Of a stretch of DNA of 64,000 nucleotides, positions 1 through 64,000 are shown piece by piece. Position numbers and translations under genes: made by a program. Origin of the DNA: a bacterium (GTDB taxonomy: Bacteria; Oederibacteriota; JAAXVQ01; JAUVAV01). Under the pieces are notes generated by a model. The model was not told where the DNA came from. It ran no database searches and worked only from the letters and a program-made list of their open reading frames with translations. Position 1 is the stretch's first letter; each line of letters starts with the position of its first letter. The stretch is from NCBI GenBank assembly GCA_021108215.1, contig JAIORK010000002.1, positions 1 through 64,000 on the forward strand. Direction: 5' to 3'.

Positions 1-223
1 TTACGCAAAAAGGTCTTCTGAGTTGAATGTGTCGCACTATAAGTTACAATTCACCTTTGATTATCAAACCCCGAAACAGCATTGCATTTTAAATCCCGGC
101 GTGGGATAATTTCCCCGGTTTTCATTCGTTTTCACTTAAAAAAATTAAAAATTATCATAATAAAGATACCCGAGTTTGAATCAAACATGTAGGGGGGGGA
201 ATGGCACCTGAATTTGGAATGAG

Positions 224-446
224 TTATCGTGCTGGCGCGAACACGATGGACAGCCTGCCCGGCGAATGCCGGGTAAGTCCATCAATGGAGCGAGTAAAAA
301 TATCGCCGCCCCGACCGGAAGAGATATACAAGCATCGGGAGGCTTCGCACAAGGCGAACATCTCCCGACAAAAATACCGCGGGCTGCCTGCCCGGCGTAC
401 CGTGTCCGGCGAATGCCGGATGCCGGGTAAGCCTGTGGATTTTTAT
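224..446. repeat. GC-rich dispersed repeat, mosaic copy in a gene leader
   Basis: About 40 bases at 226-270 (TTATCGTGCTGGCGCGAA...) recur at 6671-6712, and the block at 380-446 (core CCGTGTCCGGCGAATGCCGG) recurs at about 6700-6770, inverted at 26311-26352, and degenerate at 43213-43290. The repeat runs to within a few bases of the ATG at 453, so it has probably replaced the native leader of that gene. It is open in frame with the downstream gene, but the translation is repeat-derived. Bases 1-200 are AT-rich and hold no gene or convincing promoter that I can see. Confidence 0.7.
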
Positions 447-452
447 CCGACG

Positions 453-1799
453 ATGAAAAAATCACTAAGCTGCATTTTGTTTGTCGTCGCTTGTTTGCTG
501 ATGTTTCGCAGCGGTTGGGCTGACTGGAGTTATAATTATGATACCGCCTGGATGGATGATTTTAGTCAGGGAGCGCCGGATACCCAGCCAAGTCGCTGGC
601 AGGATGCCGACAATGGCGGGCGGGAAGTTGAACTGATTTACAGTTATCAGGATTCTTATGCGGCGCTAACCAGATCCGCTGAAACCATGGAAACGGGGGA
701 TGTTTTCTCAGAAAACATCCACTGCAATGTGGATGTTTTTGATACCGTGGAAATTCGGGTTGTGGATTCCATTTCTACCAGTGTGACATCATGGAGTATT
801 GGTTTGCAGGAAAGCAGTGGTGATAGGCGCTACCACATTTTGCATGACTTCACCGGGGCCACCGGGACATTTTCCTTCCACATGCGCGATATGACCGGGT
901 GGTCCGGGACGCAGGATTTTAGTATTCGTCTTGCCATGAAGGGTGCTGTGGGGGAGTATTTAGTGATTGACTATGTCAGCATTTTTAGAAATCCAACAGA
1001 CAAAAAGTCCTTCTGGCGTGAGGATTTCGTGGGAGAACCCAATACTCAGATCAGATCATGGTGGGACGAGACCGAGGACAATACGTTGAATGCTGAGATT
1101 CGTTATTCTGATTCAACCCTGGCATCCTCGGGTAATATTGAACTTATTGATGATGGCGGTAATTCCCTGGCGCCTTGGGGCAAAGTCCTCTCGCCGGGCA
1201 TTATTTGGGATACTGAAGTGTATGATCACATCGAAATGCAGATTACCAGTGTGGCAATCAATACTTCCTGGCAATTATGGGTGAGAGAGTTGGGCAATGG
1301 CTGGCCCGGAGTCTCGATAACAGCGGGTTCCGGTGACGGGGTATTTACGTTTGATGTGCATGATATACCGGGCTGGCTGTGGAGTGGGCCGACCTTGATG
1401 GCATTTGAATTGTATATTGAGGGGACGCAAGTAGGTGTGAATTATGATCTTGATTATATACAGGTTTACCGTCCGCAGGCAACGCCAACGCCGGTTGTCC
1501 CTGTCCCGACACCCAGCCCTACGGCAGCTGTTTTTCCTCAGGGAGGTTTTGCCACCCCCAATCCTTTTTTGCCCAACCGCGGAGAGAAGGTCTTTTTTAA
1601 TTTTATCCTATCCGGAAGTCAAAGCGCATATACCATCAGGATTATGAATTTGCAGGGCCGGATTGTGAAAAAATTAGCATCGAAGAATGAATGGGATGGA
1701 CGGGACAATCAAGGTCGTTTGTGTGAGGGCGGTATTTATATTTATCAGATTGAGTCGGGGGATAAACGGGTGAGCGGAAAACTTGTACTTATTCATTGA
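453..1799 (+). CDS. exported surface protein with FlgD/T9SS-like C-terminal domain
   Basis: The 448-residue product begins with a clear signal peptide (MKKSLSCILFVVACLLMF, cleavage near GWA-DW). Two related beta-rich segments follow, at about residues 25-180 and 185-325. Each opens with a W..DF...P.TQ...W motif and ends in a D-Y-[IV]-x-[IV]-[FY]-R strand, so they look like tandem jelly-roll, CBM-like domains. A Thr/Pro linker (about 330-350) leads to a final ~80-residue domain with PNPF, an RIMNLQGR strand, WDGRDNQG and GIYIYQI, typical of FlgD-Ig/T9SS type A sorting-like domains. The same tail closes the protein at 62217-64000. An in-frame ATG at 201 would add 84 residues of repeat DNA, so I chose 453 for the signal peptide, although no good ribosome site precedes it. 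It overlaps the next gene by 4 bases. Ligand unknown. Confidence 0.75.
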   Translation: MKKSLSCILFVVACLLMFRSGWADWSYNYDTAWMDDFSQGAPDTQPSRWQDADNGGREVELIYSYQDSYAALTRSAETMETGDVFSENIHCNVDVFDTVEIRVVDSISTSVTSWSIGLQESSGDRRYHILHDFTGATGTFSFHMRDMTGWSGTQDFSIRLAMKGAVGEYLVIDYVSIFRNPTDKKSFWREDFVGEPNTQIRSWWDETEDNTLNAEIRYSDSTLASSGNIELIDDGGNSLAPWGKVLSPGIIWDTEVYDHIEMQITSVAINTSWQLWVRELGNGWPGVSITAGSGDGVFTFDVHDIPGWLWSGPTLMAFELYIEGTQVGVNYDLDYIQVYRPQATPTPVVPVPTPSPTAAVFPQGGFATPNPFLPNRGEKVFFNFILSGSQSAYTIRIMNLQGRIVKKLASKNEWDGRDNQGRLCEGGIYIYQIESGDKRVSGKLVLIH

Positions 1800-3181
1800 C
1801 AAGGGCGGTAGTCGGTTTGAAAGTTTGGGAGTCACTAAAAAAATGGAAGCAACTCAGATTGCTCTTTATCGGCGCGGGGATTGGCGGGCTCATGATCGCG
1901 GTCGTAGGATCTATTTATGTCAATTTACAGGCCATGGAGCAAGATCAGGTTTTGGAATACCGGAACACGGCCATGAAATTAAGCGACCTGACCATGAATT
2001 TTTATCTCAAAGGCCAGTATGAAAATATCGAGGATATGATGAAGGTACAAACCCAAACTTCAGCCATTCAATACATGGCATTTAATATGGGCGGCCAACC
2101 CCGCTACACAGCCGGCAATGGCTCTAATTTGAAAATGACGGAAAAGATTCTTCGGCAAACAGGGGCTGCGGAAATAAAAATAATCCGCAAACAGCGGTAC
2201 GTTTATTTAAATATTCCTTTTGTCGAAGCGGAAGATGTGATCCAAAAGCAGAGCAGTTTATTGGTGGTTTTTTCTCTGGAGGAATTTCAAAAAAATAAAA
2301 AAAGTATTCTTTGGTCGATTGTCGGTATTGTCAGCCTGGTAACCGGATCGGTCGTTCTCTTTTACCTGCTGGCTAAGACCTCGCATCAACTGCAGGAAAG
2401 GAATCGGGAGCTGGCGGAAACCAGTCGGAAACTCAAAGTGGAAGAACAGACCAAGACCGGCATGATCAAGGCCATTGCGCATGATGCTTTGCACTATGTC
2501 ACCGTGATTCAGATGATTAATGATAATTTAAAAGCGCAGGCAAAAAATACGAAGCAAGCAATGGATATCCTGCCTTTTGTCAATGACATTATAGAAAGCA
2601 ATGGTTCACTGACCAAGCTGTTGGAGGACCTTAAATACAATGAGTACCTCAGTCGTGGTTTGGTGATTGAAAATCCTGTAAAAATCCAATTTGTTGAATT
2701 TCTCAGCACCATTCTTACCAGTTTGAAAGAAATGTTTTCCAAGAAAAACATTCAGTGTGAGTTTTTTCATGAAAATCCGACTGCGTATGTTTTTGTTGAT
2801 CGCGAATTGATCAAACGGGTGGTGTTTAATCTGCTGCACAATGCATTTAAATATACCCGGCGGGACAGTAAGATTAAGGTATGGTGCCGGCAGGAAGCGG
2901 ATAAGATTGTGACCTTTATTCAGGATGCAGGGGCGGGGATTCCGGAAAAGCAATGGGAAATTATTTTTGATCCTTCGGTCAGACTTGCAGACAGTGATTT
3001 TGTCCGGCCGGAAGACAAACGCGGTACGGGTTTGGGGCTGACTAATTCCAGAAAATCCGTTGAATTGTATCAAGGGAAACTGGGGGTGTATAAAAGCGCG
3101 AAAAATATTGGGACGACTTTTTACTTTTCGCTGCCGCTGGTGCCGGCGGAAAATGCAGGTTCGACAGGAGATGATCTATGA
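1796..3181 (+). CDS. membrane sensor histidine kinase
   Basis: The 461-residue protein has a first membrane helix at about 19-42, an extracytoplasmic sensor region of ~125 residues with no recognised domain, a second helix at about 169-190, a short coiled coil, and a dimerisation helix with the presumed phospho-acceptor His229 in an unusual box (AHDALHYV rather than HE.RNPL). The ATPase domain shows an N-box (NLLHNAFKY, about 345), G1 DAGAGI (377-382) and G2 GTGLGL (410-415). The start is uncertain: TTG at 1796 overlaps the previous stop, while TTG at 1817 has a better ribosome site (AAGGGCGG). It overlaps the response regulator by 4 bases, so the two are very likely a cognate pair and translationally coupled. 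Confidence 0.88.
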   Translation: MTRAVVGLKVWESLKKWKQLRLLFIGAGIGGLMIAVVGSIYVNLQAMEQDQVLEYRNTAMKLSDLTMNFYLKGQYENIEDMMKVQTQTSAIQYMAFNMGGQPRYTAGNGSNLKMTEKILRQTGAAEIKIIRKQRYVYLNIPFVEAEDVIQKQSSLLVVFSLEEFQKNKKSILWSIVGIVSLVTGSVVLFYLLAKTSHQLQERNRELAETSRKLKVEEQTKTGMIKAIAHDALHYVTVIQMINDNLKAQAKNTKQAMDILPFVNDIIESNGSLTKLLEDLKYNEYLSRGLVIENPVKIQFVEFLSTILTSLKEMFSKKNIQCEFFHENPTAYVFVDRELIKRVVFNLLHNAFKYTRRDSKIKVWCRQEADKIVTFIQDAGAGIPEKQWEIIFDPSVRLADSDFVRPEDKRGTGLGLTNSRKSVELYQGKLGVYKSAKNIGTTFYFSLPLVPAENAGSTGDDL

Positions 3182-4584
3182 ATAGCGTGTTGGTGGTGGA
3201 TGACGATCCCATTATTGTGTCAAATATCATTAAAGGATTTGAAATGGAGCGGTTTGCCGCCGAGGGAACTTCGGATTACCGCGAAACGATCCGGATTATA
3301 GAATCAAAACATCCGGATATTGTTATCCTGGATGTTTTCTGGGGAAACAGTGAAGATAGCTTTGGCATTGATGTGCTGCGCGAGATTCGGGAAAAATGGG
3401 ACAAAGATGCTTTGCCGGTTTTTATGATTACCGCCCAGGGGGAATCAGCCCAGCTGCTTGAATCCATGAACCTGGGCGCGACGGATTTTATCAGCAAACC
3501 ATTTACCATCGCCGGGTTGATTGAACGGGTTAAACGGACCCTGGAAGAGGGCCCGGTCCCGCCGGACGCTGATCCGCTGGAACCTTGGAGTGAACGCATT
3601 GCGGGAAGATCAAAACCGATCTTGGATTTAACCATGAATGTGTGGAAAGCGGTTCGGGATAAATCAGATATACTGATTTTAGGAGAGACAGGTACGGGAA
3701 AAGACCTGGTGGCCAGAATGTACCATCAACAAAGTATGTGGTGCCAAAAACCGCTTAAAATTATTTATTGTCCCAATGTGAGCGATACGTTATTTGAATC
3801 ACAATTGTTCGGTCATCGCAAAGGGGCTTTCACCGGCGCAAATGAGGATCGGGCCGGTGATTTGCGGGAAGCTGATGGCGGGATTGCATTGCTCAACGAG
3901 ATTGGGGAGTTGACGGATATTCAACAACAGAAATTACTTAATTTTTTAGAGACCAAGCGGATTAAACCTTTAGGGAGTAATGAAGATATCCATCTTGATG
4001 TTGTTGTTTTGGCAGCCACCAACCGGCCTTTGAAAAAGATGGTGGATGAGGGGATTTTCCGGAATGATTTATATCAGCGTTTGAGTAAAGGGGTTTTACT
4101 GGAAACTCCGCCATTGCGCAAATACCTGGATGATATTCCGTATCTGGTGGAGCATATTATCCAGGAAATTAATCTGACTGCGACAAGTAAAATTCACGAT
4201 ATTGATAGGGATGTTATTGAGCTTTTTCAACAGTTGTATTGGGATGGCAATGTTCGTCAATTGAAAAACTGTATTTTTGAAGGCGCCCGGCGCTGTATTG
4301 GCGGGAAAATTATTTTGCATGATGTTGCCGGCTATATTGAACGACATTGCATCAAATTTCTTGATGAAGAAAAAATGCTCTGCTTGGAAGACTTTAACCT
4401 GCAATTGGATACGGCCTATCCGGTGTTTAAACAAAAACTAAAAGATGCCGAGAAAAAATATTTAGTCCATCATTTGCAAAAAAATAACTGGCAAGTTCCC
4501 AAAACTGCGGAAAGTATTGGGATCAAACATCGTCAGCGATTGAATGAATTAATGCGGGAATTTAAAATTAAGAAGGATCAATAA
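3178..4584 (+). CDS. NtrC-family sigma-54 response regulator with altered Walker B
   Basis: The 468 residues form a receiver domain (D8/D9 acidic pocket, phospho-acceptor D52, K in ISKPF), an AAA+ sigma-54 activation domain and a Fis-type helix-turn-helix at about 420-465. The AAA+ part has Walker A GETGTGKD (169-176) and an intact GAFTGA loop (216-221) for sigma-54 contact. Walker B reads GGIALLNEIGEL, so the usual Asp is Asn240 before Glu241; the other NtrC protein in this window (17193-18518) keeps the normal DE. It should respond to the kinase encoded just upstream and act at sigma-54 promoters; the nearest one is at 7014. Whether Asn240 permits ATP hydrolysis is an open question. Confidence 0.9.
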   Translation: MNSVLVVDDDPIIVSNIIKGFEMERFAAEGTSDYRETIRIIESKHPDIVILDVFWGNSEDSFGIDVLREIREKWDKDALPVFMITAQGESAQLLESMNLGATDFISKPFTIAGLIERVKRTLEEGPVPPDADPLEPWSERIAGRSKPILDLTMNVWKAVRDKSDILILGETGTGKDLVARMYHQQSMWCQKPLKIIYCPNVSDTLFESQLFGHRKGAFTGANEDRAGDLREADGGIALLNEIGELTDIQQQKLLNFLETKRIKPLGSNEDIHLDVVVLAATNRPLKKMVDEGIFRNDLYQRLSKGVLLETPPLRKYLDDIPYLVEHIIQEINLTATSKIHDIDRDVIELFQQLYWDGNVRQLKNCIFEGARRCIGGKIILHDVAGYIERHCIKFLDEEKMLCLEDFNLQLDTAYPVFKQKLKDAEKKYLVHHLQKNNWQVPKTAESIGIKHRQRLNELMREFKIKKDQ

Positions 4585-4626
4585 CAATCCATTTGTTTGG
4601 GAAATGATGAAGGAGTGTATGGGAAT

Positions 4627-6627
4627 ATGCTGAAAAAAAAAGGTTTCATTCGCTATGGTTCCGTTTGGCTGGGTATGTTTTTCCTGGGTGCGGGACTGAT
4701 GTTCGCAAGTCCGTCGCAGGCATATTTTATTGATGCGGTCTATGGCGTGCGTCCCGCCGGGATGGGTGAGGCGTTTGTCGGGATTGCCGATGATGCCAAT
4801 ACCGTGCTGTTTAATCCGGCGGGTATTTCCGGGATGAAACAGGTTGAGGTTATGGGGATGTATTCCAGGCTTTATATGAATTTGGATGACCGGCAGTATA
4901 CCGGCAATCAGGACCGCATTGGATACAGCCTGGCTGCAACTGTTCTGCCGTTTGCGGATGCCGTTGGTTCGTTTGGTTTGGCCTGGTCGCGGTTTTATTC
5001 AGAACTCTATGGAGAAAATCAGTTTTATCTATCTTATGCCAGAAATATTTTAAAGGCTTACAATATTGATTTAGGGATCACGCTTAAGGTGTTGAACTGG
5101 TCGGTTTCCAAGACGGCGTATACAGAGTCTTATTCAGAATGGGAGAAGTGGGGCGGAACCCTGGATGCAGGAATTTTAAGTTCGCCGTTTGAAGGATTCC
5201 AGGTGGGTATCAGTGCGGATAATCTGGTGCCGGCTGATATGGGATTGTATTCGGAGGCGATTACACCGGTTGCCTTGCGCGTGGGTGCGGCTTATTTTCT
5301 TCCGTGGGAAATAGACGGCTTGGAGTCGATGCGGACTCAGCTGGAATTGCATGCACGCAATGAAAGCTACAATATAAAATTCGGTTTTGAGACCTGGCTG
5401 GCAGGGAAGGAAATAGGGCTGCGGACCGGGGTGAATTTAGATCAAGTCACACTGGGGTTTAGTTACTGGAAGAAATTGTCCAGCCAGCCCTTTGAGCTGC
5501 ATTTTGACTATGCCTTTGCCTATCCTTTTTATGTTATGGAGACCATCGGATCCCACCGTGCCGGAGTGACACTGAGCTGGGACCCGCATTACTCCAGACA
5601 GCAGCTGGCAGCGGCAGTTCATCAGGCCACACAAGATAAGCAGGCTATTTCACGCAGACTGGAAGAGACCTCGCATGAGTTGGAAGCATCGGAAATGGAA
5701 ATTACCGGATTGGAAGAAAAAGTGAGTGCGATGCAGGAAGAACTTCAAAGAGCGAAACAAGCCAGACGGGAACGTCAGGCGGAGGCTGAGGTGCGTGCCC
5801 AAAAGTTGGATCGTGACCGGGCTGAGCAGTATCCGGTTAATATAAATCCTGTGATTGTGATTGGATATGAAACCAAATTATTATCCGATTATGCCTATAT
5901 TCAAGCGGTTCGTGAGCAGGTGGAAAAACTGGAGATATATTTGAAACAGCAAACCGGTTATACTTTTGTGCGCAGGGGATTTAGCAGCCCCGAGGAGATC
6001 ACCTATGCTTTTCAACAAGGCGAGATCGATATTGCCATCCCCTCCAGCGGTATTTTTTCCACCTTGTATAAGCAGGGGATTGCAGATCCGTTTTTAACCT
6101 TTACCTACCAGGGCAAGGATTTTCAGAAATACCTGTTGTTTGTCCGTGAAGATAATCCGATTATGACGCTCAATGAGTTAAAACAAAAAAAAGTGGGCTA
6201 TTTAAATTCATTATGTATCAAACGACTAGAACGTTACCTGTCCCAGAGCTTACCCAATTACCCTTCCGGTAAATTTTTCAAGACCACCCGGAAAATGGAT
6301 TCTGCCCGCGGGGGTATTATGGCGTTGCGTTTGCAGGACATTGATGTATTGGTGGGTTTGGAATATATCGAAACAATTTTACGGCGGGAAACAGAAGGGA
6401 ATCAGGGAATTCGTATTTTGGATAAATATGGCTTTGGACCCAACGCTCCCGTATTTATCCGCACGGGCTTGAGAGAAGACAAGCGGAAGAAAATTAAGCA
6501 CGTCCAGGATATTTTGCTCAATGCGCATACTGTTCCCGAATGCAGCAGTTTTATGAAATTTTTCTTTTTTGATAAAATTAGTTTGTTTCAGGAAGAAAAG
6601 TATGAGCAGTTTTTTAAAGATCAATAG
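4627..6627 (+). CDS. PorV-like outer-membrane barrel fused to PhnD-like binding domain
   Basis: This 666-residue protein has a signal peptide ending ASPSQA and three parts. Residues about 30-318 resemble the PorV/UPF0164 family of outer-membrane barrels, with the hallmark GVRPAGMGEAFVGIADDAN followed by FNPAG. Residues 319-398 are a charged coiled coil (KQAISRRLEETSHELEASE...). Residues 399-666 look like a PhnD/phosphonate-type periplasmic substrate-binding domain, with GEIDIAIPSSG, a lobe-crossing pattern and DIDVLVGLEYIE. The start at 4627 is preceded by AGGAG at 4611-4615; upstream TTG and GTG codons are less likely. It lies 42 bases after the response regulator gene, in the same direction. 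I infer a ligand sensor or capture protein tethered to the outer membrane. I do not know this combination as a described family. Confidence 0.78.
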   Translation: MLKKKGFIRYGSVWLGMFFLGAGLMFASPSQAYFIDAVYGVRPAGMGEAFVGIADDANTVLFNPAGISGMKQVEVMGMYSRLYMNLDDRQYTGNQDRIGYSLAATVLPFADAVGSFGLAWSRFYSELYGENQFYLSYARNILKAYNIDLGITLKVLNWSVSKTAYTESYSEWEKWGGTLDAGILSSPFEGFQVGISADNLVPADMGLYSEAITPVALRVGAAYFLPWEIDGLESMRTQLELHARNESYNIKFGFETWLAGKEIGLRTGVNLDQVTLGFSYWKKLSSQPFELHFDYAFAYPFYVMETIGSHRAGVTLSWDPHYSRQQLAAAVHQATQDKQAISRRLEETSHELEASEMEITGLEEKVSAMQEELQRAKQARRERQAEAEVRAQKLDRDRAEQYPVNINPVIVIGYETKLLSDYAYIQAVREQVEKLEIYLKQQTGYTFVRRGFSSPEEITYAFQQGEIDIAIPSSGIFSTLYKQGIADPFLTFTYQGKDFQKYLLFVREDNPIMTLNELKQKKVGYLNSLCIKRLERYLSQSLPNYPSGKFFKTTRKMDSARGGIMALRLQDIDVLVGLEYIETILRRETEGNQGIRILDKYGFGPNAPVFIRTGLREDKRKKIKHVQDILLNAHTVPECSSFMKFFFFDKISLFQEEKYEQFFKDQ

Positions 6628-6667
6628 TTCTTCCACGAACATAAAACCCAGCGGCACTGCCGGGACT

Positions 6668-6790
6668 GTTTTATCGTGCTGGCGCGAATACGATGGGCAG
6701 CCTGCCCGGCGTACTGTGTTCGGCGTACCGTGCCCGGCGAATGCTGGATGCCGGGTGAGCCCGTAGCATTTTTGTCTGGACAATACGATT
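6668..6790. repeat. GC-rich dispersed repeat, second copy
   Basis: The block matches 226-446: ATCGTGCTGGCGCGAA, CAGCCTGCCCGGCG and GGATGCCGGGTGAGCC all recur in order. It fills the first part of the 481-base gap between the PorV-like gene and the ECF sigma gene. The rest of the gap is AT-rich and carries the sigma-54 promoter at 7014. No gene is supported here. Confidence 0.65.
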
Positions 6791-7013
6791 GCCCCAAAGC
6801 GAGACGGACCGGCGCTTTAACCGGATTTTTTCTTAATAAGAAAATTGAAAAGTCATCCGCCTATTTTTCAAATGGGCTATTTCCTTTTGTTGTCACGAAA
6901 GTATTTCCATTCTCCCGAACGATAAATCTTTCCGAAATGAGCATGTTTACATACAAAAATTAACCCAGGAAAAAAAAACCTTAATTTATATAGTGAAAAT
7001 ATACCCTGAATTT

Positions 7014-7029
7014 TGGCACAAAAAATGCA
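7014..7029 (+). promoter_or_regulatory. sigma-54 promoter (-24/-12)
   Basis: TGGCACAAAAAATGCA has GG and GC exactly 12 bases apart, the diagnostic -24/-12 spacing, and differs from the TGGCACG-N4-TTGCA consensus mainly at the first T of the -12 box. It lies 80 bases before the ATG of the ECF sigma gene. An NtrC-type activator is encoded 2.4 kb upstream on the same strand. Confidence 0.7.
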
Positions 7030-7108
7030 TTGTATTAATATGCATGAAAAGTGACTTTTCATCCGATACCATTTCGTGCAGTAACCATTATGAGGGGGAC
7101 ATAAGGTT

Positions 7109-7738
7109 ATGCATACTCAAACAGATACACAACTTATTTTGGCTTTTAAAAACGGACAGCGGGCAGCGGGCGAGGAAATAACACAGCGCTATTATTCGAA
7201 AATTTTATTTATGTGTTCAAAGTATCTCAACTCGGTTCCGGATGGAGAGGATGCAGCGCAAGAAGTGTTTTTTAAAGTTATTGCAGAGAAAAAAATTATC
7301 TCTTTTCGCGGTCAATCGAAACTCTCCACCTGGTTGATACGCGTGGCAATCAATGTTTGCAAATCTCAGTTCCGTAACCGGAGTACCAAAAAATTGAATC
7401 TCATGGATCAAGAAGGCATGAATCTTATGGAAGAAACAGTGCCTTGTAAGCGGAAAAGTCCCGAAGAGAATTTTATTAAAGCAGAGATTCAGGAAAAAGT
7501 ACAAGATGCCATTGAAGGACTCCCCCGGAAGTGCAAAAAAGCCATGTATTCCATTTATATTCGTGATTACTCCTACAAAGAAGCTGCCAAAGAATTGAAT
7601 ATTCCTGTGAATATTCTTGGTGTACGTCTTATGTACGGAAGAAAATTGATATTTCAATTTTTAAGAAAAGAAATCCGACAGGATTGTTCGTTCGGGTTAC
7701 TGGATATCCATCCCAGGATACAGATGGCGCTGAACTAA
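7109..7738 (+). CDS. ECF-type RNA polymerase sigma factor
   Basis: The 209-residue protein has the two-domain sigma-70 family layout. Region 2 spans about 10-85 (DAAQEVFFKVI, then FRGQSKLSTWLIRVAINVC), and region 4 about 130-185 (GLPRKCKKAMYSIYIRDYSYKE). Region 4 is slightly unusual: LNIPVNILGVRLMYGRKLI replaces the commoner S.GTVKSRL.RAR. The start follows a GAGGGGG ribosome site at 7092-7098. No anti-sigma gene lies next to it. Transcription probably starts at the sigma-54 promoter at 7014, which would place one alternative sigma factor under another. Confidence 0.88.
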   Translation: MHTQTDTQLILAFKNGQRAAGEEITQRYYSKILFMCSKYLNSVPDGEDAAQEVFFKVIAEKKIISFRGQSKLSTWLIRVAINVCKSQFRNRSTKKLNLMDQEGMNLMEETVPCKRKSPEENFIKAEIQEKVQDAIEGLPRKCKKAMYSIYIRDYSYKEAAKELNIPVNILGVRLMYGRKLIFQFLRKEIRQDCSFGLLDIHPRIQMALN

Positions 7739-7916
7739 ACAAAGTCGGTTTCCGGTTTACTCAATGATTTTTAGCAATTATTCCATTCTTTTTTTAATTT
7801 GAAACAAATCTTAATTTAATACATACGCGTTGATACGGATTATGCATTTGTCCCATATGAATTATTAGGTTATACTTATCAGATTAAATAAAGCAATAAA
7901 ACCTGAGGAGACTACC

Positions 7917-8390
7917 ATGACTCAGTTGAAGGTCCGTGACCAGGCGCCGGATTTTACACTGGATGATCAATCAGGTGATAAAGTCAGATTAAGAGATTTT
8001 CGCGGGAAAATTGTTGTGCTCTATTTTTATTCCAAAGATGGTACGCCGGGATGTACCCGGGAAGCCTGCGATTTTCGTGATTATGAAAAAGATTTTACCC
8101 GCTTGAATGTGGTAGTGCTGGGGGTTTCCAGGGATAGCCGGGAAAAGCACAGGAAATTCATGGAAAAATACGGACTGCCGTTTCGGTTGCTGGCGGATGA
8201 AGAATTACATACATTGAAGGCCTATGGTGTATGGCAGATGAAAAAAATGATGGGGTGTGAATCCATGGGGGTTATCCGTTCCACCTTCGTTATCAATCCC
8301 ATCGGGAAAATTGATAAAATTTATTATAAAGTCAGGGTGGGCGGACATGTGGCCAATGTGCTGGATGAATTGAAAAAGGAGTTGCGGTAA
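7917..8390 (+). CDS. bcp: thioredoxin-dependent peroxiredoxin (Bcp/PrxQ type)
   Basis: The 157-residue cytoplasmic AhpC/TSA-fold protein reduces peroxides with thioredoxin. The motif GTPGCTREACDFRD holds the peroxidatic Cys46 and the resolving Cys51 five residues later, the PrxQ arrangement. Length is normal for Bcp. TGAGGAG at 7903-7909 is the ribosome site. Its stop codon shares one base with the trpD start, so the two genes are probably cotranscribed although functionally unrelated. Confidence 0.93.
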   Translation: MTQLKVRDQAPDFTLDDQSGDKVRLRDFRGKIVVLYFYSKDGTPGCTREACDFRDYEKDFTRLNVVVLGVSRDSREKHRKFMEKYGLPFRLLADEELHTLKAYGVWQMKKMMGCESMGVIRSTFVINPIGKIDKIYYKVRVGGHVANVLDELKKELR

Positions 8391-9460
8391 TGATCAGGGC
8401 GCTTATTGGCAAGGTGGTGGCAAAGGAAAATTTAAGCCGCGAGGAAGCCCGGGCCGGTATGGAATTTATCATGAACGGCGAAGCCACGCCTGCACAGATC
8501 GCGGCTTGGATAACCGGGCTGCGCATGAAGGGTGAATCTGTAGAGGAAATTACCGGGTGCGCTCAGGCCATGCGCAGTCTGGCCACGACAATACAGGTGA
8601 CCGGTGAACCGGTTGCACTGGAAAGCGACGGCAGCAACCGTGCTGAGGAAATTATTGTGGATACCTGCGGTACCGGGGGGGATGGTGCTCAGACATTTAA
8701 TATTTCCACTGCAGTGGCGTTTGTAGCCGCTGCCGGCGGATTGACGGTTGCCAAGCACGGGAACCGGGCGGTTTCATCCAAATGTGGGAGCGCGGATGTA
8801 TTGGAGGCGCTGGGTGTGAATCTGAAATTGACGCCGGCGCAGGTTCAGGCCTGTATTCAGGAAATCCGGATAGGTTTTTTATTTGCGCCGCTTTACCATA
8901 TGGCCATGAAGCATGCCGCCGGTCCGCGCAAGGAAATCGGGATTCGCACTATTTTTAATATACTGGGACCGTTGGCCAATCCGGCCGGAGCAACAGTACA
9001 GGTATTGGGCGTGTTTGATCCGGGGTTGACCTCGGTGATGGCGGCGGTATTAAAGGAGCTGGGGATACAACAGGCCATGGTGGTGCATGGTCATGGGACG
9101 CTGGATGAATTTTCTTTGACCGGCCCTACCACGGTGAGTGAATTAAAAAAGGGCGAGGTGAAGACCTACCAGGTTTTGCCTTCGGATTTTGGGATGCCGC
9201 AATCAGATGCAAAAGAATTGCGGGGTGGTACGGTGGAAGAAAATTCCGCGATTATTCTGGATATCTTCAAAGGCAAGACCGGTCCCAAGACCAATGCGGT
9301 GGTGATCAATGCAGCTGCTGTTTTTGTCGTGGCCGGTAAAGTTTCTGATCTGAAAAAAGGGGCTGAACTGGCACACGATGTCATTCAATCCGGGAAAGCG
9401 CTGGAGAAGCTGGAAGCCCTGATTGCTGTGAGTAAACGGATCGGTAGGGGCGATTCATGA
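8390..9460 (+). CDS. trpD: anthranilate phosphoribosyltransferase
   Basis: The 356-residue enzyme joins anthranilate to PRPP in tryptophan synthesis. The PRPP-binding motif DTCGTGGDG (91-99), NISTA, KHGNRAVSSKCGSADVLEALG and the GPLANP segment are all present. No other trp gene is in the window, so this is a detached pathway gene. The last codons and the stop are formed by a 28-base perfect palindrome (9444-9471), so the C-terminus GRGDS is repeat-derived. Confidence 0.95.
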   Translation: MIRALIGKVVAKENLSREEARAGMEFIMNGEATPAQIAAWITGLRMKGESVEEITGCAQAMRSLATTIQVTGEPVALESDGSNRAEEIIVDTCGTGGDGAQTFNISTAVAFVAAAGGLTVAKHGNRAVSSKCGSADVLEALGVNLKLTPAQVQACIQEIRIGFLFAPLYHMAMKHAAGPRKEIGIRTIFNILGPLANPAGATVQVLGVFDPGLTSVMAAVLKELGIQQAMVVHGHGTLDEFSLTGPTTVSELKKGEVKTYQVLPSDFGMPQSDAKELRGGTVEENSAIILDIFKGKTGPKTNAVVINAAAVFVVAGKVSDLKKGAELAHDVIQSGKALEKLEALIAVSKRIGRGDS

Positions 9461-9471
9461 ATCGCCCCTAC
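9444..9471. repeat. 28-bp perfect palindrome spanning two convergent stop codons
   Basis: GTAGGGGCGATTCA is followed at once by its exact reverse complement. It contains the trpD stop (TGA, 9458-9460) and supplies the first base of the ychF stop on the other strand. It belongs to the GTAGGG palindrome group also seen at 32428, 56038, 59657 and 60672. It may act as a bidirectional terminator stem, though it lacks a T tract. Confidence 0.85.
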
Positions 9472-10523
9472 TATTTCGTGGAAAGAATATGCAGGATGTC
9501 TCCATCCTGGACCGGATATTCTTTTTTTTCCGCCCGCAACAATCCCCGTTTGGTGGCTTCCTGTTCCGAACCGCATTCCATCAGTTTTTTATAAGAAATA
9601 ACCTCAGCGCGGACAAAAAAGTTCATCAAATCATTGTGGATGGTACCGGCCGCTTCCTTGACCGGGCAGTCTTTTTTTACGGTCCACGCCCGGACTTCAT
9701 CTTTGCCCACAGTGAGAAAACTGATTAAACCGGCGGTGGCATACGCCTGTTGGATAAACGTATTTTTCCCATCCAGGGGCAGGTTATATTCTTGCGCAAA
9801 AACCGCTTTTTCATCCGGGGGAAGTTCCTGGAGATCTTTGTCCAGTTTGGCATAGATACGGACAACCGGGAAGTTGAGGGAATTGGCATACTGCTCAAAT
9901 TCAATGATTCCCGGAGGCCCTTCCACACCCTGTTCTTCTGAAAGGTTGACAACCGCGAACATGGATTTGCGCGTCAGAAAGCTATAGGATTGAAGTTCTT
10001 TCCAGACCTCCGGCGGCAGTTCCAGCTCGGAAAGACATTTGTTTGCTTCCAGAGTTGCATTGAGTTTTTCAAAAATTTCTTTTTCCGGCATACCGACAAG
10101 CACGGCCGGTTTATTGGTTTTTTTAATTTTGGTCAGCTTGCGCTCCACTTGATCCAGGTCGGAAAGGATGAGCTCGGAAAGACAAAAATCGAGTTCTTTT
10201 TGCATTTTTTTTCCATCCTGATTCTGGGCGTAGCCATTGATCACGATGGCCAGTGTATCCATCAATTTAAGATGATTTAATGATTTATTGTTGTTTTCGC
10301 GGTCGCCGGGGGCGAGACGGTTGATGTCGACAAAAGTTATTTTGGCAAAAATGGTTTTTTTGGGTTGATAGAGCGCGGTTAATTGATCAATCCGGTCATC
10401 CGGAACATCGACCGTAGCGGTATTGGCTTTGTCAGGGGAGAGATAGGCTCCCTGGGTATTGCTAAGCAGTTCAAATAAGGTTGTTTTTCCGCTGGATTCA
10501 GCGCCTAGAAAACCGATTTGCAT
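9471..10523 (-). CDS. ychF: YchF/Obg-family P-loop NTPase
   Basis: The 350-residue protein has an N-terminal P-loop GAESSGKT (7-14), where canonical YchF has GxPNVGKS, then DINRLAPGDR in the switch II area, a helical insertion (about 120-200), and a C-terminal TGS-like domain (about 265-350). That last part contains KDEVRAWTVKKDCPVKEAAG and a region ending VQDGDILHILSTK, close to the YchF signature DGDVxxFRFN. YchF proteins are ribosome-associated ATPases. The P-loop and length differ enough to make this a divergent member. GGAGGATTT precedes the start. Confidence 0.85.
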   Translation of the reverse strand: MQIGFLGAESSGKTTLFELLSNTQGAYLSPDKANTATVDVPDDRIDQLTALYQPKKTIFAKITFVDINRLAPGDRENNNKSLNHLKLMDTLAIVINGYAQNQDGKKMQKELDFCLSELILSDLDQVERKLTKIKKTNKPAVLVGMPEKEIFEKLNATLEANKCLSELELPPEVWKELQSYSFLTRKSMFAVVNLSEEQGVEGPPGIIEFEQYANSLNFPVVRIYAKLDKDLQELPPDEKAVFAQEYNLPLDGKNTFIQQAYATAGLISFLTVGKDEVRAWTVKKDCPVKEAAGTIHNDLMNFFVRAEVISYKKLMECGSEQEATKRGLLRAEKKEYPVQDGDILHILSTK

Positions 10524-10800
10524 GAAAAATCCTCCTGGAGATCAAATGAGCCACAATTCTAGCCAAAATGGCATGGCTTGTCAATCCAACAAAAAAATCT
10601 TTAATACAGGTATTAAATGACCGAGACTGAATAAGGTATTGATTATAAAATATGTTTTTTGAAAATGAGACAGCGAAGCGATAATTGTGACCGAGGCATT
10701 GCCGCCGGCGGGGGCGCTGGGGAGTTTGTTTGCAGATAGGAGATAGGCATTTAATTGGACTTGCACTTATGTTCTCATTTCCGTAAAATACAAATCATTT

Positions 10801-10915
10801 TTAATATGTTAGCCGTGAATTCCCCGGAGTTCAAGCCGGGGATGAAACGGAATAGTAATAATGATTTTCTACAGATCATATCCAAATTCCCGATCTTCAG
10901 AGCGGGGAAATTGAA
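10801..10915 (+). repeat. three-copy leader element, copy A (upstream of glgP)
   Basis: A block beginning TTAATATG, then GTGAATTCCCCGG, then CTACAGATCATATCCAAAT and ending CGGGGAAATTGAA recurs at 43092-43200 and 45335-45509. The ends (ATTCCCCG and CGGGGAA) are inverted repeats, so it can fold as a closed stem. It ends 30 bases before the glgP ATG. The remainder of the 422-base gap (10524-10800) shows nothing I can name. Confidence 0.75.
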
Positions 10916-10945
10916 CGGGATGTGTATTTAAAAAGGAGTTTTATC

Positions 10946-13504
10946 ATGAAAATAATGCAAACGTTTAATGTAATTCCCACCTTGCCTGAGGAATTGGCGC
11001 CACTGCGGACCCTGGCATTTAATTATTGGTGGTGCTGGAATGCCGATGCCTTTAATGTTTTTCGGCATATTGCCGCAGATCTCTGGACGCGTTGCGGACA
11101 TAATCCAATTAAATTTCTTGGACAAGTTTCACAGGAAAGGCTTAAAGAGTTGACGCGGGATGAGGGATTCAAGTATCACCTTGATCAGGTTATGAAGAAT
11201 TTCAAAGGGTACATGGAAAGAAAAACCTGGTTTCAGAATCGCTGGCCGGAAGAAAAACCTGTTCGGATTGCTTATTTTTCCGCAGAGTTTGGGATTAATG
11301 AGGGGCTGCCGATCTATTCCGGCGGTTTGGGTGTTTTGGCGGGAGATCATCTCAAATCCGCCTCGGATCTGGGTGTGCCTCTGGTTGCCATCGGGTTGGC
11401 GTATCATCAGGGATATTTTCGTCAGTATTTGAACCAGGATGGCTGGCAGCAGGAACGGTATGCGGAAAACGATTTTTATAATATGTCAGCGATGTTAATG
11501 CGGGATGAGAAGAAAAAACCGATCATTCTGGAAGTGGATTTTCCGGGACGCAAAATTCAGGTTTGTATTTGGAAAGTGCAGGTGGGCAGGGTTCCGCTTT
11601 ATCTGCTCAGCACCAATCTTCCCGGTAACTCACCGGTTGACCGCAATATTACGGCCAAATTGTATGGCGGGGATAAAGAGCTGCGTTTGCAGCAGGAGTT
11701 GATACTGGGTGTGGGAGGCGTTTTAACCCTTAAGCGCTTGGAACTGCTTCCGGCAGTGACGCATATGAATGAAGGGCATTCGGCGTTTCTCGGCATTGAG
11801 CGCATCCGTTATCATATGGAAAATGACAAGCTTAGTTTTAGCGAAGCGCGTGAATTGGTGAAGGGGAGCAATATTTTTACCACCCATACGCCCGTGCCGG
11901 CTGGGATTGATATGTTTAGTTCCCAGTTAATTGAAAATTATTTTGTGCCTTACTTTGAAAAATTTGGTGTTTCTGCGCAGGAATTTTTGGCCATGGGCCG
12001 GAGAAATGCCGATGATCCGCATGAAAATTTTTCCATGGCGATTTTGGCGATTAATCTGGCAGCCAAGACCAATGGTGTGGCCCGGCTGCATGGTGAGGTT
12101 TCCCGGAAAATGTGGCAAAATCTCTGGCCCTTGTTGCCGGAAGATGAAGTGCCGATTTCGCATATTACCAATGGGGTGCATGTGAATTCCTGGATTTCAA
12201 TGGAAATGTCGGAGTTGTTTGACCGGTATCTCGGTCCCCGTTGGGTGGAGGAACCGGGTGATCAGAAAATTTGGGGAAGGATTATGGAGATTCCTTCAGC
12301 GGAATTGTGGCGGACGCATGCCCGCCGCCGGGAGCGTCTGGTGGGGTATGTAAGACGCAAATTGCGTCAACAGCTTAGTGACTGCGGCGCGCCGGCTGAG
12401 GAGATCGAGATGGCGTCACAGGTGTTGGACCCGGAAGCCTTGACCATCGGATTTGCCCGTCGTTTTGCCACCTATAAACGGGCAACCCTGATTTTTAAGG
12501 ATATTGAGCGCTTCACGAAGCTGATTTCAGACAAGGACAGGCCGATTCAAATTATTTTTGCCGGTAAGGCCCATCCCCATGATGAACCCGGTAAACGGTT
12601 GATTCAGGAGATTGTCAAGATTGCCCGTCAAGCCGGATTGCGACGGCATGTTGTTTTTTTAGAGGATTACGATCTTAATTGCGCCCATTATTTGGTTCAG
12701 GGCGTGGATGTATGGCTGAACAATCCCCGTCGCCCATTGGAGGCATCCGGGACATCCGGGATGAAGGCGATTTTCAACGGTGGTTTGAATTGTTCGATTC
12801 TGGACGGCTGGTGGGATGAAGGTTATAACGGCAAAAACGGCTGGGCGATCGGCCGGGGTGAAGAATATGATGATAATGAGTATCAGGATCAGGTGGAAAG
12901 TTCGGCTTTTTATCAGATTTTGGAGAATGAAATGATTCCGCTTTTTTATGACCGGGGACCGGATAATATTCCTGAAAACTGGTTGAAAATGATGAAGCGT
13001 TCTATGACCAGTTTGGGTCCGGTTTTTAATACCAACCGAATGGTCACGGAGTACACTGAACGGTTCTATGTTCCTCAGACCGAGCGGTTGGAGCGGCTCA
13101 AACTTAACAACTGTAAAATTGTCAGAGACCTGGCTGCTTGGAAGAAAAGAGTCACGCAGGAGTGGCCGGCGGTGAAGGTGGAAAAGGTTTATGATATTCC
13201 TGAAAAGGAGCATACTGTTGGGGGTGAATTACCGGTGAAAGCGACGGTTAATCTCGGCGGGCTTTCCACCGAGGATGTTCAGGTCGAGATTTTTTACGGT
13301 GCGATTGATGAGAAGCAAGAGATGCATGCCACCCGGACGGTGGTCATGAATCCTGAGAAAGATACCCAAGGCGGCAAGGTGACCTTTACCGGAAATATCC
13401 CCTGTGTGACAACCGGTAATCACGGATTGACCATTCGGGTTTTACCGCGGCATGATGATCAGATTCACCGTTTTGAGACGAATTTAATTACCTGGGGAGA
13501 TTAA
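10946..13504 (+). CDS. glgP: alpha-glucan (glycogen/maltodextrin) phosphorylase, GT35
   Basis: The 852-residue enzyme releases glucose-1-phosphate from alpha-1,4-glucans. The N-terminal ~110 residues (LAFNYWWCWNADAFNVF) are the DUF3417 module of the shorter bacterial/archaeal GlgP type. The catalytic core contains FSAEFGINEGLPIYSGGLG, HTPVPAG and the pyridoxal-phosphate lysine K607 in SGTSGMKA, followed by NGGLNCSILDGWWDEGY. A C-terminal ~120-residue beta domain follows the core. ATG 10946 has AGGAG at 10934-10938. It stands alone between a repeated leader element and a terminator, so it is probably a single-gene unit. Confidence 0.95.
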   Translation: MKIMQTFNVIPTLPEELAPLRTLAFNYWWCWNADAFNVFRHIAADLWTRCGHNPIKFLGQVSQERLKELTRDEGFKYHLDQVMKNFKGYMERKTWFQNRWPEEKPVRIAYFSAEFGINEGLPIYSGGLGVLAGDHLKSASDLGVPLVAIGLAYHQGYFRQYLNQDGWQQERYAENDFYNMSAMLMRDEKKKPIILEVDFPGRKIQVCIWKVQVGRVPLYLLSTNLPGNSPVDRNITAKLYGGDKELRLQQELILGVGGVLTLKRLELLPAVTHMNEGHSAFLGIERIRYHMENDKLSFSEARELVKGSNIFTTHTPVPAGIDMFSSQLIENYFVPYFEKFGVSAQEFLAMGRRNADDPHENFSMAILAINLAAKTNGVARLHGEVSRKMWQNLWPLLPEDEVPISHITNGVHVNSWISMEMSELFDRYLGPRWVEEPGDQKIWGRIMEIPSAELWRTHARRRERLVGYVRRKLRQQLSDCGAPAEEIEMASQVLDPEALTIGFARRFATYKRATLIFKDIERFTKLISDKDRPIQIIFAGKAHPHDEPGKRLIQEIVKIARQAGLRRHVVFLEDYDLNCAHYLVQGVDVWLNNPRRPLEASGTSGMKAIFNGGLNCSILDGWWDEGYNGKNGWAIGRGEEYDDNEYQDQVESSAFYQILENEMIPLFYDRGPDNIPENWLKMMKRSMTSLGPVFNTNRMVTEYTERFYVPQTERLERLKLNNCKIVRDLAAWKKRVTQEWPAVKVEKVYDIPEKEHTVGGELPVKATVNLGGLSTEDVQVEIFYGAIDEKQEMHATRTVVMNPEKDTQGGKVTFTGNIPCVTTGNHGLTIRVLPRHDDQIHRFETNLITWGD

Positions 13505-13519
13505 TTGAGATATGACAAG

Positions 13520-13553
13520 CGCCGGGGCGAATTATCGCTCCGACGTTTTTTTT
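13520..13553 (+). terminator. intrinsic terminator after glgP
   Basis: The stem CGCCGGGGCGA / TCGCTCCGACG (with G-T pairs and one mismatch, loop ATTA) is followed by eight T residues, 16 bases after the glgP stop. The convergent trmJ gene ends within the T tract. Confidence 0.75.
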
Positions 13554-14271
13554 AAGTATCTCTTTTTTCCAGATAGCGCAGGACCTTGAGGAAGATTTTT
13601 TGCTCGCGGAAGGTCAGCAAGCGGTCCTCGAAAAGCAGTTTGACCCGCCGTATAAATTCCGGCAGACGGCCGCGCGGCTGGTAGTCGCTTGTGATCAGGA
13701 GCTGGTTGAGAAGGTCATACACCCGCTGCTTTTCACCATGGGTCGCCAGCCGGTCGAGGGGATTTTTTTCCGGGAGGATCGCAGGTGACTTCCGGAACCA
13801 TTCATATAGATAAATAATCACTGCTTGTCCCAGATTGAGGCTGCCGAGTTCACCTGTCGGAATGGTGCTGGTGGTGTCGCATAAAAACACCTCTTCATTG
13901 GTTAATCCGGCCGCTTCGGCACCGAAAATAATTGCGGTTTTTTCTGAGTGCTCAATCCGGCAAAGCCGGGAAACCGCTTCTTCGGGCTGCAAAGAAGAAA
14001 TTTTAACCCGGCGGGCGCGGCGTGTGGTGGCGATCGTATAAGCACAATCTTCCAGTGCGGTTCTTAAATCAGGGAAAATCTGTAGATTTTTCAGAATCGT
14101 CCGTCCGTCACAGGCCATACGGGCTGCATGGGCTTCATCATAGGTGCGCGGTGTCACCAGACGTAACTCTGTGATTCCAAAATTAACCATGGCACGGGCG
14201 GTGGCACCGATATTTTCAGCTATTTGCGGGCGGACCAGAACAACGATCGGCAGTGAACATGATTTTTTCAT
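13552..14271 (-). CDS. trmJ: SpoU-family tRNA 2'-O-methyltransferase (TrmJ-like)
   Basis: The 239-residue SPOUT methyltransferase probably modifies the ribose of tRNA position 32. Motif 1 is LVRPQIAENIGATARAM, motif 2 IIFGAEAAGLTNEE and motif 3 SLNLGQAVIIYLYE, the knotted SAM-binding elements. The usual FGRE of motif 2 is FGAE here, an Arg to Ala change that may matter for RNA contact. A C-terminal helical extension (about 170-239) fits TrmJ rather than TrmL. Flanking genes are unrelated. Confidence 0.88.
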   Translation of the reverse strand: MKKSCSLPIVVLVRPQIAENIGATARAMVNFGITELRLVTPRTYDEAHAARMACDGRTILKNLQIFPDLRTALEDCAYTIATTRRARRVKISSLQPEEAVSRLCRIEHSEKTAIIFGAEAAGLTNEEVFLCDTTSTIPTGELGSLNLGQAVIIYLYEWFRKSPAILPEKNPLDRLATHGEKQRVYDLLNQLLITSDYQPRGRLPEFIRRVKLLFEDRLLTFREQKIFLKVLRYLEKRDT

Positions 14272-14643
14272 GAGGTTCCTTTACTCATTTTGTCTAAATT
14301 AAAACATGGCATCTAACCGGATCAGCGCTTAGGTCGAATGGAAGACAGTGTGTTTTAAACTTGGAAAGCAGTGACCTTTACTGAAATTTGGACAAGCCTA
14401 TTTTACGGGGAACTATTCCATTTTACCAGCGGTTTTTCCAGACAGGCAGGTGACGGAGAATAGTCGGCTGCCTGAAGAAACTCCTGGAAACTATCCGGAC
14501 TCTCGTTTAAAATGAAAAGGTGGAATAGGTATTAAAACAGCCTGGGATGAGGGGCGCGATGGAATCCCAGGATATCACTCAGGAGCAAAATTGTTTTTGT
14601 TTAAGCATATCATTATTTTTGTTGAAAAAGGGAGGATGCAGAC
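14272..14643. other. 372-base gap, no gene found
   Basis: The stretch separates divergent trmJ and the lysine-tail gene. It contains a short inverted repeat, CCTGGGAT / ATCCCAGG at about 14541-14571, and CAGGCAG / CTGCCTG near 14454-14478. Neither has a T tract. I see no convincing promoter or RNA. Confidence 0.5.
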
Positions 14644-15762
14644 ATGTCAGGATCTCAGATTAATTTGACTTTTCGTGTGCGGCCTACGTTTGGTCCAGAA
14701 AAATGTATTCAAATGGTGCAGCTGCTGGTGGAAAGTATGTTTTTTGATGAAGAAGCGCAGTTTGATCTGATGATCAAGAAAAATAATGATGAGCGCCTGC
14801 ATGACGAACTGACCCCGGTAGATTTGGGGACGTTTATCAATCCTCAGACCTGGCCGGAGATTCATCAAATTCTTTTTTCCAATCAGTGGATGAAAGGCAT
14901 GAATTTAAAATTCCAACTTGTTCGTCGGCATGATTACATTAGCCTGATGCTTAAGTGCGAGATGGAGTCGCCTGATCACCAACAACGTCTGGTCAGACGT
15001 ATTGAAGAATTTTTATTAAGTGAGAGTTATTCCGAGGGTGGAAATGATGCTCATGATCAGGAACGGGAGCGTTTGTTTGGCTCAATGTTAATGCATGCGG
15101 ATGTTATTCGGGTGGCCCGACAGCCGTTTCTTGCCGGGCGGTTTCAAGAAGCCATCGCTGCGGTGGTGGGGTTGTTGGTGACACGCCTGGAAGCTCTGCT
15201 GCATGCCCGTATTAAACAACCCGGGGATGTTGTGACCCAGTTGTCCATGGACCCGCCGCGCTTGCTTCTGCCGGATTTATCCGGGAAGAAATTGTATGAG
15301 GAATTAAGCGGTATTGGTAATTTGTGCTCCGGGATTCTCACGCTGACAAAACCTTTGGTTTATTCAAAAGTATCTGTGCCGGAAGACCCGGCCAGGATTT
15401 TAAAGTGGCTGGTTTTAATCGGGTTGCTCCTGGAACGTCTGGAGGGGGCTTCATTTAATCCGGCTTTGCAGGGGCGGAGTCCTGGAAAGACGCCGCTTCT
15501 CAAAAAAACGGTAAAAAAGAAGTTGTTTACGAAGCAAGCTAAAAAAACCAGCGGGGTAAAAAAGAAGGTCGTAAAAAAGAAGGTCGTAAAGAAGAAGGCT
15601 GTGAAGAAGAAGGCTGTGAAGAAGAAGGCTGTGAAGAAGAAGGCTGTGAAGAAGAAGGCTGTGAAGAAGAAGGTTGTGAAAAAGAAGGTTGTGAAAAAGA
15701 AGGTAAGTAAACCAATTACATTGAAAAAAACAAAAGCAAAGAAAAAAATTACGAAAAAATAG
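14644..15762 (+). CDS. unknown protein with histone H1-like lysine-repeat tail
   Basis: The 372-residue protein has an acidic to neutral globular part (1-~285) and a very basic C-terminal tail (~286-372). Within the tail ten KKKAV/KKKVV pentads are encoded by a 15-base tandem repeat (15556-15705). Such tails occur in bacterial histone H1-like and other nucleic-acid-condensing proteins. The segment ARQPFLAGRFQEAIAAVV faintly resembles the C-terminal helix of Ymh-type proteins, but I cannot assign the domain. GGGAGG at 14630-14635 precedes the ATG. Tail-mediated DNA or RNA binding is inferred only from composition. Confidence 0.7.
   Translation: MSGSQINLTFRVRPTFGPEKCIQMVQLLVESMFFDEEAQFDLMIKKNNDERLHDELTPVDLGTFINPQTWPEIHQILFSNQWMKGMNLKFQLVRRHDYISLMLKCEMESPDHQQRLVRRIEEFLLSESYSEGGNDAHDQERERLFGSMLMHADVIRVARQPFLAGRFQEAIAAVVGLLVTRLEALLHARIKQPGDVVTQLSMDPPRLLLPDLSGKKLYEELSGIGNLCSGILTLTKPLVYSKVSVPEDPARILKWLVLIGLLLERLEGASFNPALQGRSPGKTPLLKKTVKKKLFTKQAKKTSGVKKKVVKKKVVKKKAVKKKAVKKKAVKKKAVKKKAVKKKVVKKKVVKKKVSKPITLKKTKAKKKITKK
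15556..15705 (+). repeat. 15-base coding tandem repeat (KKKAV/KKKVV)
   Basis: Ten consecutive 15-base units of the GTGAAGAAGAAGGCT type encode lysine-rich pentads. The central units are identical and the edge units differ at third positions, consistent with recent expansion. Copy number is likely to vary among strains. Confidence 0.9.
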
Positions 15763-15888
15763 GCGGGCCCTATTGCTCAAAGTCTTTTGCCAAGGTATAA
15801 TGCTTTTCATTACGGACACCCTATGCGAGGGTATCTGGTTGGAATGTTCTTGGTTTTCGAAGCGAAAGTCATCAAGATAGGGAAGTGA

Positions 15889-16407
15889 ATGAACGTACAA
15901 AGCGGTTTGCAGGGGAAAGATTGGGGCGCTTTTTTTTGGATTGTCATGACACAGGCATTGACTGCCTGGATCATGGCATTTATTGATCTTGTCTATGCAC
16001 CCATTCCGATGTTCGCAGCAGCAATCGTGGCCGGGCTTTATTTTCGCGGGAGACCGCGCGCAGCATCTCTGGCTGGTGCCATGGCTGGATTGGTCGGTGG
16101 TATTGCGGCAGAATGGGCATTTCATGTTGTCAGGGTTCAAAACAGAATTATGAATTGGGCGCAAATGGAGAGCGCAGAGCAATTGGGCCTCGCGATTGCC
16201 GAACTTTTTTTATATGCATCTTTATTAAGTTTTTTTGCCGCTTTTTTCAGCTGGGGGACGGCCAAAGAACCGCCGGTTTTGAGTTCGGTGGATGAATTAA
16301 CCACAGATAATCGCATTGAACCGCTTTATTCACCCGCAGAAAAGGAAATACCGCAAGTTGATATCCCTATTTTTAAACCTGAAGATGAAGGAAAATCCTC
16401 CGAATAA
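15889..16407 (+). CDS. small integral membrane protein, unknown
   Basis: The 172 residues contain about four hydrophobic segments: WIVMTQALTAWIMAFIDLV (~16-35), PMFAAAIVAGLYF (~40-53), SLAGAMAGLVGGIAAEWAF (~60-80) and LFLYASLLSFFAAFF (~106-122). A polar, acidic cytoplasmic tail of ~45 residues follows. I recognise no family. It follows the lysine-tail gene by 126 bases and converges on the exported protein at 16468. The ATG at 15889 follows GGGAAG. Confidence 0.65.
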   Translation: MNVQSGLQGKDWGAFFWIVMTQALTAWIMAFIDLVYAPIPMFAAAIVAGLYFRGRPRAASLAGAMAGLVGGIAAEWAFHVVRVQNRIMNWAQMESAEQLGLAIAELFLYASLLSFFAAFFSWGTAKEPPVLSSVDELTTDNRIEPLYSPAEKEIPQVDIPIFKPEDEGKSSE

Positions 16408-16467
16408 TTAAGCTGTTTCGTGAACAGATGCGGCGATTGCATTTGCTAAAAAAATATTTTCCGGCAA

Positions 16468-17175
16468 TCACGGTTTATCAGGTGTTGTCGGTATAATTTT
16501 GTTTAATTTTTCCAAATAATCCTTTGTAATTTTCTCCCAATCGCTGTGCTGCTGTTTGACGGCATTTTCAGAAAGGCCGGGCTGTTTTTTTTCAAGATAA
16601 GTTTTTAATGTTTCCCATTGGAATCTTTTTTCCTGCAGGAAGCGCAGTCGGTTTTGATACAGTTCCGGTGAAAGCCGGGTCAGGTTGGAACGGGAAAATT
16701 GTTTCCAATCCGGTGTTTTTAGAATAATCGGTACACGCCAGGTATCGCTTTGCATCCATAATGTCAGTTGGTCCTGATTGAGCGGCATTGGCTGGGCAAT
16801 CGCGGCATGGGCGAAGGCGGAAGTCCGGTCCAGCAGTGTTGGCTGCATTTTTTTTAAATCACGGGCGACCATTTGGATCTGGAGGAGGAGGTGATTGGCC
16901 TCCTGGGCCTGGGTTTCGCGTGCATTTTGCCGGAATGGATTCCACCAGAAGCGTTCATCTCTTTCCGGATCATTTTGCGCATCAATCGTCTGGAACGCCT
17001 CTTTCAAGGAAGACCGGCTCTCGCTTAAGCGGTGCCATTGCGCGAGGTCATTGCGCAGTATTTTTTGTTGTGTCTCATCCGGCAGGACAGGTTCCATTTT
17101 TGCGGCCGGAACCTGGAGAGGCAGCATAAGACTAAGCAGGATTAGTGCGTGAAGTGTCAATGGATGTATTTGCAT
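16468..17175 (-). CDS. exported helical protein, unknown
   Basis: The 235-residue product has a signal peptide (MQIHPLTLHALILLSLMLPL, then PAA) and a mostly helical, charged remainder rich in Gln, Lys and Trp with no recognised domain. ATG 17175 has GGGAGG six bases upstream; a GTG two codons earlier is possible. It is the last gene of the minus-strand group with the NtrC-like regulator (gap of 17 bases), so it may be a periplasmic accessory of that system. Confidence 0.65.
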   Translation of the reverse strand: MQIHPLTLHALILLSLMLPLQVPAAKMEPVLPDETQQKILRNDLAQWHRLSESRSSLKEAFQTIDAQNDPERDERFWWNPFRQNARETQAQEANHLLLQIQMVARDLKKMQPTLLDRTSAFAHAAIAQPMPLNQDQLTLWMQSDTWRVPIILKTPDWKQFSRSNLTRLSPELYQNRLRFLQEKRFQWETLKTYLEKKQPGLSENAVKQQHSDWEKITKDYLEKLNKIIPTTPDKP

Positions 17176-17192
17176 GATCACCCTCCCGGTTT

Positions 17193-18518
17193 TTAATGAA
17201 CCAAGCCGTATTTCTGAAGTTTATATTGTAATGTACTGCGCTGGATACCCAGCAATTTGGCTGCTTGGGCCTGATTGCCGTTGGTTTGTGCCAATGCTTC
17301 TTCGATAAGTTTTTTTTCCATGGTTTCAACCATCTGATTTAAATTTTGATCACCCAAGCGGATTTCATCACTGGGTTTGGAAAGTGCCTGGTCGATTCGC
17401 AGGGTGTCGCCGGTAGAGAGCAAAACAGCCCGCTCAATGATATTTTCAAGTTCGCGAACATTGCCCGGCCAATGGTATTCACGCATGAGTCGTTCACTGA
17501 AACGGCTGATTTTAAATATGCGATCCCCCTGGTGTTTGCGCAGGAAAAAATCAGACAGCAGCAGGATGTCATCGCCGCGTTCCTTTAAAGGCGGCAGGGG
17601 AATAGGGAAGACATTCATGCGCCAGTAAAGGTCCTCGCGGAATTTTCCTTCCCGGACCATGGCCGGCAAATCGCGGTGGGTGGCGCCGATGACCCGGACA
17701 TCAACCTGGACGGGATCATTGCCGCCGACACGTTCAAATGTTTTGTTTTCCAGAAAGCGGAGCAGCTTGACCTGCATTTCCAGCGGAATTTCACCTAATT
17801 CATCTAAAAACAATGTTCCCTTGTGGCATATTTCCAGGCGTCCTTTGCGCTGCGCGGAGGCGCCGGTGAAGGCGCCGCGTTCATGGCCGAAGAGTTCACT
17901 TTCAATGAGTTGTTGGCTGTAGGCGGCGCAATGCACGGCAATGAAGGGTCCGTTGGCACGCGGGCTGCTGCTGTGCACCGAGTGCGCGATGAGTTCCTTG
18001 CCGGTCCCGGTCTCACCTGTGATGAGCACGGTGGAGTCGGAGGATGCGACCTGCTCAATCAAACGCGTCACCTTTTTAATCGGTTCTGAATTGCCGATGA
18101 TACTTCCGAATTTGGCATCCGCCTGCTCCTGGAGAAAACGATTTTTGTCGACCAATCGCTTTTCATTGAGAATCCTCTCGACTTTCACTTCAACCTCTTC
18201 AAGCCGGAAAGGTTTGACAACGTAATCATCTGCACCGCGCTTCATTGCTTCAACTGCGTTTTCCACGGAACCATACGCAGTCATGAGTATCACGGCAGTG
18301 TCGTGGGTGTTTTCCTTAATGTGATCCAACAGATCCAGACCGGATTTTCCCGGGAGGCGGAGATCGGTGAGCACAAGATCATATTCGCGGTTTTGAATAT
18401 CAGTGATGGCGGTCTCGCTGTCAGGTGCGGTTTTAATTGTAAATCCTTTTTCAGCCAGCGATCGGGCCAGCACTTCGCGGATGTTTTCTTCATCTTCGAC
18501 AATCAGAATTTTTTCCAT
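17193..18518 (-). CDS. NtrC-family sigma-54 response regulator
   Basis: The 441-residue protein has a receiver with D9, D52 and K in VVKPF, and an AAA+ domain with Walker A GETGTGKE (167-174), GAFTGA and a canonical Walker B GTLFLDELGEI. A Fis-type HTH ends it (ALAQTNGNQAQAAKLLGIQ, then STLQYKLQKYG). AAGGAG seven bases before ATG 18518 fixes the start; a longer open frame runs back into the kinase gene but is not used. Four bases separate it from the kinase gene, so they are cotranscribed. Its likely target is the sigma-54 promoter at 22498-22513 at the head of this gene group. Confidence 0.95.
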   Translation of the reverse strand: MEKILIVEDEENIREVLARSLAEKGFTIKTAPDSETAITDIQNREYDLVLTDLRLPGKSGLDLLDHIKENTHDTAVILMTAYGSVENAVEAMKRGADDYVVKPFRLEEVEVKVERILNEKRLVDKNRFLQEQADAKFGSIIGNSEPIKKVTRLIEQVASSDSTVLITGETGTGKELIAHSVHSSSPRANGPFIAVHCAAYSQQLIESELFGHERGAFTGASAQRKGRLEICHKGTLFLDELGEIPLEMQVKLLRFLENKTFERVGGNDPVQVDVRVIGATHRDLPAMVREGKFREDLYWRMNVFPIPLPPLKERGDDILLLSDFFLRKHQGDRIFKISRFSERLMREYHWPGNVRELENIIERAVLLSTGDTLRIDQALSKPSDEIRLGDQNLNQMVETMEKKLIEEALAQTNGNQAQAAKLLGIQRSTLQYKLQKYGLVH

Positions 18519-18522
18519 CGGG

Positions 18523-19929
18523 CTACTCCTTGTCCTGGGGAAGGGTAATACAAAACGCGGTACCGCGTTCCGAAGGTGCGAGCGTGAGCGTACCGCCGTG
18601 CGCTTCGGCAATGTTTCGGGAAATGGCCAAGCCCAGTCCTGTACCATTTGATTTTTTTGTAAAAAAAGGCTGAAAAATTTGTTGCGCCTCCTCCGGGGCG
18701 ATCCCGGAGCCGTTATCACTGATTTGCAGGGTGACGGCTTGGGGTTCGCGCTGGACTTCAATGGCAACTTCGCCGTTTTTACCTGCCGCCTGCCGGGCAT
18801 TGCAAATGAGATTGCGCAGCATGGTCAAAAGACCGGTACGGTCAGCCTGGAGTCCTTTTGACGTTTCTGGAAAATGAATATGGCAATGCGGATCTATTTC
18901 CCGGATCGCTGTTTTGAGATCAGAAAAACCAATAAATGCAAGCAACAGTGTGGGTTGCCGGGCATAGGCCATGACATCCATGACAATCAGGTCCAGTCGT
19001 CTAATCTCGTTGAGAATACGGTTCACCAGATCCTGGTTATCCGCAGTCGCCTGAATCGCAGGCTGACGGGCAAGCAATTCGGCCAACCCGCTGATGGCGC
19101 TGAGGGGATTGCGGATTTCATGGGCGATTCCGGCAGAGAGTACTTTTAATTCGGAAATCCTGCGTTCGTGCTGGTCCCGCTCCTGTTGGGTTTTGTTTTC
19201 CAGCGCAAGTGTCATTTCATTAAATGACCGGGAGAGGAATGCCAGCTCATCACTGCCGCTGACCGGGATCTGGATGCTGTTTTTGCCGGCCTGCATGGCC
19301 CGAAAAGCATTGGAGAGGCGCGAGAGGCGCTTGCCCAGCCAAAACGCCATACCGAAGCTCAGCCCCAGCGCCAGAATAATGCCGCTGATGAGGATGATGG
19401 TTCTGCGGATGCGGACGCGGTCAATCATCGCAAACATTTCCGATCCGGCGGAGAGGCGGAGTAAATGGTTTTCATCCAACCGGGTCAATACCATTTTATG
19501 CCACGCCCCTTGGGTACTGCGATGGAGCCGGGTCAGAGCACCGTTGGGATTTTGTATAATCGTGTCGCTTATTCCGGTGGCCGTGCCGGGTGTCCAGTCA
19601 TGGGTATCGATTTTGACCAAACCCTGGTTGGTCAGGATACTGATTCGGTCCAGGAGATTGGTTTGGGCAAAATTATTGAGCTTTGCAACATCATGAATAT
19701 AAATCCGGGTTGTCTCATCATCCGGGAGATAGCCCAGCATGGTCTCCAATGGCACGTAGTTTTTTGCCAGATTGGAGACCATGGTCAGGCGGGAGGTCAG
19801 TTCACGGTCCAGGGCAGTGAGCAAAAGATTGCCCGCAATCCAGGTGTAAAGCAACAGGGTTGGGAGCAGTACCCCTAAAATAGCGGTGAGTAGCTGCCAT
19901 TTTAATGACCAGCGAAATGATTTTATCAT
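18523..19929 (-). CDS. NtrB-like membrane histidine kinase with HAMP domain
   Basis: The 468 residues comprise TM1 (~12-36), a periplasmic sensor region of ~140 residues, TM2 (~178-200), a HAMP domain (~200-250), and a HisKA domain with the standard GIAHEIRNPLSAISG box. The HATPase domain shows NLICNARQAAG, ISDNGSGI and a TGLGLAISRNIAEAHGG G2 box. This is the layout of NtrB/AtoS/ZraS-type sensors. It is encoded directly upstream of the NtrC-like regulator and downstream of two cell-envelope proteins. An envelope signal is therefore likely, but the ligand is unknown. Confidence 0.93.
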   Translation of the reverse strand: MIKSFRWSLKWQLLTAILGVLLPTLLLYTWIAGNLLLTALDRELTSRLTMVSNLAKNYVPLETMLGYLPDDETTRIYIHDVAKLNNFAQTNLLDRISILTNQGLVKIDTHDWTPGTATGISDTIIQNPNGALTRLHRSTQGAWHKMVLTRLDENHLLRLSAGSEMFAMIDRVRIRRTIILISGIILALGLSFGMAFWLGKRLSRLSNAFRAMQAGKNSIQIPVSGSDELAFLSRSFNEMTLALENKTQQERDQHERRISELKVLSAGIAHEIRNPLSAISGLAELLARQPAIQATADNQDLVNRILNEIRRLDLIVMDVMAYARQPTLLLAFIGFSDLKTAIREIDPHCHIHFPETSKGLQADRTGLLTMLRNLICNARQAAGKNGEVAIEVQREPQAVTLQISDNGSGIAPEEAQQIFQPFFTKKSNGTGLGLAISRNIAEAHGGTLTLAPSERGTAFCITLPQDKE

Positions 19930-19953
19930 GTCAGCAATATCCTATTAGTCATG

Positions 19954-21276
19954 TTAAAAAGAGACCGCAGTTCCCAAGGTCACGGTATTGTATTTATAAT
20001 TATAGGTTGCATTGTCTTCCACAGTGGAATTGGATGTTTGTGAGATGGCATGAAAACTCAGGAAAAGATTGAACCATTCCGCAAACAGTTGCTGCCGCAG
20101 GGTGATGCCGAAATCCAGACTGGATTCCCAGTGCGGGTCATCCCATTTATATTCTGTGACCGTATTTTCTCCGGAACCGGTTTGTTGGTAAGAAGGCCGG
20201 GAATAATAATACCGGTTACGCCATCCAAAGGAGACCGAGCCGCGGGGTGCAAAGCCGGTGATCGGGAACCAAAATTTGAAATTGTAAAGCAGTCGGGGCT
20301 TGTTCTCGCGGTAGTTGTAATAACCGTCCAGAAAAGCACTCTGGCTGGTATCATAATACCCGGTAGCCGTATAGTGGAGACGGTAGCTGTAATCGAATTC
20401 TATCTGATGAAATTTATTAATCATATAAGGAATTTCAAGAATAATATCCGCATAGATGTCTTCGCGCAGTTCGTTTGAAAAGGTTCCGTCAGGTTCATAT
20501 TTGGGCATTTCAGTATAGAAAACATTTTTAACATGGAATTCGATATTGGTTAAAAGCGGGAATGTGCCCCAGGTCATTTCCTGGCGCAGCCAGACTTCCG
20601 TGACATTGATGTCTTTTTCATCCAGATCATCGGGCAGCGCCTGGGCTGTCAGCGTATCGCCGCCTTCATCAATAAATTCCTGACGCCAGTTAACTGAGTA
20701 ATTGGGATAACGCCGCATGTAAGCTTTGTATCCCAGCTTGGAGCGCATGGGCACACCGAGTTTGTAACGGGCATTGACCTCGCCCCAGGCGCCGGCATCA
20801 CTATAATTATAAATCCCATTTTCCAGAGTCTCGTCGCTGGTTTCTGCGGAACGTTCCAGGCGTCCGAAGCCTTTGAGTTTGGCCTGCCAGGTTTGATTGA
20901 AGCGGTAATTGGCGCCCAGCAGATAATAAAGATTATAACCTCGGGCAAAAATGAAGGCCTCATCATCAATCTGCAGGATATTGTTGGCTCCGTTGTATTC
21001 AAATTCCACAGCCGGTGTGATCCATAAGCCCGGAATTTCGGTGAAGCGAACATTGGGTGCAAAATAGAGATAGATGTTTTCAGCAGTAGAGCGGTCATCC
21101 GGATTGACAGACTGTGTTTCTTCGGTGACGTAGTCGGGGTCATACGCAGCGCTGCTGACAGACAGACTGGCATCAATGACGGGGGCCAGCTTGATCTCAG
21201 CAAACGCAGAGCCGGTGAGGCCGAAGGCCAGCAAGGTGATTAAAAACCGGCAACTGAAAGAAGAAATGGTTTTCAT
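19954..21276 (-). CDS. outer-membrane beta-barrel protein, unknown
   Basis: The 440-residue product has a signal peptide ending GSAFA and then alternating amphipathic strands rich in aromatic residues, terminating in NTVTLGTAVSF with the terminal Phe expected for BamA recognition. No named porin family is recognised. GGAGGATTC precedes the ATG. It lies between an intrinsic terminator (21314-21355) and the kinase gene (24 bases), so read-through from the sigma-54 promoter could adjust its dose. Confidence 0.75.
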   Translation of the reverse strand: MKTISSFSCRFLITLLAFGLTGSAFAEIKLAPVIDASLSVSSAAYDPDYVTEETQSVNPDDRSTAENIYLYFAPNVRFTEIPGLWITPAVEFEYNGANNILQIDDEAFIFARGYNLYYLLGANYRFNQTWQAKLKGFGRLERSAETSDETLENGIYNYSDAGAWGEVNARYKLGVPMRSKLGYKAYMRRYPNYSVNWRQEFIDEGGDTLTAQALPDDLDEKDINVTEVWLRQEMTWGTFPLLTNIEFHVKNVFYTEMPKYEPDGTFSNELREDIYADIILEIPYMINKFHQIEFDYSYRLHYTATGYYDTSQSAFLDGYYNYRENKPRLLYNFKFWFPITGFAPRGSVSFGWRNRYYYSRPSYQQTGSGENTVTEYKWDDPHWESSLDFGITLRQQLFAEWFNLFLSFHAISQTSNSTVEDNATYNYKYNTVTLGTAVSF

Positions 21277-21313
21277 TTGAATCCTCCTGTTTGAAATTTC
21301 GTCACATCTAGGT

Positions 21314-21355
21314 AAAAAAAAGCAGGTCCACAGCGCACACGCGCTGTGGACCTGC
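21314..21355 (-). terminator. strong intrinsic terminator inside the minus-strand group
   Basis: A 15-bp perfect stem (GCAGGTCCACAGCGC, loop of 4) is followed on the minus strand by eight T residues. It lies 8 bases after the stop of the exported-protein gene and before the barrel gene, so it should end or attenuate transcription from 22498-22513. Confidence 0.88.
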
Positions 21356-21362
21356 AGGTTAG

Positions 21363-22457
21363 CTAACGCCAGGGGCGTTTAGATTCATCTTCAAAGACAT
21401 CAACCAAGTGCATGAACTGGGAAACCGTATCAATGTTCCGGCCTTCAAATTCAGTTGCAGTCATGATTCTTTCCTTGTAGGTATTGAAAACCAGGGCGGA
21501 AAAATTTTCTACAAGATTTGCCAAGTCATTAAGAAAGTTATCAATGGAATCATATCGCCACTGACGCAGTCCGCCTTCTTCGCTGATCATGTAGTCATCA
21601 ATTTGTAGAAAGGTGTCATCATCAAAGGTATAGATAATCCGGGTGGCCAGCAAATTTTTATCAATGTAATCAACGGAAGTATGCTTGATGCCGTCCCATT
21701 CAATATCTTCGGCAGAGGTGAGCCGCTCATGGCCGGCTTTATGAATATCATTGACCGAAAGATAGGCGGATTTTTCATAGAGTTCAAATTGACTGAAACC
21801 GGAATTCCATTCCGGTGAAAAGTAATCCACGCCATAATTGACCTTGTCAAGCATGTTGGAATATTCGATCGCTTCTTCAGTCAAATAAATCGCCGGTCCG
21901 TTTTCTCCGGTATGTTTCCATGTTTTGGCCCAGACACCATGGATGTTTTTTGGAAGGATGTCATTGAAAGTGGCCAGATAATTCACATAGTCCAGCCGGT
22001 TGTCACGCATCGTGAGGTTGAGGAACTGGACCTGGTTGGCTTCCGGGCGGAGCACATATTCTTCCATCCGGACCCGGTTACCGTGCATATCCGTCAGGAC
22101 TTTTCCCAGGTGAAGGTCTATGTTTTTCTCCGCCATGGCCAGTTGGAGGTCCTCATGGCCGCGTACGCGGTCTTCGAGGTTTTCCTGGCGCAGGGCATCC
22201 GCCATGGTGTTTTCGCGGTTTAATTCATCCAAGCGGAGTACGTTGCGAATGCGCTCAACTTCTTGGGAGCGTTTTTCCTCAATTTCGGTCTGGGTGGGTG
22301 CGACAGCCTCGGCATCGCTGGTGAATTTTTCTACAATCGTGTTTTCCACTTCTTGCGGGGTTCGGAGGTCATGAATCGGACGGATCGCCCAGGCTGAGGT
22401 GGAGATCAGGCAGATCATACTCAATCCAAGAACCAATTTGAAAACTGTGTTTTTCAT
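21363..22457 (-). CDS. exported protein under sigma-54 control, unknown
   Basis: The 364-residue protein has a signal peptide (MKNTVFKLVLGLSMICLIST, then SAWA), a highly charged helical part (~45-115) and a mixed, Tyr/Asn-rich remainder that mentions no known motif. ATG 22457 is preceded by AAAGGAG; a start 15 codons earlier would run into the promoter and is rejected. It is the first gene after the sigma-54 promoter and is followed by a strong terminator, so it is probably the most highly expressed gene of the group. A soluble periplasmic or surface role is likely; function unknown. Confidence 0.75.
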   Translation of the reverse strand: MKNTVFKLVLGLSMICLISTSAWAIRPIHDLRTPQEVENTIVEKFTSDAEAVAPTQTEIEEKRSQEVERIRNVLRLDELNRENTMADALRQENLEDRVRGHEDLQLAMAEKNIDLHLGKVLTDMHGNRVRMEEYVLRPEANQVQFLNLTMRDNRLDYVNYLATFNDILPKNIHGVWAKTWKHTGENGPAIYLTEEAIEYSNMLDKVNYGVDYFSPEWNSGFSQFELYEKSAYLSVNDIHKAGHERLTSAEDIEWDGIKHTSVDYIDKNLLATRIIYTFDDDTFLQIDDYMISEEGGLRQWRYDSIDNFLNDLANLVENFSALVFNTYKERIMTATEFEGRNIDTVSQFMHLVDVFEDESKRPWR

Positions 22458-22497
22458 TTTTTTTTCTCCTTTCGAATTAGTTTTCACAGTTATATAA

Positions 22498-22513
22498 TGC
22501 ACAAAGCATGCCA
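22498..22513 (-). promoter_or_regulatory. sigma-54 promoter (-24/-12)
   Basis: On the minus strand TGGCATGCTTTGTGCA has GG and GC 12 bases apart and matches the sigma-54 consensus well. It lies 41 bases before the ATG at 22457. The kinase and NtrC-like activator genes of the same strand follow downstream. Confidence 0.75.
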
Positions 22514-22693
22514 GAAATTTAGTGTGCGTATTGTTGAATAAAAACCCTTAAAAATAAAGAAAAAGAAAGAACATCTTTTTGAGCACATGTCAATAGTCAC
22601 ATCTATAACAACGGATATTGATACGCTCATATGAATTTTTTGAAAAACACTATAAAATCATACTATATTTAAAAAAGACGAAAATTAGCGTGA

Positions 22694-22711
22694 GTGACGA
22701 ATATTCGTTAC
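22694..22711. promoter_or_regulatory. palindromic candidate activator site
   Basis: GTGACGAATATTCGTTAC has a perfect 12-base core (ACGAATATTCGT) and matching outer bases with one mismatch. It sits about 190 bases upstream of the sigma-54 promoter at 22498-22513, where NtrC-type enhancer sites are expected. The rest of the 442-base gap is AT-rich with no other feature seen. Confidence 0.45.
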
Positions 22712-22899
22712 AATGTGTCCGAGACAGGTAATGTAAATGATTTCCTTTTAATTTTATCATTTTCTTTGAATTAAAGGTCATTCTGTACTATTCTGAACCA
22801 AACTATTATAAATGAAAATGAAAATTCAGTCGAGACTAATTCCAGCCTGAAGCATAGACAATGCTGTTAGGTTTGTCGTAAAAAAAGGAAGCCTTAATA

Positions 22900-24624
22900 A
22901 TGAAGCAAGTTTGGATGAGTATCGTAATCATAGTTTTGATAGGATTCAGGAGCTATTTAAGTGCGGAAGATCAGACACTGGGCTTTCCTCTCATTCGGGT
23001 AACCTATCATCTTCAGGACTGGTTGGGCGCGATTGATAAGGTTGAACAAATCCGGGTGGGCGGGGTTACCATTCACGCCACACCTCTGGTGTTCCGGTTT
23101 TACCAAACCAGGGGGTTTCGGCCTGCCTGGAGCAATGACCATGGTCCGATTTTGGCGGATATTGATAAAGTGCTCACCGTATTAAGGGGTGCATCCAATG
23201 AGGGATTGGATCCGGAAAATTATCATTTGAAAAAGATAGAAAAGATTCTACGGCGCGTAAGACCTGGCGGCCCTATTCAATTCCTCAGGCCGATCCGGGT
23301 TGCGGCACTGGATCTTTTGCTGACAGACGCTTTTTTCCTTTATGCCTCGCATCTGTCGCAAGGTAGGGTTGATCCGCGCGGGGTGGATGAACAATTGCCG
23401 GCGGTTGTGCGAACATTTTTTTTGCCGGAAATGCTGGAAGAGGTCCTGGTGACGGGTAAAATTCATGAGTGCTTTTCGGAAATTGCTCCCATTCAGCCGG
23501 AGTATCTCCGGTTACGCCGGATGCTCATGAAATACCGTCAACTGGAAAAGACGCTTGATGCTGTGAAAATTGCTTCTGTACCACCTTTGAAAAAGGGGGC
23601 GCGTGATCCTAAGCGGATTCCGGCACTGCGCATCAAATTGCATTTGCTGGGAGATCTTGAAGAAGTCATTGTGGTTGATGATACTTTTTTTAATAAAGAG
23701 ATAGAAACAGCGCTGAAGTTATTCCAGCAGCGGCATGGACTTGAGGCGACCGGTGTGATGGATGAAAAAACGGCGGTGTGGTTGAACTTGCCGGGAAAAG
23801 ATTATATTAAACGTTTGGAAGTCAACCTGGAGCGGCTCCGCTGGCATCCGATGAACTGGGAAGCTGACTATATTGTGGTGAATATTCCGGATTTTTCATT
23901 GGCAGTTGTGCAGCAGGAAAAAGAGGTTCTGACCATGCGCGTGGTCACAGGTCAGACCTACCGTAAAACACCGATTTTCAGTGATTCCTTGCGTTTTATT
24001 GTGATTAATCCTTTCTGGGAAATACCGCCTTCAATTATATTACGGGATAAGCTCTATGCAATCCGGTATGAACCGGATTTTTTCAAGAAACGGAATATCA
24101 AGGTTATCCGGGGATGGGGGAAATCGGAAAAAGAGATAAACCCCGCAAACATTAATTGGAAAAAGGTGAGGATCAGGGATTTTTTTGAAAAATACCGTCT
24201 TCGTCAAGCCTCCGGACCGGGTAACCCCCTGGGTCGGATCAAGTTTATGTTTCCCAATGACTATAATGTTTATCTGCACGATACATCTCAGCGCGAATTG
24301 TTTGACCGCGCAGTCCGGTCGTTTAGCTCAGGATGTATTCGTCTGGAAAAACCCTATGCACTGGCAGTGCACTGTTTACGGCATGATCGGTTTTGGAACA
24401 AATCCCGTTTGCGATCAGCGTTGAAAGGGAAACTTGAACAAAAAATTAAGTTGACGAATCCGCTGCCGATCCATATTCTCTATTGGACCGCTTGGGTGGA
24501 TGCATCCGGTCGGGTGAATTTTCGTGAGGATATTTACCAGCGGGACGAAAAAATCCGGCAGGCTTTCGCAGATGTATATTTTCCGGATTATCAAAAGCAG
24601 CAGGAAGCAAAGGAATCAAAATAA
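22900..24624 (+). CDS. ldtD: L,D-transpeptidase, LdtD (YcbB)-like
   Basis: The 574-residue periplasmic enzyme forms 3-3 cross-links in peptidoglycan. Domains in order are a signal peptide/anchor (1-~22), a scaffold region (~35-235), a peptidoglycan-binding domain (~245-305, LFQQRHGLEATGVMDEKTA), and a YkuD catalytic domain with H460 in YLHDTS and nucleophile C479 in SSGCIRLE, plus a capping insertion. This is the YcbB architecture and length. GGAAG precedes the ATG. Its stop shares a base with the start of the YcbK-like gene, the same gene order as in E. coli. Confidence 0.93.
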   Translation: MKQVWMSIVIIVLIGFRSYLSAEDQTLGFPLIRVTYHLQDWLGAIDKVEQIRVGGVTIHATPLVFRFYQTRGFRPAWSNDHGPILADIDKVLTVLRGASNEGLDPENYHLKKIEKILRRVRPGGPIQFLRPIRVAALDLLLTDAFFLYASHLSQGRVDPRGVDEQLPAVVRTFFLPEMLEEVLVTGKIHECFSEIAPIQPEYLRLRRMLMKYRQLEKTLDAVKIASVPPLKKGARDPKRIPALRIKLHLLGDLEEVIVVDDTFFNKEIETALKLFQQRHGLEATGVMDEKTAVWLNLPGKDYIKRLEVNLERLRWHPMNWEADYIVVNIPDFSLAVVQQEKEVLTMRVVTGQTYRKTPIFSDSLRFIVINPFWEIPPSIILRDKLYAIRYEPDFFKKRNIKVIRGWGKSEKEINPANINWKKVRIRDFFEKYRLRQASGPGNPLGRIKFMFPNDYNVYLHDTSQRELFDRAVRSFSSGCIRLEKPYALAVHCLRHDRFWNKSRLRSALKGKLEQKIKLTNPLPIHILYWTAWVDASGRVNFREDIYQRDEKIRQAFADVYFPDYQKQQEAKESK

Positions 24625-25625
24625 TGTTCAGACAGTATTTTTCGGCGTGTCAACTATATCTGGTGTTGGCCGCGCTGCTTGTATGGCCCGGTTTGATTTC
24701 AGCACAAACAGGTTTTGATTCAGGGAAGTCCCGGCTGCGTGTTCAGTATCAGGACCGGATACTATCGTATGCGATTGAAAGTCTGGCAGTGTTGCCCGAT
24801 GAAACGGTCCGTTTGGAAATGACAGACCCGCAACCGGCGGCAGAATGTATTGCCCTGAAGACACAGACTCCGGTGGCACCCATCGCTGCCGGGAGCTGGA
24901 TTTGGCAAGCCCCGTCTGAACCGGGATTGCGGCGTTTGTTGATTCAACAGCCGGATACCGGTTATACGATGACAATTCATGTATTTGTGATGGTGCCTTT
25001 TCAGGCCGGCAGTGCTACCCGGATCAAGGGTTACCGTATTGGGAACTATCCCCGGCGAACCGTACACAGCTCTGTCTTGTATCAGCCGCCCCGAGGTTTT
25101 ATTCGGGTGACGCAAGCGAATCAAGCCACCCAGGTCAGTCCGCATTTTCAACTAAGGCAATTTGCCTGCAAACAATCGGATAAATTTCCGCAGTATCTAT
25201 TGCTGGACCCCAAGTTGGTGGTGAAGTGTGAGCAATTGGTGGAGAGACTTAATCGTGCCGGGTATCCCTGTCAGACTCTGGTGGTTATGAGCGGTTATCG
25301 GACGCCTTATTACAACCGCCGCTTGGGAAATGTCCGCTTCAGCAGCCATGTCTGGGGCCGGGCAGCAGATGTCTATGTGGATGAAGACCGGGATGGGTTG
25401 ATGGATGATTTGAACCAAGATGGAAAAAATAATTATATGGATGCCGCCATTCTGTACAAAATGATTGAACGGATGGACGGGCAAGGTGCGGGCAAGACAT
25501 TGGTCGGTGGGCTGGGGCTTTATGCAAAAAACCGGAATCACGGCCCGTTTGTCCACCTGGATGTTCGCGGGAAAAAAGCCCGGTGGGGAATTGCGGTTCA
25601 AAAACCGGTCCGGGCAGGGAAGTAA
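24624..25625 (+). CDS. YcbK/MepK-like peptidoglycan endopeptidase (M15 family)
   Basis: The 333-residue exported protein has a signal peptide ending LISA, an extra N-terminal region of ~150 residues not in E. coli MepK, and a C-terminal peptidase M15A-like domain. The zinc set is complete: H242 and D249 in SSHVWGRAADVYVD and H311 in FVHLDVRG. An inserted DRDGLMDDLNQDG resembles a Ca-binding loop. MepK cuts the 3-3 cross-links made by LdtD, so the overlap with the LdtD-like gene fits a make-and-cut pair. The long inverted repeat at 25635 starts 10 bases after the stop. Confidence 0.85.
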   Translation: MFRQYFSACQLYLVLAALLVWPGLISAQTGFDSGKSRLRVQYQDRILSYAIESLAVLPDETVRLEMTDPQPAAECIALKTQTPVAPIAAGSWIWQAPSEPGLRRLLIQQPDTGYTMTIHVFVMVPFQAGSATRIKGYRIGNYPRRTVHSSVLYQPPRGFIRVTQANQATQVSPHFQLRQFACKQSDKFPQYLLLDPKLVVKCEQLVERLNRAGYPCQTLVVMSGYRTPYYNRRLGNVRFSSHVWGRAADVYVDEDRDGLMDDLNQDGKNNYMDAAILYKMIERMDGQGAGKTLVGGLGLYAKNRNHGPFVHLDVRGKKARWGIAVQKPVRAGK

Positions 25626-25634
25626 TTAATCGGC

Positions 25635-25769
25635 TTGCCGCGCGTGGTTTGTTTTTCAAACATTGGAACAAAATTTTGCGCACCATTCTTCCTCTAGACA
25701 AACAGCAATGCTGATCGCGTCCGGGTATTTTTGTTTTTCAATGCTTGAAAAGCAGACCACGCGCGGCAA
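25635..25769. repeat. long inverted repeat, 30-bp arms
   Basis: The arms 25635-25664 (TTGCCGCGCGTGG...) and 25740-25769 are reverse complements except for three positions; the 75-base loop holds no gene. It belongs to the set at 26203, 28771, 53055 and 60466, which share architecture but not arm sequence. Confidence 0.85.
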
Positions 25770-25820
25770 TTTTTATATATACGGCATGCACAGTAATGAT
25801 TCCAAGGGATCCTTTTCCCG

Positions 25821-25848
25821 TTGACTTGTCTCGATATTTGACTATAAT
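25821..25848 (+). promoter_or_regulatory. btuB: sigma-70 promoter for the btuB leader
   Basis: TTGACT and TATAAT are separated by 16 bases, a near-consensus promoter. The expected start near 25855 lies just before the first cobalamin aptamer. Confidence 0.75.
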
Positions 25849-25875
25849 CCTCCCATTACATAATTGCTTGTTTTT

Positions 25876-26031
25876 GCAGATGTCCCTGCGAGGGGATGAA
25901 AAGGGAATCCTGTGCAAATCAGGAACGGGCCCGCCGCTGTAACCGTATACCCAGACTTGTTTCGCCACTGTCCGTTTGGATGGGAAGGTGAAGTCTGAAA
26001 TGCATTTACGGAAGTCAGAAGACCTGTCTGC
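25876..26031 (+). promoter_or_regulatory. cobalamin riboswitch 1
   Basis: Conserved B12-box elements occur in order: GAAAAGGGAAT, CCCGCCGCTGTAACC, GCCACTG, GGGAAGG and GAAGTCAGAAGACCTG. P1 can form from GCAGA (25876) and TCTGC (26027). A rho-independent terminator follows at 26090-26135, so this copy probably works by transcription termination when adenosylcobalamin is bound. Confidence 0.93.
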
Positions 26032-26089
26032 AAAGCGGTATCACAACCCTTCGGGCAGATAAAGGGGAATGATGGATCAGGTTTTCAGG

Positions 26090-26135
26090 CGCCTTGAACC
26101 GCAACCGTATTGGATGCAGTTTAAGGCGTTTTTTT
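26090..26135 (+). terminator. terminator of riboswitch 1 expression platform
   Basis: CGCCTTGAAC pairs with GTTTAAGGCG (one G-T pair), followed by seven T residues. It begins about 60 bases after the aptamer. Confidence 0.75.
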
Positions 26136-26202
26136 ATTTTGGGAAAGGAGGAATGTTGTTTGTCTTAGGACATTCGTATCTGAAAAATACGATAATGAAT
26201 GG

Positions 26203-26386
26203 AATCACCTTGAATACTGATTTTTTAATGAAAATCAATACTGTGTCCACACGCTAGAGCCGGATTAGACGATACAATTTCCTAAGTGCTCTTTCATAAG
26301 TTTGAGGTGCGTCCTGCATCCGGCATTCGCCGGACACGGTCCGCTGGACAAGTTTTTTCATTAAAAAATCAGTATTCAAGGTGATT
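26203..26386. repeat. long inverted repeat between the two riboswitches, 32-bp perfect arms
   Basis: Arms 26203-26234 (AATCACCTTGAATACTGATT...) and 26355-26386 are exact reverse complements. The 120-base interior includes an inverted copy of the GC-rich dispersed repeat (26311-26352). In RNA this would form a very stable hairpin in the btuB leader. No supported gene lies inside. Confidence 0.9.
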
Positions 26387-26458
26387 GTGAAACAGTGTGG
26401 TTTATTAACTTAGATATGAGTGAGTTTGGACGTAAACAGGATGACAGTGTCATCCGCA

Positions 26459-26599
26459 CCGGCTGCCATGCGGAATGGGGTGAAAAACCCCAGCTGCCCG
26501 GCAACTGTGAGCAGGACGAAAGCCGCTGGATTGCCACTGGGATGACCCGGGAAGGCGCGGTAAGTAGGATGAATGCGAGCCAGGAAACAGGGCTGCCGG
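26459..26599 (+). promoter_or_regulatory. cobalamin riboswitch 2
   Basis: A second B12 aptamer shows GGGGTGAAAAACCCC, CTGCCCGGCAACTGTGAG, TTGCCACTGGGATGACCCGG, GGAAGGCGCGG and GAGCCAGGAAAC, with P1 CCGGC/GCCGG closing 26459 to 26599. It ends 32 bases before the btuB ATG, with the ribosome site GGGGAAAG directly after and no terminator stem. Translational control is therefore more likely for this copy. Confidence 0.92.
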
Positions 26600-26631
26600 A
26601 ATAATTTCTTGGGAGAAAAGGGGAAAGAAGC

Positions 26632-28740
26632 ATGAAACGATTAACAAAAAGAGTGCTGGTTGGTGTTGTACTGGCAGGGATAATACCCTGTATGAGTTTA
26701 GCGGAAGAAACGGTTGTTCAAGCACTGGAAAATGCAGGTGAAATTCAGGAAGAAAAAGTAATGAATGTAAAAAGTGGTGAGGCGGTTGAGGACAATGTTA
26801 TTGCACCTGTGGTGCCGGAAGTAACAGCGGATGTGATGAATGAAAAACCGGTTGTACTTGCGCCGACAATCGTGACTGCTTCCACCATGGAAATGTCGCT
26901 TTCAGAAGTTGTGAGTTCGATTACAGTGATTACTGCTGAGATGATCGAGGCACGCAAAGCACAAAATTTGAAAGAGATTTTACAAGGTGTTGCGGGTATT
27001 GATCTGGCACAAAACGGCGGTCCAGGTCAGTTAGGATCGATTTTTATTCGCGGTGCCGCATCGGAAAGAACATTGGTCTTGATTAATGGTGTGCCGCTCA
27101 ATGATCCCATGTCGCCTGCCGGAAATACGGATATTTCCCGGATCAGCCTGGACAATGTCAAGCAGATCGAGATTGTGCGCGGGCCGCAGAGTGTGGTGTT
27201 TGGGTCAGGCGCGATGGGCGGCGTGGTGAATATCATCACGCAACGAGGACCGGAAGACGCCTTTTTAACGATGACGGCTGAAGGCGGGAAATATGGTTCG
27301 TGGTTAGGGAAGTTGCAGGCCGGCGGTGCGTGGGCCGGGTTGGCAGCTACGGTTGGCGCATCGCTGGAAGGTACGGAAGGCTTTTCAGCAGCCAGGCATA
27401 GCGATGATTTTGTTGCGGCCCAGCCCGTTCCTGCGATGGAAGATGATGGGTTTCGTAACTTGACCCTGGATGTGAATTTGGATTATTCGGCAGTGTCAGA
27501 CCTTTTGTTCAGTTTGACCAATCGTCTGATCCGCGCGATGACAGAGATTGATGCTTATGGCGGAGATTATGGTGATGATCCTAATTTTGTCTCTGCCTAT
27601 ACTCAGACCGCCCATCGTTTTGATGCGGTTTATCAAGTATTTCCGGATGTTTGGAAGACACGGATGAGTGCGGGATTGAGCCAGCTGGACCGCGTTACGA
27701 ATAATGATTTTGATACGGATCATCCCTTTAATATGACACGCAGCGAATACCGCTCGAGGACATTAACCCTGGATTGGCACAACCAACTGGATGTCATGGC
27801 AGGGAATCATCTGGCGCTTGGCGTCGGTTATCAGCAGGAACAGGGTATGTTCAACTATTATAGTGAATATCTGGACTACTATACTTTTATGTCTGCGGTT
27901 TCGGAAAATAATTTTGCTATTCGCAGCACGCATACCACGGGTATTTATCTGGAAGATCAATATACCTGGGAAGGACTGGTCGTCAATGCCGGTGTGCGCT
28001 ATGATGAACATGATCAATACGGCGGTCATACGACCTATCGAGTGACACCTTCCTACCGGTTGGCAGATTGGGGTACGCGTGTGAAAGCAACCTATGGGAC
28101 GGCATTTAATGCACCGTCACTCTATCAACTCTATGTTGAGGATATATATTCTCAAGGGAACCCTGCCTTGGAACCGGAAACCTCAATGGGGTGGGATATT
28201 GGTGTGGAACAAAAGATAATGGATGATAAAATAATGGTAAGTGCCGCCTATTTTCAGACAACCTATGAAAACCAGATTGATGCACCTTTTGATGCGACGG
28301 TTTATAAATATGTTTATACCAATCTGGGAAAGACCGAGACCAAAGGTTGGGAGGTCGAGATCAGTGTTGAACCTTGGGATGATCTTGTTTGCAAAATTGT
28401 TTACACGAAACTAACTGCCAATGATTTGACTCATGAAGATACGATCGGTCCGGAACCCTTAATTCGTCGGGCGGATTATCAAGTGGCGGCGGATATTTTA
28501 TATACGTTTCAAAAAGCATCCGCTGCGTTGCATGTAGGTCATGTAGGGCCGCGTTGGGATAGCGGGAAAAAGGAACTGGAATCGTACACACTGCTTGATA
28601 TGGTGCTGCGTTATCAGGCGATGCCACAAGCCCAAGTCTATGTGAAACTACAGAATATGCTGGATGAGGATTATGTGGAAGTGAGCGGATACACCACGGC
28701 GCGTTTTGCAGCCTATGCGGGGATCAAGATTGATTTGTAA
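26632..28740 (+). CDS. btuB: TonB-dependent cobalamin receptor
   Basis: The 702-residue outer-membrane receptor has a signal peptide (1-24), a Glu/Val-rich spacer (~25-80), a TonB-box-like stretch before TIVTAS, a plug domain with IFIRGAASERTLVLINGVPLND in two consecutive motifs and VEIVRGPQSVVFGS-like IEIVRGPQSVVFGSGAMGG, and a ~22-strand barrel ending FAAYAGIKIDL. BtuB identity rests on the plug motifs together with the two B12 riboswitches just upstream and btuFDC-cobO just downstream. TonB/ExbBD are not in the window. Confidence 0.93.
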   Translation: MKRLTKRVLVGVVLAGIIPCMSLAEETVVQALENAGEIQEEKVMNVKSGEAVEDNVIAPVVPEVTADVMNEKPVVLAPTIVTASTMEMSLSEVVSSITVITAEMIEARKAQNLKEILQGVAGIDLAQNGGPGQLGSIFIRGAASERTLVLINGVPLNDPMSPAGNTDISRISLDNVKQIEIVRGPQSVVFGSGAMGGVVNIITQRGPEDAFLTMTAEGGKYGSWLGKLQAGGAWAGLAATVGASLEGTEGFSAARHSDDFVAAQPVPAMEDDGFRNLTLDVNLDYSAVSDLLFSLTNRLIRAMTEIDAYGGDYGDDPNFVSAYTQTAHRFDAVYQVFPDVWKTRMSAGLSQLDRVTNNDFDTDHPFNMTRSEYRSRTLTLDWHNQLDVMAGNHLALGVGYQQEQGMFNYYSEYLDYYTFMSAVSENNFAIRSTHTTGIYLEDQYTWEGLVVNAGVRYDEHDQYGGHTTYRVTPSYRLADWGTRVKATYGTAFNAPSLYQLYVEDIYSQGNPALEPETSMGWDIGVEQKIMDDKIMVSAAYFQTTYENQIDAPFDATVYKYVYTNLGKTETKGWEVEISVEPWDDLVCKIVYTKLTANDLTHEDTIGPEPLIRRADYQVAADILYTFQKASAALHVGHVGPRWDSGKKELESYTLLDMVLRYQAMPQAQVYVKLQNMLDEDYVEVSGYTTARFAAYAGIKIDL

Positions 28741-28770
28741 TTAAGAGAGAATAATTGAAGAAAGACAGGA

Positions 28771-28907
28771 TCACTCCGGCGAGTCTTTATTTCGGTTATA
28801 CGAAAACGAAAAGACGTATCATTTACAGAAGGTGTTGTTTGGCAAATTGTTTTCCGTGATACTTTATAGCGTAATCGTATAACCGAAATAAAGACTCGCC
28901 GGAGTGA
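28771..28907. repeat. long inverted repeat 3' of btuB, 32-bp perfect arms
   Basis: Arms 28771-28802 (TCACTCCGGCGAGTCTTTAT...) and 28876-28907 are exact reverse complements. The 73-base loop contains a further GTATCA/TGATAC pair. It starts 30 bases after the btuB stop. The rest of the 446-base gap up to btuF shows no promoter or third riboswitch I can support. Confidence 0.92.
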
Positions 28908-29186
28908 CTGTTAAAATAGGTAATCCGGATTGTAATGGAATTAAATAGATGGCATTGATTTTTGGCGTGCGGAACAGTTAAAAATGTTGGGAGTTGTCTT
29001 TCTGGAAAGTATTCATTTTTCCATACAATTACGGTATAAAGAAAATAAAGAGAACGCTTTGCCAAGCAGTACCTGTGATTGAATGTGGTTTTTTCGTTTT
29101 GGAGGGGAGAATGGATGTTTTCCAGGAAGATTCATTAATTTGAAAAGAAAATGTAACTGAAAAAAATGAAAGCCGGGTAATTTTGT

Positions 29187-30125
29187 ATGATGAAAAAGAA
29201 TCTTTGGGTCAGGGTACTGGGTCTTTGCATATTAGGATTTTGTGTCATCGCAATACCTGCTGTGGCTTTCATTATGCCGGGTGGTCAGGTGGGACGTATG
29301 CACTTGTATCAATTGGCCAAAGGGCAATCGCCGCAGCGGATTATTTCCATGGCACCCGGTATTACAGAAACGCTTTTTGCAATAGGGGCCGGCAAGCAGG
29401 TTTGCGGTGTCACGGATTTTTGCGATTTTCCTGAAGCAGCCCAAGAGCTTCCCAAGGTGGGAGGGTATTATGATCCCAACTTTGAAGCTATTCTGAGATT
29501 AAAACCTGATCTGGTAGTGCTTTTGCCGGAACACGCTGAATTCCGTGCGCGTTTTCAATATTTGCGCATACCGACTTTGACAGTGGAGATGAATAGTCTG
29601 GTAGGTATTATGAATACATTCATTCAATTGGGGATGATTTGCCGCAAGGAAGCCCAAGGCATCCATCTGGCGGAGACCCTGCGCTGCGCCATGCTGGATG
29701 CGCTCGCACGGCAGCCATGGGAAATCCGTCCGGCGGTTATGCTGGTGATCAGTCGTGACTATGACAATTCGTCCATCAAAGAGGTATATATTGCCGGGCA
29801 AGGTGATTTTTATGATGAATTGATTTTTTTGGCCGGCGGTAAAAATGCCTATACCAGATCCACGCCCCGGTATCCCAAGCTTTCCCAGGAAGGGATTCTC
29901 GCGCTGCGGGCCGATGTGGTGGTTGAATTAGTGGCTGAACCGGAAAAAGTGTCCCGGCCGGTTTCCGAACTTACCCATGACTGGTATGCGTTGCCCGGTC
30001 TGAATAAACCAAACCAAATACCGATCAGACTGTTAACCGGGACATATCTTGTGCGCCCCGGACCACGGATTATCCGGCTTTTAGAAACATTGCGGACCAT
30101 TTTGCAAGAGGTGTCAGGCCAATGA
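29187..30125 (+). CDS. btuF: cobalamin ABC transporter substrate-binding protein
   Basis: The 312-residue periplasmic protein has an N-terminal hydrophobic signal/anchor (~8-30) and the TroA/BtuF-type fold: RIISMAPGITETLFAIGAGKQV, GVTDFCDFP, VGGYYDPNFEAILRLKPDLVV. No lipobox Cys is in the expected place. The ribosome site is weak and the second codon is also ATG. It overlaps btuD by 4 bases. Cobalamin specificity is inferred from the locus; siderophore binding proteins share the fold. Confidence 0.88.
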   Translation: MMKKNLWVRVLGLCILGFCVIAIPAVAFIMPGGQVGRMHLYQLAKGQSPQRIISMAPGITETLFAIGAGKQVCGVTDFCDFPEAAQELPKVGGYYDPNFEAILRLKPDLVVLLPEHAEFRARFQYLRIPTLTVEMNSLVGIMNTFIQLGMICRKEAQGIHLAETLRCAMLDALARQPWEIRPAVMLVISRDYDNSSIKEVYIAGQGDFYDELIFLAGGKNAYTRSTPRYPKLSQEGILALRADVVVELVAEPEKVSRPVSELTHDWYALPGLNKPNQIPIRLLTGTYLVRPGPRIIRLLETLRTILQEVSGQ

Positions 30126-30904
30126 TTCTGAGTGCCAAACAATGCAGTTGTCAGGTTGAGGATAAAATTTTATTGGACCAGGTGGATTTTGAGGTGGAGG
30201 CCGGGCTGCGGTATGCTGTCATCGGTCCCAATGGCGCAGGTAAATCAACCTTGCTCAAGGCGCTTTGCCGGCTGATGCCGCTTTCAGCTGGGGACTGTAT
30301 TTTATCGGGAAAAAAAATGTCCGCGTTTTCACAAAGAGATCTGGCAACATGGATTTCTTATGTTTCGCAGACAGTATTCAACACCAATGGCTTTACAGTG
30401 CATGAGTTTGTTCTTATGGGGCGCTATCCGCATCTTTCGCCTTTTACTTCATTGCGGAAAACAGACCGTGACAAGGTGGATGCAGCTCTGGAAATGACAG
30501 GTATGCAGACATTTGCCCAGCGCCGGCTCGACACGTTATCCGGCGGGGAACGGCAGAAAGTTATGATTGCCGCAGCGATGGTGCAGGAAGCGCGTATCAT
30601 GCTGCTGGATGAACCTACAGCATTTCTCGATCCCTTACAGCAGGACCAGGTTTATGCACTGCTGGAAACCATTCGTGCCCGGACCCGGGTCACCTTAATT
30701 GAGGTCACGCATGATGTCAATCGTGCCGCTTTGAGTCATGATATTATTTTGGGATTAAGGCAGGGGCGAGTCGTTTTTTGCGGCACACCGGAGGAGTTAA
30801 TGCAGCCGGAAGTACTGTACGCTATTTATGGCAAACACTTCACATTTGCGCGTCATCCGGAAAATAATTGCCAAGTCGTGATGCCCACGGGGAAAAGTAT
30901 ATGA
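30122..30904 (+). CDS. btuD: cobalamin ABC transporter ATPase
   Basis: The 260-residue ATPase carries Walker A GPNGAGKS (35-42), a Q-loop (SYVSQ), the signature LSGGERQKV (~139-147), Walker B RIMLLDEPT and switch His in EVTHD. It belongs to the FecE/BtuD class that pairs with FecCD permeases. It overlaps btuF and btuC by 4 bases each, so the three subunits are translationally coupled. Confidence 0.93.
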   Translation: MILSAKQCSCQVEDKILLDQVDFEVEAGLRYAVIGPNGAGKSTLLKALCRLMPLSAGDCILSGKKMSAFSQRDLATWISYVSQTVFNTNGFTVHEFVLMGRYPHLSPFTSLRKTDRDKVDAALEMTGMQTFAQRRLDTLSGGERQKVMIAAAMVQEARIMLLDEPTAFLDPLQQDQVYALLETIRARTRVTLIEVTHDVNRAALSHDIILGLRQGRVVFCGTPEELMQPEVLYAIYGKHFTFARHPENNCQVVMPTGKSI

Positions 30905-31887
30905 GAAAAAATCCCTGGTTGTTTTTTACCCTGCTGATAACCGGCTTTGTTGCGGCCCTGGTCATACTGCCTTTTGTGGGGATTGATTTGATAACCCCGG
31001 CGCAGGTTTTTACAGCGGAGGAGAATCAAATTCAGCATATTTTTTGGGAATTACGGGTACCGCGCGTACTGACCGGTATGCTGGTAGGCTCAGTGCTGGC
31101 AATGGCGGGAATGACTTTTCAGGCGCTTTTCCGGAATGCCCTGGCAACACCTTTCACGCTTGGGACAGCTTCCGGGGCCAGTCTGGGAGCCAGTGTCTAT
31201 ATTTGGGCCGGGTGGTCCATCAGTCTGCTGGGTATTAGCGGGCAGACGTTGTTTGCTTTTTTAGGCGCCATTACGGCACTGGCATTTGTCTACGGATTTT
31301 CACGGGTTAAAAACGGGATGTCAACCAATACCATGCTCCTGGCAGGTGTCGCGATTGGCATCTTTTTTTCGAGTCTGATTCTTTTGATCCAGTATATGGC
31401 TGACCAGGCGCATAGTCTGCGGATTTTGCGCTGGCTTATGGGTGGCTTGGAAGTGGTGGGATTTCGTCAGTTTTTGGAAGTGCTGCCATTTATGCTGCTG
31501 GGCGCGGTGGTAATTTATTTTTACCGCTGGGAAATGAATCTCATTTCCACCGGTGAGGATTTGGCTGCCGGGCGCGGGGTTAATGTCAACCGGACAAAGA
31601 TTGTGCTGCTGGTCACAGCCGGTCTTATGGTGGGGGCGGTGGTGGCAGTGGCCGGGCCGATCGGGTTTGTCGGTTTGATTGTGCCGCATATTTGCCGGTT
31701 GCTTATCGGCCCGGATCATCGCAGACTGGTGATTGCCTGTGTACTGCTGGGCGGGATTTTTCTGTCCGTTTGTGATGCTTTGGCCCGTTTGCTGATTGCG
31801 CCGTCTGAATTGCCGGTCGGCATCGTGACCGCGCTCTTGGGCGGGCCTTTTTTCCTCTGGGTGCTGCTCCGGAAGAAAATATCGTAA
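30901..31887 (+). CDS. btuC: cobalamin ABC transporter permease (FecCD family)
   Basis: The 328-residue inner-membrane protein has about ten hydrophobic helices and FecCD/BtuC hallmarks: LRVPRVLTGMLVGSVLAMAG, FRNALATPFTLGTASGASLG and GPIGFVGLIVPHICRLL. The start at 30901 (MRKNPW) overlaps the btuD stop as ATGA; an upstream in-frame ATG lies inside btuD and is less likely. It works with BtuD and BtuF. Confidence 0.94.
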   Translation: MRKNPWLFFTLLITGFVAALVILPFVGIDLITPAQVFTAEENQIQHIFWELRVPRVLTGMLVGSVLAMAGMTFQALFRNALATPFTLGTASGASLGASVYIWAGWSISLLGISGQTLFAFLGAITALAFVYGFSRVKNGMSTNTMLLAGVAIGIFFSSLILLIQYMADQAHSLRILRWLMGGLEVVGFRQFLEVLPFMLLGAVVIYFYRWEMNLISTGEDLAAGRGVNVNRTKIVLLVTAGLMVGAVVAVAGPIGFVGLIVPHICRLLIGPDHRRLVIACVLLGGIFLSVCDALARLLIAPSELPVGIVTALLGGPFFLWVLLRKKIS

Positions 31888-31903
31888 GCCGGATAGGAGC
31901 ACA

Positions 31904-32425
31904 ATGAAAAATAAAAAAGGGTACACACATATCTATACCGGCAATGGCAAGGGCAAGACCACGGCGGCTTTAGGCCTGGCGGTACGTGCTGTTGGTGCCG
32001 GAAAGAGGGTCTGCTTTATCCAGTTTTTAAAGGGCGGTATCTATTCAGAGCATCGTGTGTTGAAACAAATCAAAGGGATTACACTCAAGAAATTCGGGCG
32101 GGATTGTTTGGTTGGGAAGAAAGCGGTTGAGGCAGATTATGTTGAAACCGAAAAGGCCCTGGCTGCGGTTACGACCGCACTTTTTTCCGGCAGGTATGAT
32201 TTGGTCATTGCGGATGAAATTTTGGTAGCAGTCAGCATGGCATTGATTGCTGAGTCGGATGTAAAAAAATGCATGCAAGCACGTCCGCAAGCAGTTGAAC
32301 TGGTACTGACCGGCAGGAATGCTTCTCCCGGCCTGAAGCGTATGGCGGATTTGGTAACTGAGATGAAGGAAGGGAAACATTATTATCAAAAAGGTGTCAT
32401 GGCCCGACGCGGGATTGAATATTGA
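31904..32425 (+). CDS. cobO: corrinoid adenosyltransferase
   Basis: The 173-residue CobA/CobO/BtuR enzyme transfers the adenosyl group of ATP to cob(I)alamin. The P-loop TGNGKGKTT (12-20), FIQFLKG, VIADEILVAVSMALI and ELVLTGRNASP are typical. It follows btuC by 16 bases and completes an uptake-and-activation operon: imported corrinoid becomes adenosylcobalamin, the ligand of the riboswitches upstream. The GTAGGG palindrome at 32428 starts 2 bases after the stop. Confidence 0.95.
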   Translation: MKNKKGYTHIYTGNGKGKTTAALGLAVRAVGAGKRVCFIQFLKGGIYSEHRVLKQIKGITLKKFGRDCLVGKKAVEADYVETEKALAAVTTALFSGRYDLVIADEILVAVSMALIAESDVKKCMQARPQAVELVLTGRNASPGLKRMADLVTEMKEGKHYYQKGVMARRGIEY

Positions 32426-32427
32426 TT

Positions 32428-32476
32428 GTAGGGAACGGTCGCCCGGCATTCGCCAGGCAAGCTGACCGTTCCCTAC
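32428..32476. repeat. GTAGGG palindromic element
   Basis: The 49 bases begin GTAGGGAACGGTC and end with its reverse complement, with core GCCCGGCATTCGCC. A copy at 56038-56086 differs at three positions, two of which are a compensating pair in the stem. It sits directly between the convergent cobO and Dabb genes. Confidence 0.88.
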
Positions 32477-32489
32477 AATTAAAAAAAAA

Positions 32490-32798
32490 TCAGGCCTCGA
32501 AGATGCCGTAAACCGGCGGACCGACCAGCATATCCTGAAAGGGCATTTTGTGAAATTGGAAATGAGCCTGCAGGGCATGGGTACATTCAGCCAGGCATTT
32601 TAAATCATCATATTCCGCATAAATGAGGATAGAGGCATGGTCCAGGTACGGTAAGGTCGGGTCTTTCACCATCGGGTTGACGCAGGCAGTCCGGCAGCCG
32701 GGACAGGTCCGTTTGAAAGCAGCGTAATTTTCGAATAATTGCAGGGCTTCTTCCTGGACATCGGATTTGAGTTTGAAAATGGCAACTTCTTTTACCAT
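32490..32798 (-). CDS. Dabb (stress-responsive A/B barrel)-like protein
   Basis: The 102-residue protein begins VKEVAIFKLKSDVQEEALQL, then has CPGCRTACV and ends in an alpha+beta segment with YAEYDDLKCLAECTHALQAH. Size and order fit the dimeric Dabb/ferredoxin-like barrel fold. The H of the family start (HxVLFKF) is absent. Four cysteines, two in CPGC, are unusual. Function is unknown, and it converges on cobO without an obvious link. Confidence 0.55.
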   Translation of the reverse strand: MVKEVAIFKLKSDVQEEALQLFENYAAFKRTCPGCRTACVNPMVKDPTLPYLDHASILIYAEYDDLKCLAECTHALQAHFQFHKMPFQDMLVGPPVYGIFEA

Positions 32799-33001
32799 GG
32801 GCTAAAAACCCCTCTCGAAAATAATTGATGGGATATTATAGCGAAAGTAATTGACAGGGTCAATCATTGGCTCGTAAAAAATAAAAATAAAAGACCTTGG
32901 TATGCAGATTGAAAGTATTTATAATGATGACTTCAGATAGGGCAGGCACTGGGGACGAAGTGGTGTCTGGCCAAACAACGAACTATTGGAGGTGGATTCC
33001 T

Positions 33002-33925
33002 TTGAACGGTATTTCTGAAAGAGCAAACCAACTGGCGGTCTATTATTTGAGAATTGGAATTGGTTTTGTGACGTTGTGGACAGCTTGGGATGTGATTGTC
33101 CATCAGGTACAGGTCAATGCTTTTTTTGCAGCATTTCCCCTTGGGGGTGTTTTGTCCGGGCAGATCATGGTGGCCTGGTTTGTCATCTTGCTGGCTTGCG
33201 GTGTTTTGATTTTTAGCGGCTGGTATTTTCGGGAGGCCACAGCAATTTTGGGTGTTTTTTTATTACTGTCTTTGTTGGTTTTTAATTTTATGGCTCCCAA
33301 CGTGAATGCTGTTTTGGGGCCATTTCGACCGCTGTTTTTGAAAAATTTGGTATGGTTTGGCGCATGTCTGATGTTGGTCGTACAGCCGACCGATCCGTTT
33401 AATCCGGAACGGCGCCGGGTTGCCGGGTTACCGGCACTACAGCCAAAAATACAATTGGTTTTTCGCGCTATTTTAGGTGTGTATTGCATCTGGGACGGGC
33501 TTTTGCAGGCATTGAATGCCAACCACTATTTAACCTTTTTGAGCGGGACCTTCACCCAGATTCCGCTGGTGCCCGATAATGCAGTGAGTGTGATAATGGT
33601 TCTGTTTTATATTGTACAGATGCTGGCTGGGGTGATGATTCTTACTGGGATTAAGTACCGCTGGGCATTGACATCCCTTGCGGCGATTGTCGTGATTCAT
33701 CTTATTGGAATGAATTGGTTTGCCGGCAAAGACCTTTTGCGCGCCGGAGGCCGGTTTATGATGCGCGATATGATTGTGTTAACCAGTATAGCTTATTTTT
33801 GGCTGACAGGTCCCGGCTCGCCTATCCTGCAAGTGAGCGTGGAAAAAAAATCGCCGCTACGACACAATGATGACGGTATTTCCAGAGAAAGTACGATGCC
33901 TATTTCTCAACAAGATCAGTTATAG
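33002..33925 (+). CDS. DoxX-like integral membrane protein
   Basis: From TTG 33002 the product is 307 residues with about eight hydrophobic segments. The N-terminal half (YYLRIGIGFVTLWTAWDVI, later AFFAAFPLGG) and the second half (VFRAILGVYCIWDGLLQALN) look like an internal duplication of the DoxX/MauE-type four-helix unit. GGAGGTGG at 32986-32993 strongly favours the TTG start; ATGs at 32924 and 32927 lack a ribosome site. A short polar C-terminal tail follows. The role is unknown; related proteins act in quinone or thiol redox. Confidence 0.65.
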   Translation: MNGISERANQLAVYYLRIGIGFVTLWTAWDVIVHQVQVNAFFAAFPLGGVLSGQIMVAWFVILLACGVLIFSGWYFREATAILGVFLLLSLLVFNFMAPNVNAVLGPFRPLFLKNLVWFGACLMLVVQPTDPFNPERRRVAGLPALQPKIQLVFRAILGVYCIWDGLLQALNANHYLTFLSGTFTQIPLVPDNAVSVIMVLFYIVQMLAGVMILTGIKYRWALTSLAAIVVIHLIGMNWFAGKDLLRAGGRFMMRDMIVLTSIAYFWLTGPGSPILQVSVEKKSPLRHNDDGISRESTMPISQQDQL

Positions 33926-33931
33926 GTATCT

Positions 33932-34474
33932 ATGGAAACTGTTTTTGGCTCGACACAGCTGATGCTCGAAAAGGGCGACATCACCAAACATGCTGTTGAT
34001 GCTATTGTCAATCCAACGACCCCGCATTTGATTGGCGGCGGAAGTGTTGCTGCTGCGATTCATCGGGCGGGCGGGCGGGCAATTGCTTTTGAATGCCGCC
34101 AATTGATTCGCGCGATTGGACGCCTGCAACCAGGGAAAGCGGTCATCACCGGCGGCGGGATATTGCCTGCAAAGCATGTGATTCATACGGCGGGGCCGGT
34201 TTGGCAGAAGGACCCGGGAAGGGCGGCATGGGTTCTTGCCGGTTCTTATAAGGAAAGTCTGGTGCTGGCGGAAAAAATGGCGTTGAAGACAATCGGGTTC
34301 CCCTCGATAGGGACGGGTATGGGTGATTATCCGGTTCGTGAAGCATCGCAGGCGGCCCTGGAGAGCGTGAAAGCGTATTTGCTTCGAGGAACAACACTTG
34401 TGCGTGTCGTATTTATTTTGTATTCAGACGAGCATTTGCATGTTTATCAAGAAACACTGCAAGCGTTGATTTGA
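33932..34474 (+). CDS. macro domain protein
   Basis: The 180-residue protein is essentially one ADP-ribose-binding macro domain: KGDITKHAVDAIVNPTTPHL, GGGSVAAAIHRAGG, GKAVITGGGILPAKHVIHTAGP and GFPSIGTGMGDYP. The Asp seen after GGGV in YmdB/MacroD-type deacetylases is Ala here, as in Af1521-type macro domains, so ADP-ribose binding or hydrolysis by another route is more likely than the YmdB mechanism. It is followed by the HAD gene in the same direction. Confidence 0.88.
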   Translation: METVFGSTQLMLEKGDITKHAVDAIVNPTTPHLIGGGSVAAAIHRAGGRAIAFECRQLIRAIGRLQPGKAVITGGGILPAKHVIHTAGPVWQKDPGRAAWVLAGSYKESLVLAEKMALKTIGFPSIGTGMGDYPVREASQAALESVKAYLLRGTTLVRVVFILYSDEHLHVYQETLQALI

Positions 34475-34500
34475 TACGGGACGCATTCGATGGAGTCATG

Positions 34501-35232
34501 ATGTTGACAATTCCAAGAGGCACGATTCGGCCGGGACACTACAAAGCGATTTTTTTTGATGCGGGGAATACGTTGTTCAAAGTACAGCCCTCGGTAGGAA
34601 CGGTCTATGCCCGGACCGCGAAATTATTTGGTTTTAAATTAGGCCCGGGTGAGCAGACGGCTTTGGAACGCTATTTTCAGGAGGAATGGAAGCAGCGTTC
34701 TTCCCGAGGGCGATTTGATTTGGGCGGTACGCTCAAAGAAGAACGGCAATGGTGGTACGATTTGGTAAAAGCGGTTTTTGACCGGCTGGGCGGGATGGAT
34801 CATTTTGATCCGTTTTTTGATCATTTGTATGAACTGTTTGCTTCTGCGGAGGTGTGGCAGCTTTTTCCCGAGACCTGCCATGTGCTGGAAACCTGCCGTG
34901 AACGCGGATTGGTTGTCGGGATTGTTTCTAACTGGGATTCGCGTTTGTTGAAGATCTGCGAAGGACTGGGGCTTTCCGGAAAGGTTGATTTTATTATTGC
35001 TTCGGCCATGGTAGGTATTTCCAAACCGGACCCGGCCATTTTTCATATGGCGCTGGAACGGGCGGGTGTGAAGCCGGACGAAGCGATTCATTTGGGCGAT
35101 TCCCTGGAAGATGATATTTATGGCGCGTACGCAGCCGGAATGGACGCGCTTTTGATTGAACGGTCCCAAGACCGTAGGCAGCAAGATGTCGCTATGGCCG
35201 ATTCTCTGCATGCAGTTTTGGATTTTTGTTAA
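34501..35232 (+). CDS. HAD-superfamily hydrolase (HDHD3/DREG-2-like)
   Basis: The 243-residue protein has HAD motif I FFDAGNTLF, motif II IVSNWD, the lysine in ISKPDPAIF and motif IV HLGDSLEDDIYGA, with a helical cap between. The second Asp of motif I (DxD) is Gly, as in the DREG-2-like group, which may limit classical phosphatase activity. ATG 34501 has GGAG five bases upstream. It may be coupled to the macro domain gene, but a shared substrate is speculative. Confidence 0.87.
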   Translation: MLTIPRGTIRPGHYKAIFFDAGNTLFKVQPSVGTVYARTAKLFGFKLGPGEQTALERYFQEEWKQRSSRGRFDLGGTLKEERQWWYDLVKAVFDRLGGMDHFDPFFDHLYELFASAEVWQLFPETCHVLETCRERGLVVGIVSNWDSRLLKICEGLGLSGKVDFIIASAMVGISKPDPAIFHMALERAGVKPDEAIHLGDSLEDDIYGAYAAGMDALLIERSQDRRQQDVAMADSLHAVLDFC

Positions 35233-35299
35233 ATTTTCCGGAGTGGAAGCCGGGGCTTGCTGCGGGGATTTACAGCGGCGGATTAACAAGGAGGAAACG

Positions 35300-35980
35300 A
35301 TGCTGAAACGATGGGTGCTGACAATCGGGTGTCTGCTCATACTGACCGGGATAGGGGTGACGGTGGGAGAGGCAAAAAGTAAAGCGAAGGCAATTGATGT
35401 AACCAAACCCCGGATGGTGATGGTGGAAATTCCTTCATGGAAAACCGTGTTTTTTGGGTTGCCCAAAGAACTTCCCCTGATGATCCGGCCGGGGGAACCA
35501 TTTGACGGCAGTTCGCGGCAATATGATTTTTCTGAAGGGACTGAGGCCATGCGCATCTTTTTGTCGATGCGCCCGCAGGCTAAGCACGCGGTTGCGTACC
35601 GGTGTTTTATTAAGAAATGGCCCCGTTATCAAGAGTTTTTTAAGGCGGTTGACCAGGAGGATTATGCCCTCGCGGAAAAGCAGCTTATGGAAATACGTAC
35701 GCTTGATCCGAAGGAGCCTGCAGTACACTTTTACTACGGAAGTCTAAATACTCATTTGAAAAAATATCAACAGGCGGAAAAAAGTTATCAGAAGTGCCTT
35801 GTGCTTTACCCGAAGTACGGTCCGGCGTATATCAATCTGGCCAGGTTGGCCAAAGCCAGAGGCGATGAACCGGCTGCCAAACGTTATTTAAGGACTGCGA
35901 TTGAAAAACTGGATAAAAGCAGTCAACAAGATGCAAAACAGATTGCTGAAAAAATGCTGAAGAGTTTGAGCGGGGAATAA
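35300..35980 (+). CDS. exported TPR protein
   Basis: The 226-residue protein has a signal peptide (MLKRWVLTIGCLLILTGIG), a ~90-residue region with no known motif, and C-terminal tetratricopeptide repeats (~115-215: AVHFYYGSLNTHLKKYQQAE, then AYINLARLAKARGDEPAAKR). AAGGAGG at 35289-35295 fixes the start. It is probably a periplasmic scaffold or assembly factor. Confidence 0.78.
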   Translation: MLKRWVLTIGCLLILTGIGVTVGEAKSKAKAIDVTKPRMVMVEIPSWKTVFFGLPKELPLMIRPGEPFDGSSRQYDFSEGTEAMRIFLSMRPQAKHAVAYRCFIKKWPRYQEFFKAVDQEDYALAEKQLMEIRTLDPKEPAVHFYYGSLNTHLKKYQQAEKSYQKCLVLYPKYGPAYINLARLAKARGDEPAAKRYLRTAIEKLDKSSQQDAKQIAEKMLKSLSGE

Positions 35981-36117
35981 CCTGATGCACGGTATGACAG
36001 AGCAATCCCTGGGATGAAACGATGCAGGCGGTTGCCTGGGTATGCAGCGCAGGGGAAATGATACCGACCATCGCCGGTTTGAACCCTACGCGATGTAAAA
36101 AAAAAGAGGAGTTGCCA

Positions 36118-36576
36118 ATGCCTGAAATTAGAAAAGTTGAATCCGGAAAATTATTATGCTTGGAAACCACCGGGCCCTTTGAATCGATACACGATCTCTA
36201 TCGGCAAATTGATACATTTGTCAAGGAACGGCGCGTTCCGATCAAGGGTGACCGGCTGGCGATTTTTTATGATGCGCCGGAGGGTATTGACCGCGCACAC
36301 GCACATTTTGCAGCTGCAGTGGAGCTGGCAGGGGAGTGTACCGGTGACGGAGAGGTCACGGTGGTCATTCAGAGTGCTGCGATTATGGCATGTGAAAGCC
36401 ATCAGGGTGATTATGCCGGACTAACAGACGCGTATCAGCGGCTTTTAAGCTGGATTCACGACAAGGGGTTTAAAATAATCGGTCCGCCGCATGAGTATTA
36501 TATTTCCGGTCCGCCGGCTGATTCCGCCACGTACCTAACGGAGATTCAAATTCCGGTAGAACGTCCCGGTTTTTAA
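36118..36576 (+). CDS. GyrI-like / AraC effector-binding domain protein
   Basis: The 152-residue protein looks like a stand-alone GyrI-like small-molecule-binding domain: IRKVESGKLLCLETTGPFES at the N-terminus and ends with GPPHEYYISGP followed by YLTEIQIPVER, the usual final strands of the family. GAGGAG at 36106-36111 precedes the ATG. It lies 8 bases before the acetyltransferase gene and may be cotranscribed. Confidence 0.75.
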   Translation: MPEIRKVESGKLLCLETTGPFESIHDLYRQIDTFVKERRVPIKGDRLAIFYDAPEGIDRAHAHFAAAVELAGECTGDGEVTVVIQSAAIMACESHQGDYAGLTDAYQRLLSWIHDKGFKIIGPPHEYYISGPPADSATYLTEIQIPVERPGF

Positions 36577-36584
36577 GGTGTGAT

Positions 36585-37391
36585 GTGGATTTACGTCCGA
36601 TTCCCGGGGGAAAACTGGAGACACTGAGGAAATCCTATCGAAAGCAATTGGGGATTCCTGTTATTTCAGATTTTCATGAAGCTTTATGCCGGATGGGTCA
36701 GGCTTTTCGTATTGAGGATATGGGTCGATCATTGGGGTATGTTATTTTTTCTCAAGATACTTTTTTAAAGGATCGGGACCCGATGATTCCTGAATTTTGT
36801 CTTGATCTTGAACAAACTAAATATGCCCGGACGATTCTGGAAAAGATTTTTGATGCGCTTAGTCCGGCAACGGTGATGAGCCGCACGGATGATACTCGTG
36901 GTTTTCCCTTATTGATGGATTTACGCCTCCCTAATGAAGTGGCAGCGTCATTGTATTGTTTGGAGCAGAAACCGGTTTGGGTGGAAGATTCCGACATCCA
37001 TATAGAACAATGCCGAATGGACCAGGCGCAGGAGTTATTATCGCTTTACGCTTCTGCCAGTCCGGAGGACGGCGGAATCCCGGATGAAATGGCGCTCACC
37101 AAGAGTCTGGCACTTTGGCGGCATTACCGCCTGGTGAACCGAAATCAGACGCTGGCGGTCTGCTATTGTGTTCCTCAGATTGAACCGTATGTTACGACCG
37201 CCTGCATTGTTGATGCAGGTATGCGCCGGAAAGGCTATGGGCGCTATCTGACGACATACACTATTTTGCAGATATTGGCGGATAATAAAAAATTTTTAGC
37301 AGTAACACCATCTGAAAACGAGGCTGCCAGGGGGCTGGTGGAATCATTGGGGGCCGGTCTCAGGGCGCATTTTATTAATTTCAGGCCGTAA
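36585..37391 (+). CDS. GNAT-fold acetyltransferase
   Basis: The 268-residue protein has a C-terminal GNAT domain (~155-268) with the acetyl-CoA loop VDAGMRRKGYGRYL and a terminal ARGLVESLGA. The N-terminal ~150 residues may be a degenerate second GNAT-like domain. The start is GTG with AAGG seven bases upstream. Substrate unknown. Confidence 0.72.
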   Translation: MDLRPIPGGKLETLRKSYRKQLGIPVISDFHEALCRMGQAFRIEDMGRSLGYVIFSQDTFLKDRDPMIPEFCLDLEQTKYARTILEKIFDALSPATVMSRTDDTRGFPLLMDLRLPNEVAASLYCLEQKPVWVEDSDIHIEQCRMDQAQELLSLYASASPEDGGIPDEMALTKSLALWRHYRLVNRNQTLAVCYCVPQIEPYVTTACIVDAGMRRKGYGRYLTTYTILQILADNKKFLAVTPSENEAARGLVESLGAGLRAHFINFRP

Positions 37392-37629
37392 ATAAAGCGC
37401 GGTTTAAAGTTACAAAGAAAACGGAATTCTAGGTTGCACAAATAAGCAATTTATTTTATCCTGAAAAAGTAATTAAAAGGGTTCTGCGGGCAGGGGTGGA
37501 TCGCAAGATGATCGTCAGGCAAAACAGTTCCCGTATGAAAATAAGGACAAGCAGGACAGACAAAAAACGTAAGTTTATGAATTTTTATGCTTTGTTATTG
37601 TAGCGTGGTAAATTACGGGGGAAAATAGT

Positions 37630-38337
37630 GTGAAAAAATTTTATGTTTTACAACACATTGAATGTGAGCCGCTGGGGATATGGGAAGAAGAATTAAAACG
37701 CTGGTATGCCCGTTATGAATATGTCAAGGTTTGGGAAGGCGCAGCCATGCCGGCACCGGAAGACACGCTGGCGGCCATTATTTTGGGCGGGCCGATGAGC
37801 GTAAATGACTCGGAGAACCATCCCTATTTAACTGCGGAGATTGATTATATTAAGAAATTGATTGATCGTAAAGTTCATGTGCTGGGTGTCTGTCTGGGAG
37901 CGCAAGTTATTGCCGCAGCCCTGGGAGCGAAAATTATTAATGGTTCGCGTTCGGAAATAGGTTATTCTTCCGTTACATTGACCCATGAAGGGGTGGCGGA
38001 TCCGCTGTTGTTGGGATTTCCTATGGATTTGCCTGTCTTTCAATGGCATGAGCAGGGTTTTGAATTGCCCAAGGGCGCCGAACGGTTTGCCGGGACGGAA
38101 GATTACCCCAACCAGGCATTCCGCTATGGGAATGCCTGGGGATTTCAATTTCATCTTGAAGTTACGCCGGAGTTGGTTGCAACGTTTGCACAGGCTTACG
38201 GCGAGATGCTTGCGCGTGTACCGTCGCTTACACCGCAAAAACTCAAGGATGATGCCAATGCCAAAGGTCACATGGTTTCTTTGTACGGGCGTCAGGTGAT
38301 TCGCCGGTTTTGGGATTCTGTGACCGCAATGGAGTAA
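37630..38337 (+). CDS. class I glutamine amidotransferase (GMP synthase-like)
   Basis: The 235-residue stand-alone amidotransferase has the catalytic triad C88 in GVCLGAQ, H175 and E177 in FQFHLEV. The N-terminal ILGGPMSVND and the C-terminal extension match the GuaA-like amidotransferase group of ~230-240 residues that often act alone, for example as gamma-glutamyl hydrolases. The start is GTG. The 238-base gap upstream (37392-37629) shows nothing notable. Confidence 0.88.
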   Translation: MKKFYVLQHIECEPLGIWEEELKRWYARYEYVKVWEGAAMPAPEDTLAAIILGGPMSVNDSENHPYLTAEIDYIKKLIDRKVHVLGVCLGAQVIAAALGAKIINGSRSEIGYSSVTLTHEGVADPLLLGFPMDLPVFQWHEQGFELPKGAERFAGTEDYPNQAFRYGNAWGFQFHLEVTPELVATFAQAYGEMLARVPSLTPQKLKDDANAKGHMVSLYGRQVIRRFWDSVTAME

Positions 38338-38378
38338 GTGATAGTTTCATTCCTGTTAAAAAATAGAAGGAAAAGATA

Positions 38379-38744
38379 ATGGTAATACGAAATGAACAAC
38401 CCTGGCAGTTGCTGTTATTAATGGGGAGCGGTGTGTTTATTGGTTCCTTTTGGGTTCTTTTTGGTTTTTTGTCCGTGGTGGGAACACCGGCAGCCTGGTG
38501 GCAGTATTTGATAAGCCTATTGCCGGGTACGGCCATGTTGTTTTTGGTTCTTATGGCAAGGCGGGCACCCATACCCTACGGCTCCGCCATGGTCCTTATG
38601 GGCGGTTTGTTAACCATCACATCGCTGTTTCGTGGTGAACCACTGATGAGCGGAGCTGTTATTGGTATTCCGTTAGGTTTATTGGGTATTTTTTTTGTTT
38701 TAACCCGACGTGTTATTCTTTCGGGTAATCAAAAAAATCGGTGA
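38379..38744 (+). CDS. small four-helix membrane protein, unknown
   Basis: The 121 residues hold four hydrophobic segments (LLLLMGSGVFIGSFWVLFGF, WWQYLISLLPGTAMLFLVLM, GSAMVLMGGLLTITSLF, GAVIGIPLGLLGIFFVL) and little else. GAAGGAAAA precedes the ATG. No family recognised. Confidence 0.6.
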   Translation: MVIRNEQPWQLLLLMGSGVFIGSFWVLFGFLSVVGTPAAWWQYLISLLPGTAMLFLVLMARRAPIPYGSAMVLMGGLLTITSLFRGEPLMSGAVIGIPLGLLGIFFVLTRRVILSGNQKNR

Positions 38745-38792
38745 AGGTTGTACAGTTTCTGTTGCGGAAGCGTGTATTTATTTTTTATGGGT

Positions 38793-38890
38793 TCGTCATT
38801 CCGGCGTGGTTTTAGCCGGAATTCAGAAAAACATTGTAGTATAAGCAAAGATACTTCCTGGATACCGGCTGGAGTTTATCCCGGCATGTC
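38793..38890. repeat. REP-like CCGGAAT/CCTGGATACCGG element
   Basis: TTCGTCATTCCGGCGTGG, AATTCAGAAAAA, TTCCTGGATACCGGCT and CCCGGCATGTCG appear in order; 53091-53170 carries the same order with TTCGTCACCCCGG and CCGGTATGAC. This is the widespread REP-like pattern of inverted CCGG blocks around CTGGATACC. Confidence 0.7.
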
Positions 38891-38966
38891 GTAAGCCGGA
38901 ACTTATCTTTTCTTAACCGATATTAATTAAAACGGACCGGGTAGAGGTCCGGCAAGGAGTGGTTCC

Positions 38967-39206
38967 ATGGCACGGTATGTTTATTTTTGTTCAAAATGCA
39001 GCAAGCAATATGAAGTGGATAAACCCATGGCAGAGGCTGCGCGTTTAGAGACTTGCCCAACCTGTCACGTTACCGGCGAACGGGTTTTTACCGCGCCGGG
39101 TGTGTCGATTAAGGGAGCGCCGGTCCGGTTTAAGGATGGGAATGAAATAAACTCGGGCAATTGTGGCGGCGGATGTTGCGGTGATGGAAGTTGTTCTGTT
39201 TCATGA
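38967..39206 (+). CDS. FmdB-like zinc ribbon protein
   Basis: The 79-residue protein has a CxxC...CxxC zinc ribbon (YFCSKCSKQY, ETCPTCHVTG) as in FmdB-type putative regulatory proteins, then a Cys-rich tail with CGGGCCGDGSC. GGAGTGG lies upstream. It ends 40 bases before the ClC start. Confidence 0.8.
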   Translation: MARYVYFCSKCSKQYEVDKPMAEAARLETCPTCHVTGERVFTAPGVSIKGAPVRFKDGNEINSGNCGGGCCGDGSCSVS

Positions 39207-39246
39207 TTGGTTGGTGCGTAGTGTGCCGGAAGAAAGAGGAGACGTA

Positions 39247-41085
39247 TTGAAGGTTTGGTTCGGAAAAAAAATCAAACGGATTGTAGATCATTTTGAATTA
39301 AATATTATCGGCAAGTGGCTTTTTATCGGTATTTTGATTGGTGTTGTCGGCGGTCTGGGTGCTTGGGTATTTATGCTGCTGCTTAATTTTTCCAAAACTG
39401 TTTTTACGGATCATGCCCTGCTTAAAATCATTCCCCATGCAGCTATGCAGCCCGGCCAATATCGCTCTTTGCTCTCTTATTCCTGGTGGTGGCTGGTTCC
39501 CCTGATTCCATTTTGCGGGGGACTCATTTCAGGAATTTTGGTATATCTCTGGGCACCGGAAGCCGAAGGTCATGGGACAGATGGTGTGATTAATAGCTTT
39601 CATCGTGGTCGTGGTTTGATTCGCGGCCGGGTTCCCATTGTAAAAACCATTGCGTCGGCAGCCATTATTGGCAGCGGCGGCAGCGCGGGCCGGGAAGGTC
39701 CGATCGCACAGATCGGGGCTGGTTTTGGTTCTTTGTTGGGACGATGGATGCGGGTTTCGGTGAAGGATAGAAGGTTGATGGTGCTGGCGGGAGCGGCTGC
39801 CGGTATTTCTGCAATTTTTCAGGCGCCGCTGGGCGGTGCGATTTTCACCACAGAAGTATTGTACCGGAATCACGAATTGGAGACCGAAGCGCTGATTCCC
39901 GGGGTTATTTCTTCGTTGACTGCCTACTCGCTTTACACCCGTTTGGTAGGCCGGGAACAACTGTTTGTTATTCCTCAATTACGGTTTGAGCGTGCGGAAG
40001 AATTATTGATTTATGCCATTCTGGGAATAATATGTGCCTTGGTGGGGATGTTTTACGTGAAGATTTTTTATGGATTCAGGGATCATGTTTATTCGCCTAT
40101 GAAAATCCCTAAATGGCTTAAACCTGCCATCGGCGGATTAATGCTTGGCGGATTATTTGTGTTCCTGCCACAGGTCTGGGGCGGTGGTTATGATATCATG
40201 CAGCAAGCCATGTCTCATCAATTGAGTATGGGTTTGATGTTTCTGCTGGTTTTTGGGAAGATTATCGCCACATCGTTTAGTATCAGTTCCGGCGGATCCG
40301 GGGGTGTTTTTGCGCCATCACTGTTTATTGGCGCTATGTTAGGTGGTGCGGTGGGAACGCTCTTTACAGGATGGTTTCCGGGAAATTTCATGCCTGATTC
40401 AACCGCGTTGGTGGTGGTGGGAATGGGCGGTTTTTTTGCCGGGGTGGCCAAGGTACCGCTCGCCAGTATCATTATGGTATCCGAGATGACAGCCGGTTAT
40501 GGTTTGCTGGTGCCGATGATGCTGGTCTCAACCATTACCGTTCTTTTTACCCGGAATTTTTCACTCTATGAAAAACAGGTTAATGCCACCATTGATTCGC
40601 CGGCCCACCGGGGTGATTTTATCACTGATTTTTTGGATGGTTTGTCGACCCGCAGTACCAAGGCATTGTCCGTTAAACCGGTCTCGGTACGTGCCGTTAC
40701 TACATTGACGGATATGCTGAAAAAGACCAGCGGAAGCGAACAGGATATTGTGCCGGTGGTTGATCAAAACGAGGTTGTTTTAGGGGTTATTTATTTCCAG
40801 GATTTAAGAGACGTATTATTTGAAGGTGAACTTGATTTGAATTTGATCATTGCAGCTGATGTTGCGAAAATGCGGTTCCCTTTTATAACACCGGATGAGA
40901 ATTTACATAGTGCAATTACCAAGTTCGCCCAGTATAATTTGAGCGAACTGTTGGTCTTGGACGAAAAAACAAAAAAACTTATGGGTGTTTTGTCAAAAAA
41001 TGATGTTATGATCGCGTATAACAGTAAGTTGGAAAGTTTTAAAACGCCGGGTGCGGAGATGGGGAAGCGTGGAGGGTTTTTGTAG
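39247..41085 (+). CDS. ClC-family chloride channel/antiporter with CBS domains
   Basis: The 612-residue product has an 18-helix ClC core with GSGGSAGREGP, in which E150 corresponds to the gating glutamate, then SISSGGSGGVFAPSLFIGAM, and a C-terminal pair of CBS domains (~475-600). The proton-coupling position was not assessed, so channel versus antiporter is open. TTG 39247 has GAGGAG five bases upstream; an open frame back to 39163 overlaps the zinc-ribbon gene and is less likely. Confidence 0.92.
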   Translation: MKVWFGKKIKRIVDHFELNIIGKWLFIGILIGVVGGLGAWVFMLLLNFSKTVFTDHALLKIIPHAAMQPGQYRSLLSYSWWWLVPLIPFCGGLISGILVYLWAPEAEGHGTDGVINSFHRGRGLIRGRVPIVKTIASAAIIGSGGSAGREGPIAQIGAGFGSLLGRWMRVSVKDRRLMVLAGAAAGISAIFQAPLGGAIFTTEVLYRNHELETEALIPGVISSLTAYSLYTRLVGREQLFVIPQLRFERAEELLIYAILGIICALVGMFYVKIFYGFRDHVYSPMKIPKWLKPAIGGLMLGGLFVFLPQVWGGGYDIMQQAMSHQLSMGLMFLLVFGKIIATSFSISSGGSGGVFAPSLFIGAMLGGAVGTLFTGWFPGNFMPDSTALVVVGMGGFFAGVAKVPLASIIMVSEMTAGYGLLVPMMLVSTITVLFTRNFSLYEKQVNATIDSPAHRGDFITDFLDGLSTRSTKALSVKPVSVRAVTTLTDMLKKTSGSEQDIVPVVDQNEVVLGVIYFQDLRDVLFEGELDLNLIIAADVAKMRFPFITPDENLHSAITKFAQYNLSELLVLDEKTKKLMGVLSKNDVMIAYNSKLESFKTPGAEMGKRGGFL

Positions 41086-41152
41086 TTTGAGAAGTCGTGT
41101 GGATAGGCTGGGATAAAAACAAACCAATTACCCAATTTGACGGGAGCCGATA

Positions 41153-42931
41153 TTGTTAATGAATAAACTATTGCACTATCTCAGTTCTTTAAAGAGCAAG
41201 AGCATCAAACGGTCCGTTTTTATTTTTATTTATGTGTTTGTTTTTAGTCTGAGTTTGGTGTTTGTGATTCCAAGTTATCTTCAGCAAAAATGGCATATTA
41301 CTCAGGAATTTGCTGAACGCGGGAAATCGCTTACGAGAAATTTTGCACTCAATTGTCAAAATATTTTGAGCGATCAGGACCGTGATGCTTTGTTCACCTT
41401 GGTAGATAGTCTTATGCGCGAGAGTGATTTAATGTGGGTTCTGATTATGGATGGGCAGGGCAATGTGCTGGCGGAAAATGGTACGGTTGACTTTGAATTC
41501 CTTAGAGAGACATTGAAGAAACTGCCGGCAAGTCATGCTGTGAATGCCGCCAAGATTCGGTTGCCGGACGGCAAGAAGGCGTACAATCATATTGTGGGCA
41601 TTAAAAAAAACGCATTGGCCGCAGATACTGTGGTGAATCAGGAGCTTGCTTTTTTAGAGGGATTTGGGGAAGAAACGGACCTAAGCGGTGATTTGGATGA
41701 ACAGGAAAGCAGTACTGTTGGTATTGTGCATGTCGGCATGTCTTTAAACCGCCTGGAAATGGTTGAACGGAAAATTATTTTTCAATTGTTTATTATTAGC
41801 CTGTTGGCTTTAGTCGCGGGGACGGTATTTGGTTTTTATTTTATAAATTTTCTGCTGACGCCAATTCATCAATTTATTGCCCGCATGAAGGATATTGCTT
41901 CAAAGGGCGGTGATCTTACGCAGCGGTTGACGCTTGATCGTGAAGATGAGTTCGGTGAAATGGCGGTTTATTTTAATGAGTTTATTGATAATATTTCCCG
42001 GATTGTGAAAGAAACTTCGAAATTGGTTGGTAAAATGAATGTTTCTTTGGAGGAGATATCATCCACTGCTGAAGAGCTGAGCGCCAATGCGGATAGCGTC
42101 AATTCGACTGTTCAGGGTGTTACCAGTGATTTGGAACTTCAGGAAACCGAATCGACTACCACCCATAATACCATTGAACAAATTCTTACATTGCTTTTAC
42201 AAACAACTCAAAAATCTCAGGATGCCTACCAGGTTTCAGCTGAAACTGAAAGAGTTTCCCGGGAGAGCGGTCAGACGGTGACCGAAACAGTTGCGATGAT
42301 TAATGGTATTTCCGATAAAATGAATTTGATAGAAGAACGGATGGGTCGGTTGAATGAGTCCTTGAGCGGCATCGGAGAATTTGTAGAATCGATTAGAAAA
42401 ATTGCATCGCAGACCAATTTACTTTCATTGAATGCCGCTATCGAAGCGGCTCGAGCAGGAGAAGCTGGTCGGGGGTTTTCCGTGGTAGCGGAAGAGGTTC
42501 GGAAGTTGGCAGAGGATTCCGGGGGTGCTTCCGAGCGGATTCAGGATTTGATAGGAAAAATTCAGGCGGAAGTTAAAGGTACCAGTGAGGCAACCCGTCA
42601 GGGTGCCGAGGTTGTCGGGCAGGGTTCCGAGATGATTAATGAAGCAAGAAATGCTCTGGGCACTATTATGCAAAGTGCCGAGCATTCAGCGGGTGTGGCC
42701 GAAGATATTTCTTCGAGTTTGGTCATGCAATCTGATTCTCTTAAAGAGATGATCACGCAGGTTGAGAATGTTAAGCAGCTGGTGAAAGGCAATTTTGTAG
42801 CAGCCCAGTCTGTAGCGGCTTCGGTCGAGGAACAGACAGTGTCTTTTGAACAGATTACAACCGCAATTCAAAAACTAAGTGAAGACGCTCAAAATATTCG
42901 TAAACTGGTTGTAGAATTTAAGATTGATTGA
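41153..42931 (+). CDS. methyl-accepting chemotaxis-type protein
   Basis: The 592-residue transducer has TM1 (~22-42), a ~170-residue periplasmic region, TM2 (~206-230), HAMP (~230-285) and a long MCP signalling coiled coil. The conserved tip is [20 protein letters not shown] followed by [18 protein letters not shown] 41153 fits the ribosome site GGGAG (6 bases); ATG 41159 is an alternative. No che genes are in the window, so it may serve a distant array or a non-motility pathway. Confidence 0.92.
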
Positions 42932-43091
42932 ACGATGGATAGTCGGAAGGAAAACGCTTTTACCTAATAATGTCGGTGGCTCCGCCCCGGTCGGTTTGGG
43001 GATCGTATGGAATTTTTTTCGGTTGCATGTCCGGGGAAGTTTCACAATTCTTGATTTTTCTTGATTTTAACCGTAACTGTGATTATTATGT

Positions 43092-43200
43092 TTAATATGC
43101 TGGTCGCGAATTCCCCGGTGGGGCTGAAGCGGGACAGTTATAATGGTTTTCTACAGATTATATCCAAATTTTTCGACTGGACAGATAATGGGAGAACGGG
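43092..43200 (+). repeat. three-copy leader element, copy B
   Basis: TTAATATG, GCGAATTCCCCGG and CTACAGATTATATCCAAAT match copy A in order; the closing CGGGGAA is degenerate. It lies 142 bases before the Arg-rich gene at 43342. The first part of this 410-base gap (42932-43090) has no recognised feature. Confidence 0.7.
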
Positions 43201-43212
43201 ACTTCCTTGATC

Positions 43213-43290
43213 GTTTGTTTTTTTGTCCGGCGGACCGTGTCCAGCTTGCCCCGCGTATGTGGGGGCGAAGGCCGGGTGCCGGATTAGAAT
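43213..43290. repeat. GC-rich dispersed repeat, degenerate copy
   Basis: CCGGCGGACCGTGTCC and GGCCGGGTGCCGGATT match the core at 380-446 and the inverted copy at 26311-26352. It immediately follows leader element copy B. Confidence 0.55.
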
Positions 43291-43341
43291 GGGGAAGTTG
43301 AATAAGAAATCAACGCAAAATACCTGACGAGGAGTGATGAG

Positions 43342-43911
43342 ATGCATAAAGTGAAAGAATTATGGAATCGGGTTATTTTTCGTGAAGTTGTGGAGTCGGA
43401 AAGCGTTTATGAAAATCGGCTTTCGATGACCGAAGTCGGTGACGGCTATCTCAATCTCTCGAATATGGATATCCCGCCCCGCTGTCATATTGATGATGAG
43501 TTGCTCCATGTGGTGATGATTGATGTCAATGGGAAATTTGAAGAACCAGTTACTTTTAGATGCCGCCAGCGTAAAGCCAAAGGGAAAAAGGGAAAAGTCT
43601 TTAAGCGTCAGCGTTTTTGGCCGGTTGGTTTTGGTTTGAAAGAATGGTTTAAAAAACAAGGAGTGGAAAATGGCGACTTGATACTCATGGCTGTTTCCAC
43701 CAGTGCCAATTATTTGATTTTTCGCGCCATTCGTCCTAAAACACTGCTTATTCTTCATGATCGTCGGGCAAATGAAAGGCGTGATTTAGAACGGCGCTTT
43801 GATGATCGGAGAAATACCCTGGTGCATGTCAGTATGGAGCGGCGTATTCGTGACCGGAGAAATTTAGAAAGAAGAAATGAAGAACGCAGGATTGCCAAGT
43901 TGAATAAGTAG
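43342..43911 (+). CDS. unknown protein with Arg-rich C-terminal repeats
   Basis: The 189-residue protein has a mixed N-terminal domain (~1-135) with a basic loop KAKGKKGKVFKRQ and a WFKKQGVENGDLILMAV segment that recalls DNA-binding pseudobarrels, though only weakly. Its tail (~140-185) repeats ERRDLERRFDDRRN-type motifs. Such RR-x(4-6)-RR tails occur in some PilZ and nucleic-acid-associated proteins. GAGGAG precedes the ATG. Function unknown. Confidence 0.6.
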   Translation: MHKVKELWNRVIFREVVESESVYENRLSMTEVGDGYLNLSNMDIPPRCHIDDELLHVVMIDVNGKFEEPVTFRCRQRKAKGKKGKVFKRQRFWPVGFGLKEWFKKQGVENGDLILMAVSTSANYLIFRAIRPKTLLILHDRRANERRDLERRFDDRRNTLVHVSMERRIRDRRNLERRNEERRIAKLNK

Positions 43912-44072
43912 GCGGTCGCGGCTGCGCGGGTTTTCAAGTGTCGCTCAATTCTGATTAATTAACCTGCCAAAGATTTTGTCTGATAGGCACACACGGTGAT
44001 GGGGCGCTGCCTATGGAATCGTAATAATTTTTGCATCTTCTAAAGTGATTGCCGGGCGGGTAAGGAGCGGAT

Positions 44073-44432
44073 ATGTTTGTTGGCGGGATGATTCTTGTTG
44101 GTTTACTGGCCGGGATTGCCAGCGGCGCACTGGGGATTGGCGGTGCGATTCTTATTATTCCCATCCTGGTGTATATTGGCGGTATGGATCAGAAAATGGC
44201 GCAAGGAACAACGCTGCTGCTAATGCTCCCGCCAATCGGTTTTTTTGCCGCCTGGGAATATTGGCGACATGGGCAGGCTGACTGGGTGGCGGCTGCGTGG
44301 ATTTGTTTGGGATTTCTAATCGGGGGGTTCATCGGTGCAAAGTTGATTGCAAATGTACCGCCGGTGGTATTGCGCAGAGCTTTTGGCCTGCTTTTGATTC
44401 TGGTGGGAGCAAAAATGTTTTTTCGTCCATGA
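44073..44432 (+). CDS. short TauE/SafE-family membrane protein
   Basis: The 119-residue protein is a single repeat of the TauE/SafE (DUF81) transporter family, with GLLAGIASGALGIGGAILI and a second-half FGLLLILVGAKMF. Full members are about twice this length and duplicated, so this one probably works as a dimer. TAAGGAG precedes the start. Substrate unknown; sulfite or sulfoacetate is typical of the family. Confidence 0.78.
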   Translation: MFVGGMILVGLLAGIASGALGIGGAILIIPILVYIGGMDQKMAQGTTLLLMLPPIGFFAAWEYWRHGQADWVAAAWICLGFLIGGFIGAKLIANVPPVVLRRAFGLLLILVGAKMFFRP

Positions 44433-44525
44433 GCAAGACGACTGGTTTATTAAAATAACAAACACGCGGCATGTAGTTGTGGTAAAATATCAATCATGGA
44501 ATTGTATCGCAAGGAGGATGACAAC

Positions 44526-45338
44526 ATGGACAAATCACGGGAACAAAGAAAGGAAATATTAATTGTTCCGGTCGGGAAAGTTTTGGTGGATATTCTTAGT
44601 GAAATTGCAGTTGCACTGCGAAAAACCTATAAATATCATGTTCATATCGGGCGTTCCGAAGAACCCGGGATGGAGATGTACAGTGATGAACGCCGGCAAT
44701 TTAATGCGGAAAGCCTGACGGCACTGGTGAAGGCAAGAAAACGGGAAAGTTTGGTCTCGGTTTTAGGTGTTGTGGATGCGGATATGTTTAGCGGAGAAAA
44801 AAACTTTATCTTTGGTTTGCACAAACCCGAGAACAGGGTCGCGCTGGTTGCGCTATCGCGATTGCGCGAGGAGTATTATAAAAAATCGGCTAACTTGGAG
44901 TTGTTTTTGCGCCGGGCGGTGACCGAATCCATTTTCCAGGTTGGAATGACATTGGGATTACAACCCTGCATTATGAAAAAATGTATTTTATTACCCACCA
45001 CGTCACTTTGGCGCTTGGATGGGAAAGAACAGACATTTTGTGATGCTTGTAAAATAAAAATGGAACGCGTTTTACAGCCCGGGAAATCCGGGAATGATAA
45101 AAAAATGGTGGCCGATGACGTGGATGAACAACCCAGCGGGGGTCCGGAGGAACAACAGCTTGTCAATGAGGTGAGCCCTGAGATCCATCCGGGAAAAACG
45201 GTCGAGGATGAGACTGAAGTTGCAGCTGAAATGTTAGAGCCGGAAGGGCCGGTGGCAGCTGAAGAGGCGGCCATGCATACTGAAGCTTCCGGGCCTGAGG
45301 AACCACTGGACGCGGATTCCAAAATAAAGGATGCTTAG
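44526..45338 (+). CDS. archaemetzincin-like protein lacking the catalytic zinc site
   Basis: The 270-residue protein aligns with archaemetzincin proteases, whose signature is HExxHxxGxxHC-x4-C-x-M...CxxC. The frame of the motif is kept (ESIFQVGMTLGLQPC, then C153 and FCDAC), but the three zinc His are F137, M141 and P147 and the catalytic Glu is Q138. The four structural-zinc cysteines C148, C153, C172 and C175 remain. An acidic tail of ~80 residues follows. AAGGAGG at 44511-44517 sets the start. It is best read as a non-catalytic pseudoprotease with an intact structural zinc site. Confidence 0.75.
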   Translation: MDKSREQRKEILIVPVGKVLVDILSEIAVALRKTYKYHVHIGRSEEPGMEMYSDERRQFNAESLTALVKARKRESLVSVLGVVDADMFSGEKNFIFGLHKPENRVALVALSRLREEYYKKSANLELFLRRAVTESIFQVGMTLGLQPCIMKKCILLPTTSLWRLDGKEQTFCDACKIKMERVLQPGKSGNDKKMVADDVDEQPSGGPEEQQLVNEVSPEIHPGKTVEDETEVAAEMLEPEGPVAAEEAAMHTEASGPEEPLDADSKIKDA

Positions 45339-45509
45339 TATGCTCGCCGTGAATTCCCCGGTTTTGACTACGTGACATGAGCGGGAAAGCATTATTGGAA
45401 AGCATGTTAAGCTGGGGGTAGTTTGTTTGAGAAACGAACTGCGGAAGAGTAATCATGATTTTTTACAGATCATATCCAAATCCCTGCTCTTTAGAACGGG
45501 GAAATTGAA
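45335..45509 (+). repeat. three-copy leader element, copy C (with internal insertion)
   Basis: TTAGTATG, GTGAATTCCCCGG, TTTACAGATCATATCCAAAT and CGGGGAAATTGAA follow the order of copy A, with about 60 extra bases in the middle. It starts in the stop codon of the archaemetzincin-like gene and ends 27 bases before the glycosyltransferase start. Confidence 0.75.
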
Positions 45510-45536
45510 TTTGCACGGCTTGCATTTATTTTATTT

Positions 45537-46670
45537 ATGACGTCACCCATTCGGAATCTCCAAATGATCTCGTCACCCGGTGTGGGCGGTCGGGAAATTG
45601 ATGTTCCGGTGCTTGCGCGCAAACTTATTGCCCAGGGGCATCCAACGTGGGTGATGTGCCGGCCGGGGACCTTGGTGGAACGTCTTTCGCTTACATGGCA
45701 ATTGCCGGTCATCTTAACCAACATGAAATGGTATTTTGATCCTGCGGATATTATATCCTTGGTTCGCTTTCTGAAAAAAGAGCGCATACAAATTATTCAT
45801 GCACATTGGTCGAAGGATCTCTCCAATTTAATTTTGGCGTCTAAATTAGCGGGTAACATTCCTGTTATTCTCACCAAACACGTCTATGCAACGGAAGATA
45901 AGCATGATGTCTTTCACCGTTGGGTCTATCGAAATACGCCTTTTGTGATTGCTATTTCCGATTTGGTGGCAAAAAATATTGAAAAAACAGTTCGAGTGCC
46001 GGCGCGACGAATTGAAACCATTTATAATGGGATCGAACTGGAAAAACAATGGAATCCTGAACAAGTGCATCAGGAAGATTTGCGGAGTACGTTTGGTGTA
46101 CCTGCCGGGAAACCTATTTTAGGATACGTAGGCCGCTTAAATCGGGGGAAAGGACCGCATCATATTTTGGAGGCATTTTCAAAAATTGCGTTTCGCCATC
46201 CTGATTGGCATTTTGTACTCGTGGGTAAAGCGGTCGGCGAAAATGAAGAAAAATATGCCGCTGAATTAAAAAGTAAGCTGGAACATCTTGGGCTTGCTGC
46301 GCGTGTCCATTTTACCGGGTATCGTACGGATATGCCGGCAGTGATGCATACGTTTGATATTTTGGCCAATGCATCTGAATTTGAGTCGCTTGGCATGGTG
46401 GTGGTGGAGGCGATGGCCATGGAACGTCCTGTGATCGGCCCGGATACCGGCGGTGTTCCGGAAATTATCGAATCAGGGAAATGTGGTTACCTTTATCCGT
46501 ACAACAATAATACCGTGATGGCGGAAAAACTGGAAAAATTAATGACAACAGATTCCGAGCGGCTTGCCATGGGCAAGGCGGGACGGGAAATTGTTTTAGA
46601 AAAATTCAATCTTGATTTGATGGCAAAATCAGTTGCGGATGTTTTTCGACGTGTTTTGTCCGCCGGCTAG
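45537..46670 (+). CDS. GT4-family glycosyltransferase
   Basis: The 377-residue protein is a retaining GT-B glycosyltransferase: GVGGREIDVPVLARKL at the N-terminus, HAHWSKDL, GYVGRLNRGKG for the donor loop and the E-x7-E motif in ASEFESLGMVVVEAMAMERP, followed by GGVPEII. It probably works in LPS or surface-glycan synthesis. No clear ribosome site precedes ATG 45537, but the leader element copy C lies directly upstream. Confidence 0.92.
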   Translation: MTSPIRNLQMISSPGVGGREIDVPVLARKLIAQGHPTWVMCRPGTLVERLSLTWQLPVILTNMKWYFDPADIISLVRFLKKERIQIIHAHWSKDLSNLILASKLAGNIPVILTKHVYATEDKHDVFHRWVYRNTPFVIAISDLVAKNIEKTVRVPARRIETIYNGIELEKQWNPEQVHQEDLRSTFGVPAGKPILGYVGRLNRGKGPHHILEAFSKIAFRHPDWHFVLVGKAVGENEEKYAAELKSKLEHLGLAARVHFTGYRTDMPAVMHTFDILANASEFESLGMVVVEAMAMERPVIGPDTGGVPEIIESGKCGYLYPYNNNTVMAEKLEKLMTTDSERLAMGKAGREIVLEKFNLDLMAKSVADVFRRVLSAG

Positions 46671-46704
46671 AACGACCCGTGCGGGATGGAAAGGAGCTGT
46701 TGCC

Positions 46705-47553
46705 ATGCCTCGTTTTTCTCGAAAATTCACACAAATTTTATATTTGACTTTCTGTCTGGGTTTGATTGCGGGAAGCGACAGCGCTGCCGGTAAGGGCAGT
46801 GTGAGCTGCAGTAACAGTTTTTTGGCATCACTGGTAGGTGCGTTGCTGGGAGATGAGGTCGATTGTCTATTGATCCTGGGACCGGAAAATAATCCCCGCG
46901 AACCGGTTTCGTTGGACGATGAGCAGGTGGCGGCGTTGGAACGCTCGACGTTGTTTTATTACCATCCTTTTCAGACCTGGATGGCCCGAGCGATGGATCA
47001 TTTTGAAAAACAGCATGCAAAAAAAAATCCGATGCGCGGGAAAATGAATTTGATTGTTCCGGAAGATTTTTTAAGTGCTGCACGCGAGATGCAGAAGAGT
47101 CTTGCGCAGTATTATCCGGAGTATACAACCTATATGCAGGAACAGTATGACCAACTGCTTGAAATGGTCAAAGCGACGGAAAATCTGTTGCTGGCCAAAT
47201 CAAGAAAAAGTAAGCTCATGGGATTGACCTGTATTTCCGGGAAACGCCAGGCGCATTACTTGAAATGGCTGGGTCTGAAAGTTGTTGCGACGTTTGATGA
47301 GACCAAGGCACTAAATGCCTTGCATTTAAAAAAAATGAAGAATACGGCTGTGGCGATGGATGTCTGGTTGGTGGTCGGCGATCATCAAAATAGCGGTGTG
47401 GAAATGATCGGAAAAATTGCTGAAGCCATTGCCGGCGAAACCGTTGTTTTGGACGGGTTTCCTGTGATCGGCATGGATGGGGAACATTACAGCTGGGAAG
47501 ATCTGATTAAAAACAACACCCAGGCATTACTGCAAGCGGTGGAATGGCATTGA
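46705..47553 (+). CDS. TroA/ZnuA-like metal-binding protein, divergent
   Basis: The 282-residue exported protein (signal peptide ending SDSAAG) has the TroA-superfamily pattern: SLVGALLGDEVDCLLILGP, then a DDEQVAALERSTLFYYH stretch, a long helical backbone (~115-160) and VVLDGFPVIG near the C-terminus. The usual dPHxyeP metal site reads NNPREPV, and other ligands are unclear, so zinc or manganese binding is doubtful. AAAGGAG precedes ATG 46705. No permease or ATPase gene is adjacent. Confidence 0.65.
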   Translation: MPRFSRKFTQILYLTFCLGLIAGSDSAAGKGSVSCSNSFLASLVGALLGDEVDCLLILGPENNPREPVSLDDEQVAALERSTLFYYHPFQTWMARAMDHFEKQHAKKNPMRGKMNLIVPEDFLSAAREMQKSLAQYYPEYTTYMQEQYDQLLEMVKATENLLLAKSRKSKLMGLTCISGKRQAHYLKWLGLKVVATFDETKALNALHLKKMKNTAVAMDVWLVVGDHQNSGVEMIGKIAEAIAGETVVLDGFPVIGMDGEHYSWEDLIKNNTQALLQAVEWH

Positions 47554-47556
47554 TTT

Positions 47557-48282
47557 TTACCGGAAACGGAGTATGAAGGGTGGCTGGGTGTCCCCGGCGG
47601 GAAACGTGATGCGCTTACCCGCTGAAGCGGGGATTTCCGTAAGCGTGATTTTACCAGGGATAAATTGTAAAGAGTAATCATCATGGTTTAATCGTACGCC
47701 GGGTGCGCCGGACATACCGACGCAAAAAATATTTACCGGCTTGCCGGCGGGAATCCAGAGGATCGGGGGATAAAAGGCGCCTTGATGCCAAACGACAGAT
47801 GTGCGGTAGGGTGTTGGGGTTCCCGGCCATTGGGTTGCATGGAGGAAACATTTCATGAGGGTTGGGATTTTAGCATGCCCGGGAGCAGGCTGAGTATCCG
47901 GCGTGTGGATTGGCGCTGCATCAATAAAAAAAATGTGTGTGCCGGTGGTCATTTTTCCGAAAGGAATTGTTTTTTTTCTCCCGGGGAGAATCATAATTTT
48001 GCTTGAAGTGTCCGGCCTGCGGACATGGATTGTATACGACGCCACATTGCAAACCGTAATGGTCAAGGTGCTGTTGCCGGGGAAATAAATTTTGCCTGGG
48101 TAAAGGCCGTTGTCGTCAAATAGGAAGCTTGCGGTCCGGTGGGCCGGCCGGTCCGACGGGAGCTTGGTTGTTTGGGAAATAGATCCGTGCTCCCAATAAG
48201 CCTGGAGCGGAAGGGCATGCAGACAAGAAAACAGCACACCGAAGAAAAATAATTTGAATTGAAAAGTACGAAGAGGTTTCAT
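47557..48282 (-). CDS. exported cupredoxin-like protein
   Basis: The 241-residue protein has a signal peptide ending LPLQA and two beta-rich halves. The first (~60-125) has the cupredoxin sequence FPGNSTLTITVCNVASYTIH with IMILPGRKKTIPF and TTGTHIFF; the second (~170-241) is similar but shorter. Blue-copper ligands are not complete. Its stop is 3 bases from the stop of the TroA-like gene on the other strand. EfeO-like cupredoxins and metal-binding proteins often co-occur, but a joint role is only inferred. Confidence 0.55.
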   Translation of the reverse strand: MKPLRTFQFKLFFFGVLFSCLHALPLQAYWEHGSISQTTKLPSDRPAHRTASFLFDDNGLYPGKIYFPGNSTLTITVCNVASYTIHVRRPDTSSKIMILPGRKKTIPFGKMTTGTHIFFIDAAPIHTPDTQPAPGHAKIPTLMKCFLHATQWPGTPTPYRTSVVWHQGAFYPPILWIPAGKPVNIFCVGMSGAPGVRLNHDDYSLQFIPGKITLTEIPASAGKRITFPAGDTQPPFILRFR

Positions 48283-48408
48283 TAAAGAGTATTGTAAACA
48301 AAAGACCGATATTTGTCATTCTGTTTTGAATTGTGGGGTAAAGCGTTTGACAGACTCGAAGGGATTTTGATAGCATCAATCCATGTTAAGGAGCGTGCCG
48401 GGTTTATT

Positions 48409-49347
48409 ATGAAACTGCAAAGAGTCGTAACTGTTTTAGCACTGTTTGTATTGTTTTTGTTTGGAACGCTGCATGGAATACGTTTTTATTCATCGAAGGC
48501 TGTTTTTCCGGTGCGGGGAGAATATATCAATCTGGACGGGAAAAAGCTGTATACAATTGCCAGAGGCAAAGGTAAGACGGTTTTATTTTTACATGGTTTC
48601 CCCTATCATTCAGAATCGTTCTCTGCGATTGCCAGTCGGCCATTTGAAGGATATCGTTTTATCACAATGGATTTTCCCGGGGCAGGTCTCTCCGGTAAAA
48701 AGTTAAGTGAAGCACCCACCCCGGAATCGCTGGCAGTTCTCATCAAGCTTTTTTTGGATCGAATTGGTGTTCAAAAAGTTGATTTGGTAGGACATGATTT
48801 TGGCGGGGGTGTTGCGATTGTAACCGCCGCACTTTTTCCGCAGATGGTGGAGAAGGTTGTTCTGATAGCACCGGATTCATCAGTTGGAACTTCTGCCCGG
48901 GTGATGAGTAAAATTTGGCATTTTCCGATTTTGGGTGAGCTCTGGTCAACCGTGAGGTTGGACCGGCAGTTTATTCGTGATTTGCTTAAACGATCATGGC
49001 ACGCAGGAGATGCGGGTTGGCACCAAATTGTGGAGCGGTACGCGCGTATTTTGGGAACCCAAAACGGAAGACAAGGTTTTCTTGCATTGCACCGGAGTCG
49101 GATGGATTTTGATTATCTTCCATACGAGGAACGGTATGCGACAGAAACGCTTATTCTATGGGGAAGTCATGACCGCGTGCTTCCGGCAACAGCGGGTCAA
49201 CGTCTTTTGCGAAGCCTGGGCCGGTCCGAGATGAAGGTTCTTGAAGGGCAAGGGCATTTACCCCAGGAAGAAAATCCTGATGCGGTTTATGAAATGATTA
49301 AACTGTTTTTTACGCAAAAATCGAAAAAAATTGATGATGCCTACTGA
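48409..49347 (+). CDS. alpha/beta hydrolase with Asp nucleophile
   Basis: The 312-residue protein has an N-terminal membrane anchor (~5-25) and an alpha/beta hydrolase fold. The nucleophile elbow GHDFGGG puts Asp130 where esterases have Ser, and the oxyanion motif is HGFP. Together with the acid in WGSHDRVLP and H283 in GQGHLPQEE this is the epoxide hydrolase / haloalkane dehalogenase pattern. Its stop overlaps an ATG of the folE2 gene region, so they may be cotranscribed. Confidence 0.85.
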   Translation: MKLQRVVTVLALFVLFLFGTLHGIRFYSSKAVFPVRGEYINLDGKKLYTIARGKGKTVLFLHGFPYHSESFSAIASRPFEGYRFITMDFPGAGLSGKKLSEAPTPESLAVLIKLFLDRIGVQKVDLVGHDFGGGVAIVTAALFPQMVEKVVLIAPDSSVGTSARVMSKIWHFPILGELWSTVRLDRQFIRDLLKRSWHAGDAGWHQIVERYARILGTQNGRQGFLALHRSRMDFDYLPYEERYATETLILWGSHDRVLPATAGQRLLRSLGRSEMKVLEGQGHLPQEENPDAVYEMIKLFFTQKSKKIDDAY

Positions 49348-49364
49348 TGGAAAAGAGAAAAATC

Positions 49365-50147
49365 ATGCGTGATGTTCAAAGTGAAAAAGATACCCGCAAT
49401 CTTGAAATTGATAAGGTCGGTATACGTAATATAAAATATCCGATTTCTGTTTTGGATAAAGCGCACAAAGTTCAACATACGGTTGCCGATATCAATGTAT
49501 ATGTTCATTTGCCGGAACAGTTTCGTGGAACCCATATGAGCCGGTTCGTCGAGATACTCAATGATTATCAACGGGAAATTAATATTGAGAAAATTGATGA
49601 AATTCTTAAGAAAATTCGCGAAACCCTGCATTCGGAAGCCGCTTATCTGGAACTGTCTTTCCCCTATTTTATTGAAAAACAGGCACCCGTTTCCAAGGCC
49701 GTCAGTCTGATGGAATACACCTGCACCATGGTAGCCAGTCAACACCGGAACGGAGACAATGAATTGGCTTTAACCGTACGTGTTCCGGTGACAACCCTAT
49801 GTCCCTGCTCCAAGGAGATTAGTAATCGCGGGGCACATAATCAGCGGTCTTTGGTGACGGTTTCCATACGGATGACAACGTTGGTCTGGATTGAAGATTT
49901 GATTACATTGGTCGAGGAATGTGCGGTCTGTGATCTTTTTGCATTGCTCAAGCGGGAAGATGAAAAATATGTCACCGAACGCGCCTACGACAATCCTGCC
50001 TTTGTCGAGGATATTGTCAGAGAAATTGCCGGGCGTCTCCATGCGGATACACGGATTACCTGGTTTACGGTGGAGAGCGAGAATATGGAAAGTATTCACA
50101 ATCACAATGCTTATGCGTTTATTGAAGGCAAGCGTACGTCTGCATAG
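49365..50147 (+). CDS. folE2: GTP cyclohydrolase I, type IB
   Basis: The 260-residue enzyme makes dihydroneopterin triphosphate for folate or queuosine precursors. DVQSEKDTRNLEIDKVGI at the N-terminus, the TTLCPCSKEIS metal/active-site segment, GAHNQRS and SIHNHNAYA are characteristic of FolE2, a metal-flexible form often found where zinc is limiting. ATG 49365 gives the usual MRDVQ start; ATG 49347, overlapping the hydrolase stop, is the alternative. Confidence 0.94.
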   Translation: MRDVQSEKDTRNLEIDKVGIRNIKYPISVLDKAHKVQHTVADINVYVHLPEQFRGTHMSRFVEILNDYQREINIEKIDEILKKIRETLHSEAAYLELSFPYFIEKQAPVSKAVSLMEYTCTMVASQHRNGDNELALTVRVPVTTLCPCSKEISNRGAHNQRSLVTVSIRMTTLVWIEDLITLVEECAVCDLFALLKREDEKYVTERAYDNPAFVEDIVREIAGRLHADTRITWFTVESENMESIHNHNAYAFIEGKRTSA

Positions 50148-50166
50148 GGAGGGTATGAGTTTACCA

Positions 50167-50195
50167 TTGCAGCATGTAAATGCTTGCGCTATAAT
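50167..50195 (+). promoter_or_regulatory. sigma-70 promoter
   Basis: TTGCAG and TATAAT are separated by 17 bases, 38 bases before the start at 50233. Confidence 0.7.
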
Positions 50196-50232
50196 TTTAA
50201 GTAACAAATTGCAGTATTGAGGAGGGGAATTC

Positions 50233-50853
50233 ATGAGTTGGAGCGGTGGCGATAAAACCAAGGAAATGAAATTTCTGGTGGATTTACAAAGTCACACCTA
50301 TATCAGTGAAAAAAGTCATCAGGAAATTATTGACCATGCAGGATTGAATCCGGCAGGCTACGATAATTATCTTAAAGGCTGGGTTAAAAACGATGGCACG
50401 ATTAAAATCTGGGTTGAGACGATTGAAGATTTGGTGTTTCGGTACTGGGATCAAATCAAGTTGGGTTTTAAGCTGTTGGTTAAAGAAAATTTGACACAGA
50501 AGAAAGCCAAGACTTATGCGATTGTAAACCGGGTGGAACGTTTTGCCGGAAAAGTTGAAGATTTTGTTGTCAGCAGAAATAAGAATACCTATTTTGAGGA
50601 TCAATTGGGTTATGCAGTTCAGTTTTTCGGTCAACCCAAGGTTTCCAAGGGTAGTTCGGTTATGTTGCTGGTAAATTATAAGGTGGATAAAAATCGTTAT
50701 GTTTTTGCCGGGACCAAAGGAAAAGTACTTGTCGGTGCAGGTGCACAAGCGAAAAAACTTCGGGTTAAATGGAGCGGCAGCCATAGTGGCTTGATGAAGA
50801 CGCGGAGCGGTATTGAATTATTGACTGATCGCCGGATTCTCTCACCGGTATAG
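50233..50853 (+). CDS. conserved-looking cytoplasmic protein, unknown
   Basis: The 206-residue basic protein has no signal peptide or membrane segment. Its C-terminal half (~110-200) is beta-rich, with SSVMLLVNYKVDKNRYVFAG and GVELLTDRRI-like ending GIELLTDRRILSP. No known domain is recognised. GAGGAGGGG precedes the ATG, so expression may be strong. It is 13 bases upstream of the TT1561-like gene and probably shares the promoter at 50167. Confidence 0.65.
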   Translation: MSWSGGDKTKEMKFLVDLQSHTYISEKSHQEIIDHAGLNPAGYDNYLKGWVKNDGTIKIWVETIEDLVFRYWDQIKLGFKLLVKENLTQKKAKTYAIVNRVERFAGKVEDFVVSRNKNTYFEDQLGYAVQFFGQPKVSKGSSVMLLVNYKVDKNRYVFAGTKGKVLVGAGAQAKKLRVKWSGSHSGLMKTRSGIELLTDRRILSPV

Positions 50854-50866
50854 TTCGGGAGGTTGC

Positions 50867-51631
50867 ATGCAGATTTTACTTCTGTCGGATTTGCGTGGTG
50901 AACTGGAAAATCTGCAAGCACTGGTAAAACAATGTGCGGTTCTTAAGCCGGATGTACTTTGTTTTTGCGGCAATATTGTCCATGGGCGGGCGCGGGTTGA
51001 TGAATGGGCGAGTGCGAAGCATACCGGCCGGGTTCCCAACCGGAATAAGACTGATATTTTGGAAGAAGCGCTGGAAGATCTCAGGATTTATCGAAAATTT
51101 TGTGCCCTGGTTGATTCGTTGGGAATTCCCAGCCTGATTATTCCCGGTAGTTTGGACGCGCCCGAGGAACGTTATTTTATGTTTATGCAGCAGGCCGTTT
51201 TCTTATCGGACAATCTTCTTTTACTCCACGAAAATACGGTTAAATTGGATGAGTATGTCGTGGCCGGGTTTGGCGGGGAATTGACGGAGCATGAAAAAGA
51301 GGACTATTTTGTTCTACAGTATCCTCGTCAGGAAACTTTATTTGGAACTCGGCGGATGCGCTATATTAATCCGTCGCGCATTCTGATTTTTCATTCAGCA
51401 CCGATTATTCATGTTGAAGAAGAAGCCGGGATGCAAAAAGGAAGCCGATTGGTCAATGAGATTGTGACGACAGTAGCGCCTTCGTTTCTTTTTTGCGGTT
51501 CGTCCTTTGCAGTTCCTCAGGTTAATGAATTGGGCAGTACGGTGGTTGTGAATCCCGGTTCATTGGCTGACGGTCATTTTGCGATTGTCCAAACCAAATC
51601 ACGGGAAGCTGTATTTCATACACTGGGATAA
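50867..51631 (+). CDS. TT1561-like calcineurin-superfamily protein
   Basis: The 254-residue protein has the metallophosphoesterase fold order, but the metal motifs differ: SDLRGE for DxH, GNIVHGR for GDxxxxR, PGSLDAPE for GN[HD], HSAP and CGSSFA for GHxH, ending VVNPGSLADG. This pattern resembles Thermus TT1561, a structural relative without the canonical dimetal set, so phosphatase activity is not certain. It follows the unknown gene at 50233 in a likely two-gene unit. Confidence 0.7.
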   Translation: MQILLLSDLRGELENLQALVKQCAVLKPDVLCFCGNIVHGRARVDEWASAKHTGRVPNRNKTDILEEALEDLRIYRKFCALVDSLGIPSLIIPGSLDAPEERYFMFMQQAVFLSDNLLLLHENTVKLDEYVVAGFGGELTEHEKEDYFVLQYPRQETLFGTRRMRYINPSRILIFHSAPIIHVEEEAGMQKGSRLVNEIVTTVAPSFLFCGSSFAVPQVNELGSTVVVNPGSLADGHFAIVQTKSREAVFHTLG

Positions 51632-51738
51632 AAATCTACAGGCTGAAAAGTGTCCTGCGGATCAATAGTTATTCCAGTCGGGGCTTGTGTCCTGATCTGA
51701 TGGAATATTTATTTTCAAAAGAGGGAATGAGACGTTGT

Positions 51739-53058
51739 ATGCAGAATCAAATGGTTGTGCTGATAATTGGAATGGTCCTGCTGTCCGGTTGTGCCGGCGC
51801 GCCACCGGTACACGTGGTGCAGGCCGGCGAGGGTGTTCGGCTGACAAGTGCGTTGTTGGATGCGGCGCAGCTGGAAGTTGACCTGGCATTGGAAAGTTAT
51901 GACGCCGGCGATTGGGCAGGCGCAGAGCTGGCCATTGTTCGTGCGGCCCGCGTGCTCTATAGCGCGCAATCACCTCAAAACGGTGACGGCAAACGCTATG
52001 CATCTTTAACCTCTCAAGTAAGCCTGCTTACAGTGCGACTCAACTGGATATTGCACACAAGTTCGGTGGAAATTGATCCTGAAATGTTTACGATGTCAAT
52101 CCCTTATAACGCCAGGATAGAGCGTCAGATTGATGTGTATTTAAAACATGGTCGCAAGGGATTTTCCCGTTGGTTACGGCGGTCCGGCCGGTATGTTCTG
52201 CGTCTTCGTCAGATGTTTATTGAGGCGGGCTTGCCCGGGGACCTGGTGTATCTGGCATTGGTGGAATCCGGATTCAATCCCCGCAACCGCTCGCATAAAC
52301 AAGCAGTGGGCTTGTTTCAGTTCATACAAAGTACGGCAGAGATGGTGGGTCTGAAAAAAAACTTTTGGGTTGATGAACGGCGTGATCCGGAAAAAGCGGC
52401 GCGGGCGGCCATTCAGCATTTGAAATCACTCTACAGGGAATTTAGTGATTGGGACCTGGCACTGGCCGCTTATAATGCGGGTTCAGGAAGGATCGGTCGT
52501 GCCATTAAAGCCCAGGGTGTACGGGATTATTGGAAACTGGCGCTGCCGCCTGAAACCGAGTCCTATGTTCCGAAATTTTATGCGACCTTGATTATTGCCC
52601 AAGAACCGCATCTTTATGGATTCAATCCGGAGTATGAAGACGAAGAAAGCTGTGATGAGGTTACGGTTCCCGGGAGTGTTGATTTTAAGATTGTGGCTGA
52701 AGCGATCGGGGTTTCGGTAACCGTGATTGCCGACATGAATACAGAATTAACCAAAGGATGCACCCCGCCCGGGCCGGAAGCGTATGGATTGCGGCTGCCC
52801 AAAGGAAGTTTAGAATCATTTTCTACCGGGTTTGCGGCTATTTCGGAAGATAGAAAGTATCTTAGTCCGGAAGAGATGGCACGGCGTAAATTTAAAGGGG
52901 TCTATTTTGTTTATAAAATCAAACCGGGTGATTCCCTCTATCTTATTGCTAAAAAGCATCATACTACCATAGCGAAAATCAAACGCTGGAATCCCAGTGT
53001 ACGGAAAAGCAAATATATTCATTCCGGGAAAAAATTGAGGATTTACAGAACCCGCTAG
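51739..53058 (+). CDS. mltD: membrane-bound lytic transglycosylase D-like lipoprotein
   Basis: The 439-residue lipoprotein (lipobox LLSGC, Cys18) cleaves peptidoglycan glycan strands. An N-terminal helical region (~25-120) precedes the GH23/SLT domain (~130-290) with catalytic E176 in LVESGFNP, QAVGLFQF and LALAAYNAGSGRI. One LysM domain closes the protein (~392-438, YKIKPGDSLYLIAKKHHTT). MltD proteins often have two or more LysM repeats. ATG 51739 is chosen for the lipobox spacing; ATG 51727 is possible. Confidence 0.92.
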   Translation: MQNQMVVLIIGMVLLSGCAGAPPVHVVQAGEGVRLTSALLDAAQLEVDLALESYDAGDWAGAELAIVRAARVLYSAQSPQNGDGKRYASLTSQVSLLTVRLNWILHTSSVEIDPEMFTMSIPYNARIERQIDVYLKHGRKGFSRWLRRSGRYVLRLRQMFIEAGLPGDLVYLALVESGFNPRNRSHKQAVGLFQFIQSTAEMVGLKKNFWVDERRDPEKAARAAIQHLKSLYREFSDWDLALAAYNAGSGRIGRAIKAQGVRDYWKLALPPETESYVPKFYATLIIAQEPHLYGFNPEYEDEESCDEVTVPGSVDFKIVAEAIGVSVTVIADMNTELTKGCTPPGPEAYGLRLPKGSLESFSTGFAAISEDRKYLSPEEMARRKFKGVYFVYKIKPGDSLYLIAKKHHTTIAKIKRWNPSVRKSKYIHSGKKLRIYRTR

Positions 53059-53211
53059 GAGTCTGAGCATTTAGTTTGTTTTTGGTATTGTTCGTCACCC
53101 CGGTGAAAACCGTGGTTCAGAAAAAGCTTTGAAATTCAGATTCCTGGATACCGGCTTCCGCCGGTATGACGGCAAAATACAAATAATTCGACTAAATGCT
53201 CAAGCTCCTAG
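53055..53211. repeat. long inverted repeat 3' of mltD with REP-like interior
   Basis: Arms 53055-53075 (CTAGGAGTCTGAGCATTTAG...) and 53191-53211 are reverse complements at 19 of 21 positions. The left arm includes the mltD stop. The 115-base interior holds a copy of the REP-like element (53091-53170) also found at 38793. Confidence 0.75.
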
Positions 53212-53238
53212 GATATGCCGGGATGAAGGGCGGTTGAA

Positions 53239-54942
53239 ATGAGAACAATACACTGCACATTGGCGCAAACCAATCCAATCATGGGTGATCTTAAGCAGAA
53301 TGCTTCCAGTATTATTGCCCGGCTTGAACAGGCGCGTTGCCAAGGATCCGGTCTGGTGGTTTTTCCTGAAATGGCGCTTTGCGGGTACCCGCCGGAAGAT
53401 TTGCTGCATCAGCCGGTATTTTTAGAAGCAACGCGGCATTATTTAGATAGTTTGGCACCCGCGACCCGTCAACTGACAGCGGTTGTGGGATTTGTTGAAA
53501 AAGAGAAAGAGAAAATTTACAATGCTGCCGCCATTTTTCATGATGGGGAAATTGTTGGCAGCTACCGGAAGGTAGAGCTCCCCAATTACGGCGTTTTTGA
53601 TGAAAAAAGGTATTTTTCAGCGGGTCGACACCCCTTGATCCTGGATTATCATGGTATACGAACCATGGTTACGATTTGTGAGGATATATGGATTTTACAA
53701 GGTGAGGTCGAAAAATTTCTCGTGGAGCAAAAAGCTGATTTGATTTTAAATTTATCTGCGTCACCCTTTCACACCGGGAAAACCCATGAGAGAAGAAGCA
53801 TGCTGGCGAGTTTGGCCAAACGGGCGCAAGCCGCCATTGCTTATGTTAATTTGGTGGGTGGGCAGGATGAACTGGTTTTTGACGGCGGCAGCATGTTTTT
53901 CGATTCCGGCGGGACCTTAAAAGCCAGTGCACCTCAATTTGTGGAAGCCTTGGTATCCGTGACAATGGAAATAGATCCAAAACCGGGGCAGGCAGACCGG
54001 TTACCTGCCAAGGTGAGCGTGTCTGATTCTGAGAACAGCCGGGCCGGCAAGGCGGCCGACAGCTGTGCTCCGGTTTTATCCAGAATTGAGGAAATGACTT
54101 CGGCCCTGGTTTTGGGGACGCGTGATTATGTATTGAAAAACGGATTTAAAAAAGTAGTCTTGGGATTGAGCGGTGGTATTGATTCGGCTTTGACAGCGGC
54201 CATTGCTTGTAAGGCATTGGGCGCCGAAAATGTGATGGGTGTCACCATGCCTTCTGAGTTTTCTTCGTTTGAAACCAAGAATGATGCCGTGCTGGCAGCA
54301 AAACGGTTGGGGATGCGCTTGCTGACAGTACCGATTCAGCGGATTTTAACGGGCTACCAGCAGGAACTGAAGGAAGTCTTTGGGCCTGGAAAGCCGGGGA
54401 TTGAGAATGAAAATCTTCAGGCGAGAATAAGGGGAAATATTTTAATGGCACTCTCGAACCGGTTTGGATGGCTGGTACTGACGACGGGAAATAAAAGTGA
54501 GACTGCTGTTGGGTATTGTACGCTTTATGGGGATATGGCAGGTGGTTTTGCGGTGATCAAAGATGTGCTGAAAAAAGATGTTTACCAGGTGGCAAAGTTT
54601 ATGAATGAAACCAGTCAGGATGATGTAATCCCGCAAAGTACGATTACGCGTGCGCCGACTGCGGAGTTGCGTACCGGCCAAAAAGATGAGGATAGTCTGC
54701 CACCCTATGCAATCCTGGATGAAATCGTACGCGGGTATGTTGAAGAGGATTTGGATGCGGAAACCATGGTGGAAACCGGACTGGATGCAGCCATTGTATT
54801 TCAAACCATCCGCATGATTGATAAAAGCGAGTACAAGCGGCGCCAGGCTGCACCCGGGGTGAAAATTACGCCAAAAGCATTTGGACGAGATCGACGTATT
54901 CCAATCACCAATCGATTTGATCCTACTGAACCCTTGTCTTGA
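53239..54942 (+). CDS. nadE: glutamine-dependent NAD+ synthetase
   Basis: The 567-residue two-domain enzyme carries out the last step of NAD+ synthesis. The N-terminal nitrilase-type glutaminase (1-~260) has E44 in FPEMAL, the Lys of YRKVELPNYG and nucleophile C147 in TICEDIW. The C-terminal synthetase has the P-loop SGGIDSA (311-317), NxxARIRG in LQARIRGNILM and TGNKSETAVGY. Length and order are standard for the bacterial glutamine-dependent form. Confidence 0.96.
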   Translation: MRTIHCTLAQTNPIMGDLKQNASSIIARLEQARCQGSGLVVFPEMALCGYPPEDLLHQPVFLEATRHYLDSLAPATRQLTAVVGFVEKEKEKIYNAAAIFHDGEIVGSYRKVELPNYGVFDEKRYFSAGRHPLILDYHGIRTMVTICEDIWILQGEVEKFLVEQKADLILNLSASPFHTGKTHERRSMLASLAKRAQAAIAYVNLVGGQDELVFDGGSMFFDSGGTLKASAPQFVEALVSVTMEIDPKPGQADRLPAKVSVSDSENSRAGKAADSCAPVLSRIEEMTSALVLGTRDYVLKNGFKKVVLGLSGGIDSALTAAIACKALGAENVMGVTMPSEFSSFETKNDAVLAAKRLGMRLLTVPIQRILTGYQQELKEVFGPGKPGIENENLQARIRGNILMALSNRFGWLVLTTGNKSETAVGYCTLYGDMAGGFAVIKDVLKKDVYQVAKFMNETSQDDVIPQSTITRAPTAELRTGQKDEDSLPPYAILDEIVRGYVEEDLDAETMVETGLDAAIVFQTIRMIDKSEYKRRQAAPGVKITPKAFGRDRRIPITNRFDPTEPLS

Positions 54943-54975
54943 TGGGCGATCGCTCTGTCTGTTCAGGTATTCACT

Positions 54976-55923
54976 ATGTTTAAACTAAGAAAAAAAACAG
55001 ATCAACCTTTACTTCTGTTGGCACCTATGATGGATTTATCCGGATGGGCATTTCGGGAACTCGTCCGCCGGGCAGGCGGGTGTCATCTTTTTTACTCAGA
55101 AATGCTCAATGCCCGGCGTGTTCCGATAGAAAAGGACAGCGTCCCGCTGTTTCGCGGTTTTGAGAATGAATCCAACCTGATGATTCAATTGTTAGGGAAC
55201 CAGGCGGATCAACTGACGGCATCAATTAGACGACTGGAGCAATCGTTTAATCCTTTGGGGTATGATTTAAACATGGGGTGCTCGCGCACGGCGATTATGC
55301 GGCATGGATGGGGCGCAGCCATGCTTCAGGATTTCAATGCGACCTCCAAAGTGTTGGCTGCCATGCGCAAGCAGACGCTGAAACCCTTCACAGTTAAAAT
55401 TAGAAATGCATGGTCAAGCATCAAAGAAGCGGGACTGTTTTTAAAAATGATTGAGGAGCAGGGTATTGATGCTCTGATTGTGCATCCGCGTACACCGGAA
55501 AAAATATTTACCCGGCCTGCCAAGTGGGAATGGATCGCAGAGGTAAAAGCCATGGTAAGTATTCCTGTGATTGGGAATGGTGATATTCTTACTGCGGCAG
55601 ATGCAAAGAGGATGCTGGAGCAAACTCAGTGTGACGGCATTATGATTGGCAGGGGTGCGGTTGCAAATCCGGATATTTTTAATCTGATCCATGAAAAAAA
55701 GCCTTTTTATTCAAGTAAAGCCATGATATTTCACGAACTGATTGACCTGATGGGGGAAGAAGTATCTCATCCCAAAAGAAGATCGGAATTAAAGACTTTT
55801 TGTGAGTATTTTGCAGAAGGAATGCCGGTTCCGCACTGGTTTTGGGGTAAAATACAGGGTTTGCGGGATTCAGAGAGTATTATTGAAGTTGCCACCGATT
55901 TCCTCATGAAAAATAACTTTTAG
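54976..55923 (+). CDS. dus: tRNA-dihydrouridine synthase
   Basis: The 315-residue FMN enzyme reduces uridines in tRNA D-loops. LAPMMDLSGWAFRELVR begins the TIM barrel; the catalytic Cys102 is in LNMGCSRTAI (usually GCPS), followed by GWGAAML, TVKIRNAW, HPRTP, GNGDI and MIGRGAVANPDIF. The C-terminal helical domain is present. It is close behind nadE (33 bases). Subtype is not clear. Confidence 0.92.
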   Translation: MFKLRKKTDQPLLLLAPMMDLSGWAFRELVRRAGGCHLFYSEMLNARRVPIEKDSVPLFRGFENESNLMIQLLGNQADQLTASIRRLEQSFNPLGYDLNMGCSRTAIMRHGWGAAMLQDFNATSKVLAAMRKQTLKPFTVKIRNAWSSIKEAGLFLKMIEEQGIDALIVHPRTPEKIFTRPAKWEWIAEVKAMVSIPVIGNGDILTAADAKRMLEQTQCDGIMIGRGAVANPDIFNLIHEKKPFYSSKAMIFHELIDLMGEEVSHPKRRSELKTFCEYFAEGMPVPHWFWGKIQGLRDSESIIEVATDFLMKNNF

Positions 55924-55952
55924 TTACCCGCTCGGGCCAGCCACAGGCCATG

Positions 55953-56123
55953 TGGTGCCAGGCACCAAAATTTGTTGATATTAAAATAGTTAGAGCACTG
56001 CAGAGAACTGGATGCTCCTGGGTATTGATCAAACTCAGTAGGGAATGGTCGCCCGGCATTCGCCCGGCAAGCTGACCATTCCCTACAAAAAATGATGTAC
56101 CCCAAAGTGCCAGGTACCTTTGG
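55953..56123. repeat. GTAGGG palindrome flanked by GTGCCAGG boxes
   Basis: The palindrome at 56038-56086 is a near copy of 32428-32476 with T for C in the left arm and A for G at the paired base, preserving the stem. It is flanked by GTGGTGCCAGGCACC (55953) and AAGTGCCAGGTACCTTTGG (56102), two related boxes. The whole fills most of the 340-base gap between dus and the TetR gene and holds no gene. Confidence 0.65.
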
Positions 56124-56152
56124 AGTTTTTAAAGGTAAACTGATTTGACAAA

Positions 56153-56205
56153 TTGACAATATAGGTGGATACTTATAATAGACTGAACGTTCGGTCTGTT
56201 ATAAG
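56153..56205 (+). promoter_or_regulatory. sigma-70 promoter overlapped by a 34-bp palindromic operator
   Basis: TTGACA (56153) and TATAAT (56174) are 15 bases apart. The -10 box lies in a 34-base palindrome (56172-56205) with core AGACTGAACGTTCGGTCT and only two mismatched pairs. It precedes the TetR gene by 58 bases, the normal arrangement for autorepression of a TetR-exporter operon. Confidence 0.82.
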
Positions 56206-56263
56206 ATTTATTAAACATTGAATAGACTTGGCGTTCGAGAACGGAAATGTTGGAGGCGTTATT

Positions 56264-56941
56264 ATGGTTCAGGAAGCAGGAAAAAAGATCGCTGTTACTG
56301 AGGAAGAGAAGGAAATGCAAAAGCAAAAAATCATTTTTGCCGCAGTTAAAGTTTTCGGTAGCAATGGATACCATAGGAGTACAATCACTCAAATTGCCCA
56401 GGCAGCGGATATGGGGCGCGGAACACTTTATTGGTATTTTAAAAGCAAGGAAGAATTATTTAAGGCAATTATTTCTCAGATTCACACTGACTGGGTTGAG
56501 CAACTTGAAGCAGAGGTTGGAAAATCCGGTACGCTGCATGAAAAATTACGCAGTATCATTTATAATTGGCTGGAAAAAGTTGTGCATCACCAGGAGCTGT
56601 ACAATATTTTTTATTCTGTAATCGGCGAGACCCAAGGGGATTTTGCAGAAGAAATGCATGCGGCTGTCGGTTCGCTGTATAAATCCACTATATGTATTTT
56701 AGAGAAATTGTTTAATCAGACGGTGCAAGCTAAGCTGATGCGTCCGGCAGATACCCATCGTTTGGCAAGATTATTGGTGGGATTTATTGACGGGATGATT
56801 ATGCAGCATATTTTTGTGGAACCGGTTAATCCTCATGCCATGACAGAGGTGGTGATGAATCTTCTGTTCAAGGGATTGCGTCCTGAACAGACCGTGTCCA
56901 GGGACGAGGAAAATCCGAAGGAGGCGAGCAATAATGTTTAA
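56264..56941 (+). CDS. TetR-family transcriptional repressor
   Basis: The 225-residue regulator has an N-terminal HTH (~25-70: IIFAAVKVFGSNGYHRSTIT, then GRGTLYWYFKSKEELF) and a helical ligand domain. ATG 56264 has TGGAGG seven bases upstream; an upstream in-frame ATG lies near the operator and is rejected. The stop overlaps the RND gene start by 8 bases. It probably binds the palindrome at 56172-56205 and controls the exporter, LolA-like and barrel genes. Confidence 0.93.
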   Translation: MVQEAGKKIAVTEEEKEMQKQKIIFAAVKVFGSNGYHRSTITQIAQAADMGRGTLYWYFKSKEELFKAIISQIHTDWVEQLEAEVGKSGTLHEKLRSIIYNWLEKVVHHQELYNIFYSVIGETQGDFAEEMHAAVGSLYKSTICILEKLFNQTVQAKLMRPADTHRLARLLVGFIDGMIMQHIFVEPVNPHAMTEVVMNLLFKGLRPEQTVSRDEENPKEASNNV

Positions 56942-59615
56942 AAGACTATACTCAAAATTTGTGGATTTTTCAGTGGCCAAACCCTGGTGGATCATTGGTG
57001 GTGCATTTTTATTGACACTGTTTTTTATATGGCAGGCCGGCCAATTGAAACTGGCCATGACCTGGATGGATATGATGCCCCAAAAAGAAGCATTTGTGAA
57101 GGAGTACCGTCATTTGGTGAAGACCTTTGGTACCACGGATATGATCATGGTCGTGGTTGAGGCGCCGACAGAGGAAGACGTTATCGCCATGACAGAAGAA
57201 ACTGCGGCTCGTTTAAAAACGCTGGGTAAATGGGTCAAGCGAATTGATTATACAGTGGATCTTGATTTTATCCGAAAACATGGTCTGATGCTTTCCAAGG
57301 CTAAAGATCTAAAACGCATGCAGAGTATGCTGGCCGATCCCAACCTACTTCCGTGGTTGACAGCGCTCAATGATGATTTTGAGCGGGAATATATCGAGGA
57401 TTCCGGGAATATGAAAAAGGATGAAGCACAGATTGCTTCACAGATCAATGCTCTGGGTGTTTTGGCAGATACACTCTCGCGTTTATCCAACACGGGAAAC
57501 GTTTTAGATGGCGACATGGAAATGCTGGTAGAACGTCTCACGATTGGGGAGAAATATTTTTTATCATCTGATCGCAAAATGGCGATGTTAATTATTGCGC
57601 CGACTTTTACCGCAGATGATACCGACCTCGCCTATGCGGGTGTGTTGGATATGCAGGCAGTGATTGATACCCTCAAGCAGGAAAATGCCGGGATATGGAT
57701 TGGGCTGACCGGTATGAGTGTGATCATGAAAGATGAAATGAAAACCGCGCAGGAAGACAGCATGATCTTAACTTTAGGGGCATTGTTGATTATCACAGCT
57801 TTGTTTATCATCACATTTCGCATGTGGACCGCACCGCTTTTAGCCATGCTTATTTTGGTCATCGGCATTATCTGGGATTATGGTCTGGCAGGTCTGTTGA
57901 TTGGGAAACTTACGATGTTTAGCGCGATGAGCGCTGTTTTGTTAATTGGACTAGGTGTGGATTATCTTATGCATTTTCTGAGCAGCTTTTTTGAAGCGCG
58001 GGTGGAAGGCAAGGGTGCGCATGCCGCCATTATGTATGTTTATCGTACCAGTGGCCGGGGTATCGTGCTGGGTGCCATCACGACATCCCTGGTTTTTTTC
58101 TCCATGATATTATCTGATTTTCCTGCCATGGTAGAGTTTGGCGTGACTATGGGACTGGGTATTTTGGCCTGTATGTTTGTGACCCTGGTCCTTTTACCCG
58201 CGATTATGGTTTTACGGGAACGGCATTTACAAAAAAAAGTTGCTCGCGGGAAAAATGTCACACCTTTTTCCGCTCAATTCACGTTTCTCAACCAGAGTGC
58301 TGCAGTGGCATACAATCGTCCCTGGAGAACCATCATCGTGGTGTTGATAGCCACCGCTTTGATGCTGTGGGGAGTGAGCAAGCTCAAGTTTGATCATAAT
58401 TTTTTGAACGTTGAGGCCAAAGGACTCGAGTCGGTTGAACTTTATGATATCATGGAGGAACGCTTTGATCTTTCCGCAGATGCATTGATGTTTACAACCG
58501 ATTCATTGGAAGCCGCAGAAAAGAAAATGTATGCCTTGGATGACCTGACTACGGTGGGTCAGGCAGATTCTCTGGCCCGCTATTTGCCCTCAGAAAAATC
58601 GCAATCACAGCGGAAACCGTATGTGGACAGTATTTACAATACGGTCAAGCAAACAAACTATGCTGTCCGGATGAATACTATGGAATTCGCCAAGCAGATC
58701 GAGCGTCTCTCCGATAATATTGTTGAGATCGGGCAGTTGGCCTATTTGAGTGGGCTTACCAAGGTCACGAAGCAATGTGATTTCATTACAGGGTTGGATA
58801 CTGAAGGAAATCAGAAAAACATAAATCGACTCAAAAAAGCTGCGAAAAATATCCGCCAAGTGGATAAACAAAATCTATCCGGGTTATCTCAAAGTTTTTT
58901 TAAGCACATGAAAAATACGATTACTTCTATGGCGAATTCCAATTCCATATCATTGGAAGAAATCCGCCCGGATACCCGGGATCGTTTTTTGAGCAGTGAT
59001 GAGAAATTGTATGCTGTTCAGGCGTATTCCAGGAAAAATGTCTATAAGCATATGAATGATACCAGTTTTATTGATGATGTTCAGTTGATTGCGCCTCAGG
59101 CTACCGGGATGCCAACGATATTTAAGGAATTGATTGCCATTTCAAGTGAGAAAGGTAAAATGGCGCTTATCATCGCATCCATAGTGATTGTTGTCCTGTT
59201 ATTGATTACGTTTAGGAGTGTTGAGCATACACTATTGGCATTGATTCCTGTGGTTTTTGGTTACATATTTATGTTTGGTACGATGGGATGGATCGGTATG
59301 CCGCTTTCGATTGTGAGTGTCATGATGCTCCCGTTGATTGTAGGGATCGGTATTGATGATGGTATTCATCTGGTGAATCGTTATCGGATCGAGGGGCCGG
59401 GCAGCCAGCCGGTTGTAGTCGCATCGACCGGTAAGGCGATTTTTTTAACCACTGCCACAACCATGCTGGGTTTTGGATCTTTAATCACTGCCAAATACCA
59501 AGGATTTGGGCACATGGGATGGATTACCGTTTTTGGGGTGAGCTGGTGTTTTATTATTTCGATCACTCTGATTCCGGCAATTTTAAAATTAATCGAGAGG
59601 CGGAAAAGATCATGA
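56934..59615 (+). CDS. RND-superfamily (MMPL-type) exporter
   Basis: The 893-residue inner-membrane protein has two repeats of one helix, a large periplasmic loop and five helices. Loops span about 40-270 and 490-735. Conserved MMPL/SSD features include SAVLLIGLGVDYLMHFLSSF in the first half and MLPLIVGIGIDDGIHLVNRY in the second. AAGGAGG precedes ATG. It is coupled to TetR and, by ATGA overlap, to the LolA-like gene. Similar RND-LolA pairs are thought to move lipids or hydrophobic molecules between membranes; the cargo here is unknown. Confidence 0.92.
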   Translation: MFKRLYSKFVDFSVAKPWWIIGGAFLLTLFFIWQAGQLKLAMTWMDMMPQKEAFVKEYRHLVKTFGTTDMIMVVVEAPTEEDVIAMTEETAARLKTLGKWVKRIDYTVDLDFIRKHGLMLSKAKDLKRMQSMLADPNLLPWLTALNDDFEREYIEDSGNMKKDEAQIASQINALGVLADTLSRLSNTGNVLDGDMEMLVERLTIGEKYFLSSDRKMAMLIIAPTFTADDTDLAYAGVLDMQAVIDTLKQENAGIWIGLTGMSVIMKDEMKTAQEDSMILTLGALLIITALFIITFRMWTAPLLAMLILVIGIIWDYGLAGLLIGKLTMFSAMSAVLLIGLGVDYLMHFLSSFFEARVEGKGAHAAIMYVYRTSGRGIVLGAITTSLVFFSMILSDFPAMVEFGVTMGLGILACMFVTLVLLPAIMVLRERHLQKKVARGKNVTPFSAQFTFLNQSAAVAYNRPWRTIIVVLIATALMLWGVSKLKFDHNFLNVEAKGLESVELYDIMEERFDLSADALMFTTDSLEAAEKKMYALDDLTTVGQADSLARYLPSEKSQSQRKPYVDSIYNTVKQTNYAVRMNTMEFAKQIERLSDNIVEIGQLAYLSGLTKVTKQCDFITGLDTEGNQKNINRLKKAAKNIRQVDKQNLSGLSQSFFKHMKNTITSMANSNSISLEEIRPDTRDRFLSSDEKLYAVQAYSRKNVYKHMNDTSFIDDVQLIAPQATGMPTIFKELIAISSEKGKMALIIASIVIVVLLLITFRSVEHTLLALIPVVFGYIFMFGTMGWIGMPLSIVSVMMLPLIVGIGIDDGIHLVNRYRIEGPGSQPVVVASTGKAIFLTTATTMLGFGSLITAKYQGFGHMGWITVFGVSWCFIISITLIPAILKLIERRKRS

Positions 59616-60406
59616 AAATAAATAATGTTTTGCTTATCCTGTTCGCGGCTTTTTTTGTAAGGACGGGTTTGAAACCCGTCCTTGCAAAGCCGGGAGTTGA
59701 TGCAGATTTGAAAAATGGCCTGACAGCAGAAAAAATTCTTGATAAAGCGGATGCCGTGGCCAAGAGTGATTCGAGCAAAGGAATTATGGAGACCATTATT
59801 ATCACGACAAGTGGTGCGGAACGCACGTTGGTTTCGGAAGCCTTCTCAAAAGATGGCCAGGACAAACAATTGACCCGTTATATCAAACCCGCACGCGTGA
59901 AAGGTGAATCCATGCTCATGCTCAATGATGGTAATGACATCTGGTATTATTCGCCGCGCACAGACCGGGTGCGTAAAATTGCCTCGCATGCCAAAAAGAA
60001 AAAAGTGATGGGTTCGGATTTTACTTACGAAGATATGGCCAGCGGGACAATGGCGAGGAAATACACCGGGGAATTGCTGGGTATTGTTAAACAAGCAAAA
60101 AAGAAATGTTTTCACTTAGAACTGATTCCCACGCCGGCGGGGCCGTCTTACGCAAAAATTCAAACCTGGATTGATCAAGCGACATTTGTGATGTTGCGGG
60201 TTGACTATTGGGACAAAGGTGAGAAACCCTTCAAACGTCTTATTTTAAGCGAGGTTAAAAATATTGACGGACATCTAACCCCGATGCGCTATGCGATGAC
60301 AAATTTAAAAGAAAATTCAGAGACCGTGATGAAGATACTTGAAATTGAATATGATCTTGAATTAAGAGATGCATTATTTACAGAACGGAATTTGAAAAAA
60401 AGGTAA
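59612..60406 (+). CDS. LolA-like outer-membrane lipoprotein-sorting protein
   Basis: The 264-residue periplasmic protein belongs to the LolA-like group linked to MMPL transporters, with RYIKPARVKGESMLMLNDGN, IWYYSPRTDRVRKIA and GSDFTYEDMASG as typical features. The signal peptide is odd: after MKINNVLLILFAAFF the residues VRTGLKPVLA are encoded by a GTAAGG palindrome (59657-59685). It overlaps the RND gene by 4 bases and is followed by the long inverted repeat at 60466. Confidence 0.88.
   Translation: MKINNVLLILFAAFFVRTGLKPVLAKPGVDADLKNGLTAEKILDKADAVAKSDSSKGIMETIIITTSGAERTLVSEAFSKDGQDKQLTRYIKPARVKGESMLMLNDGNDIWYYSPRTDRVRKIASHAKKKKVMGSDFTYEDMASGTMARKYTGELLGIVKQAKKKCFHLELIPTPAGPSYAKIQTWIDQATFVMLRVDYWDKGEKPFKRLILSEVKNIDGHLTPMRYAMTNLKENSETVMKILEIEYDLELRDALFTERNLKKR
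59657..59685. repeat. palindrome inside a signal-peptide coding region
   Basis: AAGGACGGGTTT and its exact reverse complement, separated by one base, encode RTGLKPVL in the LolA-like signal peptide. It belongs with the GTAGGG palindromes at 9444 and 60672. Confidence 0.85.
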
Positions 60407-60465
60407 AGGCGATTACACGGATTTGAAAACACTCTTGTCCGAATTAAGTAATACCGTATGTGATA

Positions 60466-60608
60466 AAGCCGGTTGGAATGATTATTTTAAAAGAAAAAAA
60501 ACTCACTGGCAATAAGGGTATAGTCATCGTGGGTTATATCGTCGAAGCTTGTTTGGTTGTGCGTTGACAGTGCCGGTTTTTCTTTTAAAATAATCATTCC
60601 AACCGGCT
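60466..60608. repeat. long inverted repeat, 33-bp perfect arms
   Basis: Arms 60466-60498 (AAGCCGGTTGGAATGATTAT...) and 60576-60608 are exact reverse complements around a 77-base loop. It starts 60 bases after the LolA-like stop, within a 307-base gap that otherwise holds only the palindrome at 60672. Confidence 0.92.
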
Positions 60609-60671
60609 TAACAACAGGGTGCTTTGTGAATTAGGACAGCAATGATTTGGAAATTTGATTATGCGAATATT

Positions 60672-60694
60672 GTAGGGGCGCGGTTCCCGCGCCC
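60672..60694. repeat. partial GTAGGGG palindrome before a start codon
   Basis: GTAGGGGCGCGGTTCCCGCGCCC has an 8-bp GGGCGCGG/CCGCGCCC stem but lacks the closing CTAC. It ends 20 bases before the ATG at 60714, just upstream of the GAGG ribosome site. Confidence 0.7.
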
Positions 60695-60713
60695 GAAGAG
60701 CGAGGTGTTGAAA

Positions 60714-61907
60714 ATGAAAAAAACCATAATGATTATTATGGCTGCCCTTATCGCCGGGGCAGGTTTTCAACCTGTTACGGCCATGGGAGCTGAGTTGTCA
60801 GGCTATTATGAAGGTCAATTAACCGGGTATGCAATTCAGGACACGGCTCTATGGCAAATGACCAACCGTTTGCGTATCGATTTATCTGCGGACGTCGGTG
60901 AAAATGCTTCGATGTCTGCCAGTCTGGCGGGCATGACTTATCACGGCTATACGGATATGAACCTGCTGGAGGTCTTGCCGGAGGACATCCAAAGCAATAT
61001 TGTTCGGAGTTTCGGCACAGCAGTGGACACTCTTTTTCACTACACATATGAAGAAACCGCCTGGTCATTGGAGAATGCATTTCTAACATTTTATCCAGGT
61101 GCTTTTACCATTCGTATTGGGCGTCAGCAACTGCCGTGGGGAACCGGCTATGCCTGGAACCCGAGCGATATTTTCAATACCAAGAGTCTGCTTGATCCTG
61201 CCTACGAAAAGTCCGGTCAGGATGCATTGAAAGTGGAATGGGGGTTTGGCGAGTCCGGCGGTATTGTGCTGGTTTATCAACCCGGTGTGCGTTGGCAAGA
61301 CAGCACCCGTGCCTGCAAAGTGAAAGTGCAGGCCGGGAGTTTTGATCTCAGTGCATCAATCATCGACCAGGCCTATGACGTACTCGATGTTTTCAGCATG
61401 ATACCGCAAACCCGGGAAACCCGCCGGATTGTAGCAATGGATTTTGTGGGTCAGGCGGGCGATTTCGGAGTATGGGGTGAGGGTGTATTTTTCCAGGGAC
61501 CGTCGGATACTCAAAATTGGCAATTGGTCCTGGGTGCAGACACCACCTTTGAATTTCAAACCTCACTGATGGTTGAGTATTTCCGTGATTGGCAAGGGAC
61601 TGCGAATGCCGGGGATTATGATGTGGCGGATTGGGTTGACTTGATTATGGGGCAGCGAATCACAATGGGCAGGGATTATGCCATGCTGATGATTTCCCAC
61701 CCGGTTCATGATTTTATTGATGTGACCCTCATGACAGTCATGAATTGCAATGATCGTTCATTCGGCTTGATTCCCACGATTGCATACACTTATTCCGACG
61801 ATGTTGTCATCACGCTTGTGGGAAACATTTTTGGCGGAAGTTCAGGCAGTGAATACGGCGGGTTGGATACACAAGGCGGGTATCTGCGTGTGAAGGCTTA
61901 TTTCTAA
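60714..61907 (+). CDS. outer-membrane beta-barrel protein of the RND/LolA operon
   Basis: The 397-residue product has a signal peptide (MKKTIMIIMAALIAGAGFQP, then VTA) and a beta-barrel pattern with GRQQLPWGTGYAWNPSDIFN, reminiscent of DUF1302-like barrels, ending YLRVKAYF with terminal Phe. Part of the signal peptide (AGAGFQPVTA, 60756-60778) again looks derived from a GGGGCAGGTTT/AACCTGTTAC palindrome. It is probably the outer-membrane partner of the exporter system. GAGG at 60702-60705 supports ATG 60714. Confidence 0.8.
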   Translation: MKKTIMIIMAALIAGAGFQPVTAMGAELSGYYEGQLTGYAIQDTALWQMTNRLRIDLSADVGENASMSASLAGMTYHGYTDMNLLEVLPEDIQSNIVRSFGTAVDTLFHYTYEETAWSLENAFLTFYPGAFTIRIGRQQLPWGTGYAWNPSDIFNTKSLLDPAYEKSGQDALKVEWGFGESGGIVLVYQPGVRWQDSTRACKVKVQAGSFDLSASIIDQAYDVLDVFSMIPQTRETRRIVAMDFVGQAGDFGVWGEGVFFQGPSDTQNWQLVLGADTTFEFQTSLMVEYFRDWQGTANAGDYDVADWVDLIMGQRITMGRDYAMLMISHPVHDFIDVTLMTVMNCNDRSFGLIPTIAYTYSDDVVITLVGNIFGGSSGSEYGGLDTQGGYLRVKAYF

Positions 61908-61988
61908 GCGTCGTGAGGGGCGGATACAGGAATGGCTCGATGAAAAAATAGGTGGAAGGAATTAAGCGATGCCGGAAGGGTGTACTCT

Positions 61989-62156
61989 TTGGTTGTTTTC
62001 CTGGGAGGAATTTTATGTTTTTCGATACATAGTTTTTTTATAAAGAAAGGACATCCCGAGTTTAAAACGCCGGTATCGCTGGGGATATCGATTGCTATTT
62101 TAGGGGTCTCGCTGGTTCAATTGGGAGTGACGCTCAAATTTTGGCTGTTTGTGTAG
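61989..62156 (+). CDS. possible small membrane protein
   Basis: A 55-codon frame from TTG 61989 (GGAAGG nine bases upstream; GTG 61980 also in frame) encodes two hydrophobic segments, VVFLGGILCFSIHSFF and SLGISIAILGVSLVQLGV, joined by a polar loop KKGHPEFKTP. It ends just before a strong terminator. No homologue is recognised; the composition is what suggests a real gene. Confidence 0.4.
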   Translation: MVVFLGGILCFSIHSFFIKKGHPEFKTPVSLGISIAILGVSLVQLGVTLKFWLFV

Positions 62157-62160
62157 CAGT

Positions 62161-62214
62161 ATCCATAAAAAAAGGGGTGTGCACCATTTGGCGCACACCC
62201 CTTTTTTTATGGAT
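62161..62214. terminator. bidirectional intrinsic terminator
   Basis: A 22-bp perfect stem (ATCCATAAAAAAAGGGGTGT... with a 10-base loop) has A and T tracts on either side of a GGGGTGTGC core, so it can stop transcription on both strands. It separates the small membrane ORF from the convergent surface-protein gene. Confidence 0.9.
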
Positions 62215-62216
62215 CA

Positions 62217-64000
62217 TTATTTCAAGAAAGCAATCTTGCCTTTTTTCTCGCCGCTCGTTCCCTTGATGACATAAATATAAATGCCGCTGGCAACCAGTTT
62301 CTCTTTTTCATTCATCAAATACCAAATCATTTGATCTGTGGTGTCGTTTTTGGTCACGGTTTTCACTAAGCGGCCGTCCAGTGTATAAATCCGCAACGTG
62401 GCTTCCTGATCAGGCACGAAAAGGAAGGTGAAGGCTTTGTTGTGGGAGTCATGGTATTTCATGGGATTGGGGAAACTGGTGACATCATCCCAGGTGACCC
62501 GGCGGATGAAAACGGTATTGGATTCCACCAGGTTTGGTTCACTGCTGGTTGCCAGCTGGAAAGTCACAGTACCCTCAGTGGGTCTGTTCTGGATGCGGGC
62601 ACTGGAGAAAATTTGGATTTCCACAGATCCGCTCAAGGGGACGTTCACCGGTGAGAGAATGGTCAATGTTTGGCCGTTGATGGTTGGGGGATCATTGAGT
62701 TGTTGGTTATTGACCACGATGCTTGTGGCGGCAATACTGACCGGCAGCACAAAGTCAACCGGGAAGACCATTTCAAAGCTGCCCTGATCGCGCACCAGCG
62801 CGCCATAGGGACCCACATTGAAGGTGATAATGTACCGGCCATAAGAATTGATCGAAGCCGGCGAGAGGTCAACCTGGGGTGTTGTGATTTGTGTTGCAGT
62901 GGAAGCGGTGATATCAAACGGATCGGATGTAATAAATGTCGGCTCAATCGTGGTGTAAGCCTGGAGGGTATAAGACCCCAGGGCAGCCGGGTTGGTGATC
63001 CCAAAGTCAGTGCTAAAGATGATTGTGATGGTCTTGGAGCTGGCCCCTGCGAGCATCTGGATGGGTGAAATAATGCGCATGATCTGACCGCTCCGGACTG
63101 CCACCAATACAGGTGTTCCGTTGACCGTGATATCGGAAGGTGTGAAGGATGTCGGCAGTGTCACCTGGTTGGGGAAGATGATCCCGATTTCAGTGGTACC
63201 GGCGTTTAAACTTCCCTGAGCACCCAGGTCAAATACAACAGTATATTCAGCAATTGAGAAAATTGAACTGGGATTAGGGGTCACAACCGGAGTCCCGAGA
63301 GTCGTGCTCACGGAAATATCATAGTAATTGGAAGTCGCGGGCGTTGGTTCGGCGTCGGTGTGCACATCATCAATCCGCGACCGCTCCGAGGGATTGCGTA
63401 CATCAGCCGAGATGGAATATATCAGAGCGACGGTTCCGTTGATGGGTACGGTGGTGGGAACACAGACATTGAGGTTCATCCCGTCTGAGTAGGTTGTTCC
63501 GGTCGTGCCCACGCCATTGACCGTGATGGTCCCGGCGGCGGCCGAACCGGGCAGGACTGTTCCGGTTGGGAATTCCACATAAATAATGCTGCCAGGACCA
63601 AGCCGGCCTAAAGCGCCGACTGTAAAATTAATTGTATACTCAGCGGCAGTACCTGCGGTGGTCGGGTTTGGACTTACGGTGAGTGCCGTGATGTGGGTGG
63701 TCCAGGACGGGTTGATCGTGAAATCACGCGTGCCCATCGGCTGGGCGGTTGTGCTGACACTCATGGTGTTGGTGGTGAGGGGATAACTGGGATTCATGAT
63801 CACCGGATTGGCAATGACAATGGGTGTGTCCGTGCTGGCGGAAATATCCGTTGAGGGAATAATACTAATTGTTCTGGAGGCACTGTTGCCCACAGCCGAC
63901 GTGGCCGGTGATCCGCCCACCGAGACATTGGCAATCGCGCCGTCCGGCACAGTAGCGTTTGGCGGGAAGACCATAAAAATGGAGCTTAGGGTTCCGCGCA
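62217..64000 (-). CDS. repetitive surface protein with FlgD/T9SS-like tail (5' partial)
   Basis: The frame is open to the window edge, so the N-terminus is missing; an ATG at 63974 is only internal. At least four repeats of ~115 residues contain an [IV]xFP...[VL]P...I[TV]VN[GN] core, such as IYVEFPTGTVLPG and EMVFPVDFVLPV, so the protein is a string of beta-sandwich domains rich in Thr and Ser. The final ~85 residues (SFPNPMKYH, LRIYTLDGRLVKTV, ASGIYIYVIKG, GKIAFLK) form the same FlgD/T9SS-like domain as in the protein at 453-1799. It is probably secreted and surface-attached. Confidence 0.82.
   Translation of the reverse strand, partial: RGTLSSIFMVFPPNATVPDGAIANVSVGGSPATSAVGNSASRTISIIPSTDISASTDTPIVIANPVIMNPSYPLTTNTMSVSTTAQPMGTRDFTINPSWTTHITALTVSPNPTTAGTAAEYTINFTVGALGRLGPGSIIYVEFPTGTVLPGSAAAGTITVNGVGTTGTTYSDGMNLNVCVPTTVPINGTVALIYSISADVRNPSERSRIDDVHTDAEPTPATSNYYDISVSTTLGTPVVTPNPSSIFSIAEYTVVFDLGAQGSLNAGTTEIGIIFPNQVTLPTSFTPSDITVNGTPVLVAVRSGQIMRIISPIQMLAGASSKTITIIFSTDFGITNPAALGSYTLQAYTTIEPTFITSDPFDITASTATQITTPQVDLSPASINSYGRYIITFNVGPYGALVRDQGSFEMVFPVDFVLPVSIAATSIVVNNQQLNDPPTINGQTLTILSPVNVPLSGSVEIQIFSSARIQNRPTEGTVTFQLATSSEPNLVESNTVFIRRVTWDDVTSFPNPMKYHDSHNKAFTFLFVPDQEATLRIYTLDGRLVKTVTKNDTTDQMIWYLMNEKEKLVASGIYIYVIKGTSGEKKGKIAFLK

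Follow-up and report, generated by a model that had tools for sequence, protein, structure and literature searches.

Within the 64,000-nt window—the whole stretch of DNA analysed—lies a gene cluster that may encode an XSR-type signalling relay, in which the sensor lobe X is borne by a PorV-family outer-membrane barrel on a ~12-nm helix and the barrel is paired with a tail-bearing surface protein; we hold this reading with evenly balanced confidence. It is poorly understood how surface information gets past the outer membrane and through the periplasm to kinases of the inner membrane. At this locus, one polypeptide combines barrel, periplasmic arm and sensor lobe, and it is encoded beside a surface protein, a kinase, a regulator and an extracytoplasmic-function (ECF) sigma factor gene (Table 1).

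From 5′ to 3′, the locus comprises the tail-bearing surface protein, a histidine kinase, an NtrC-type regulator, the barrel–helix–lobe fusion, a sigma-54 site and the ECF gene. ORF calls together with Pfam and NCBIfam profile matches bear out the arrangement described in the original prediction, and the same set is found in related genomes. The surface protein gene is an additional member that had been overlooked; its stop codon (1799) overlaps the kinase start (1796). No molybdoenzyme genes were seen at the locus, and an Rfam scan of positions 1–9000 gave no match.

Table 1 Features of the locus, with the evidence for each
Feature	Coordinates	Strand	Evidence
Surface protein with T9SS-type C-terminal sorting tail	201–1799	+	TIGR04183 2.9e-7, 30.4 bits (cut-off 23)
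T9SS-type tail, surface-protein residues 450–531	1548–1793	+	Lineage tail HMM 4e-35
Histidine kinase	1796–3181	+	Pfam HATPase_c 4.4e-19; motifs, hydropathy; AlphaFold; Foldseek
NtrC-type response regulator: REC, AAA+, Fis-type HTH	3178–4584	+	Pfam PF00072, PF00158, PF25601; motif alignment
666-residue fusion: signal peptide, PorV-like barrel, long helix, PhnD-fold lobe	4627–6627	+	Profile matches, AlphaFold, Foldseek
14-stranded PorV-family barrel, residues 33–318	4723–5580	+	NF033709; AlphaFold strands
Single 78-residue helix, ~117 Å, joining barrel to lobe	5596–5829	+	AlphaFold
PhnD/ArrX/AioX-fold lobe, residues 409–665	5851–6621	+	PF12974 5.3e-17; family profile; Foldseek
Predicted sigma-54 promoter TGGCACAAAAAATGCA	7014–7029	+	14.5 bits; 95 bp before ECF start
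ECF sigma factor	7109–7738	+	Sigma70_r2 PF04542 3.7e-10; Sigma70_r4 PF08281 9.1e-8

Architecture of the fusion protein

AlphaFold modelled the fusion with a mean pLDDT of 80.6, yielding 14 strands (residues 73–318), one helix (324–401) and a substrate-binding-protein (SBP) fold (409–665), in keeping with the three-part composition of barrel, coiled coil and PhnD-like domain proposed originally. The strand number is that of PorV/PorQ-type outer-membrane barrels, and 14 strands are known for PorV/PorP barrels (PMC9143113). The PorV_fam model (NF033709) matched residues 34–281 of the fusion at 6e-8 and, in the family comparison, this member at 6.6e-9 and 16/16 relatives at E ≤ 0.001; at 35.8 bits, the locus barrel misses the curated cut-off of 90 bits. 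By sequence, it is thus related to the PorV/PorQ family without being a typical member. The barrel profile retrieved no relative from the PDB sequences, and the best 50 Foldseek matches listed for the fusion were all to binding proteins, so the barrel assignment rests on the NCBIfam matches and the strand pattern.

The lobe matches Phosphonate-bd (PF12974) over fusion residues 427–654. While the lobe sequence by itself retrieved weak PDB matches (best 0.0016), the family profile settled the relationship, its first PDB matches being ArrX (6e-17) and AioX (3e-11). Indeed, ArrX was also the top Foldseek match (1.4e-16, TMt 0.81), making ArrX/AioX the nearest solved structures. Since paralogues bear peptidoglycan-binding OmpA domains at the same site, the lobe is predicted to extend into the periplasm. 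The linker type varies among homologs: that of locus L039 is proline-rich and not helical.

Pocket comparison with AioX and ArrX revealed that none of the AioX residues Y88, C106, Y131, S161, S163, H192 and D210 is conserved in the 15 family lobes, and that the oxyanion-loop glycine 164 is deleted in all 15. With every oxyanion-pocket residue lost, the "solute-binding" label of the original prediction is not supported, and phosphonate or arsenic sensing by the lobe was rejected.

Kinase, regulator and sigma-54 promoter

The histidine kinase consists of a transmembrane segment (residues 22–40), a periplasmic domain (~45–165), a second transmembrane segment (175–193), a coiled coil, and the DHp and CA domains; its H-box reads AIAHD, with His229 in DHp. 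In the AlphaFold model (pLDDT 71.6), the periplasmic domain has a mixed helix/sheet topology and is sCache-like by the order of its elements. Foldseek matched the kinase model to HK853 and other kinases.

In the regulator (REC 6e-21, Sigma54_activat 8e-51), motif alignment found GAFTGA (3823–3840) and Walker A to be intact and the Walker B DE to read NE, Asp being replaced by Asn240. GAFTGA is altered in several paralogous NtrC proteins. With these changes, the locus protein is a candidate sigma-54 activator.

The clear sigma-54 promoter that had been claimed for the ECF gene is supported by comparison: its score was reached by 0/300 shuffles of the upstream region, and equivalents exist at related loci. 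Each of the six ECF units known from loci of this kind (this window, L039, L053, L056, L043 and L064) begins with a site scoring at least 13.4, as compared to 1/290 background genes (p = 8e-12). RpoN is encoded in all eight genomes of the order. On these grounds, the NtrC protein may act at the putative RpoN promoter of the ECF gene. At L045 and L046, the sigma-54 site precedes a free barrel gene and the locus's own whole operon, respectively, rather than an ECF gene. No anti-sigma gene adjoins the ECF gene here, the next gene encoding a peroxiredoxin (AhpC-TSA).

Recurrence of the locus across genomes

Of the order's eight genomes, five encode barrel–lobe fusions, nine in total, and the locus arrangement recurs with them. 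None was found in 37 other genomes of the phylum, the set by which absence outside the order was judged, and a search of non-subscription literature found no description of a barrel–PhnD fusion. The linkage of the fusion to the kinase/NtrC pair, which the original prediction had drawn from a single locus, extends to its homologs: a kinase gene lies within two genes of the fusion in 9/9 cases, as opposed to within three genes of other barrels in 0/25, and an NtrC gene accompanies eight of the nine fusions, the ninth sitting on a short contig. Neither a missing fold nor a broken linkage thus speaks against that prediction, as both barrel and binding fold are predicted and the parts are linked to the kinase/regulator pair in homologues. 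Correlated distances (HK–NtrC 0.71, barrel–HK 0.67, PhnD–HK 0.55; each p ≤ 0.001) further indicate co-inheritance.

A 113-bp interspersed repeat with 46 matches in the genome flanks the locus and is a possible recombination site, which might hint that unrelated genes came together by chance or that the fusion was misassembled or misread. However, the fusions represent nine independent loci from several genera, with 28–37% identity and conserved gene sets and promoters, rendering such an explanation extremely improbable. Chance adjacency as such is refuted by the kinase linkage together with the promoters at all ECF units.

In a sister branch (L043, L060, L064), the locus is barrel-free: a free PhnD protein is encoded beside a TolC-type outer-membrane efflux protein (OEP), along with kinase, NtrC, REC and ECF genes. 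The PorV barrel is therefore not obligatory. This bears on the idea that the fusion itself serves in export across, or anchoring to, the outer membrane, its lobe recruiting periplasmic partners or cargo, while kinase and NtrC protein regulate expression only and no physical signalling takes place. Such a role would fit with the other barrels of the lineage, which bear periplasmic modules (OmpA, TPR) without kinases, and with the positions of the sigma-54 sites at L045 and L046. Yet, kinases are confined to lobe-bearing barrels, the lobe keeps its kinase without a barrel, and its nearest structures are sensors rather than transporters; we consider this explanation unlikely.

Surface protein and secretion system

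The surface protein likely starts at ATG 453, with a predicted signal peptide (MKKSLSCILFVVACLLMFRSGWA), because positions 216–444 form an interspersed repeat. A second ORF (62220–63998) also scores above the TIGR04183 cut-off. Tail-bearing genes adjoin most barrels across many phyla; for the fusions, one is found at most three genes away in 7/9 cases, mostly directly 5′ of the fusion or its operon, and the two fusions without a tail gene directly alongside are L055 and L056. Given this gene pairing, the barrel would bind the C-terminal tail of secreted proteins. The genome encodes an SprA/Sov translocon (2133-aa ORF; TIGR04189, 228.5 bits, cut-off 200). A full T9SS was rejected: SprA and tails are present, but GldM (PF12081) is absent from 8/8 genomes of the order, and hence the secretion apparatus does not amount to a full T9SS of known type. 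There may be a divergent motor in place of GldM.

Candidate input and signalling mechanism

Of the chain proposed originally—from ligand to kinase, NtrC protein, sigma-54 and ECF factor—the step from NtrC protein via sigma-54 to the ECF gene is backed by the promoter comparison and the ubiquity of RpoN in the order, whereas the free-solute input is not. With a T9SS-type surface protein in the cluster, the state of the surface protein and barrel is the likelier input, and the pocket loss argues for contact rather than oxyanion sensing. The lobe thus probably reports the state of the barrel's surface protein to the kinase.

Alternatively, the locus might be an ordinary ligand-sensing XSR, in which a new class of small molecule is bound by the lobe in the periplasm before lobe and kinase dock, the barrel being no more than an anchor, or else the ligand's port of entry, and the tail-bearing neighbor an output or bystander. 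SBP–kinase signalling is well established (PMC5908839, PMC5408782, PMC7386598), and the ArrX/AioX fold, the XSR gene set and the retention of lobe, kinase, NtrC and ECF genes in the barrel-free branch all agree with it. So does the conservation of the lobe family's own cleft-region residues (among them Gln where AioX has Tyr131, as well as Arg193 and an (E/D)Y pair), and there may be a pocket for a different ligand. Against this, the known pocket residues are all lost, the cleft residues vary even between close paralogues, and a mere anchor leaves unexplained both the cognate tail protein with the barrel and the free lobe beside an outer-membrane export protein. We deem an ordinary ligand sensor rather unlikely.

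The XSR-type relay proposed at the outset would run in five steps. Judging from gene pairing and PorV/PorP biology, the surface protein would be exported and its tail dock on the barrel. Docking, loss or load might then move or reshape the periplasmic lobe, which would touch the kinase's periplasmic domain. The kinase would phosphorylate the NtrC protein, consistent with the motifs present and the co-inheritance of the two, and the NtrC protein would open the ECF gene's sigma-54 promoter, as the promoter comparison suggests. Finally, the ECF factor may transcribe surface or envelope genes. Weighing against this relay are the barrel-free sister branch, the lack of an adjoining tail gene at L055 and L056, the proline-rich linker of L039, the motif changes in the NtrC proteins, the placing of the sigma-54 sites at L045 and L046, and the failure to find GldM.

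A more specific proposal, advanced tentatively and with somewhat less than even confidence, is that one outer-membrane protein with a periplasm-crossing arm passes the docking state of its surface protein by direct contact to the inner-membrane kinase, and from there to the sigma-54 regulator and the ECF factor. If true, the protein would act as an outside-in receptor that spans the envelope and needs neither TonB nor an anti-sigma factor, its AioX-type lobe having lost the oxyanion pocket and been set on a T9SS-type barrel; PorV–TPR fusions adjoining kinases in Elusimicrobia would then be a parallel solution. The relay may let the cell read surface events directly. More generally, the locus suggests that XSR signalling lobes are usable without an oxyanion pocket. 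It also suggests that uncultured phyla combine T9SS-like parts with dedicated signalling. Natural variants, with fused or free lobes and several linker types, make the surface-to-kinase question testable.

Comparison with known systems

Other known kinases carry a PhnD-like lobe within the kinase itself, and their response-regulator class differs from that of the locus. In FecA–FecR–FecI, as in the proposed relay, an outer-membrane barrel signals to an ECF factor, albeit through a TonB-dependent receptor and an anti-sigma factor and without a kinase. The AatJ–AauSR→HrpRS→HrpL chain of Pseudomonas syringae (PMC7386598, PMC5263251), like the proposed relay, runs from a periplasmic SBP through kinase, regulator, enhancer-binding proteins and sigma-54 to an ECF factor, which there controls a secretion system; it differs in its amino-acid SBP with an own ABC transporter, the lack of a membrane tether and the extra HrpRS step. 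The arsenic-sensing three-component systems AioXSR, ArrXSR and ArxXSR (PMC5908839) share with the locus a PhnD-fold sensor X, a histidine kinase S and an NtrC-type regulator R in one cluster. Whereas their X is a free periplasmic protein, nine loci of the present family join the lobe to a PorV-family barrel, and L043, L060 and L064 encode it free; moreover, the arsenite/arsenate pocket is lost here and output proceeds via an ECF factor.

The SprB–SprF and PG1035–PorP pairs (PMC9143113) similarly dedicate a 14-strand FadL-family barrel to each tail-bearing surface protein, but have neither sensor lobe nor kinase. Judged by analogy, the nearest functional parallel is PorA–PorV/PorXY–SigP of Porphyromonas gingivalis, which unites a tail-bearing surface protein, a PorV-family barrel, a two-component system and an ECF factor in one pathway. 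There, PorXY–SigP is driven by PorA, a tail protein that binds PorV, the bridge from surface to the kinase PorY requiring, according to the authors, an as yet unknown factor (PMC7712824). The genes of that pathway are scattered, whereas those of the locus are clustered, and PorX belongs to the PglZ proteins and binds SigP directly without sigma-54, in contrast to the REC–AAA+–HTH regulator here. PorV itself is a plain barrel, while its counterpart in the locus bears the helix and the lobe.

Locus organization

ORF calls and domain profile searches recovered all five features of the original prediction at their predicted positions, together with a sixth member, a surface protein whose C-terminal tail scores as a type A T9SS sorting domain (30.4 bits; curated cut-off, 23) and whose stop codon overlaps the kinase start. 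Because 216-444 is an interspersed repeat, the true start of this protein is probably ATG 453. Flanking the block that runs from the surface protein through kinase and NtrC to the fusion, this GC-rich repeat (46 genome matches with a 113-bp query) has one and the same orientation on either side. Next after the ECF gene comes a peroxiredoxin gene; no anti-sigma gene adjoins the ECF gene. Elsewhere in the window lie another kinase/NtrC pair, which is of the ordinary AtoS/AtoC type, a further tail-bearing surface protein, and a sigma-54-like site (TGGCATGCTTTGTGCA) 11 bp before an ORF that matched no NCBIfam family.

Features in the window and in comparison loci from other contigs or genomes (L-numbers)
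Feature	Locus	Coordinates
Surface protein	window	201-1799
Histidine kinase	window	1796-3181
NtrC-type regulator	window	3178-4584
Barrel-PhnD fusion	window	4627-6627
Sigma-54 site	window	7014-7029
ECF gene	window	7109-7738
GC-rich repeat	window	216-444; 6663-6775
Second kinase/NtrC pair	window	17196-19929 (-)
Sigma-54-like site	window	22513 (-)
ORF behind that site	window	21366-22502
Second surface protein	window	62220-63998 (-)
Barrel-free branch	L043	3818-8333
Barrel-free branch	L060	6318-10902
Barrel-free branch	L064	3-5687
Barrel-OmpA fusions	L040	7391-9109; 10228-12000
Barrel-OmpA fusion	L042	7117-9351
Barrel-OmpA fusion	L047	1729-3240
Lobe behind other N-terminal region	L062	2878-5283
Lobe behind other N-terminal region	L063	224-2674
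Divergent rpoN-like gene	L038	11487-12851 (-)
SprA/Sov	L158	3989-10387

Architecture of the fusion

The AlphaFold2 model of the 666-residue fusion (14-sequence alignment; mean pLDDT 80.6) bore out its division into three parts, predicting a 14-strand barrel region (residues 73-318), a single helix of 78 residues or about 117 angstrom (324-401) and an alpha/beta lobe (409-665); confidence was low in the hinge (390-405), and the low pTM (0.48) means that the relative placement of barrel and lobe is not fixed by the model. PorV and PorP are 14-strand FadL-family barrels (PMC9143113), and all 16 barrel relatives matched the PorV/PorQ family, the window barrel itself scoring 35.8 bits, under the curated cut-off of 90. 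Since paralogous barrels of the same genomes bear OmpA modules, which bind peptidoglycan, or TPR modules at the position of the extension, the latter is arguably periplasmic. The linker of the L039 fusion is not helical. Four PorV-family barrel-OmpA fusions (L040, L042, L047) each adjoin a tail-bearing gene and look like fused PorP+PorE-type anchors.

Recurrence and linkage

Nine barrel-PhnD fusions turned up in the host genome's order, the other eight being 28-37% identical to that of the window. The expected neighbourhood held up: a kinase lies within two genes of all nine, as compared with none within three genes of 25 other barrels of these genomes (Fisher p 2e-8, only indicative as the loci are related), and NtrC is present in eight, the ninth locus being on an 8-kb contig (L044). 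Tail-bearing genes lie within three genes of seven fusions; the fusions of L055 and L056 have none directly adjacent. The order cargo-kinase-NtrC-fusion is found in the window, L045 and L046, and cargo-fusion-kinase-NtrC or fusion-kinase-NtrC at the remaining loci. Trees of the parts correlated (kinase-NtrC, 0.71; barrel-kinase, 0.67; lobe-kinase, 0.55). The lobe subfamily was found in 6/8 genomes of the order and in 0/37 other genomes of the phylum; public contigs among the matches listed bear the name FCPU426, a candidate division, or Firestonebacteria.

In a sister branch (L043, L060, L064) the lobe is free: its gene stands behind that of a TolC-type outer-membrane protein (PF02321) and ahead of kinase and NtrC, after which come a single receiver and, in L043 and L064, an ECF gene. 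Behind the L043 ECF gene, a 775-aa repetitive protein is encoded. In L062 and L063, the same lobe is C-terminal to a different, Pfam-unmatched region of about 560 residues.

A sensor-related lobe with an altered pocket

Among solved structures, the lobe is closest to ArrX (6e-17 with the family profile; 1.4e-16 and a target-normalised TM-score of 0.81 with Foldseek) and, by the same searches, AioX. These are the binding proteins of arsenic-sensing XSR systems, whose other members are a kinase and a regulator that depends on RpoN (PMC5908839). The AioX/ArrX pocket (Y88, C106, Y131, S161, S163, H192, D210) is not conserved in 15 family lobes, D210 being the least certain position, with an acidic residue one alignment column off; loop glycine 164 is deleted in all 15. 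Judged from sequence and fold, the lobe thus retains a sensor's ancestry without the known sensor chemistry. As the pocket is lost and pairing with tail proteins conserved, the state of a surface protein is the likelier input than a free solute, a new ligand being the less probable but tenable alternative.

Predicted sigma-54-to-ECF output

Using a weight matrix that is our own approximation of the published consensus, sigma-54 sites scoring at least 13.4 were found ahead of all six ECF units of the fusion and free-lobe loci, i.e. ECF genes alone (window, L039, L053, L056) or behind a receiver gene (L043, L064). Only one of 290 other genes had such a site within 150 bp, a free barrel just 3' of the L045 fusion. 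RpoN is encoded in 8/8 genomes of the order. The window regulator has Asn for the Walker B Asp, and GAFTGA loops are degenerate in L043 (GAFANA), L045 (GGHSQA), L053 (GAHSMA), L055 (GAFPQA), L060 (GAFGNA) and L064 (GGFTDA). Despite this, strong sites precede the ECF units of L043, L053 and L064 and the receiver gene of L060. The L038 fusion locus carries a second, divergent rpoN-like gene (Sigma54_DBD, CBD, weak AID) and an NtrC with NAFNGA, possibly a matched sigma-54/activator pair.

Proposed relay and known systems

Sequence and comparison show the parts, how they are linked and inherited together, and a sigma-54 site ahead of the ECF gene. A tail protein would dock on the barrel, and the lobe, held at least 12 nm under the outer membrane, would contact the periplasmic domain of the kinase, which by element order alone may be sCache-like (the kinase was modelled weakly, at pLDDT 71.6, from four sequences). 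The signal could then pass via NtrC and sigma-54 to an ECF factor serving surface genes. Of the ligand-to-ECF chain originally proposed, the kinase/NtrC linkage and the sigma-54 site before the ECF gene stood, while its free-solute input became less likely.

The host genome, which is not of Bacteroidota, encodes a SprA/Sov translocon of 2133 aa that exceeds the TIGR04189 cut-off at 228 bits, as well as a tail-bearing C25 peptidase; no GldM was detected in it. Among the matches listed (L078-L157; contig scan), tail-bearing genes directly adjoin PorV-family barrel genes in numerous non-Bacteroidota phyla. PorV-TPR fusions from MAGs of Elusimicrobia and others (L105, L107, L114, L122) have a HAMP histidine kinase directly 3' and tail-bearing proteins encoded ahead, a possible parallel barrel-to-kinase design. 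A sigma-54-to-ECF relay is already known from HrpL (PMC5263251). The nearest functional parallel to the proposed relay is PorA-PorXY-SigP, in which PorA binds PorV and, according to its authors, a further factor must link surface to kinase (PMC7712824).
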